Shown in pieces: positions 1 to 32,007 of a stretch of 32,007 nt of DNA. The DNA comes from a bacterium (GTDB lineage Bacteria; CG2-30-53-67; CG2-30-70-394), in NCBI GenBank assembly GCA_024278555.1, contig JAJRSX010000161.1, forward strand, positions 1 to 32,007, read 5' to 3'. Both the position numbers and the translations under genes were made by a program. The notes under the pieces are model-generated. The model had not been told where the DNA came from. It was given only the letters and a program-made list of their open reading frames with translations, and did no database searches. Each line of letters starts with the position of its first letter. Positions within the stretch are counted from its first letter, which is position 1.

Positions 1-65
1 CTCTCGCCTCCTTTCGCGCTCTCGTCTGCCATGTATCCTCTCGCCATAAAGCATGGAGGAGTCTG

Positions 66-1415
66 ATGGAGATTGTGGTCATTGGCGGTGATGCCGCCGG
101 GATGAGCGGCGCGAGTCAGGTACGACGGCGGCAGGCCGAGTGGCCGATCACCGTGGTGGAGCGCTCCCCCTTTACCTCGTACGCGGCGTGCGGGATCCCC
201 TACTTTCTCGTCGGCGACATCGCCGCCGCCGACGACCTGGTGGTGGTCACCCCGTCCGCCTTTCGCGAACGGCGCAACATCGACGTGCGAACCCGCTGGG
301 AGGCGGTGGCGATCGATACCGCGGCCCGGCGCATAACGGCACTGCGGCCCGACGACGGCGAGGAGGAGATCGCCTACGACCGGCTCCTCATCGCCACCGG
401 CGCGGCGCCGGTCCAGCCGGCGTGGGAGGGGGTGGAGCTGCGTGGCGTCTACTCTCTCCGTGGCCTCACCGACGCCATCGCCCTCTCCGGCCGCCTGCAC
501 GCCGGCGCCAGCCGGGCGGTGGTGGTAGGGGGCGGCTACGTCGGCCTGGAGATGGCCGAGGCGTTTGCCCGCCGCGGCCTGGAGGTCACGGTGGTCGAGC
601 GGGAGGCGGCCCTCCTCGGGGGGGGCGATGCATCGTTGAGCCGGATGGCGGTGGAGGAGCTCGCCGCCCACGGCGTGGAGGTGCGGCTGGAGAGCGCGGT
701 GACCGGCCTTCTCGGCCGCGACGGCGAGCTCACCGCGGTGGCCACGGAGAGCGGCGAGATCGCCTGCGACCTCTGCCTCATCGCCCTCGGGGTGCGGCCC
801 AATGTGGCGCTGGCCGAGGCGGCGGGGGTCGCCCTCGGGGAGAGCGGGGCGATCGCCGTGGACGACACCCAGCGCACCGGGACGCCGGGGGTGTGGGCGG
901 CGGGCGACTGCTGTGAGGTCCTCCACCGGGTCACCGGCACCCCCACCTACATCCCCCTGGCCCTGGCCGCCAATCGCGCCGGTCGGGTCGCCGGCGCCAC
1001 CATGGCCGACGGCGAGGCGCGCTTCCCCGGGGTGGTGGGGAGCCAGGCATTCAAGTGCTTCGACCTCGCCGTTGCCCGCACCGGCCTCACCCGCAAGGCG
1101 GCCACGGCAGCGGGGTACGCGCCGAGGGAGGTGACCGTGGAGGCGCCGTCGCGGGCCCACTACTACCCGGGCCACGCGGGGATCACCACCACCCTCTGGT
1201 ACGACGCCCACACCCGCCGGGTGGTCGGCGCGCGGCTGGCCGGCCGCGACCCGTCGGTGGCCAAGCGGTGCGACGTCTTCGCGGTGGCGATCACCGCCGG
1301 CATGACCATCGACGAGGTCGCCGACCTCGACCTCACCTACGCGCCGCCCTTTGCGCCGGTCTGGGACCCCATCCTCCAGGCCGCGACCCGCGCGGTGCGG
1401 GAGGCGGGGAAGTAG
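66..1415 (+). CDS. CoA-disulfide reductase / NADH oxidase-like FAD-dependent oxidoreductase
   Basis: This is a cytoplasmic flavoprotein of the pyridine nucleotide-disulfide oxidoreductase class I family, the group holding CoA-disulfide reductase, NADH oxidase and NADH-dependent polysulfide reductases. An N-terminal FAD-binding GGDAAG motif lies at residues 7-12. The single redox cysteine is C42 in the SYAACGIPYF context typical of CoADR-type enzymes. The NAD(P)H-binding glycine motif GGGYVG is at 155-160, followed by the second FAD motif (AAGDC) and a C-terminal dimerisation domain with the paired tyrosines HYYPG. The length of 449 aa is normal and no rhodanese domain is fused. ATG is preceded by GGAGGAG. 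The stop codon lies inside the left arm of a 22-bp inverted repeat. The substrate (CoA disulfide, O2, polysulfide or other persulfide) cannot be told from sequence; the tusA-dsrE2 genes nearby make a sulfur role possible. Confidence 0.9.
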   Translation: MEIVVIGGDAAGMSGASQVRRRQAEWPITVVERSPFTSYAACGIPYFLVGDIAAADDLVVVTPSAFRERRNIDVRTRWEAVAIDTAARRITALRPDDGEEEIAYDRLLIATGAAPVQPAWEGVELRGVYSLRGLTDAIALSGRLHAGASRAVVVGGGYVGLEMAEAFARRGLEVTVVEREAALLGGGDASLSRMAVEELAAHGVEVRLESAVTGLLGRDGELTAVATESGEIACDLCLIALGVRPNVALAEAAGVALGESGAIAVDDTQRTGTPGVWAAGDCCEVLHRVTGTPTYIPLALAANRAGRVAGATMADGEARFPGVVGSQAFKCFDLAVARTGLTRKAATAAGYAPREVTVEAPSRAHYYPGHAGITTTLWYDAHTRRVVGARLAGRDPSVAKRCDVFAVAITAGMTIDEVADLDLTYAPPFAPVWDPILQAATRAVREAGK

Positions 1416-1534
1416 CCACGGAATCCACGGAAGGACACGGAAATGGAAAATCCTCCATGCTGCCCGCGATCGGTGGCAACGTGACGGTCCTTGGCGAGCG
1501 ATACGGCTAGTGCCTTCCGTGGATTCCGTGGCTA
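1413..1534. repeat. 22-bp perfect inverted repeat, 78-bp spacer
   Basis: Positions 1413-1434 and 1513-1534 are perfect reverse complements over 22 bases. Each arm itself contains two near-copies of CCACGGAA/CCACGGAATC. The left arm includes the TAG stop of the preceding gene. The arms resemble the purine-rich CACAGAG-type repeats near 29.06 and 31.76 kb. The spacer shows no gene. It could form a long stem in RNA but has no T-run, so a repeat element is more likely than an intrinsic terminator. Confidence 0.85.
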
Positions 1535-1617
1535 TTTTCTTGCCGACGATCACGGTAGCGGATGTGCACCGCTGAGCCCCCTTTGCCCCGTGGGGCGGCG
1601 CGCCGGATACTCCTCCG

Positions 1618-2247
1618 ATGGAGCGGTTCATCGTCGCCATCACCGGGGCCTCCGGCGCCGTCTACGGGGCGCGGCTGATCGAGGCGATCGTCGCGGCGGG
1701 CGGCGAGGTGGCGTGCGTGGTGAGTGGCGCGGCCAGGGAGATCCTCCGCGATGAGGTGGGGTGGGAGATCACCGGCGACGGGGCGGCGCGGGCGGCCACG
1801 ATCGCCGCCGCCTGCGACGCCGATCCGGCGCGGATTACCTGCTACCGGAACCGCGACGGCTACGCCCCGATTGCTTCCGGGTCGCACCGGTGGCGGGCGA
1901 TGGTGGTGGCGCCGTGCTCGATGGCGAGCTTGGCGGCGATCGCCCACGGGATGGCGGACAACCTGATTCGGCGCGCCGCCGATGTCTGCCTGAAGGAGGG
2001 CCGGCGGCTCATCCTGGTGCCGCGGGAGTCGCCCCTGTCGCTCATCCACCTGGAGAACCTCGCCGCGGTCGCCCGCGCCGGTGGCCAGATCATCCCCCCC
2101 ATCCCCCACTTCTATACCCACCCGGAGACGGTGGAGGAGGTGGTGGCGCAGACCGTGGCACGGGTGATGGACCACCTGGGGCTTCCCCACGACCTCGCGC
2201 CCCGGTGGCGGGGCCGGCGGCCGGCGGCCCCCGGGGATGGGGGGTGA
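1618..2247 (+). CDS. ubiX: UbiX flavin prenyltransferase
   Basis: UbiX joins a dimethylallyl group to FMN to make prenylated FMN, the cofactor of UbiD-type decarboxylases used in ubiquinone synthesis and related pathways. The N-terminal FMN-binding segment TGASGAVYG is at residues 9-17. The PCSM motif (99-102), the DNLIRRAADVCLKE helix and the conserved VPRESPLS segment (about 134-141) follow, and HFYTHPE lies near 164-170. The 209 aa length is slightly over the family norm because of an Arg/Pro/Gly-rich tail that runs into a G-rich intergenic repeat. No UbiD decarboxylase lies in the window, so its partner must be elsewhere. The gene is separated from the upstream flavoprotein by about 200 bp and probably has its own promoter. 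Confidence 0.95.
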   Translation: MERFIVAITGASGAVYGARLIEAIVAAGGEVACVVSGAAREILRDEVGWEITGDGAARAATIAAACDADPARITCYRNRDGYAPIASGSHRWRAMVVAPCSMASLAAIAHGMADNLIRRAADVCLKEGRRLILVPRESPLSLIHLENLAAVARAGGQIIPPIPHFYTHPETVEEVVAQTVARVMDHLGLPHDLAPRWRGRRPAAPGDGG

Positions 2248-2352
2248 GAGGGGCTCGCGGCGCCCGCAGGGGTGGGGGGGTGAGGAGGGGATGAGGGGCA
2301 GGTTGGCATCTCCTTTGCCCGAAGGGCTGACCTCCCCTCATCCCCCATCCCC

Positions 2353-2392
2353 CGGGGGCCGCAGGCCCCCGCCCCCGCGAGCGCAGCGAGCG
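2353..2392. repeat. GC-rich hairpin cluster between ubiX and dsrE2
   Basis: Two adjacent dyads are visible: GGGGGCC-GCA-GGCCCCC around 2354-2370, and CGCGAGCG facing CGAGCG around 2377-2392. They lie between the ends of two convergent genes and may terminate ubiX transcription or be REP-like sequence. No T-run follows on the plus strand. Confidence 0.5.
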
Positions 2393-2427
2393 AAAAATAA
2401 GGGGCCGCCGGCAAAGCCGGCAGCCCC
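2391..2427 (-). terminator. Intrinsic terminator of the tetR-tusA-dsrE2 operon
   Basis: Read on the minus strand, a 12-bp stem (arms 2416-2427 and 2401-2412, one G-U pair) with a three-base loop is followed at once by TTATTTTT. It sits 34-70 bases beyond the dsrE2 stop. This is a textbook Rho-independent terminator. Confidence 0.9.
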
Positions 2428-2460
2428 GATTGATGAGTGGGCCGCGCAGCGGCCAATTCA

Positions 2461-2964
2461 TCAGGTGAAGAGGTTGATCTGCGCGTCGCTGGCGACATCC
2501 AGGTAGGTGGAGGCGCCGACGAACTCGATTCCGTCGATGAAATCACTCTGCTCGAAGCCGAAGAGGTCGACGGTCATCTGGCACGCCAGCATCTTCACCC
2601 CGGCTTCCTGACACAGCTCGCGCAGCTCGCCGACCGAGGCGACGCCGACGTTGGAGATGGTCTTCTTCATCAGGGTGGTGGCGAGGGCCTCGTAGCCGGG
2701 GACCAGAGACTGGACGAAGTTGGGGATGTTCCAGGTGATGTTGCGGAACCACTTCGGCCCCATCGGCATCTTCATGGGCATGGCCGGGTTGCCCAGGGGG
2801 CTGACCTGCGCGGTGATCTTCTTCCGCAGCAGGGTGAGGCCGTAGAAGGTGAAGAAGATGGTGACGTCGAAATCCAGGGCCGCGGCGGTGGAGCCGAGGA
2901 TGAAGGGCGGGTAGGCCCAGTCGAGCGTGCCCTTCGTGGCGATGATGGTCATCTTGGTGCTCAT
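2461..2964 (-). CDS. dsrE2: DsrE/DsrF/DrsH-like (DsrE2) sulfur-relay protein
   Basis: This protein belongs to the DsrE2 branch of the DsrE/F-like family, which carries persulfide sulfur in the relay together with TusA and rhodanese in many sulfur oxidisers. The N-terminus MTIIATKGTLDWAYPPFILG is the family's typical opening strand and helix. A hydrophobic stretch at about 31-46 is also typical of DsrE2 proteins. Cysteines are at 118 and 128; C128 in KMLACQMTVDLFG is the expected sulfur-carrying residue. The length of 167 aa is normal. It lies 48 bp downstream of tusA on the same strand and ends just before a strong terminator, so tusA and dsrE2 are probably co-transcribed. No rhodanese gene is adjacent, unlike the common rhd-tusA-dsrE2 order. 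Confidence 0.93.
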   Translation of the reverse strand: MSTKMTIIATKGTLDWAYPPFILGSTAAALDFDVTIFFTFYGLTLLRKKITAQVSPLGNPAMPMKMPMGPKWFRNITWNIPNFVQSLVPGYEALATTLMKKTISNVGVASVGELRELCQEAGVKMLACQMTVDLFGFEQSDFIDGIEFVGASTYLDVASDAQINLFT

Positions 2965-3012
2965 GGCGTTCTCCTTCCACGAGGGAGAGCTGGGCTCCCG
3001 CCTCGAAATCGG

Positions 3013-3243
3013 TTAGGACTTCTTGATCGAGAAGATGAACTTCCCACCCTCGGTGGCGGAGCCGAGGAGCTCATTGTTGGTCCGCTTGCACCAGGCGGTG
3101 ATGTCGTTCTGGGAGCCCGGGTCGGTAGAGATCATCTGTAGGACCTGGCCGGGGCTCATGGCGTCCACCGCCTTCTTGGTCTTGAGGACCGGGAGCGGGC
3201 AGTTGAGCCCGCTGCAATCGAGTACCTGATCTGCGTCTGCCAT
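3013..3243 (-). CDS. tusA: TusA-family sulfur carrier protein
   Basis: This small cytoplasmic protein carries sulfur as a persulfide. The 76 aa sequence shows the TusA signature CPLPVLKTKKA, with the carrier cysteine C15 in the CPxP motif (15-18) and a second cysteine at C10. The two-layer alpha/beta fold continues through the DPGSQNDITAWC segment, and a third cysteine is near residue 52. It is flanked by tetR upstream (34 bp) and dsrE2 downstream (48 bp) on the same strand. That arrangement suggests a sulfur-oxidation or sulfur-trafficking role rather than tRNA thiolation alone, because the E. coli tusBCDE partners are absent here. Confidence 0.95.
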   Translation of the reverse strand: MADADQVLDCSGLNCPLPVLKTKKAVDAMSPGQVLQMISTDPGSQNDITAWCKRTNNELLGSATEGGKFIFSIKKS

Positions 3244-3277
3244 GGTGTTTCTCCTTGCTGTGGGGGTTATAGGACCC

Positions 3278-3895
3278 TCAGGCGGCGAGCCCCTGAGGTG
3301 TGGGCTGCAGGGTGATGAGGAGGGTGTCGAGGAGCTGCCGGCAGTTGTGGAAGACGGTGATCTCCTTGCGCACCTTGGTGATCAGGGTGGCTCCCTCGAA
3401 GGTGGAGAGGATGAACTGGGCGACCTGCCGGCTGTCTACCTCCGCCCGCACCTCGCCGCGCCCCTTCGCCTGCTCTACGAGCGCGCTGATCTGCCCCTCG
3501 AAGTAGCGAAAGACCGTGTCCACATGGTCGGCGATACCCGGGTGGTTATCGCCCATCTCCAGGGCGAGGTTGCCGAACGGGCAGCCGCCCCGGAAGTGGT
3601 TGTCCACGTGGTACTTCTCCATCGCCCCGAAGAAGGCGTGGATCTGTTCGCGCAGGGTCGATGCGGCGGCGGTGGTGGCGGTGAACATCTTGCCGAACTG
3701 GTCGGCGAACGACTCCACCACCGCGTAGCCGATCTCTTCCTTGGTGCGGAAGTGGAAGTAGAGGTTGCCCTTCTTGACCTCCGCCCGGCGCAGGATGGCG
3801 TCGATGCTGGTGTGGTAGTAGCCGTGCAGATGGAAGAGGTCGGCCGCGGCGCGGACGATGCGTTCCCTGGTCTCTTTCCCCCGCTGCGTCGTCAT
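3278..3895 (-). CDS. TetR/AcrR-family transcriptional regulator
   Basis: The 205 aa protein has an N-terminal TetR helix-turn-helix (about residues 5-55), with RERIVRAAADLF, then HTSIDAILRRAEVKKGNLYFHF, a near-consensus recognition region. The C-terminal ligand-binding half includes RGGCPFGNLALEMG, a motif common in NemR/AcrR-like regulators, with a cysteine that may sense electrophiles. The start at 3895 was chosen because the HTH begins directly after it; a longer reading frame upstream crosses the operator and the transketolase end and has no family similarity. It is first in a tetR-tusA-dsrE2 set. The operator just upstream suggests autoregulation and control of the two sulfur genes. The effector is unknown. 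Confidence 0.9.
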   Translation of the reverse strand: MTTQRGKETRERIVRAAADLFHLHGYYHTSIDAILRRAEVKKGNLYFHFRTKEEIGYAVVESFADQFGKMFTATTAAASTLREQIHAFFGAMEKYHVDNHFRGGCPFGNLALEMGDNHPGIADHVDTVFRYFEGQISALVEQAKGRGEVRAEVDSRQVAQFILSTFEGATLITKVRKEITVFHNCRQLLDTLLITLQPTPQGLAA

Positions 3896-3912
3896 GATGG
3901 CTGTCCAAAAAC

Positions 3913-3928
3913 TAGACCGACCGGTCAG
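3913..3928. promoter_or_regulatory. Palindromic TetR-type operator upstream of tetR
   Basis: The sequence TAGACCGACCGGTCAG contains the perfect 8-bp palindrome GACCGGTC and closely resembles the NemR-type box TAGACCGATCGGTCTA. It lies 18 bp before the tetR start. It is the natural binding site for the adjacent TetR protein; this is inferred from sequence only. Confidence 0.7.
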
Positions 3929-3983
3929 TTGCCGGTGACCGTATACCCCCAACCACGTTATGTCCAGCGCCTTCACCGCCGCC

Positions 3984-5933
3984 CTACCCCGCCCGCACCA
4001 GCGCCTGGCGGACCGTGGCGGCGATCCCCGCGGCATCGAGCCCCATGGCGGCGTAGAGCTCCGCCGGCGGCCCCGAGCCACCGTAGGTGGTGACCCCGAG
4101 GCGAATCAGGGGGCAGCCGATCCCGTGGTCCGCGAGGTAGTTGGCCACCGAGGAGCCGAGGCCGGTGGCCGGGGTGTGGTCCTCGACGGTGACGATCAGG
4201 CCGGTGTCCGCGGCGGCACGGATCGCCTCCGGGTCCACGTCGCGGGCACACGCCATGTTGAGGACCCGGGCGTGCACGCCGTCGGCGGCGAGCAGGTCGT
4301 GGGCCGCTACCGCCGACCCCACCACCGCCCCCAGGGCGATGATCGTGACGTCGTCCCCCCGTCGCAACAGGTCGGCCTTGCCGTACTCGAACCGGTAGTC
4401 GCCGGCGAAGAAGGGGGTGCCGTCTTCGCGCAGGATCGGGGTCATCTTCGACCGCCCCATGCCGAGGAAGCAGTTGCCCGGCTCGGTCGCCATCCAGCGG
4501 GTGGCGCGGTCGGTCTGGTTCGGATCGGCGGGCATCACCGTGCGGAAGCGGTGCAGGGAGTGGAGCAGGCCGAGGTAGTCGATGCACTGGTGGGTCTTGC
4601 CGTCCTCGCCCACGTCGAGCCCCACGTGGGTGCAGACCAGCTTGAGGTTGCCGCCGTTGATGTCGGTGAGGCGGTGCTGGTTGTAGGTCTCGCACACCCC
4701 GAAGACGCCGAAGTCGGCAAAGAAGGTGAGCACCCCGCCGGCGGACAGGGCCCCGGCCATGGCCGCGGTGTGGTGCTCCTGGATCCCCGACTGGAAAAAC
4801 TGCGCCGGGAGCTGCTTGTGGAAGCCGCCGGTCTTCACCGACCCCTCGAGGTCGCAGTCGAAGACCGCCATCGGCACCGTGTCGCCGTTCACCGCCGCCA
4901 GATCGGCGAGGGCGTTGCCCCAGGCGGAGCGGTTGTCGGTCTTGTCGTCGGGACCGTAGGTGCGCGGCGTCCCCGCCTCCACCTCCAGCTCCACCGGCGG
5001 CGCCTCGACGCCGTGGTAGGTGATCGGCTCGCTGGATCGCCGGCGGCGCAGCGCCGCGATGGTGAGGTCGAGACCGGCGGTGCGGAAGGTCGCGTCGGCA
5101 ACCTCGTCGGGCACCGCCTGGCCGTGGTACTTGGCCTGGTTCTCGATCGCCGGGATTCCCTTGCCCATCACCGTGTGGGCGAGGATGCAGGTGGGCCGCT
5201 GCTTCTGGATCGCCGCCTGGTGGAGGGCCGCATAGAGGGCGTCGAAGTCGTGGCCGTCCACCTCGATCACCTCCCAGCCGTCGGCGGCGTAGTCGGCGCC
5301 GATGTCCTGCGGCATCACCTCCGCGGTGGCGCCGCCGATCTGCAGGCCGTTGAGATCGACCAGGGCGGTGAGCTCGGCGAGGCCATACTTCATCGCAAAG
5401 CGCCGCGCCTCGCAGAGCTGCCCCTTCTGCTGCTCGCCGTCGCCCATGGCCACGTAGACCCGGCCGCCGTCGCCGGTGAGCCGCCCGCCGAGGGTGAAGC
5501 CGCAGCCGGCGGAGAGCCCCTGGCCGAGGTTGCCGGTCCCCCACTCGACCCCGGGGACGTCTCGCTCGATGTGGCCCTCGAAGGGGGAGCCGGTCTGACG
5601 GAAGTGGAGCAGCGCCTCGTCGATGGGAAAGAAGCCGAGGCGGCCGAGGACCGAGTAGACCCCCGGCGAGGTGTGGCCGTGGGAGACGACGATGCGGTCG
5701 CGGGTCGACTCGAAGGGGGTGGCCGGGTCGACCTCCGCCAGCCCCCAGAGGAGCAGGTAGAGGTGCAGCGACGAGAGCGAGCCGCCCGGGTGGCCGGAGC
5801 GCGCCCCGGAGGTCATCGCGACGATGTCCGCCCGGCACGGAGGGAGGAGGGCTTCAAGAAATTGGCGTTCGGCATCGCCGAGGGTCGGAGCCGCAAAACC
5901 GCGACACGGGCTGGCAACGAGGGGATGGGACAA
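3984..5933 (-). CDS. tkt: Transketolase
   Basis: This thiamine diphosphate enzyme transfers two-carbon units between sugar phosphates in the pentose phosphate or Calvin pathways. All three domains are present in 649 aa. The thiamine domain carries GHPGGS (47-52), GHTSPGVY (86-93), GNLGQGLS (134-141) and the cofactor motif GDGE (164-167) with N195. The pyrimidine-binding domain has the catalytic glutamate E386 in SGIQEHH and a GLDVGEDGKTHQ loop. The C-terminal transketolase domain completes it. The sequence is a diverged variant (GIQEHH in place of the usual GIREH/Q). The start is TTG at 5933, preceded by TAGGAG. The gene ends 88 bp before tetR on the same strand, so read-through is possible. 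Other Calvin-cycle genes are not in the window. Confidence 0.92.
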   Translation of the reverse strand: MSHPLVASPCRGFAAPTLGDAERQFLEALLPPCRADIVAMTSGARSGHPGGSLSSLHLYLLLWGLAEVDPATPFESTRDRIVVSHGHTSPGVYSVLGRLGFFPIDEALLHFRQTGSPFEGHIERDVPGVEWGTGNLGQGLSAGCGFTLGGRLTGDGGRVYVAMGDGEQQKGQLCEARRFAMKYGLAELTALVDLNGLQIGGATAEVMPQDIGADYAADGWEVIEVDGHDFDALYAALHQAAIQKQRPTCILAHTVMGKGIPAIENQAKYHGQAVPDEVADATFRTAGLDLTIAALRRRRSSEPITYHGVEAPPVELEVEAGTPRTYGPDDKTDNRSAWGNALADLAAVNGDTVPMAVFDCDLEGSVKTGGFHKQLPAQFFQSGIQEHHTAAMAGALSAGGVLTFFADFGVFGVCETYNQHRLTDINGGNLKLVCTHVGLDVGEDGKTHQCIDYLGLLHSLHRFRTVMPADPNQTDRATRWMATEPGNCFLGMGRSKMTPILREDGTPFFAGDYRFEYGKADLLRRGDDVTIIALGAVVGSAVAAHDLLAADGVHARVLNMACARDVDPEAIRAAADTGLIVTVEDHTPATGLGSSVANYLADHGIGCPLIRLGVTTYGGSGPPAELYAAMGLDAAGIAATVRQALVRAG

Positions 5934-6024
5934 AGCGGACTCCTAAAAAGGGAACCGTTCTTAGCAACCTGGGTAGATCGGGGTCAAGATAAGGGCCTCT
6001 CCCCCTCATCGTCGTAGGCATCTC

Positions 6025-6052
6025 GCGCCGGGGCGCCGGGGCGCCGGGGCGC
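6025..6052. repeat. Tandem 8-mer GCGCCGGG, 3.5 copies
   Basis: Three and a half exact copies of GCGCCGGG are present head to tail. The repeat is short and likely prone to slippage. No function is evident. Confidence 0.85.
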
Positions 6053-6206
6053 AGAGGGGAGACGGACCGGCGGGATGGCATCGCCGGTGGCTGGCGTGGG
6101 GGTGGAGGAGGGCAGTCGAAAACCGGCGGACGGCACAGGGGAACAGGGGACAGGGCGGGCCGGAGTGGGGGGCCTCGCCTCCCGGAAGGGTTGGGGATGG
6201 GATGCC

Positions 6207-6225
6207 GGGAGCGGGTCCCGCTCCC
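6207..6225. repeat. 9-bp perfect dyad downstream of the cobQ-like gene
   Basis: GGGAGCGGG and its reverse complement are separated by a single T. It lies about 50 bp beyond the cobQ-like stop on the minus strand. There is no T-run, so it is at best a weak or factor-dependent terminator. Confidence 0.55.
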
Positions 6226-6271
6226 CCCTCCCTCCGCGCCTCGCTGGCACCCGTCGAAATCGGCCCTCGCT

Positions 6272-7786
6272 CTACCCCATCAGGGCGAGGATCTTGTCCA
6301 CCGCCACATGGTCCTGGACCGCCTGGGCGACGCGCACGATCGCCGCCTCCCGCTGCTGGTGGGGATCGGGGGTGTCCGGCGGCGGGGCGCCGGCGTGGGC
6401 GCGCAGGTGGCGGAGAAAGCAACGGCGGAAGGCGGTGTCGTCGAACAGGCCGTGGATATAGCTCCCCCACACCTTGCCGTCGTTGGAGATGGCGCCGTCG
6501 CGGCGGTCGATGAGCTCACGGTCGCGGCGCACGATGGTGGCGAAGGGCTGCACATCCTCCTCCAGCAGGGTCCGTCCAAGGTGGTGCTCATAGCCGCGCA
6601 CGCTCTTGCCGCACAGCTCCTCGGTATGGTCGAGGCAGAGGGCCTCCACCTCGTGGCTCTCGCGGGTGTGGCCGAGGAGGCTGGCGATCGGCAGGAGGTC
6701 GAGCCCCTCCACCTCGCCGAGGCTCGACTCCCGCCCCATCGGATCGAGGACCACCTTGCCGAGCATCTGCAGGCCGCCGCCGATCCCCACCACCACCCCG
6801 CCGCCGGCGCGGAAGGCGCGGATGCGCCGCCCGAGGCCGCTCTCGTTGAGGTAGCTGAGGTCCTCCAGGGTGGAGGCGGAGCCGGGAATGATGATGCAGT
6901 GGAGGGCGCCCAGGGGGGTCTCCGGGTCCACCTCCACGATCTCGACCGCGGCCTCACCGGCCAGGGGCGCCGCGTCGTCGTCGTTGCCGGCGTGGGGCAG
7001 GTCGACCACCCCGATGCGCAGGCCGAAGGGAGGTGCCTCCGGCGACGGCGGCGCCTCCACCAGGACCCGCCCCTCGTGCGGCAGGGCGAGGTCGCGTAGC
7101 TCCGGCATGAGGCCGAAGACCGGCAGCTCGCAGCGCGCCTCGATGTGGGCGGCGAGGGTGGCGCCGTCGGTGCGATCGCCCTGGAAGCGGTTGATGAGCA
7201 GCCCCTTCACCCGTGCCCGCTGCGCCTCCGGCAGCAGCGCCAGGGTGCCGTAGAGGGCGGCGAAGACGCCGCCCTTGGAGGCGTCGCCCACCAGGATGAC
7301 CGGCGCGTCGCTGATCTCCGCGACGCCGGCATTGGCGAGCTGGACGGCGCGGGTCTCGATGTCGGTCGGGCTCCCCGACCCCTCGACCACCACCGCCTCA
7401 TGCTCGCGGGCGAGGAAGGTGTAGCTCTCCGCCACCGCCCGCTCCAGACGCGGTCGCAGCCGCCGCAGCTCCTCGATCGTCACGATGCCGTGGCGCTCTC
7501 CCTGGATGAGGAGCTCCACCCGATGGCCCTCCACCGGCTTCAAGAGCAATGGGTTCATGTGGGTATTGGGATAGACCCCCGATGCCTGCGCCTGCACCGC
7601 CTGGGACCAGCCGATCTCGCTCCCGGACTGGGTGATGAACGGGTTCAGCGTCCAGTTCTGCGCCTTGAACGGCGCCACCCGCCGCCCCATATCGCGCAGG
7701 AGGCGGCAAAAGGCGGTGGCCAGGACGCTCTTGCCCACGTTGGAGGCGGTACCCTGAAACATCAGGGCGTGGGACGTAGTGGGCAT
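6272..7786 (-). CDS. cobQ: CobQ-like cobyric acid synthase lacking the GATase cysteine
   Basis: CobQ amidates four side chains of adenosylcobyrinic acid a,c-diamide in cobalamin synthesis, taking ammonia from glutamine. The 504 aa protein has the N-terminal dethiobiotin-synthetase-like ATPase fold (FQGTASNVGKS, residues 10-20; MNPLLLKP, 77-84) and the C-terminal class I-like amidotransferase (about 255-490), with the histidine in SYIHGLFDD. Several usually invariant motifs differ. The nucleophile motif GICGG reads GIGGG, with glycine at 336 in place of cysteine. QNM(S/A)LNS reads QNWTLNP. GRAQ reads GWSQ. D-x-DRGG reads DASKGG. It may use free ammonia, take nitrogen from another subunit, or do a different job. 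The start at 7786 has GGAGGT seven bases upstream. No other cobalamin gene is adjacent. Confidence 0.8.
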   Translation of the reverse strand: MPTTSHALMFQGTASNVGKSVLATAFCRLLRDMGRRVAPFKAQNWTLNPFITQSGSEIGWSQAVQAQASGVYPNTHMNPLLLKPVEGHRVELLIQGERHGIVTIEELRRLRPRLERAVAESYTFLAREHEAVVVEGSGSPTDIETRAVQLANAGVAEISDAPVILVGDASKGGVFAALYGTLALLPEAQRARVKGLLINRFQGDRTDGATLAAHIEARCELPVFGLMPELRDLALPHEGRVLVEAPPSPEAPPFGLRIGVVDLPHAGNDDDAAPLAGEAAVEIVEVDPETPLGALHCIIIPGSASTLEDLSYLNESGLGRRIRAFRAGGGVVVGIGGGLQMLGKVVLDPMGRESSLGEVEGLDLLPIASLLGHTRESHEVEALCLDHTEELCGKSVRGYEHHLGRTLLEEDVQPFATIVRRDRELIDRRDGAISNDGKVWGSYIHGLFDDTAFRRCFLRHLRAHAGAPPPDTPDPHQQREAAIVRVAQAVQDHVAVDKILALMG

Positions 7787-7971
7787 CGAGACGACCTCCG
7801 CGGGGCGGCACCACGCCGCGAGGGCCCAACATAGCCGAGGCCACGCGGGGGGCCAAGGCAGACCCCCGCACGGGGGCCCGCACGAATCGCCCTGTCCGGA
7901 GAATCCGGCCGACGACTGTGGCCGTGCCCCCCCTTGGTCCTCTCCCCTCCGCGGGGTGAAACTCCACCTCG
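7787..7971. promoter_or_regulatory. Divergent promoter region, cobQ-like / batB
   Basis: This 185-bp space separates divergently transcribed genes, so it must hold promoters for both. It contains a CCCCCGCAC-GGGGG dyad near 7863-7876. No confident -10/-35 elements were found in this GC-rich sequence. Confidence 0.4.
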
Positions 7972-8988
7972 ATGCCGTTCGCCCATCCTCACCTTCTCTA
8001 CGGCCTGGGGCTGCTGCCGCTCCTCGCCCTCCTCTTCCTCGCCAGCCAGCAGGCACGGCGGCGACGCCTCGCCCGCCTGATTACCCGGGAGCGCGGCGAG
8101 GCCTTCGGAGTCCGATCCCTGCCGCTCAGACGGCGGCTGCGGGCGCTGGTGCTGCTGGTCTCCGTGGGGCTGCTCACCGGCGCCCTCGCCCGCCCCCAGT
8201 GGGGCGACAAGGTGGAGGAGGTGACCAGCCGCGGCCTCGACCTGATGGTCTGCCTCGACTGCTCCACCTCGATGCTCGCCGAGGACCTCAAGCCGTCGCG
8301 CCTGGCGCGCGCCAAGCACGCGGTGGCGCGGCTCCTGGCCAACCTCTCCGGTGATCGCATCGGCATCGTCGCCTTCGCCGGCACCGCCTTTCCCCAGTGC
8401 CCGCTTACCATCGACTACGGCGCCGCGCGCATGTTCCTCGACCTCCTCGACCCCTCCATGTTCGAGAGCCAGGGGACCGACCTCGCCGGGGCGGTGACCA
8501 CGGCGGTGCGCGCCCTGGAGAAGGGGGGCGAGGGGGCCCATGTGATCCTCCTGCTCTCCGACGGCGAGGGCCACGGCGGCAAGGTGGAGCGGGCGATCGA
8601 GGCGGCGAAGGGGGCGGGGATCCGCGTCTACACCGTGGGCATGGGGACCGCGGGCGGCGCGCCGATCCCCCTGCGCGGTGCCGGCGGCACCCTCGCCGGC
8701 TACAAGAAGGACCGGCGCGGCGAGGTGGTGATCACCCGCCTGGTCCCCGATGACCTCGCCCGCCTGGCGGTGGAGACCGGCGGCGCCTACTTCCAGGCCA
8801 CCCCCGGCGACACCGAGATGGGGGAGGTGGTGGCGCAGATGGCGGGCCTGGCGCGGGCCGAGCGCTCCGCCCACCTCACGGTCCAACGGCAGGAGCGGTA
8901 CCTCCTCTTCCTCCTCCCGGCCCTGGCCCTGCTGCTGCTCGACGCCGCCTGGCCCGAGGGGAAGCGGCGGCGTGAGGTGCGGGCGTGA
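7972..8988 (+). CDS. batB: BatA/BatB-type VWA-domain membrane protein
   Basis: This inner-membrane protein has a von Willebrand factor A domain and belongs to the Bat (aerotolerance/envelope stress) system. A transmembrane helix lies at about residues 8-24, a second at 57-72, then the VWA domain at about 88-300, and a C-terminal helix at about 310-328. The metal-binding MIDAS motif is intact: DxSxS at D96-S98-S100, T169 and D197. The 338 aa length is typical. It overlaps the next gene by four bases (GTGA), indicating translational coupling. The usual moxR and DUF58 genes of bat operons are not upstream; a divergent cobQ-like gene is there instead. No strong Shine-Dalgarno precedes the ATG. 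Confidence 0.9.
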   Translation: MPFAHPHLLYGLGLLPLLALLFLASQQARRRRLARLITRERGEAFGVRSLPLRRRLRALVLLVSVGLLTGALARPQWGDKVEEVTSRGLDLMVCLDCSTSMLAEDLKPSRLARAKHAVARLLANLSGDRIGIVAFAGTAFPQCPLTIDYGAARMFLDLLDPSMFESQGTDLAGAVTTAVRALEKGGEGAHVILLLSDGEGHGGKVERAIEAAKGAGIRVYTVGMGTAGGAPIPLRGAGGTLAGYKKDRRGEVVITRLVPDDLARLAVETGGAYFQATPGDTEMGEVVAQMAGLARAERSAHLTVQRQERYLLFLLPALALLLLDAAWPEGKRRREVRA

Positions 8989-9878
8989 GCGGCGGCCGTG
9001 CAGCCCGCGCGGCGGTCGCCCTGGTCGCCGCCGCCGCCCTCGCCTTGACCACCACCCGCGGTCTGGTGGCGGAGGGCAACCGGGCGCTGAAGGCGGGCAA
9101 GCCGGACGAGGCGGTGAAGGCGTACCAGCGGGCCCTGGAGCGGGCGCCGGGGAGGCCGGAGATCCTCTTCGACCTCGGCGTGGCCGAGGCGCAGGCGGGG
9201 GATCCGGCGGGGGGCCGCGACCACCTCCATGCGGCGCTCACCGCCGGCGGCGAGTCTCTGCGCGGCGCGGTCGAGTACAACGTCGGCAACACCTACCTGA
9301 CGGAGCAAAAGTGGGCCGACGCCGCCGGCGCCTTCGAGGCCGCCCTGCGTGCCGACCCCACGAACCGCGACGCCAAGGCCAACCTGGAGCTCGCCCGGCG
9401 CAAGCTGAAGGAGGAGCAGGAGAAGCAGAAAGAGGAGGAGAGGCAGAAGGACCAGCAGGGTGACCAGAAGAAGGGAGAGCCGGGAGACGAGGGGGAGAAG
9501 GGCGACAAGGAGCCGTCCGAGGAACAAGAAAAGCAGGGGGCTCAGGACGACAAGGGGAAGAAAAAACCAGACGAGGGGCAGGCGTCGGACCAGGGCGCGA
9601 AGGAGAAGCAGCCGCCACCGGGCCAGGAGGAGGGGGAAAAGACCCAGGGAGGGGCGCAGCCGGAGCAGGCAGGAGCGGAAGGCGGCGCACCCGAGCCGCG
9701 CCCCGCCCCGGCCGCACCCCAGCCGGACGGCGGCGGGGGGGGAGAGGCGGGGGCGATGGACCCGGCCCAGGCCACCCAGCTCCTCGACGACCTCCAGCGC
9801 CGGGATGGCGATGTCCAGCGTCAGGTCCGCGCCCGCCTCGTCCCGGTGGCGCCGCGGCAACGGGCGCAGGACTGGTGA
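8985..9878 (+). CDS. batC: BatC-like TPR protein with charged low-complexity tail
   Basis: The 297 aa protein starts with a signal-like hydrophobic N-terminus (about residues 5-22), followed by TPR repeats (about 26-135) that include the AVEYNVGNTYLTEQKWADAA segment typical of BatC. From about residue 140 to 260 it is a very hydrophilic Lys/Glu/Gln-rich and then Pro/Gly-rich region, probably disordered. A short C-terminal segment (LLDDLQRRDGDVQRQVRARL) resembles the conserved end of BatC-like proteins. It probably sits on the periplasmic side and bridges Bat partners. The GTG start lies inside the batB stop. It ends 10 bp from the convergent vapC gene. Confidence 0.85.
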   Translation: MSGGRAARAAVALVAAAALALTTTRGLVAEGNRALKAGKPDEAVKAYQRALERAPGRPEILFDLGVAEAQAGDPAGGRDHLHAALTAGGESLRGAVEYNVGNTYLTEQKWADAAGAFEAALRADPTNRDAKANLELARRKLKEEQEKQKEEERQKDQQGDQKKGEPGDEGEKGDKEPSEEQEKQGAQDDKGKKKPDEGQASDQGAKEKQPPPGQEEGEKTQGGAQPEQAGAEGGAPEPRPAPAAPQPDGGGGGEAGAMDPAQATQLLDDLQRRDGDVQRQVRARLVPVAPRQRAQDW

Positions 9879-9888
9879 ACGATGCGGC

Positions 9889-10296
9889 CTACAGCGGTTC
9901 CATGCGGATGCGGGAAGCTACCGCGTGAAACTCGGGATCGCTGGTCAGGAGGGTCGCCTGTCGGTCGATCGCCAGGGCGGCCGCGAAGCAATCCGCATAA
10001 GACATGGCGTGGCTCCCCCTCAGGGCGACTGCCTCCCAGAAAAGGGGCTCGGTCCACCCTACGACCTCGATGGGCAGGAGGGCCATCTCGGCCCGCTTTT
10101 GCGCTGCCACCTGGTCGCCAAGCCTGCGGGTCACGGTGTAGATCACCTCTCCCAGGTTGATGATGTGAAGGTAGATGTGACACTCACCTGCGGCAGCCGA
10201 CCGCAGCACCCCCTCCACGCGCGCTGCGCCAGGCTCATCTTGCAAGAATCGGAGGAGGACGCAGGCGTCGAGAACGTAATCGATGGCATCAGCCAC
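9889..10296 (-). CDS. vapC: VapC-like PIN-domain toxin ribonuclease
   Basis: This is a PIN-domain nuclease of a type II toxin-antitoxin pair; VapC toxins cleave RNA in a Mg2+-dependent manner. The 135 aa protein shows the acidic active site: D10 (YVLDACVLL), E50 (INLGEV), D102 (SYADCFAAALA) and D120 (LTSDPEF). The GTG start at 10296 has GGAGGT eight bases upstream and overlaps the antitoxin stop by eight bases, the usual coupled arrangement. It lies on the strand opposite to the bat genes and ends 10 bp past the batC stop. RNA target unknown. Confidence 0.9.
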   Translation of the reverse strand: MADAIDYVLDACVLLRFLQDEPGAARVEGVLRSAAAGECHIYLHIINLGEVIYTVTRRLGDQVAAQKRAEMALLPIEVVGWTEPLFWEAVALRGSHAMSYADCFAAALAIDRQATLLTSDPEFHAVASRIRMEPL

Positions 10297-10525
10297 GGCG
10301 CTCGACCTCCAGGTGGTGTTCCTGGATGAGCCCGTCGGCCAGGGAGGCATCGGAGGCGAGGGAGCCACGCAGGGAGCCAATGGGGTCTGCAGGGAGGGGG
10401 TGGATCTCCACGTGGTCACCCACGACCTTCACATCCACCACCATTCCCGGGACAATCCCCAGCCGGTCGCGGATCGCCTTGGGGAGGACGACCTGCCCCT
10501 TGCCCGATGTCTTGACTGTGGCCAT
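10289..10525 (-). CDS. vapB: AbrB/MazE-family antitoxin (VapB)
   Basis: The 78 aa protein has an AbrB/SpoVT swapped-hairpin DNA-binding domain in residues 1-45 (TVKTSGKGQVVLPKAIRDRL, then GMVVDVKVVGDHVEI). The C-terminal part (about 50-78) should bind and neutralise the adjacent PIN toxin. Start ATG at 10525 was chosen for its GGAG six bases upstream; an ATG four codons earlier (10537) is possible. Proteins of this type normally repress their own operon, and the inverted repeat at 10545-10570 is a good candidate operator. It is transcribed away from batD, with its promoter squeezed against the batD start. Confidence 0.88.
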   Translation of the reverse strand: MATVKTSGKGQVVLPKAIRDRLGIVPGMVVDVKVVGDHVEIHPLPADPIGSLRGSLASDASLADGLIQEHHLEVERRG

Positions 10526-10544
10526 GTTGAACTCCATGTCTGGG

Positions 10545-10570
10545 GTTAAACCAATACACGTGCGTTTAAC
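10545..10570. promoter_or_regulatory. Candidate vapBC operator (inverted repeat GTTAAAC-N12-GTTTAAC)
   Basis: Two 7-base arms, GTTAAAC (10545-10551) and GTTTAAC (10564-10570), are exact reverse complements separated by 12 bases. This AT-rich island in GC-rich DNA lies 20 bp upstream of vapB and overlaps the proposed batD start. It suits an AbrB-type dimer; binding is inferred. Confidence 0.6.
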
Positions 10571-13181
10571 GCAGTGTACCGCCGTCCGGAGGGACGGCAA
10601 TCGCTCGCGTTCGCCGGCGCGGTGTGGCGGTGGACGCCACCGGTGGCGACTCTTCGGAGTCTGTCTCCTCCTCCTCGCTCTCGTCCCACTGCGGGTGGCC
10701 GCCGCCGCCACCCTCACCGCCGAGGTGGACCGGGACCACCTCACCCTCGGGGAGACGGTGCAGCTCCGGGTCACCTTCCGTGCCGAGGGGATGGGGTTCT
10801 CGCCGGAGATGGACTTCGACCTCGGCGACGATTTCGATGTGGTGGGGCGCTCCACCGGCCGCAACATCGAGATCCGCAACGGCCACACCGCCATCACCAC
10901 GAAGCTCCTCTACGTCCTCCGGCCGGTGCGCGTGGGCCGCCTCACCCTCCCCGCCCTCACGGTGACGCATCGGGGCGAGAGGATCGCCAGCCGGCCGATC
11001 GTGATCACCGTGGCGAAGGCGGTGGCGGGGGGTAGTGGGCCACCGGCCGCTGTGCCACCGCCGGCCGGGAGCCCGCCGGTACCGCCCGCCACGGCGGCAC
11101 AACCGGCCCCACCCCTCTTCCTGGAGCTGACCCTCTCCAAGGAGGACCCGGTAGTGGGGGAGCCGGTGGTCGCCACCCTCTACCTCTACACCCGCCTGTC
11201 GCTCATCGACCTCGACTTCGCCACCCCGCCCGACTTCCCCGACTGCTGGGTGGAGGAGCTCGAATCGCCCAAGTCGCTGAGTTTGCAGCAGGTGGAGGCG
11301 GGTGGCCGGACCTACGGGCGGGCCCTGCTCCTGTCGCGCCTGATCACCCCGAACCGGGCGGGTGACCTCACCCTGCCGGCGGCGAGCGTGGTCGTGCGCC
11401 ACCGCACCTCGTCGCGGCGCAACAACGACCCCTTCTCCATGCTCATGGGCGGCGCCGCCACCAAGACCGTGGCGAGCCCGCCGGTGACCCTGCGGGTGGC
11501 TCCCCTGCCGGCAGAGGGGCGCCCCGCGACCTTCACCGGGGCGGTGGGCCGGTTCACCGCCCAGGCCCGGCTGGATCCGGCCACCGCCCGGGTGGGTGAG
11601 CCGGTGAAGTGGGTGGCGACCGTGCGCGGCAGCGGCAACTTTCGGGCGATGAAGCTCTCCCTGCCGCCCCTCCCCGACGGCCTGGAGACCTTCGACACCG
11701 ACCGCGACTGCCAGCTCAACCCGTCCACCGACGGCGACACCGGCGTCTGCACCTTCACCACCCTGGTGGTCCCGCGGGCCGCGGGCGACTACACCCTGCC
11801 GCCCCTGATCCCCGCCTGGTTCGACCCCGTCGCCGGCCGCTACCAGACCGCGGAGCTGCCCGCCTTCCCCCTCCACGTGACCGCCGCCACCCAGGGGGTG
11901 GGCGGGGTCGCCCTGGGCCGGCGGTCGGTCACCTTGCTTCGCCGGGAGATCCACTACCTCGCCGCCGACGCCGCCCTCCTCGCCCCGGCGGCCGTGCCGT
12001 GGGTGGAGCGGCCCCTCTTCTGGGGGGCGGTGGCGATGCCGCCGCTGCTGTTGATTACCTGGGGGATCGTCGCCGTGGTCCGTCGCCGGGCCGGCCGCCT
12101 GCGGCCGGAGGCGGCGCGCCGCGCCGCCCTGCGCGCCGCCCTTGACGGCCTGCGCACCGCCGCCGACGTGGCCACGGTGCGCAGCCGGGTGGAGTCGGCC
12201 CTGGCGGCGATCGTGGAGCGGCCGGTGGGCGGCATGCGCCGCGACGAGCTCGCCGCCGCCCTCGCCGCCGCGGGCCAGCCGGAGACCGCGGTGGCCGCGG
12301 TGGCCGCCATCCTCGACGGGTGCGACGCCGCCGCCTTCGCCCCCGGCGGCGGCGACGTGGCGCGCTTGGCCACCGAGGCGCGTACCGCGGTGGCCGGGCT
12401 CACCTGCGGCGGCCACGGCGGCGGCAAGGCGATGGCCGCGCTCCTCGTGGTGGCGGCGCTTTTCGGTCTCGGCCCGGCGGCCGCCGCCCCGGACCTTGCA
12501 AGGGAGATCGCCGCGGCGCGCCGAGCCTACGAGGCGGGCAACTACCCCACCGCCCTCACCGCCTACGAGGCGCTCGTCGCCGAGGGCGAGAGCGGCCCGC
12601 GCCACTACAACGCCGGCTGCGCCGCCTACCAGGCGGGGGTGCTGGGCCGGGCGATCTACCACTGGGAGCGGGCCCGCTATCTCGACCCGACCCTCGCGGA
12701 CGCGACCGCGAACCTGGAGGTGGCGCGTCTGGCCGCGGCGGACCAGGTGAAACCGGAGGAGGTCCCGCACCTTAGCTGGCTCGCCACCCACCTCGACCTC
12801 CTTGCCGGAGTCGTGGTGGTGGCGTGGTGGGGGCTGGCGTTGGTCGTCGTCGTCGCCCTGCGCCGGCCACGCGGCGGCCGCGACGGCCTGATTCTGGCGG
12901 CGGTGACCCTCTGCCTGGTGGTGACGGCGGCAGGCTCCCTCCTGGCGCTGGCGTATCACCAGCGTGCCACCTTCCCCCTGGCGATCTGCCTCGCCGACGA
13001 GGCGATCGCCCACGCCGGCCCGGGGGAGACCTTCCCGGAGCTCTTCACCCTCCACGCCGGCGCCCCCGCCACCCTCCTCGACCACCAGGGCGACTGGGTT
13101 CGCGTTCGCCTCGGCAAGCGGCTGGTGGGCTGGCTCCCGGCGCGGGCGGTGGGTGAGGTGGCGGTGGCCGGGGTGCGGTAG
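10560..13181 (+). CDS. batD: BatD-BatE fusion (oxygen-tolerance domain, TPR and SH3-like)
   Basis: With GTG at 10560 the protein has 873 aa. It has a long basic n-region and a signal peptide (LFGVCLLLLALVPLRVAAAA), then BatD-type beta-rich domains (about 50-440) and a transmembrane helix near 483-507. A cytoplasmic-type segment follows. At about residue 625 an internal ATG (12432) begins a second signal-like sequence, MAALLVVAALFGLGPAAAA, followed by TPR repeats (about 640-715), two membrane helices (about 746-768 and 776-800) and a C-terminal SH3-like domain ending in WVRVRLGKRLVGWLP. This second half is BatE. The fusion has no frame break. The 5' start is uncertain: ATG at 10536 is in frame and neither start has a good ribosome site. 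An intrinsic terminator follows directly. Confidence 0.8.
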   Translation: MRLTQCTAVRRDGNRSRSPARCGGGRHRWRLFGVCLLLLALVPLRVAAAATLTAEVDRDHLTLGETVQLRVTFRAEGMGFSPEMDFDLGDDFDVVGRSTGRNIEIRNGHTAITTKLLYVLRPVRVGRLTLPALTVTHRGERIASRPIVITVAKAVAGGSGPPAAVPPPAGSPPVPPATAAQPAPPLFLELTLSKEDPVVGEPVVATLYLYTRLSLIDLDFATPPDFPDCWVEELESPKSLSLQQVEAGGRTYGRALLLSRLITPNRAGDLTLPAASVVVRHRTSSRRNNDPFSMLMGGAATKTVASPPVTLRVAPLPAEGRPATFTGAVGRFTAQARLDPATARVGEPVKWVATVRGSGNFRAMKLSLPPLPDGLETFDTDRDCQLNPSTDGDTGVCTFTTLVVPRAAGDYTLPPLIPAWFDPVAGRYQTAELPAFPLHVTAATQGVGGVALGRRSVTLLRREIHYLAADAALLAPAAVPWVERPLFWGAVAMPPLLLITWGIVAVVRRRAGRLRPEAARRAALRAALDGLRTAADVATVRSRVESALAAIVERPVGGMRRDELAAALAAAGQPETAVAAVAAILDGCDAAAFAPGGGDVARLATEARTAVAGLTCGGHGGGKAMAALLVVAALFGLGPAAAAPDLAREIAAARRAYEAGNYPTALTAYEALVAEGESGPRHYNAGCAAYQAGVLGRAIYHWERARYLDPTLADATANLEVARLAAADQVKPEEVPHLSWLATHLDLLAGVVVVAWWGLALVVVVALRRPRGGRDGLILAAVTLCLVVTAAGSLLALAYHQRATFPLAICLADEAIAHAGPGETFPELFTLHAGAPATLLDHQGDWVRVRLGKRLVGWLPARAVGEVAVAGVR

Positions 13182-13184
13182 GGA

Positions 13185-13219
13185 CCGTCCCACCCTTGCC
13201 GGCGGGACGGGTTTTCTGT
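13185..13219 (+). terminator. Intrinsic terminator after batD-batE
   Basis: A 7-bp stem (CCGTCCC at 13185-13191, GGGACGG at 13204-13210) with a 12-base loop is followed by GTTTTCTGT. It begins four bases after the stop codon. Confidence 0.8.
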
Positions 13220-13293
13220 ACCCTCCCGCGCTTCGTGCGTTTCCTCGATCTATGCCAATCCGGGCCGTGAGACCTGGATTTGTGGCCCTTCCC

Positions 13294-13448
13294 GGGTCGA
13301 CTTCGACCCCGCACCACATTCCACATTGTGGTGAAGACCGGATCTGAGGCGACCACCAGGACCGCAGCGAGTTGCGGCCACGGGGAGGGCAGTGGCCGCC
13401 AGGCCACCGGGTGGAGGCGACGTGCTTGCGGCACACCCTCTGGGTGTG
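13294..13448 (+). other. Multi-hairpin leader upstream of the SulP gene
   Basis: This gene-free stretch contains a string of short perfect dyads: 13294-13299/13304-13309 (GGGTCG), 13312-13318/13327-13333 (CACCACA), 13362-13366/13373-13377 (CCGCA), 13392-13397/13402-13407 (GTGGCC), 13422-13425/13431-13434 (GTGC) and 13432-13438/13442-13448 (CACACCC). The last two share bases and so exclude each other, as in switch-like leaders. It could be a structured 5' UTR, a small RNA or a repeat remnant. It was not recognised as a known riboswitch. The SulP start with its GGAG lies 56 bp downstream. Confidence 0.35.
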
Positions 13449-13503
13449 TCCGGTCGGGGTCGATGTCTGACCTCCTGTTGAATCCTTGCCGTTGGAGTCT
13501 TTG

Positions 13504-15303
13504 ATGAGCACCACCGCACCTGTTGCCTCTGAGTCGCGCATCCCGCCGTGGCTCACCCGCCTTCTCCCCTTCCTCCTCTGGTGGGAGCGGGTCACCCCTT
13601 CGTCTCTAAAGGCGGACTTCCTCGCCGGCCTTACCGGCGCCATTGTCGTCCTCCCACAGGGGGTCGCCTTTGCGGCGATCGCCGGAATGCCGCTCCAGTA
13701 CGGCCTCTACGCGGGGATGGTGCCGGCGATCATTGCCGCCTTCTTCGGCTCTTCGTGGCACCTGGTCTCTGGCCCGACCACCGCCGCGTCGCTGGTGCTC
13801 CTCTCCACCCTCTCCGCCTTCGCGCCGCCGGAGACGCCGCAGTACGTCCAGCTCGCCCTCACCCTCACCTTCATGGTCGGGGTAATCGAGCTGGCCATGG
13901 GGTTCGCCAAGCTCGGTACCCTGGTGAACTTCATCTCCCACCAGGTGGTCCTCGGCTTCACCGCCGGCGCGGCGGTGCTCATCGCCGCCAACCAGATCAA
14001 GAACTTCGTCGGGCTGCCGATCCCGCGTGGCCATTTTACCGATATCTTCGGCTACCTCTTTACCCACCTCGGGCAGATCAACGGCTACGTCACTTTGGTG
14101 GCCACGGTCACCGTGGTCTCGGGGATCATCGGCAAGAAGTACTTCCCCCGGATCCCCTACATGATCACCTCGATGCTCACCGGCAGCCTCCTGTCCGTGG
14201 GCCTCAACTACTTTCTGGGCCAGGACGTCACCGGGATCCAGACGGTGGGAGCCCTGCCCCAGACCTTGCCGCCCCTGTCGCACCCGGACTTCTCCCTGAA
14301 GACAATTGAGCAGCTCGCCCCCGGCGCGGTGGCGGTCACCCTCTTCGCCCTCACCGAGGCGGTCTCCATCGGCCGGGCGCTGGCGGTGCGCGCCGGCCAG
14401 CACATCGACGGCAACCAGGAGTTCATCGGCCAGGGGCTCTCCAACCTCGCCGGCTCCTTCTTTTCCGGCTATGTGGCCACCGGCTCATTCAACCGCTCCG
14501 GCCTCAACTTCGAGGCGGGCGCCCGGACGCCGATCGCCGCCGCCTTCGCCGGCCTGCTCCTCATGGGGATCATGGTCCTGGTGGCGCCGCTCGCCGCCTA
14601 CCTGCCGAACGCGGCCATGGCCGGCGTCCTCTTCCTGGTGGCGTGGGGGCTGATCGACTTCGAGCACATGCGCAAGGTGGCGAAGACCAACAGGTCGGGG
14701 ACCATCGCCATGGTGGTCACCTTCCTCGCCTGCCTCTTCCTGAAGCTGGAGGACGCGATCTTCCTCGGGGTGATCCTCTCCCTGGTCCTCTACCTGAATC
14801 AGACCTCGCACGCGAAGGTGGTGCGGCGGGTGCCGCACCCGGAGCAGGACAAGCGGCGGTTCGTCAACGTCACCGAGCACGCGGTCCCCGAGTGCCCGCA
14901 GCTCCGCATCGTACGGATCGACGGCTCCCTCTTCTTCGGGGCGGTGGAGAACGTGCGCAACGCCCTGACCCAGTTCGAGGAGGCGAACCCGCAGCAGAAG
15001 CACGTGGCGATCGTCGCCGACGGGATCAACTTCATCGACGTCGCCGGTGCCGAGTTTCTCACCGAGCTCGCCCGTGAGCGGCGCAAGGACGGCGGCGACC
15101 TCTACCTCCTGCGGGTGAAGGAGGGGGTCTGCACCCCCCTGCGCAACGGCGGCTTCCTCGACGAGATCCGCCCGGAGAACATCTTCAAATCGAAGACCGA
15201 GGCGATCGAGGAGATCTTCAGGCGCCTCGACAAGCAGGTGTGCGCCACCTGTCCGGTACGCATCTTCAAGGAGTGCGAAGAGCTCCCGCCGCCGCAGGCG
15301 TAA
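13504..15303 (+). CDS. SulP-family anion transporter with STAS domain
   Basis: This is an inner-membrane transporter of the SulP/SLC26 family, whose members carry sulfate, bicarbonate or other anions. The 599 aa protein has the SulP transmembrane core in residues 35-430, including DFLAGLTGAIVVLPQGVAFA and SGPTTAASLVLL. A cytoplasmic STAS domain follows at about 455-560. The C-terminus carries a cysteine cluster, C580-x2-C583-x7-C591, beyond the STAS domain, which may bind metal or sense redox. The ATG at 13504 has GGAG six bases upstream; a slightly earlier in-frame ATG (13486) lacks this. The substrate is not certain; bicarbonate and sulfate are both plausible in an autotroph. A strong hairpin pair follows the stop codon. 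Confidence 0.92.
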   Translation: MSTTAPVASESRIPPWLTRLLPFLLWWERVTPSSLKADFLAGLTGAIVVLPQGVAFAAIAGMPLQYGLYAGMVPAIIAAFFGSSWHLVSGPTTAASLVLLSTLSAFAPPETPQYVQLALTLTFMVGVIELAMGFAKLGTLVNFISHQVVLGFTAGAAVLIAANQIKNFVGLPIPRGHFTDIFGYLFTHLGQINGYVTLVATVTVVSGIIGKKYFPRIPYMITSMLTGSLLSVGLNYFLGQDVTGIQTVGALPQTLPPLSHPDFSLKTIEQLAPGAVAVTLFALTEAVSIGRALAVRAGQHIDGNQEFIGQGLSNLAGSFFSGYVATGSFNRSGLNFEAGARTPIAAAFAGLLLMGIMVLVAPLAAYLPNAAMAGVLFLVAWGLIDFEHMRKVAKTNRSGTIAMVVTFLACLFLKLEDAIFLGVILSLVLYLNQTSHAKVVRRVPHPEQDKRRFVNVTEHAVPECPQLRIVRIDGSLFFGAVENVRNALTQFEEANPQQKHVAIVADGINFIDVAGAEFLTELARERRKDGGDLYLLRVKEGVCTPLRNGGFLDEIRPENIFKSKTEAIEEIFRRLDKQVCATCPVRIFKECEELPPPQA

Positions 15304-15313
15304 CCGAACAATC

Positions 15314-15364
15314 GGTTGCCTCGAAGAGGCAACCCTAAGCCCCCCTCCCACCAGGAGGGGGGCT
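15314..15364. terminator. Two strong hairpins after the SulP gene
   Basis: The first is a 9-bp perfect stem (GGTTGCCTC, 15314-15322, with 15326-15334). The second is an 11-bp perfect stem (15338-15348 with 15354-15364; loop CACCA). There is no T-run, so termination may be weak. The second hairpin resembles common intergenic CCCCCTCC/GGAGGGGG repeats. A further imperfect CCTCCCCCCGCG dyad lies near 15407-15435. Confidence 0.6.
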
Positions 15365-15558
15365 GGGGAAGGGGCTCGGAATCTGCACCGCGCCTGCCCC
15401 GACCGCCCTCCCCCCGCGCCCCGCGCGGGGGGGAGGCGCGCCCATCAGCCACCGCTGCGCGGCGGACGGACTGTCTGGCTTCCCCTCGTCGCTACCCTCC
15501 GGTAGGGTCAGGTCGACACCCGCCCGCCACTACTAAGCTAGCTCGACGAGGGGATGCG

Positions 15559-17064
15559 ATGCCGATCCTGAAGACGCCCCGGGGGAAGAGAATCCTCCAC
15601 CGCGCGCCGCGCCGCACCGTGGCGGTAATGGCGCGGTGGGCGACCACCCCGCTCGGGGCGCGGGAGGTCACCCGGCTGCTCATCGATCGGCGGTGGCTAT
15701 TCCTGGGGCTCCTCCTCGGTCTGGTCCTCCAGCTCCTGCCGGTGCCGGTGGGGCTTACCCACGAGGGGCGGACGGTCCTCACCATCACCGCGGTGGCGAC
15801 CCTCTATTTCATCACCGAGGCGGTCCCTCTGCCGACGGTGGCGTTGATGATCGCCATCTTCCAGGTGCTGCTGCTGGGGATCGCTCCCAACGACGTGGCG
15901 CGGTCGTTCATGAGCGACTCGGTCTTTTTCATCATGGGGTCGCTCATGCTCGCGGTGGCGATCGTCAAGCAGAACCTCGATCGCCGTATCGCCCTGTTCA
16001 TCCTCAACCTCACCGGTCCCAAGATCAGTCGCATTGTCTTCGGGGTGGTCACCGTGTCGGCGATCATCGCCTCGTTCATCGGTGAGCACACGGTGGCGGC
16101 GATGATGCTGCCGGTGGGGATCACCCTGGTGCGCCTCTCCTCCTACAGCCCGCGCAAGGTTCCGGGGCTGGCGGCGTTGCTCATGTTCTCCATCGCCTAT
16201 GGCTGCTCCATCGCCGGCATCGGCACCCCGTCGGGCGGGGCGCGTAACGCCATCATGATGGGCTACTGGGACGAGTTCGGGATCGCCCAGATCAGCTATC
16301 TCGACTGGATGATCTACTGCTACCCGATGGTCCTGGTGCAGATCCCCTTCCTCACCGGCATCCTGCTCTTCACCTTCAAGCCGGAGGTTCGCGACCTCAC
16401 CCCGGCCCTCTCCGCCCTGCGTGAGCAGGTGGAGGAGGATGGGCCCATGGGGGGGCAGGCGTGGCTCGCCATCGGGATCTTTGCCCTCACCCTGCTCGGC
16501 TGGGTGACGATCTCGGGACAGATCGGTATGGGGACGGTGGCGCTGATCGGCGTCACCCTCTATCTCTCCCTCGGGCTGGTGAAGTGGGATGACATCTCGG
16601 TGAACGTCAACTGGGGGGTGGTTCTGCTCTACGGCGGGGCAATCTCTCTCGGCGTGCAGATGAAGGACACGGGCGCGGCCGAGTGGCTGGCGAGCTCTAT
16701 CTTGCAGGCCCTCACCCCCCTTGGGGCGGGCCACGGGATTGGCCTGAGCGCGGCGGTCTCGGCGCTGACCACCCTGCTCACCAACACCATGAGCAACGGC
16801 GCGGCGGTGGCGGTGCTGGGGCCGATCACCCTCAACATGGCCCAGCACTCGGGCGACTCGCCGATCGTCGTCGGACTGGTGACCGCGGTCTCCTCCGCCT
16901 TCGCCTACTTCACCGTGGTGGGGACGCCCGCGTGCACCATTGTCTACGCTTCCGGCTATCTTAAGACGACAGACTTTCTCAAGGTCGGCTGGCGGATGTT
17001 CATCGCCTCCTTCGTCCTGATTCTGCTCATGTCGCAGTTCTACTGGAGCCTCTTCCATGTCTAG
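15559..17064 (+). CDS. SLC13/DASS-family sodium:anion symporter
   Basis: This inner-membrane protein belongs to the divalent anion:Na+ symporter family (CitT/SdcS/SLC13), whose substrates include dicarboxylates, sulfate and phosphate. The 501 aa protein has about twelve hydrophobic segments starting near residue 38. It shows the two re-entrant hairpin motifs of the family in modified form: GIGTPSGGARN in the first half and LLTNTMSNGAAVAVLGP in the second, plus VVGTPACT near the C-terminus. The first 35 residues are basic and cytoplasmic. The ATG at 15559 is preceded by GAGGGG. It overlaps the following universal stress gene by eight bases, so the two are probably co-expressed. The substrate cannot be told from sequence. 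Confidence 0.88.
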   Translation: MPILKTPRGKRILHRAPRRTVAVMARWATTPLGAREVTRLLIDRRWLFLGLLLGLVLQLLPVPVGLTHEGRTVLTITAVATLYFITEAVPLPTVALMIAIFQVLLLGIAPNDVARSFMSDSVFFIMGSLMLAVAIVKQNLDRRIALFILNLTGPKISRIVFGVVTVSAIIASFIGEHTVAAMMLPVGITLVRLSSYSPRKVPGLAALLMFSIAYGCSIAGIGTPSGGARNAIMMGYWDEFGIAQISYLDWMIYCYPMVLVQIPFLTGILLFTFKPEVRDLTPALSALREQVEEDGPMGGQAWLAIGIFALTLLGWVTISGQIGMGTVALIGVTLYLSLGLVKWDDISVNVNWGVVLLYGGAISLGVQMKDTGAAEWLASSILQALTPLGAGHGIGLSAAVSALTTLLTNTMSNGAAVAVLGPITLNMAQHSGDSPIVVGLVTAVSSAFAYFTVVGTPACTIVYASGYLKTTDFLKVGWRMFIASFVLILLMSQFYWSLFHV

Positions 17065-18007
17065 GGACCCCGACGGACGCACCGCGGACAACGACCTGAT
17101 GAACGTCCTCGTCTGCTACGACGGCAGCGACGAGGCGCGGGCGGCGCTCAGGTGCGTGGCAGGGCTGGCGGCGGCGAAGCCGGTGAACGTCACCGTCCTC
17201 TACGTTCGCCCGAAGGCGCCGAGCGGGTTCACGGAGATGGTCGATCTGGCGCGGGAGCGGATCGTCGACTGGGACCTTGACCTCCCCGGTCTGGTGGTCC
17301 TGCGCGAGGCGGAGGAGATGCTGGTCAAGGAGGGTGAGGTGGAGGAGGGGGAGGGGGGACAGCCGGCGAAGGTCCGCCACGGTCTCAAGCAGCTCGCCAA
17401 GGGGCTCCTGGAGGTCCACCTCTTCGGCCTCCACGACGAGAACATCCGCCTGCGCCTGCGCGACGGCGGCGACCCCGCCGGGGTCATCCTCAACGAGATG
17501 GACTCGCTGCCCTACGACCTGGTGGTCATGGGCTCGCGGGGCAAGAAGGGGATCAAAAAGTGGCTCACCGGCTCGACCGCCCAGCGAGTCGCCCTGTTCG
17601 CCCACCAGACGGTCCTGGTGGTACGGGGTAGCGCGGTGCTGGAAAAGGTCCTCGCCTGCACCGATGGCTCGGAGGCGGCGGAGCAGGCTCTGCGCTTCCT
17701 TGCCCCCCTCGCCCACGCCAAGGGGTGCGGCGTTACCCTCCTCGGCGTCGCCGAGGAGGCGGCAGAGCGCGACGCGGTGGCCGCGGCGGTGGCGGAGGGG
17801 CTCGTCGTGCTCGCCGAGGGCGGGGTCGATGCGACGGCACGGATCGAGGAGGGGGACCGGGCCGACACCATCCTGAAGGCGTCGGAGGGGTTTGACGTGG
17901 TCGTCCTCGGTGTCTCCGGCAAGTCGCACATGCGTCGTTTCCTGGTGGGATCGGTGCCGTTGAAGGTGCTGGAGCGTTCGCCCGCCTCGGTGATGATCGT
18001 CAAGTAG
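17057..18007 (+). CDS. Tandem-domain universal stress protein (UspA family)
   Basis: This 316 aa cytoplasmic protein contains two UspA domains. The first (about residues 15-192) has an acidic insertion (EGEVEEGEGG) and ends with GSRGKKGIKKWLTGS. The second (about 196-316) ends with GVSGKSHMRRFLVGS. Both match the G-x2-G-x9-G-S ATP-binding signature of Usp proteins, so both halves may bind ATP. It overlaps the SLC13 transporter gene, a common pairing in which Usp proteins are thought to act as stress or energy sensors for transporters. The ATG at 17057 has GGAG eight bases upstream. Confidence 0.9.
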   Translation: MSRDPDGRTADNDLMNVLVCYDGSDEARAALRCVAGLAAAKPVNVTVLYVRPKAPSGFTEMVDLARERIVDWDLDLPGLVVLREAEEMLVKEGEVEEGEGGQPAKVRHGLKQLAKGLLEVHLFGLHDENIRLRLRDGGDPAGVILNEMDSLPYDLVVMGSRGKKGIKKWLTGSTAQRVALFAHQTVLVVRGSAVLEKVLACTDGSEAAEQALRFLAPLAHAKGCGVTLLGVAEEAAERDAVAAAVAEGLVVLAEGGVDATARIEEGDRADTILKASEGFDVVVLGVSGKSHMRRFLVGSVPLKVLERSPASVMIVK

Positions 18008-18117
18008 GTCCATCCGTCCCCCGATGCCCCGGGTGGGCCGGGCGGCCGCTCGGCGGCGGGATCGAGGGGCGACCACCGGGGATTCCTTTCTGACATCTCT
18101 TCACGGAGTCCACACAG

Positions 18118-19044
18118 ATGCGACAGCCACTCCTGCTGGCACTCTTCGTCACCCTCCTGCTCCCCCTCCGGCCGGCCGTGGCCGAGCTCCACGTGGTTGC
18201 CTGTGAGCCCGAGTGGGCCGCTCTCGCGACGGAGCTGGGGGGCGGGGACATCACGGTCTTCTCCGCCGCCACCGGCCGGGAGCCACCGCACCGGACGCCG
18301 CCGGCCCGCCACCTCGCCACCGCCCTCGGCCAGGCGGACCTGCTGGTGTGCACCGGCGCCGGCCAGGAGGCGGAGTGGCTGCCGGCCCTCCTCGGCCAGG
18401 TGAAGAATCCGCGGATTCAGAAGGGTCGGCCGGGCCACTTCGTCGCCGCCGACCACGTCGAGCTCCTCGGCGGGGCGCCGCCGCGGGACCGTCTCCCGAG
18501 TGCCTCCCATCCGGGCGGCAACCCCCACATCCAGATCGACCCCCACAACATCGTCCGGGTCGCCGACGCTCTGACCCACCGATTCATCGCCCTCGATCCG
18601 AAAGAGGCGGCAGACTACCATTTCCGCCACACCGCCTTCATCGCTCGCTGGCAGGTGGCCATGGAGCGGTGGGAGTCGGAGACGACAGGGCTGCGCGGGA
18701 TCCCGTGGGTGGCCCACGACACCTCGTGGCTCTACCTGGAGCGGTGGTTAGGCCTGGTGCGCGTCGCCACCCTGGAACCCGCACCGGGTGTGGCGCCGAC
18801 CCCGGCGCGGCTCGCCAAGCTGCTCGACGGCCTGAAGACGCGGCCGGCGAAGCTGGTGGTGCGCGCCCCCCACGACGACCCGGCGCCGGCGGAGTGGCTC
18901 GCCCAGCGTGCCGCCATCCCGGTGGTGGTCCTGCCCTCGACCATCGGGGGCACGCCGGCGGCCCGCGACCTCTTCACCCTCTTCGACGACATTCTCGATC
19001 GCCTCCTGGCGACCCAGCCGCCACGGCTCACCTGGCCGCATTGA
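18118..19044 (+). CDS. ZnuA/MntA-like metal ABC transporter substrate-binding protein
   Basis: This periplasmic protein belongs to the cluster A-I (ZnuA/TroA) metal-binding family. The 308 aa sequence begins with a signal peptide cleaved after about residue 22 (ALFVTLLLPLRPAVA). Candidate metal ligands are a His-rich segment (HRTPPARH), the histidine in GGNPHIQIDP, and WVAHDTSW; an acidic ligand should lie in the C-terminal half. The His-rich loop typical of zinc-specific members is short. No permease or ATPase gene is next to it, so it is an orphan binding protein here and may serve a transporter elsewhere. It stands 110 bp downstream of the Usp gene. Confidence 0.85.
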   Translation: MRQPLLLALFVTLLLPLRPAVAELHVVACEPEWAALATELGGGDITVFSAATGREPPHRTPPARHLATALGQADLLVCTGAGQEAEWLPALLGQVKNPRIQKGRPGHFVAADHVELLGGAPPRDRLPSASHPGGNPHIQIDPHNIVRVADALTHRFIALDPKEAADYHFRHTAFIARWQVAMERWESETTGLRGIPWVAHDTSWLYLERWLGLVRVATLEPAPGVAPTPARLAKLLDGLKTRPAKLVVRAPHDDPAPAEWLAQRAAIPVVVLPSTIGGTPAARDLFTLFDDILDRLLATQPPRLTWPH

Positions 19045-19050
19045 ATTTCA

Positions 19051-19074
19051 GGGGCGGCGCCCGTTCGCCGCCCC
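19051..19074. terminator. 9-bp hairpin after the ZnuA-like gene
   Basis: GGGGCGGCG (19051-19059) pairs perfectly with 19066-19074 across a six-base loop, seven bases past the stop codon. There is no clear T-run, so it may only stabilise the 3' end. Confidence 0.55.
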
Positions 19075-19256
19075 GCTTCGCGGGCCGCGCCACCGCTGGT
19101 ATCGACAAGCCACGGCGGTTCGCCGAAAATAGCCGATTGCGTCGGCGGCGCGCCTTGGGGCGGATGCAGGCGCGGTATGGCGTGTGGTGGGTGATCGCTC
19201 GTGCGGCCGCACCATTGGCCAACACCTCGCCCCCAACACATAGAGGAGGAGTCGCG

Positions 19257-19706
19257 ATGCTGGTGAAATACGCAATGGAAAAGGAGCCGGTGCGGGTCCC
19301 CGCCACCGCCCCCCTGCGCACCATCCTGGAGGCCGTCCTGGAGGCCAACCAGGATGCCGCCATCGTGGTGGACGAGGCGGGGGCGCTCCTCGGCCTGGTG
19401 GGGATCCACGACATCCTCCGGCGCATCGTCCCCCGCTACCTCGACCTCGATGCCAACCTCGCCAAGGTGATGCACGAGAACTACTTCGACGAGGTCTTCG
19501 CCAAGCAGGGCGATGTCACCGCCGCCGATCTCATGAGCAAGGGGGACTCGGTGGACACGGTGTCGCCCGACGACGCGGTCATCAAGGCTGCGGCCCTCTT
19601 AGTGGAGCACCGGCGGAAGGTCCTGCCGGTGGTGGAGGGAGGGCACGTGGTGGGGGTCATCACCCGCCGCAGCGTCCTGAGGCGGGCCATCGAAAAGCTC
19701 GGCTGA
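19257..19706 (+). CDS. Two-CBS-domain protein
   Basis: This 149 aa soluble protein consists almost wholly of a pair of CBS domains (about 5-60 and 88-145), a Bateman module that binds adenine nucleotides and regulates partner proteins. The repeated hydrophobic Gly-hxGxhxxxDh pattern is visible in ALLGLVGIHDIL and HVVGVITRRSVL. The start at 19257 has AGGAGG seven bases upstream; a longer frame upstream is a high-GC shadow. It is 82 bp ahead of the NhaD-like antiporter gene on the same strand, so the likely role is sensing of energy or ionic state for that transporter. Confidence 0.9.
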   Translation: MLVKYAMEKEPVRVPATAPLRTILEAVLEANQDAAIVVDEAGALLGLVGIHDILRRIVPRYLDLDANLAKVMHENYFDEVFAKQGDVTAADLMSKGDSVDTVSPDDAVIKAAALLVEHRRKVLPVVEGGHVVGVITRRSVLRRAIEKLG

Positions 19707-19788
19707 GAGGTGTCGAGGGAGGGAGCCACCACACCACCGTTTCACCCACGGCGGCCACCGGATTGCCGCCCACTGCTAAGGATCCATC

Positions 19789-21189
19789 ATGGAAGAAGTC
19801 GCCCACGCCGCCGAGGCCGTCACCGCCATCTCCCCCTCCATTTACTGGCTGGCGACGGGGATCTTCGTCATCGCCTACGCGGTGATCGTCTCGGAGAAGA
19901 TCCACAAGACGAAGGTCGCCCTCATGGGCGCCGCCCTGATGATCGCCATGCCGATCCTCACCCAGTTCGAGGCCTTCCACTCGGAAGAGTTCGGCGTCGA
20001 TTACAACGTCATCTTTTTGCTCATCTCGATGATGATCATCATCAACATCATGAGCAAAACCGGGGTCTTCGAGTGGGTGGCGATCCGCACCGCGAAGGCG
20101 GCCAAGGGCAAGCCCTTCACCATCATGGCGCTCTTTGCGGTGATCACCGCGATCGCCTCGGCGCTCCTGGACAATGTCACCACGGTGCTGCTGCTTGCAC
20201 CGGTGACCCTGCTGATCGCCGATGAGCTCGACGTCGACCCGGTCCCCTACCTGATCGCCGAGGCCCTGGCCTCGAACATCGGCGGCACGGCGACGCTCAT
20301 CGGTGACCCGCCGAACATCATGATCGCCTCGAAGGCCCACTACGGCTTCGTTGACTTCATCTACCACCTCACCCCGGTGATCATCATCATCATGATCGCC
20401 TTTCTCATCGTCTTGAAGGTGTTGTTCGGGAAGAGGCTCCACGTCACCGAAGAGAAGCGGTTGCGGGTTATGGCGATGGACGAGTCGACCCTCATCAAGG
20501 ACACGGTGTTGATGAAGAAGTCGCTCTTCGTCATGGCCTGCGTCATCATCGGCTTTACCCTTCACGGGCTGCTCCACCTGGAGCCGGCGACCATCGCCCT
20601 GACCGGCGCCGCTACCCTGCTGTTGATCTCCGGTGAGCACCCGCACCAGATCCTCGCCGACGTGGAGTGGACCACCATCTTCTTCTTCATGGGGCTCTTC
20701 ATCATCGTCGGCGGGGTGGTGAAGGTGGGGCTGATCAAGGACCTCTCCCAGGTGGTGATCGCCGTCACCCACCCGACCCAGGACTCGATGCTGGCCACCA
20801 GCTTCGTGATGCTGTGGTTCTCGGCCATCGCCTCGGCGATTGTCGACAACATCCCCTTCGTGGCGACGATGAACCCCCTGGTCTTGGACATGGCAAACAC
20901 CGTCTTCCACGGTGGCGCCCACAACGCCGCCGCCCTCACCCACGCCACCTTGCACCACGAGGTCCTGGAGCCGGTGTGGTGGTCCCTCGCCTTGGGCGCG
21001 TGTCTCGGGGGCAACGGCTCCCCCATCGGCGCATCGGCCAACGTCATCGTCGTGGGCATGGCGGAGAAGGCGGGGCGGCCGATCTCCTTCGGCAAGTTCA
21101 TGGCCTACGGCTTCCCGATCATGATCATGACGCTGGTGATCAGCACGGTTTATGTGTATCTGCGGTACTACGTGTTGCACTGGTATTGA
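19789..21189 (+). CDS. nhaD: NhaD/ArsB-type ion transporter (Na+/H+ antiporter-like)
   Basis: This 466 aa inner-membrane protein belongs to the ion transporter superfamily group that includes NhaD Na+/H+ antiporters and ArsB. It has about eleven to twelve membrane helices. The two family half-motifs are present: LLDNVTTVLLLAPVT (DNVTT at 128-132) with IGDPPN (172-176) in the first half, and AIVDNIPFVATMNPL with GNGSPIGASANV in the second. The first 15 residues are acidic and precede the first helix. NhaD proteins exchange Na+ or Li+ for H+ in saline or alkaline habitats. NhaD and ArsB-like permeases share these motifs, so the ion is inferred. It follows a CBS-domain gene. Confidence 0.85.
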   Translation: MEEVAHAAEAVTAISPSIYWLATGIFVIAYAVIVSEKIHKTKVALMGAALMIAMPILTQFEAFHSEEFGVDYNVIFLLISMMIIINIMSKTGVFEWVAIRTAKAAKGKPFTIMALFAVITAIASALLDNVTTVLLLAPVTLLIADELDVDPVPYLIAEALASNIGGTATLIGDPPNIMIASKAHYGFVDFIYHLTPVIIIIMIAFLIVLKVLFGKRLHVTEEKRLRVMAMDESTLIKDTVLMKKSLFVMACVIIGFTLHGLLHLEPATIALTGAATLLLISGEHPHQILADVEWTTIFFFMGLFIIVGGVVKVGLIKDLSQVVIAVTHPTQDSMLATSFVMLWFSAIASAIVDNIPFVATMNPLVLDMANTVFHGGAHNAAALTHATLHHEVLEPVWWSLALGACLGGNGSPIGASANVIVVGMAEKAGRPISFGKFMAYGFPIMIMTLVISTVYVYLRYYVLHWY

Positions 21190-21191
21190 GC

Positions 21192-21234
21192 CATTTTTCG
21201 CTATGCGAAAAATGAAAGGGCGCCTGCGGCGCCC
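21192..21234 (-). terminator. Twin hairpins with T-run, terminator between nhaD and polA
   Basis: A perfect 10-bp hairpin (CATTTTTCGC, 21192-21201, with 21205-21214) and a perfect 7-bp hairpin (GGGCGCC, 21218-21224, with 21228-21234) lie between convergent genes. On the minus strand the second is followed by TTTCATTTTTC, giving an intrinsic terminator for the panC-engB-polA operon. The first also ends the plus-strand nhaD message. Confidence 0.75.
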
Positions 21235-21246
21235 GCCTCCCCTCCG

Positions 21247-21290
21247 GTAGGAGCCGGCTCCCGCCGGCGATCAGGCCCTTCGGGCCTGCC
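21247..21290. repeat. REP-like palindromic element
   Basis: The segment begins GTAGGAGCCGGCTCCCGCCG, containing the 12-bp palindrome GGAGCCGGCTCC, and continues with AGGCCC-TTC-GGGCCT. This is the typical pattern of REP elements (GTAGGAGC followed by nested palindromes) known from many Gammaproteobacteria. It lies between convergent genes, as REPs usually do. Confidence 0.65.
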
Positions 21291-21378
21291 GCGCCCACGG
21301 CGCGGATCGCGCCACCGAAGAGCCGCCCCGCCTCCCCCTTCGTGCCAGGGATTTTCACCTCCGGGTTAAAATCCCCCC

Positions 21379-23985
21379 CTAATGGGCCTCGTCCCAGTTG
21401 GGGCCGGTGCCGGTGTCGACGACCAGGGGGACGGAGAGCTTCGCGGCACCCTCCATCACCTCCACGACCACCGCGCGAGTCTGCTCGATCTCCCCCTCCG
21501 GGACCTCGAGGACCAGCTCGTCGTGGACCTGGAGGAGGGGCCGGGCGGCCAGCCCCTCGTCGGCGAGGCGGTCGCGGAGGCGGACCATCGCCACCTTGAT
21601 GATGTCGGCGGCGGAGCCCTGGAGCGGAGTGTTGGTCGCCATCCGCTCGGCGTTGGCGCGCACCATCCGGTTCTTCGCGTGGACCTCCGGCAGCGGCCGC
21701 CGGCGGCCCAGGAGCGTCGTGACAAAGCCGGTCTCCCGCGCCTCGGCCACGCACCGGTCGAGAAAGGCGCGCACCGTGGGGTAGCGGGCGAAGTAGGCGT
21801 CGATGAACCGCTTCGCCTCCCGCTGCGGCACGTCGATCTGCTTCGCCAGACGGAAGGGGCCCATGCCGTAGAGGACCCCGAAGTTGATCGTCTTGGCGTC
21901 GCGGCGCATGGCGTCGGTCACCTGCTCCGGCTCCAGGCCGAAGATGCGTGCCGCGGTGGCGCGGTGGATGTCCTCGCCGCGGGAGAAGGCGTGCACCAGA
22001 TCCGGGTCGCCGGAGAGGTGGGCCAGGAGCCGGAGCTCGATCTGCGAGTAGTCGGCGGCCAGGAGCTGCCAGCCGGGCGGCGCGATGAAGGCGCGGCGGA
22101 TCTCGCGGCCGCGCGCGGTCCGTACCGGGATGTTTTGCAGGTTCGGGTGCGACGAGGAGAGGCGGCCGGTGGCGGCGACGGTCTGGTGGAAGCGGCTGTG
22201 GATCCGGCCGTCGCCGGCGATGAGCGTCGGCAGGACCCGCACGTAGGTGTTGAGCAGCTTCGCCACCGAGCGGTACGCCACCACCTTCGCCGGCAGGGGG
22301 TGGCGGCGGCCGAGCTCCTCCAGGACCGAGACGTCGGTGGAGGGGCCGGTCTTGGTCTTCTTGATCACCGGCAGGCCGAGCCCCTCGTAGAGGACGGTGG
22401 CGAGCTGCTTCGGCGAGGCGACGTTGAAGGCCTCCCCGGCGAGGTCGTGGATCTCCCCCTCCAGGCGGGCGAGCTCCGCCTCCATGTCGGCGGCGAGCCC
22501 CTCGATCGCCTGCCGGTCCACCAGGATGCCGGTGAGCTCCATGGCGGTGAGGACCTCCTGCAGGGGCGCCTCCACCTCCTGATAGAGGTTGAGCAGGCCC
22601 CCGGCGGCGAGCTCGGTCTCCAGCCGCGGCGCCAGCGACGCCAGGGCCCGTCCCCGCGCCCCGAGCAGCGCCGCCCGCGCCGTCTCGTCGAGCTCCGCGA
22701 GCCCCTTGCGCGACTTGCCCTTGCCGAGCCCCTCCTCCTCCGACGGGACCGGCCGGTCGAGCCAGTGGCGGGCGATCGTCGCCAGCTCCGTCGGGTCCTG
22801 GCCGGCATCCAGGAGGTAGGCGGCGAGCTGGGTGTCGAAGCGGTCGATGCGGACTACCACCCCCGCTCCCGTCAGGTAGCGGAGCTGCGGCTTGAGCCGG
22901 TGGCCGAGCCACCGCCCCTTGCGGCCGCCGAGCCACGGGGCGAGCGCTGCGAGCCATGGGCCGGGGTCGCCCTCCACCAGGCCGTAGGCGGCCGCCTCGG
23001 TGGTCGCCACCTCCACGGCGCGCAAGAGCGGCGGCGCCGGTGGCGCCTCGTCGAGCCACAGGCGCAGGGCCACCTCGCCGGTGAGCCACGGGGCGAGGGC
23101 CTCGGGGGCGTCGAGGCGCGTCGCCGCCACCGCCTCGCCGTGGGGGGCGACGCCGAGGTCGCGTGCCAGGCGGGTAAACTCCAGCTCCGCGAAGAGCGCC
23201 CGCAGGGCGTCGGTGTCCATGGGGCGCGGGGTGAGCGGTATCTCGCCGAGGTCGACGTCGGTGCGGATGGTGGCGAGTTGCTTGGCCAGCCTTGCGGTCT
23301 CGGCGGAGGCGCGCAGGGCCTCGCCCCGCTTCCCCTTGATCTCGTCCGCGTGGTCCAGCAGCGACTCCAGGGAGCCGTGCTCGGCCAGCAGCTTCGCCGC
23401 CCCCTTGGCGCCGATCCCCGGCACCCCGGGGATGTTGTCGGCGGGGTCGCCGATCAGCGCCAGACAGTCGGGGACGCAGGCGGGGGGGACGCCGAATTTT
23501 TTCTCCACCGCGGCGACGTCGATTACCTCCTCCTTCATCGAGTCCCACATCTGGATCCCGTCGCCGACGAGCTGCATCAGGTCCTTGTCGCGGGTCACCA
23601 GGACCGCCGTGTCACCGTGGGCCACCGCGCCCCGCGCCAGGGTGCCCAGGACGTCGTCCCCCTCGACCCCGGGGACCGAGACCAGGGGGATCCCCATCGC
23701 CTCCACCAGCCGGTGGATATAGGGGATCTGCACCCGCAGGTCGTCGTCCATGGGCGGCCGGTGCGCCTTGTAGTCGGGGTAGAGGTCGGCGCGGAAGCTC
23801 TTCCCCTTGGCGTCGAAGACCATCACCACCCCCTCCGGCCGCCGCTCCTTGAGGAGCTTGAGGAGCATCCGCGCGAAGAGAAAGGTGGCGTTGGTGGGGA
23901 TGCCGGTCGAGGTGGCGAGCCCCATCTGCGCATGAAAGGCGCGGTGCAGGTAGTAGCTCCCGTCGATGAGATAGATCTCCGCCAT
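21379..23985 (-). CDS. polA: DNA polymerase I
   Basis: DNA polymerase I fills gaps and removes RNA primers during replication and repair. The 868 aa protein starts with the 5' nuclease domain (about 1-290: LIDGSYYLHRAFHA, VFDAKGKSFR, GVEGDDVLGTLA, LIGDPADNIPGVPGIG). The middle domain (about 300-480) corresponds to 3'-5' exonuclease but has lost the DxE motif and the final YAxxDA motif; only FDTQLAAYLLD remains. Proofreading is therefore probably absent, as in Taq polymerase. The polymerase domain (about 480-868) is intact: DYSQIE (645-650), the O-helix RRDAKTINFGVLYG (from 694) and VHDE (820-823). The ATG at 23985 has GGAG five bases upstream and lies 8 bp past the engB stop. Confidence 0.96.
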   Translation of the reverse strand: MAEIYLIDGSYYLHRAFHAQMGLATSTGIPTNATFLFARMLLKLLKERRPEGVVMVFDAKGKSFRADLYPDYKAHRPPMDDDLRVQIPYIHRLVEAMGIPLVSVPGVEGDDVLGTLARGAVAHGDTAVLVTRDKDLMQLVGDGIQMWDSMKEEVIDVAAVEKKFGVPPACVPDCLALIGDPADNIPGVPGIGAKGAAKLLAEHGSLESLLDHADEIKGKRGEALRASAETARLAKQLATIRTDVDLGEIPLTPRPMDTDALRALFAELEFTRLARDLGVAPHGEAVAATRLDAPEALAPWLTGEVALRLWLDEAPPAPPLLRAVEVATTEAAAYGLVEGDPGPWLAALAPWLGGRKGRWLGHRLKPQLRYLTGAGVVVRIDRFDTQLAAYLLDAGQDPTELATIARHWLDRPVPSEEEGLGKGKSRKGLAELDETARAALLGARGRALASLAPRLETELAAGGLLNLYQEVEAPLQEVLTAMELTGILVDRQAIEGLAADMEAELARLEGEIHDLAGEAFNVASPKQLATVLYEGLGLPVIKKTKTGPSTDVSVLEELGRRHPLPAKVVAYRSVAKLLNTYVRVLPTLIAGDGRIHSRFHQTVAATGRLSSSHPNLQNIPVRTARGREIRRAFIAPPGWQLLAADYSQIELRLLAHLSGDPDLVHAFSRGEDIHRATAARIFGLEPEQVTDAMRRDAKTINFGVLYGMGPFRLAKQIDVPQREAKRFIDAYFARYPTVRAFLDRCVAEARETGFVTTLLGRRRPLPEVHAKNRMVRANAERMATNTPLQGSAADIIKVAMVRLRDRLADEGLAARPLLQVHDELVLEVPEGEIEQTRAVVVEVMEGAAKLSVPLVVDTGTGPNWDEAH

Positions 23986-23993
23986 GGCGTCTC

Positions 23994-24614
23994 CTACGGC
24001 TCCGCGGTGTCTATCGTCGCACCCGGTTCCAGCCACGGCGCGATCGCCGCCCACACCGCGTCGATCCCGTCGCGCTTGACCGCGGAGACGGCAAACAGCC
24101 GCGCCTGCCGGGTCTCGGGGTCGAGGTTGAGCCCCTTGGCCACGGCGGCGAGGTGGGCGGGCCGTTGGCCGCGGGAGAGCTTGTCGGCCTTGGTCGCCAC
24201 GACCCAGTGGCGGATGTGGTACTCGGCCAGCCAGGCGGCGAGCTGGCCGTCCTCGCGCGACGGCGGGTGGCGCAGGTCGACCACCTGGATGACCCCCGCC
24301 AGGGGGCCGCGGGTGCCGAGGTAGGTGCGCACCATCGGCCCCCAGGCGCGTTTGACCGCCATCGGCACCCTGGCGAAGCCGTAGCCGGGGAGGTCGACCA
24401 GGTAGTAGCGGTCGGCGACCCGGTAGAAGTGGAGCCGCTGGGTGCGGCCCGGGGTGTTGGAGGTGCGGGCGAAGCGGCGGCGGCCGATCAGGGCGTTGAT
24501 GAGCGAGCTCTTGCCGACGTTGGAGCGGCCGGCAAAGGCGATCTCCGGGAGGCCGTCGTCCGGGTACTCGCTGGGCTTGGCGGCGTTCGCCGCCAGGACC
24601 ACCTCCAGGCTCAT
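23994..24614 (-). CDS. engB: Ribosome biogenesis GTP-binding protein EngB/YsxC
   Basis: This essential GTPase takes part in assembly of the large ribosomal subunit and has been linked to cell division. The 206 aa protein carries all G motifs: G1 GRSNVGKS (29-36), G2 threonines in TSNTPGRTQ, G3 DLPGYG (74-79), G4 TKAD (141-144) and a G5-like VSAVKRDG. The GYGFARV segment after G3 is typical of EngB. Its start overlaps the panC stop by four bases (ATGA) and polA follows after 8 bp, so the three genes form one tight operon on the minus strand. Confidence 0.96.
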   Translation of the reverse strand: MSLEVVLAANAAKPSEYPDDGLPEIAFAGRSNVGKSSLINALIGRRRFARTSNTPGRTQRLHFYRVADRYYLVDLPGYGFARVPMAVKRAWGPMVRTYLGTRGPLAGVIQVVDLRHPPSREDGQLAAWLAEYHIRHWVVATKADKLSRGQRPAHLAAVAKGLNLDPETRQARLFAVSAVKRDGIDAVWAAIAPWLEPGATIDTAEP

Positions 24615-25477
24615 CCCCCCTCCTCACGGCGGTGCGCCACCTCGACGTTGTCGATCAGCCGCACGCCGTCGCACACCGCCGCGGCGAGGAGGACCATGGC
24701 CGCGCCCGCCGCCGCCACCGGCTCCAGGGTCTCGGGGTGGGCGGCGGCGAGGTACTCCACCACCAGCCCCGCCTGCTCCAGCGCCGCCCGCCCGGCGGCG
24801 AGGGCGTCGTCAAGCGGCGCCCCCCCTGGCAGGGCGGCGATCGCTTCGCGCGTGGCGCAGAGGGTCCGGTAGAGGTTGGCGGCACGCGCCCGCCCCTCGG
24901 GGGTGAGGCGCTGGTTGCGTGAGCTCATCGCCAAGCCGTCTGCCTCGCGCACCGTCGGCAGGGTGACGATCTCCACGTCGAGGTCGAGGTCGGCCACCAG
25001 GCGGCGGACCACCAGGGTCTGCTGGTAGTCCTTGAGGCCGAAGTAGGCGGCATCCGGCTGGACGATGTTGAGCAGCTTGGTGACCACCGTGGCGACGCCG
25101 GTAAAGTGGCCCGGCCGGTGTGCCCCCTCGAAGGGCTCTGCCACCCGTCCTACCTCGATCCGGGTGTCGAAGCCGGCCGGGTAGATCTCCGCCACCTCAG
25201 GGACGAAGAGGATGTCGCAACCCGCCTGCTCGGCCATCTCCATGTCTGCTACCAGGTCGCGCGGGTACGCCTCCAGGTCGCCCGGGTCGTTGAACTGGGT
25301 GGGGTTCACGAACAGGGAGACGACCACCCGGTGGTGCTCCCGCTTGGCTTCGCGGATGAGGGCGAGGTGGCCGTCGTGATAGGCGCCCATGGTCGGCACC
25401 AGGGCGATAGAGTGGCTCGCGCGGCGGGGCCCGTGGAGGGCGTCACGGAGGAGGTGGGCGGCGCGGATGACCTTCAT
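24611..25477 (-). CDS. panC: Pantothenate synthetase
   Basis: PanC joins pantoate and beta-alanine with ATP to make pantothenate, the precursor of coenzyme A. The 288 aa protein has the nucleotidyltransferase fold with PTMGAYHDGH (28-37, the HIGH-type motif), VNPTQF (57-62), RPGHFTGVATVV (about 121-132), FGLKDYQQ (146-153) and the KMSKS-like MSSRN (184-188). The first signature histidine is kept as YHDGHL. Length is normal. The start at 25477 has no clear Shine-Dalgarno. It is the first gene of panC-engB-polA and is divergent from the pentapeptide-repeat gene, with about 90 bp between them for two promoters. No panB or panD is present. Confidence 0.96.
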   Translation of the reverse strand: MKVIRAAHLLRDALHGPRRASHSIALVPTMGAYHDGHLALIREAKREHHRVVVSLFVNPTQFNDPGDLEAYPRDLVADMEMAEQAGCDILFVPEVAEIYPAGFDTRIEVGRVAEPFEGAHRPGHFTGVATVVTKLLNIVQPDAAYFGLKDYQQTLVVRRLVADLDLDVEIVTLPTVREADGLAMSSRNQRLTPEGRARAANLYRTLCATREAIAALPGGAPLDDALAAGRAALEQAGLVVEYLAAAHPETLEPVAAAGAAMVLLAAAVCDGVRLIDNVEVAHRREEGG

Positions 25478-25570
25478 GGCGCGATTGTCTACACCCCGGA
25501 GGGCTCTCTAGGATCGTCGGCTTCAGCGGCCACCATGGCCGCGGCGGACTGTATCTCCCAGGAGCCCATG

Positions 25571-26191
25571 ATGACACCCGAAGAGTGCCTTGCGGCCCAC
25601 GGACGCGGCGAGCCCCTCGCCGACCTCGACCTCGCCTTCATCGACCTGACGGCCGCGGAACTCCCCGGCGTCGACCTCTCCGACACCACCCTCACCGCCT
25701 GCCACCTGGAGGGGGCGATCCTCGACGGCGGCAACCTGGAGGGGTGCTTCGCCGCCGAGGCGTATCTGGAGGGGGCGAGCATGCGGGCGGTCCGCGGGGA
25801 GCACGCCTTCTTCCAGCGGGCGCGGATGGCGCGGGTGGTGCTGGCCGGGGCGAACCTGAACGGGGCCGATTTCGGGGAGGCGGACCTGGCAGGGGCCGAC
25901 CTCTCCGGTGCCGACCTCACGTCGGTGAGCCTCCTCGGGGCCGACCTCGCCGGTGCTCGGCTGGTGGGCGCTGACCTCTCCGGCTCGAACCTCAGCGGCG
26001 CCAGCCTCGCCGGCGCCGATCTCACCGGCGCCGATCTCACCGGCTGCGACCTCAGGAAGGTGAACGTCAAGGGGGCCCGCTTCGACGGTGCCACCACCGC
26101 CGAGGTCCTCTTCTACGGCACCCCCCCGTGGGGCGGCGAGGCGGATCGGCGTGACTGGGAGAAGATGCTGCCGGACGCGGAGGACGACTGA
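25571..26191 (+). CDS. Pentapeptide-repeat protein
   Basis: The 206 aa protein is dominated by A(D/N)LxG pentapeptide repeats from about residue 30 to 175, expected to fold as a right-handed quadrilateral beta-helix. The repeats are degenerate in the first half and nearly perfect in the second (GADLAGADLSGADLT). A short non-repeat C-terminus ends in Asp/Glu. There is no signal peptide or membrane segment, so it is probably cytoplasmic. Some family members mimic DNA and bind gyrase (Qnr, MfpA), but nothing here shows that. The start at 25571 has GGAG six bases upstream; ATGs at 25568 and 25535 are alternatives. It lies 100 bp ahead of korA. Confidence 0.88.
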   Translation: MTPEECLAAHGRGEPLADLDLAFIDLTAAELPGVDLSDTTLTACHLEGAILDGGNLEGCFAAEAYLEGASMRAVRGEHAFFQRARMARVVLAGANLNGADFGEADLAGADLSGADLTSVSLLGADLAGARLVGADLSGSNLSGASLAGADLTGADLTGCDLRKVNVKGARFDGATTAEVLFYGTPPWGGEADRRDWEKMLPDAEDD

Positions 26192-26294
26192 GCGCGACCC
26201 GATGGAGGCGATCGCGGGCTGGCGGAGACGGCCCGATTCGTGGAAAATGCCGCGTTTCTCGATCAACCGCTAACCCCCCACAGGAGAACCAGCC

Positions 26295-28016
26295 TTGGCA
26301 ATCGACATTACGATCCGCATCGCCGGAGAAGGTGGCGAGGGCGTCATCAGCTCCGGTGACTTCCTCATGCAGTCCGCCGCCAGTGCCGGATTCGAGGTGA
26401 TGACATTCAAGTCCTTCCCGGCCGAGATCAAGGGTGGTTACGCCCTCTCCCAGGTTCGCTTCTCGGACGACAAGATTCTCTCTCAGGGGGACGGCTTCGA
26501 CATCGTCGTCTGTTTCAACGAGGAGGCGTACCAGATCAACAAGCGGCTGCTGACGCCAGGCAAGGTGCTGGTTTACGACGGCCCCGACGAGTTCGAGATC
26601 GAGGCCCACGAGGGGGTCGCCTGTTACGCCATCCCCATGAGCCACATCGCCAAGCAGGAGCTCAAGGCGTACATCTCCAAGAACATGGTCGCCATGGGCG
26701 CCGTGTGCGAGCTCTTTGGCTTTCCGGTCGACTCGCTGCGCCGGTCGATCCACGACAAGTTCATCAAGAAGTCGCAGGCGATCGTCGACCAGAACTACGC
26801 CGCCCTGGAGGCGGGCGCCGCCCACGTGCGTGACCACTACGGCAAGGACCCGACCTACACCTTCCCGGAGGCGCGCGAGGCCAAAGACGTGATCATCGTC
26901 GAGGGCAACCAGGCGATCGCCCTCGGGGCGATGGCCGCCGGCTGCCGCTACCTCGGCGCCTACCCGATCACCCCGGCGACCAGCGTCGCCATCGCCGCCT
27001 CGAAGATCTTCCCCAAGGCGGACGGCTACGTTTACCAGGCGGAGGACGAGATCGCCGGTGTCGCCTCCACCGTCGGCGCCAGCTTTGCCGGTACCAAGGC
27101 GATGACCTGCACCTCCGGGCCGGGGATCGACCTGAAGAGCGAGATGATCGGGCTGGCCGCGATGGCGGAGATTCCCCTGGTGGTCGCCGACATCCAGCGC
27201 GGCGGCCCCTCCACCGGCATGCCCACGAAGCACGAGCAGTCCGACCTCTTCATGTGCGCCCACGCGGTCCACGGCGATACCCCGCGGGCGGTCCTCGCCG
27301 CCTCCAACGTGGAGGACTGCTTCTACCGCACCATCGACGCCTTCAACCTGGCGGAGAAGTACCAGATGCCGGTCTTCCTCCTCTCCGACGCGGCCCTGTC
27401 CCTGCAGGTGGAGGCGATCCCGCGGCCGGACCTGTCGAAGATCGAGATCATCGACCGCCTCCGCTACCAGTCCAACGGCAGCGAGGAGCGGTACCAGCGG
27501 TACCAGCTCACCGACTCGGGCATCTCCCCCATGTCGCACCCGGGCGATCCGGGTGGTACCTACTGCGCCACCGGTCTTCAGCACCAGGAGAACAGCGCCC
27601 CGCGCACCTCGGTGGAGGCGTGCATCACCATGGACGACAAGCGGTGGCGCAAGATCAAAAACATCGAGGACGACATCGAGTGCACCTCCCAGGGTCCGGA
27701 GAAGGCGAAGGTCGGGATCATCTCCTGGGGGTTGACGCAGAACGCCGTGCGCGAGGCCATGGCCCGGATGCTCGCCGAGGGCATGGAGGTCGCCGCCCTC
27801 TACCCGAAGCTCCTCTATCCGGTGCCCACCAAGGCGGTGGAGGCCTTCGCCGCCCGCTGCGACAAACTGCTGCTCCCGGAGGCCAACTACCAGGGGCAGT
27901 TCGCCCAGCTCATCCGTGCGGCCACCGGTATCGACTGCATCCGCCAGAACATCTACCGGGGCGAGCCCTTCATCCCCGCGGAGATCGTCGCGCGGGTCAA
28001 GGAGCTCGGCGCGTAG
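26295..28016 (+). CDS. korA: 2-oxoacid:ferredoxin oxidoreductase, fused gamma-alpha subunit
   Basis: This is the large subunit of a two-subunit 2-oxoacid:acceptor oxidoreductase, probably for 2-oxoglutarate, which converts 2-oxoacid and CoA to acyl-CoA, CO2 and reduced ferredoxin, or runs in reverse to fix CO2. The 573 aa protein has an N-terminal gamma domain (about 1-180: GEGGEGVISSGD, FPAEIKGG) fused to the alpha pyrimidine domain (about 195-430), with the signature YPITP at 223-227, and a C-terminal transketolase-like domain. The TTG start at 26295 follows AGGAG. korB lies 57 bp downstream. In reductive TCA organisms the reverse reaction serves carbon fixation; the direction is not decided by the sequence. 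No separate ferredoxin-like subunit is encoded nearby. Confidence 0.92.
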   Translation: MAIDITIRIAGEGGEGVISSGDFLMQSAASAGFEVMTFKSFPAEIKGGYALSQVRFSDDKILSQGDGFDIVVCFNEEAYQINKRLLTPGKVLVYDGPDEFEIEAHEGVACYAIPMSHIAKQELKAYISKNMVAMGAVCELFGFPVDSLRRSIHDKFIKKSQAIVDQNYAALEAGAAHVRDHYGKDPTYTFPEAREAKDVIIVEGNQAIALGAMAAGCRYLGAYPITPATSVAIAASKIFPKADGYVYQAEDEIAGVASTVGASFAGTKAMTCTSGPGIDLKSEMIGLAAMAEIPLVVADIQRGGPSTGMPTKHEQSDLFMCAHAVHGDTPRAVLAASNVEDCFYRTIDAFNLAEKYQMPVFLLSDAALSLQVEAIPRPDLSKIEIIDRLRYQSNGSEERYQRYQLTDSGISPMSHPGDPGGTYCATGLQHQENSAPRTSVEACITMDDKRWRKIKNIEDDIECTSQGPEKAKVGIISWGLTQNAVREAMARMLAEGMEVAALYPKLLYPVPTKAVEAFAARCDKLLLPEANYQGQFAQLIRAATGIDCIRQNIYRGEPFIPAEIVARVKELGA

Positions 28017-28073
28017 TCGGCGCTCACCCACTCACGCCCATTGCGCCGGGGCTGCCCGGCGCCGGAGAACCTC

Positions 28074-28967
28074 ATGATTCAGAACATTCTCGAAGAGAAG
28101 CTCAAGCCGAAGGCGTACTCCAGCGACATCCCGTCGCGCTGGTGCCCCGGTTGCGGTGACTTCGGCGTCACCAACGCCCTCGCCCGCGCCTTCTCCACCA
28201 ACCAACTCGATCAGGAGCGCACCGTCATCGTCTCCGGTATCGGCTGCTCCTCGCGGCTGCCCCTGTGGATGGGGCCGTACGGCTTCCACACCCTCCACGG
28301 CCGCGCCCTGCCGGTGGCCGCGGGGATGAAGATCGCCCATCCGGAGCTCGACATCCTGGTCACCATGGGCGACGGCGACTGCTTCTCCATCGGCGGCAAC
28401 CACTACCCGCCGGTGATGCGGCGGAACATGGATCTCACCGCCATCGTCATGGACAACCACACCTACGGGTTGACCAAGAACCAGTGCTCCCCCACCTCCC
28501 AGGTGGGCTACCCGGGCACCCTCTCCCCGGTGGGGAACGTGGATGAGCCGATGAACGTCCTCGGCCTCGCGGTGGCCAACGGCGCGACCTTCGTCGCCCA
28601 GTCCTTCTCCGGCAAGCCGAAGCACGTGATGCAGATGATCGAGGCGGGCATGAAGCATCGCGGCTTCTCCTTCATCAACGTCCTCTCCCCCTGCGTCACC
28701 TTCAACAAGCTGGAGACCTTCGAGTACTGGAAGGGGCGGATGGAGGAGGTCCCCGAGGACCACGACACCTCCGACAAGATCGCCGCCTGGAAGCTCTCCG
28801 AGCAGGGGATGCAGGGCGACGCCCTGCCCATGGGGATCCTCTACCAGGCGACCCGCCCCACCTACGAGGACCAGGTGGCGATGGTGAAGGAGAAGATGGG
28901 CTCGGTGCCCGCCGACCAGGTGGACATGGAGGCGATCTTCGACTCCATCAAGCCGGGCGCGAAATAG
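28074..28967 (+). CDS. korB: 2-oxoacid:ferredoxin oxidoreductase, beta subunit
   Basis: This 297 aa subunit binds thiamine diphosphate and a [4Fe-4S] cluster. Cluster cysteines include WCPGCGDFG (23-31) and the GIGCSSR segment, with a further cysteine in the C-terminal part (LSPCVTFN). The thiamine-binding motif runs from GDGD (99-102) to MDNHTYGLTKNQ. The substrate loop HTLHGRALPVAAGMK is typical of KorB. The start at 28074 has GGAG six bases upstream. A strong terminator follows about 40 bp after the stop. Together with korA it makes a complete enzyme of the two-subunit type. Confidence 0.94.
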   Translation: MIQNILEEKLKPKAYSSDIPSRWCPGCGDFGVTNALARAFSTNQLDQERTVIVSGIGCSSRLPLWMGPYGFHTLHGRALPVAAGMKIAHPELDILVTMGDGDCFSIGGNHYPPVMRRNMDLTAIVMDNHTYGLTKNQCSPTSQVGYPGTLSPVGNVDEPMNVLGLAVANGATFVAQSFSGKPKHVMQMIEAGMKHRGFSFINVLSPCVTFNKLETFEYWKGRMEEVPEDHDTSDKIAAWKLSEQGMQGDALPMGILYQATRPTYEDQVAMVKEKMGSVPADQVDMEAIFDSIKPGAK

Positions 28968-29005
28968 CGGCGGTCGGTGGCCGCTCGCCACCGGTGTGAC
29001 TCCTA

Positions 29006-29040
29006 CGGCCTCCCATCCGCGCGGGTGGGGGGCCGTTTTC
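29006..29040 (+). terminator. Intrinsic terminator after korB
   Basis: A 13-bp stem (29006-29018 with 29023-29035, including G-U pairs) and a GCGC loop are followed by TTTT. It closes the korAB operon. Confidence 0.88.
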
Positions 29041-29060
29041 GTGAACTGCCTATCCCCTGC

Positions 29061-29200
29061 GGTTCTCTGTGTCTCTGTGGTGATAATTGTCTTCAAGGCT
29101 TGCACCGTGACCACCTCGTGGTTCCCTCGTCCCTGTTGGCGGTATTCCCTCCTTCCAATAATTTGCCATCCTTCCGATTGCCCGTCGTCGGTCCTGAGCT
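29061..29200 (-). repeat. Dispersed noncoding repeat, copy A
   Basis: Read on the minus strand, this 140-bp block matches the block at 31640-31793 on the plus strand with roughly three quarters identity by eye. The longest shared run is the 19-base core ACCGCCAACAGGGACGAGG (29125-29143 here, complement strand). The outer end carries the CCACAGAGACACAGAGAACC motif. It fills most of the gap between korB and nhaA and contains no credible gene. Confidence 0.8.
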
Positions 29201-29311
29201 ACGAGAATAGGTATTTTTTTGTGATCAGGAGTCCGTCGGACTGATCGCCTCGCTCCCTCGCCACGATCGCCAAAGTTCGACAGACTCCTCGTGCGATCGG
29301 CGGACGACTCG

Positions 29312-30499
29312 ATGATCCCGAACAACACCACCACTCCCATTGCCAGCTTCCTGCAACAGGAGTCGGCGGGGGGCATCCTCCTGTTTGTCGCCGCCGTCTT
29401 CGCGATGGTCCTGGCGAACTCCCCCCTCCACCCCCTCTACCAGCTCCTCATCGACACCCCGGTGGCGGTCCGGGTTGGCGGCCTGGAGATCGCCAAGCCG
29501 CTACTGCTCTGGGTCAACGACGGTCTCATGGCGATCTTCTTCCTGCTCGTCGGCCTGGAGCTGAAGCGCGAGCTCCTCGAAGGGGAGCTCGCCAGCGCCA
29601 GGCAGGTGGCGCTGCCCGCCCTCGGTGCTGTTGGCGGGATGGCCGCCCCGGCCGCCTGCTACATCCTCCTCAACGCCGGCGACGCCACCGCCATGCAGGG
29701 GTGGGCGATCCCGACGGCCACCGACATCGCCTTCGCCCTCGGGCTCCTCTCCCTGCTGGGGTCCCGGGTTCCGGCCGGCGTGAAGATCTTTCTCACCTCC
29801 CTGGCGATCTTCGACGACCTCGGGGCGATCGTCATCATCGCCCTCTTCTACACCCACAAGATCGCCTACGGCGCCCTGGTGGTGGTGGCCCTCTGCTGCG
29901 CCGCCCTCTTCGTCCTCAACCGGCGGCGGGTGGCGAGGCGGGGGTACTACCTCCTTGTGGGGGCGGTCATGTGGGTGGCGACCCTCAAGTCCGGGGTCCA
30001 CGCCACCCTCGCCGGGGTGGTCCTCGCCATGGCCATCCCGATGAACGCCGAGGAGGCGCCCGGTGGATCGCCGGTCAGGTCTTTGGAGCACGACCTGCAC
30101 GGCTTGGTCGCCTTCTTCATCCTCCCCTTCTTTGCCTTCTGCAACGCCGGCATCAACCTCCACGGGGTCACCGTGGGCCAACTCCTCCACGGTGTCCCCC
30201 TCGGGGTCGCGGTGGGCCTCTTCGTCGGCAAGCAGGTCGGCGTCTTCGGCCTCTGTTGGCTGGGGATCCGGATGGGCGTTGCCGAGCTTCCCAAGGGGTG
30301 CTCCTGGAGCGCCCTCTACGGTACCGCGGTCCTCTGCGGGATCGGCTTTACCATGAGCCTCTTCATCGCCTCCCTCGCCTTCGAGGAGAGCGGCGTCAAC
30401 CTCATCTTCGATGAGCGGATCGGCATCATCGTGGGCTCCCTCGCCGCCGGCCTCCTCGGCTACGCGATCCTGCGCAAGAGCCTGCCCGCGGAGGGTTGA
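29312..30499 (+). CDS. nhaA: Na+/H+ antiporter NhaA
   Basis: NhaA is an inner-membrane antiporter that expels Na+ in exchange for H+. The 395 aa protein has the expected twelve helices. The ion-binding aspartates are present in IFDDLGAI at D168-D169 (equivalent to E. coli D163/D164), with D138 in the helix IV extended segment (TATDIAFALG). The first segment, TPIASFLQQESAGGILLF, is typical. The ATG at 29312 fits the family start; a GTG at 29291 is in frame but has no ribosome site. The gene is bounded upstream by repeat copy A and downstream by a terminator shared with tpx. With the NhaD-like protein it gives two sodium-expulsion routes, suggesting a saline or alkaline habitat. Confidence 0.95.
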   Translation: MIPNNTTTPIASFLQQESAGGILLFVAAVFAMVLANSPLHPLYQLLIDTPVAVRVGGLEIAKPLLLWVNDGLMAIFFLLVGLELKRELLEGELASARQVALPALGAVGGMAAPAACYILLNAGDATAMQGWAIPTATDIAFALGLLSLLGSRVPAGVKIFLTSLAIFDDLGAIVIIALFYTHKIAYGALVVVALCCAALFVLNRRRVARRGYYLLVGAVMWVATLKSGVHATLAGVVLAMAIPMNAEEAPGGSPVRSLEHDLHGLVAFFILPFFAFCNAGINLHGVTVGQLLHGVPLGVAVGLFVGKQVGVFGLCWLGIRMGVAELPKGCSWSALYGTAVLCGIGFTMSLFIASLAFEESGVNLIFDERIGIIVGSLAAGLLGYAILRKSLPAEG

Positions 30500-30514
30500 G
30501 GAGAGAGACACAAA

Positions 30515-30548
30515 GAGGCCCCACCCGGCGGTGTCGGGGTGGGGCCTC
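30515..30548. terminator. Bidirectional terminator between nhaA and tpx
   Basis: A perfect 12-bp stem (GAGGCCCCACCC, 30515-30526, with 30537-30548) has a 10-base loop. On the minus strand it is followed by TTTGTGTCTC, giving a reasonable intrinsic terminator for tpx; on the plus strand no T-run follows. Confidence 0.75.
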
Positions 30549-30566
30549 GGTCCGCGGCCGGGGCTG

Positions 30567-31079
30567 TTAGAGCAGCGCCCGGGCGGCCTCCAGGGCGGCG
30601 TCGTAGTTCGGCGGGTCGGTCATCTCCGGGACGTACTCGACGTACTTGATCTGGTCGTCGGCGCCGACCACGAAGACGGCGCGGTGGTCGAGCCGGTGCT
30701 CCTTGATCAGCACCCCGTAGGCGGTGCCGAAGGAGGCGTCCTTGTAGTCGGAGAGGGTCTCCACCTTGTCGATCCCGGCGACTTCGCAGAAGCGGCCCTG
30801 GGCGAAGGGGAGGTCCATGGAGATGCACAGGACCGCCACGTCGCCGAGGCCGGCGGCCTCCTCGTTGAAGCGGCGGGTCTCCTGGTCGCACACCGGGGTG
30901 TCCAGGGACGGCACCGAGGTGATGATCCGCACCTTGCCGTTGTAGGTGGAGCCCTGGACGTCGGCGAGCCCCTTGCGGACGGTGAAGTCGGGGGCGGCGT
31001 CGCCCGGCTTTAGGCCGGGGCCGACGAGGGTGAGGGGGTTGCCTTTGAGGGTGGCGACATCGGTTCGTTCCTGGCTCAT
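30567..31079 (-). CDS. tpx: Thiol peroxidase (Tpx), atypical 2-Cys peroxiredoxin
   Basis: Tpx reduces hydrogen peroxide and alkyl hydroperoxides using thioredoxin. The 170 aa protein has the peroxidatic cysteine C64 in SLDTPVCDQETRRF and the resolving cysteine C98 in AQGRFCEVAGI, the spacing of the Tpx subfamily. The N-terminus includes LKPGDAAPDFTV as in other members. Length is normal. The ATG at 31079 has GAGGAG five bases upstream. It is transcribed alone, convergent with nhaA and divergent from the RRM gene. Confidence 0.95.
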   Translation of the reverse strand: MSQERTDVATLKGNPLTLVGPGLKPGDAAPDFTVRKGLADVQGSTYNGKVRIITSVPSLDTPVCDQETRRFNEEAAGLGDVAVLCISMDLPFAQGRFCEVAGIDKVETLSDYKDASFGTAYGVLIKEHRLDHRAVFVVGADDQIKYVEYVPEMTDPPNYDAALEAARALL

Positions 31080-31243
31080 GGGAGCTCCTCCTCGAAAAAA
31101 GATGTTGAACTAGGTTGCAATAAAACGGCCCCCCACGGCTCATCCGCAGGGGACCGACCGCTTTGTATAGGAGGGTAGGGGTCTGCGCCAGCCGCTTCCC
31201 CGGCCACCATCCCGGCGCTAGAGTGGCAACTGGAGGTACGGCG

Positions 31244-31516
31244 GTGACCACCACCCTCTACATCGGAGACCTGCCCCACGGGGCGTGCGAGGCGGAGGTG
31301 CGGGAGCTCTTCTCGCCCTACGGTCCCCTCCACCGGGTCCACCTCTTCGAGGACCGTGACACCGGTAGGCCGTGCGGCTTTGGCCTGGTGGAGATGGACG
31401 CGGAGGATGCCCTGGCGGCGATGGAGGCCCTCGACGGCCTCGAGCTCGGCGGCCACCACCTGCGGGTGAACGACGCCGCCGACCGCGGCATGGGACGGGT
31501 GCCGGGTGGCTGGTAG
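31244..31516 (+). CDS. RRM-domain RNA-binding protein
   Basis: This 90 aa protein is a single RNA-recognition motif, the type found as small RNA-binding proteins in bacteria, often cold- or stress-linked. RNP2 is LYIGDL (5-10) and RNP1 is GRPCGFGLV (41-49). The aromatic Y6 and F46 that stack on RNA are kept, while the third RNP1 aromatic position is L48. A short Gly/Arg tail follows the motif. The start is GTG at 31244 with GGAGGT six bases upstream; the longer upstream frame has no support. It is divergent from tpx and followed by the repeat-rich end of the window. Confidence 0.88.
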   Translation: MTTTLYIGDLPHGACEAEVRELFSPYGPLHRVHLFEDRDTGRPCGFGLVEMDAEDALAAMEALDGLELGGHHLRVNDAADRGMGRVPGGW

Positions 31517-31627
31517 GGCAGTGGTTGGCGGTCAGCTAACAGCTTTCAGAGGATCAGCGGAAACAGGATGGGGTTACCAGACCGTAGGGTCGGCTTCAGT
31601 CGACCGACGCCGTCATCTCAAGAAATG

Positions 31628-31666
31628 CCGATTGCCCTTAGCTCATGACCGGCGATGGGCAATCGG
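31628..31666. repeat. 10-bp inverted repeat CCGATTGCCC / GGGCAATCGG
   Basis: The arms at 31628-31637 and 31657-31666 are perfect reverse complements with a 19-base loop. The right arm is shared with repeat copy A near 29173-29183 but the left is not. It lies at the outer edge of repeat copy B. Confidence 0.75.
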
Positions 31667-31793
31667 AGAGAGGGCAAGATCCCGGGGGGAGGGGAGACCG
31701 CCAACAGGGACGAGGTAGTCACGAGGTGATCACGGCGCGAGCCTGGAGGGTGATCTCACCACAGAGATAGAGATACAGAGGGCACAGAGAACT
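31640..31793 (+). repeat. Dispersed noncoding repeat, copy B
   Basis: This block is the inverted partner of 29061-29200. It shares the 19-base core ACCGCCAACAGGGACGAGG at 31697-31715 and the CACGAGGTG-TCACGG segment just after it. It ends in an expanded CACAGAG-type purine-rich stretch (31759-31793). No gene is present between the RRM gene and the transposase-like frame on the other strand. Confidence 0.8.
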
Positions 31794-32005
31794 GCAAAGG
31801 AGAGGTGCGGTCCTCCTCTTGGGCCTCGCGACGGAGCGCCACGGGGTTGCCGTGCAAGAGGACGGCGCAAGATCGTGCTGTTTTCTGATGGAGTTCTCTG
31901 TGCCCTCCGTGCCTCGCGGCTCATCCACGGACGATGCAGGAGCACGGCGAGCCTGCGGGCCACCGCCACGGCCGCGCGCTTCTTGGCGTTCTTGCCGCCC
32001 CGCTC
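31730..32005 (-). CDS. Partial IS110-family-like transposase C-terminus
   Basis: An open frame enters from the right edge on the minus strand. Its first visible part, RGGKNAKKRAAVAVARRLAV followed by LLHRPW, resembles the C-terminal helix of IS110/IS116/IS902 transposases (pattern GGK-x-KRA-x-VAVARKLAVLL). After the tryptophan the frame passes into repeat sequence (SREARRAQRTPSENS and on), which has no transposase character and simply runs to a stop at 31730. The coding end has probably been replaced or disrupted by the repeat. The N-terminal DEDD catalytic domain is outside the window, so whether the gene is intact is unknown. Confidence 0.5.
   Translation of the reverse strand, partial: ERGGKNAKKRAAVAVARRLAVLLHRPWMSREARRAQRTPSENSTILRRPLARQPRGAPSRGPRGGPHLSFAVLCALCISISVVRSPSRLAP
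31778..31907. repeat. 16-bp perfect inverted repeat at the edge of copy B
   Basis: GAGGGCACAGAGAACT (31778-31793) and its exact reverse complement (31892-31907) flank about 98 bases. The arms are of the same CACAGAG family as the repeats at 29.06 kb and resemble the 1.41 kb repeat. The arrangement mimics small nonautonomous mobile elements. Confidence 0.75.
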
Positions 32006-32007
32006 CA

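Follow-up and report, generated by a model that had tools for sequence, protein, structure and literature searches.

A conserved element with a predicted three-stem junction before a SulP-DASS operon, probably a small genus-specific genetic switch

The SulP-DASS locus and its upstream region

The window analysed here, a stretch of 32,007 nucleotides, is contig C139 of a 3.06-Mb genome (G000) whose phylum is represented by 8 genomes. It carries a gene for a SulP-type anion transporter, which the earlier note had recognised and which is identified by TIGR00815 from its start at 13504, and next to it, as in the related genome G001, a gene for a DASS-family anion symporter (Table 1). G001, the MAG Nitrospirae bacterium CG2_30_70_394, is the sole genome of the same genus that was compared, and its SulP locus is referred to as L043. 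A further match of the window SulP, to the DauA model PRK11660.1 (E 2.8e-73), stays below that model's cut-off. Close homologues of the SulP protein (E<=1e-60, nearly full length) occur in three of the eight phylum genomes, namely that of the window, G001 (78% amino acid identity) and G004 (64%). All eight genomes have dsrA above cut-off, and these are therefore bacteria with dissimilatory sulfur genes; the available part of the published account describes the physiology of CG2_30_70_394 as unclear (PMC7596348). In the window's own genome two dsrA-type genes, both above cut-off, lie about 5 kb apart on one contig (G000:C162:17628-23595). At the SulP C terminus (window 15241-15276) the residues C580, C583 and C591 are invariant in the window, G001 and G004 (CxxC...RIFxEC), possibly marking a site for metal binding or redox chemistry past the STAS domain.

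Table 1. Features of the SulP-DASS operon and its leader, in window coordinates
Feature	Position	Strand	Basis or remark
Terminator-like inverted repeat and T-run	13185-13215	+	Ends upstream BatD-domain gene; read from sequence
TGTACCCTCCCGCG block; putative promoter -10/start	13217-13230	+	TGTACCCTGCCGCG in G001 leader
Hairpin AATCCGGG/CCTGGATT	13257-13280	+	Folds; within window-only stretch
Two perfect hairpins of the earlier note	13294-13309 and 13312-13333	+	Dyad scan; absent from G001
Conserved core, predicted three-stem junction	13341-13421	+	Alignment, blastn, folds
P1 5' strand GCGACCACC	13349-13357	+	Pairs with 13410-13418 GGTGGAGGC; least certain helix
P2 hairpin CCGCAG-CGAG-TTGCGG	13362-13377 (13362-13367/13372-13377)	+	Dyad scan, fold
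Conserved purine-rich P2-P3 joining strand ACGGGGAGGGCA	13380-13391	+	Alignment; -CGAGGAGGGCG in G001
P3 hairpin GTGGCC-GCCA-GGCCAC	13392-13407 (13392-13397/13402-13407)	+	Dyad scan, fold
P1 3' strand GGTGGAGGC, Shine-Dalgarno-like	13410-13418	+	Fold, alignment
Possible 19-codon upstream ORF	13422-13481	+	GTG start 4 bases past GGTGGAGG; not conserved in G001
4-bp hairpin GTGC/GCAC, overlaps next hairpin	13422-13434	+	Dyad scan
Second TGCGG, possible competitor for CCGCA 13362-13366	13427-13431	+	G001 counterpart L043 2501
P4 hairpin CACACCC/GGGTGTG	13432-13448	+	Dyad scan, folds; G001 counterpart L043 2506-2529, other sequence
SulP Shine-Dalgarno GGAG	13494-13497	+	Sequence; TGGAGTCTNTGATGAG common to G001
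SulP-type anion transporter with STAS domain	13504-15303	+	TIGR00815 above cut-off; PF00916, PF01740
DASS-family anion symporter	15556-17064	+	Next gene after SulP in window and G001

The gene upstream of SulP in the window is a BatD-domain gene, and the terminator that the earlier note had placed before its dyads is seen there as a terminator-like inverted repeat. Its arms are CCGTCCC (13185-13191) and GGGACGG (13204-13210), followed by GTTTT, and the pattern scan missed it because its loop is too long for that scan. The block just downstream, present in both leaders, may be a promoter; a pattern scan found no match to the sigma-70 consensus at 13217-13230, and the exact pattern TGTACCCTNCCGCG has a single occurrence in G000 and two in G001, of which one lies in the SulP leader. 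From the shared TGTACCCT (13217; L043 2361) to the conserved core is a distance of 124 bases in the window and about 42 in G001. The extra 82 or so bases of the window contain the hairpins 13294-13333, which on this comparison are therefore either a local addition in the window or a loss in G001. Between core and gene, the possible 19-codon ORF has two Cys codons near its end, and its Shine-Dalgarno, a good one, lies inside P1.

The earlier note had pointed to at least six short perfect dyads within the 155 bases 13294-13448, and a scan with loops of 3-8 bases found all of them again, with stems of 6 bp (13294-13309), 7 bp (13312-13333), 5 bp (13362-13377), 6 bp (13392-13407), 4 bp (13422-13434) and 7 bp (13432-13448), plus two others of 4 bp. 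Stems of at least 5 bp number 5 against a mean of 1.24 in dinucleotide shuffles (reached by 5/500), and those of at least 6 bp number 4 against 0.30 (1/500); a lower limit of 4 bp leaves a weak excess (8 against 4.4, reached by 35/500). The dyad density is above chance and unusual, yet not unique in this GC-rich contig, since 3.8% (at least 5 bp) and 1.1% (at least 6 bp) of its overlapping 155-base windows are equally dense. The surrounding segments fold somewhat better than shuffled sequence, with z -1.94 for 13215-13510 and -2.57 for 13285-13460 (-1.36 for the minus strand of the latter). Set against G001, the dyads are two separate things, a window-only part (13294-13333) and a conserved part within 13341-13421.

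It had also been claimed that the last two hairpins are mutually exclusive, as in regulatory leaders. Their overlap is real (common bases 13432-13434), and as a sign of regulation it is weak evidence. The strong member, P4, is matched in G001 by a hairpin in the equivalent position whose stem is longer and of another sequence; for the 4-bp member only about 4 pairs, one of them G.U, can be drawn there by eye.

Elsewhere in the window, a 63-base near-perfect hairpin with ends AGGAGTC/GACTCCT lies just before an nhaA-like gene (29227-29289). Its right half has at least 24 matches in the window's genome, the window counted, and at least 16 in G001, with varied flanks in the 11 copies that were read, and from these copies it looks like an insertion sequence end or a MITE composed of a pair of them. 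REP-like palindromes (GGTAGGAGCCGGCTCCCGCCGGCGATC) follow the gene 19789-21189 at 21239-21312, and similar copies stand at three places in G001.

Conservation and distribution of the core

Alignment, and blastn of the window against the G001 genome, found the core before the orthologous SulP gene of G001. Identity between the two species is 75-78%; when its two gap columns are included the 81-column alignment is 75% identical, and 13348-13419 reaches 78%. By comparison, three other intergenic stretches, aligned by force, are 54, 63 and 67% identical, and the third codon positions of SulP itself are 66% identical. The local alignment score of the SulP leader is 63, that of the SulP-DASS spacer 21 against a shuffled mean of 19.8, so that the spacer aligns between the two species no better than shuffled sequence. 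Within the core are identical blocks of 12 and 9 bases, which include bases unpaired in the model. The bounds of the core were set after its conservation was seen, and the comparison is one of two sequences. In G001 the gene upstream of SulP is a transporter gene homologous to window 19789-21189 and facing away; the neighbour has thus changed while the leader stayed with SulP. The alignment contains two 1-base indels, 25 columns from each other, which is evidence against a coding frame common to both species.

Conservation in relatives, on which the earlier note had made its reading depend, was thus found inside the genus and was not found in the 79 SulP loci outside it. What stood of the proposed regulatory leader is its 3' part (13341-13421), conserved before the G001 ortholog with its pairs kept; the hairpins 13294-13333 have no G001 counterpart and fall outside the conserved element. 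Even within the phylum, the SulP gene of G004 lacks the core, both by sequence reading and by the lack of a model match.

A model of the core (R1) gave above-chance matches in 2 of 386 genomes under stricter filters, one each in G000 and G001, both before SulP and in the same orientation. Weak matches, a single one per genome, came from seven further genomes (21.5-24.4 bits; per-genome E 0.008-0.046), whereas chance would give about 19 at E<=0.05 over 386 genomes; the one of the seven that was read, L036, looks like an ATPase gene. In the eight phylum genomes, the two real matches are accompanied at E<=10 by 37 weak ones, likewise fewer than expected by chance. All 21 weak hits that were tested lie in open stretches of at least 260 codons, as does the minus strand of the core, so that an open-frame position decides nothing in DNA as GC-rich as this. 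Six further genomes gave no R1 match at E<=0.05. A second model that includes P1 (R2) gave no match at E<=0.003 in 5 plus 17 genomes, 6 of these 22 being already among the 386 and none being a positive control.

Over the window and 80 SulP loci (the best 80 of 148 relatives; 75 with at least 300 bases before the gene and five with fewer, two of these with 1-2 bases), R1 scored above 22 bits in the window and L043 only; R2, applied to 21 sources (the window plus 20 of the 80 loci), found the same two and nothing else. A widespread SulP leader was not found at the sensitivity of these models. Nor is the core a dispersed repeat of the REP or MITE type, blastn in G000 returning one full-length match and 39 others that are short (E >=0.07). 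Viral contigs gave no exact match to one pattern, and plasmids a single DNA match at chance level (E 0.3). The searchable genome collection covers 97,973 of 199,900 known species (about half), with metagenome contigs outside it. As far as these data reach, the core would be a single-gene, genus-level element.

Direct comparison of the SulP upstream regions gave 55 alignments at E<=0.01, one of which is the window with L043. Four groups that were aligned from the rest showed boxes like those of regulators, a small ORF and coding sequence of the upstream gene, and other groups may have leaders of their own; Rfam models applied to 17 of the 80 loci detected one tRNA and nothing else. Among Magnetococcales (L098, L100, L107 and L113; also L068, L094, L105 and L114), the SulP upstream regions carry tandem TTAAC-type boxes with 11-base spacing, which we take to be typical of OmpR/PhoB-type regulators, and in L068, L094, L113 and L114 an apparent histidine-kinase gene ends just upstream. 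Thiothrix-type loci (L082, L083, L084, L090 and L099) have in common a small ORF-like stretch of about 60 codons directly before SulP.

Predicted fold and retention of pairs

The three-stem junction P1/P2/P3 is the minimum-energy fold of the segment 13334-13420 taken alone, and P2 can optionally be extended by GG 13359-13360 with CC 13378-13379. All 19 pairs of this window-only fold are kept in G001. None of 1500 control segments from the same two genomes (equal length, 68-82% identity, partly overlapping, mostly coding, either strand) kept all pairs of its own window fold, the mean being 68%. In a fuller drawn model, 20 of 20 pairs with letters are kept in G001; random placement of the 18 substitutions kept a mean of 15.0 of the 20, and all 20 in 1 of 2000 placements. 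An alignment-shuffle test gave an alifold energy of -29.1 against -20.5 (2/500), and the energy of the core was reached by 64 of the 1500 control segments. For these two genomes it is demonstrated that the core is conserved above background and that its predicted pairs are retained.

The covariation check that the earlier note had proposed yields two pairs only, in two sequences: from window to G001, a C-G pair of P1 changes to U-A and an inner C-G pair of P3 to A-U. Two further pairs change on one side, G-C/G.U on the + strand, and none is broken; P2 and P3 each hold one pair that appears as G.U in a single species (the outer P3 pair goes from G-C to G.U in G001). Sliding the partners by 1-3 columns produced no double change. 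At least two compensatory pairs arose by chance in 106 of 2000 random placements and in 246 of the 1500 control segments, and a letter-dealing control (119/500) was not significant, as expected with two rows; with two sequences, covariation cannot reach significance here. The minus strand of the core keeps 22 of 23 pairs, and the assignment to the + strand therefore rests on the two G.U pairs and the orientation of the gene.

Taken alone the core has no extra stability over shuffled sequence (z 0.05 in the window, -1.02 in G001). In the longer segments 13334-13460 and 13285-13460 and in both whole leaders, other pairings beat the junction, P2 and P3 being kept in some of these folds and P1 in none. 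Enforcing the drawn core in the whole leader costs about 11 kcal/mol in each species. The best fold of the G001 core itself keeps P2 and P3 with another closing helix, CTCTAC/GTGGAG; for the G001 core, the junction of the window lies about 15 kcal/mol above this optimum. The closing helix P1 of the model is accordingly uncertain, since longer folds and G001 itself favour other pairings. A long-range helix of the longer folds, 13285-13294 with 13381-13390, was dropped, as by eye G001 has no 5' partner for it.

Possible function and relation to known systems

The reading to which we incline, by a narrow preference, is that the core is a genus-specific cis-regulatory leader RNA of the SulP-DASS operon that would switch between the junction and an alternative. 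As a genus-specific orphan leader RNA it seems, from the two sequences, slightly better than an even bet, and it is probably a small genus-specific genetic switch. Here we infer transcription of the element, its part in regulation, the direction of control and the identity of the trigger. The SulP-DASS mRNA of the genus would carry a structured 5' leader in which the conserved stretch of about 80 bases (13341-13421) folds into the closing helix P1, the hairpins P2 and P3 and the purine-rich joining strand, followed by P4. This leader would act in cis on transporter expression after initiation, with the junction opposed to an alternative fold that gives other partners to the 5' arm of P2 or to the P1 strands. 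Its output would be a change in translation initiation or in Rho access, rather than intrinsic termination; a pattern scan found no intrinsic terminator between 13215 and 13504, and constrained folds of the whole leaders showed no consistent change in access to the SulP Shine-Dalgarno. The trigger might be a protein, an anion or a small molecule; in dsr-bearing bacteria the obvious guess is sulfate or a related compound.

The most switch-like candidate feature is the second TGCGG, which in both leaders repeats the 3' arm of P2 just before P4 and so offers the 5' arm a second possible partner. It may be a better candidate for a competing pair than the overlapping hairpins, although a repeat of 5 bases could easily be chance.

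The same conservation could reside in DNA, with the inverted repeats P2 (CCGCAG-N4-YTGCGG) and P3 binding a transcription regulator. A palindromic operator would suit the pattern of change in P2, where the species differ at one base of the arms and at all four of the loop, and the Magnetococcales homologues do have tandem regulator-like boxes before SulP; an operator leaves unexplained, however, the conserved joining strand and the P1 strands some 50 bases apart, its symmetry would be broken by the G.U (in one species) at one pair each of P2 and P3, and the site would lie more than 100 bases downstream of the promoter if that is the putative one at 13217-13230. We regard an operator as unlikely, though worth keeping in view. 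Hairpins kept merely for stability, protecting the mRNA or insulating it from upstream transcription with no switching, would fit the free variation between species of the hairpins ahead of the core and a P4 that has another sequence in G001 and is still a hairpin; the identical blocks of 12 and 9 bases, unpaired positions included, exceed what a stability hairpin needs, and such a leader appears improbable to us.

Two further readings have very little probability. In one, translation of the 19-codon ORF from GGTGGAGG (the Shine-Dalgarno-like 13410-13417) would govern the downstream SulP start, 22 bases beyond the end of the ORF. Spacing and GTG start are good in the window and GGTGGAG is identical in G001, but there the nearest ATG is 13 bases off, a poor distance, and leads in frame into SulP without a stop, and the peptides of the two species are unlike; control by a leader peptide is hardly to be expected. 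The other takes the region 13341-13421 as the source of a separate small RNA, processed from it or transcribed across it, as the compact structure of the element and its place between terminator-like repeat and gene might suggest. Each genome, however, has a single above-chance match, before SulP and equally oriented despite a different upstream neighbour, which makes this highly unlikely.

The earlier note had recognised no known riboswitch core, and this is borne out: Rfam 15 covariance models have no match at gathering score in the whole window, and at E<=10 the two leaders show two and three sub-threshold matches to unrelated families. A T-box leader, for which we took the motif GGGTGG as a ground, has no match at E<=10 in either leader. 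The sul1 RNA motif is alphaproteobacterial and stands before sulfate transporter genes. It resembles the present leader in its position before a sulfate-transporter gene; it differs in that neither leader has a plausible Rfam match at E<=10. The motif is named in the available part of PMC7371854. The Moco RNA motif, described in excerpts of PMC2408646 as a conserved leader before molybdate transporter genes, is alike in being a conserved leader before oxyanion transporter genes and is set apart by the lack of an Rfam match at E<=10 in either leader.

In the accessible portions of the literature searched, no leader RNA of a SulP gene is described in this lineage, and only the dauA motif (PMC11109978) comes close; the available excerpts of PMC8632094 and PMC2864571 do not mention sulfate or SulP. 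The Streptomyces dauA motif (SRC-36-1), an orphan riboswitch candidate with a predicted three-stem junction before a STAS-protein gene and with sulfate or a surrogate suggested as its ligand (PMC11109978, as excerpted), is the nearest published parallel found. The likeness, on that partial description, lies in a predicted three-stem junction (if P1 holds) before a STAS/DauA-type gene. The dauA junction contains the putative Shine-Dalgarno of its gene, whereas the present one stops at 13418 and leaves 75 bases to the GGAG at 13494, and dauA has 57 representatives in Streptomyces against two for the window core in another lineage. As the Shine-Dalgarno position and the lineage differ, the core, judged by the description of the dauA motif rather than by its consensus sequence, is not filed as a member of it.

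We know of no validated RNA sensor for sulfate. That the core represents an orphan riboswitch class sensing sulfate or a related sulfur oxyanion, its three-stem plan having evolved separately from that of the dauA motif, is a long shot; if true, such a class would control a SulP-DASS transporter operon in sulfur-metabolising bacteria. As a DNA operator or a leader kept for stability, the core would be ordinary. As a second, separate three-stem junction before a STAS-type gene, it would offer a short testable RNA for the sulfate-sensor question alongside the dauA motif, from a lineage that carries dissimilatory sulfur genes.
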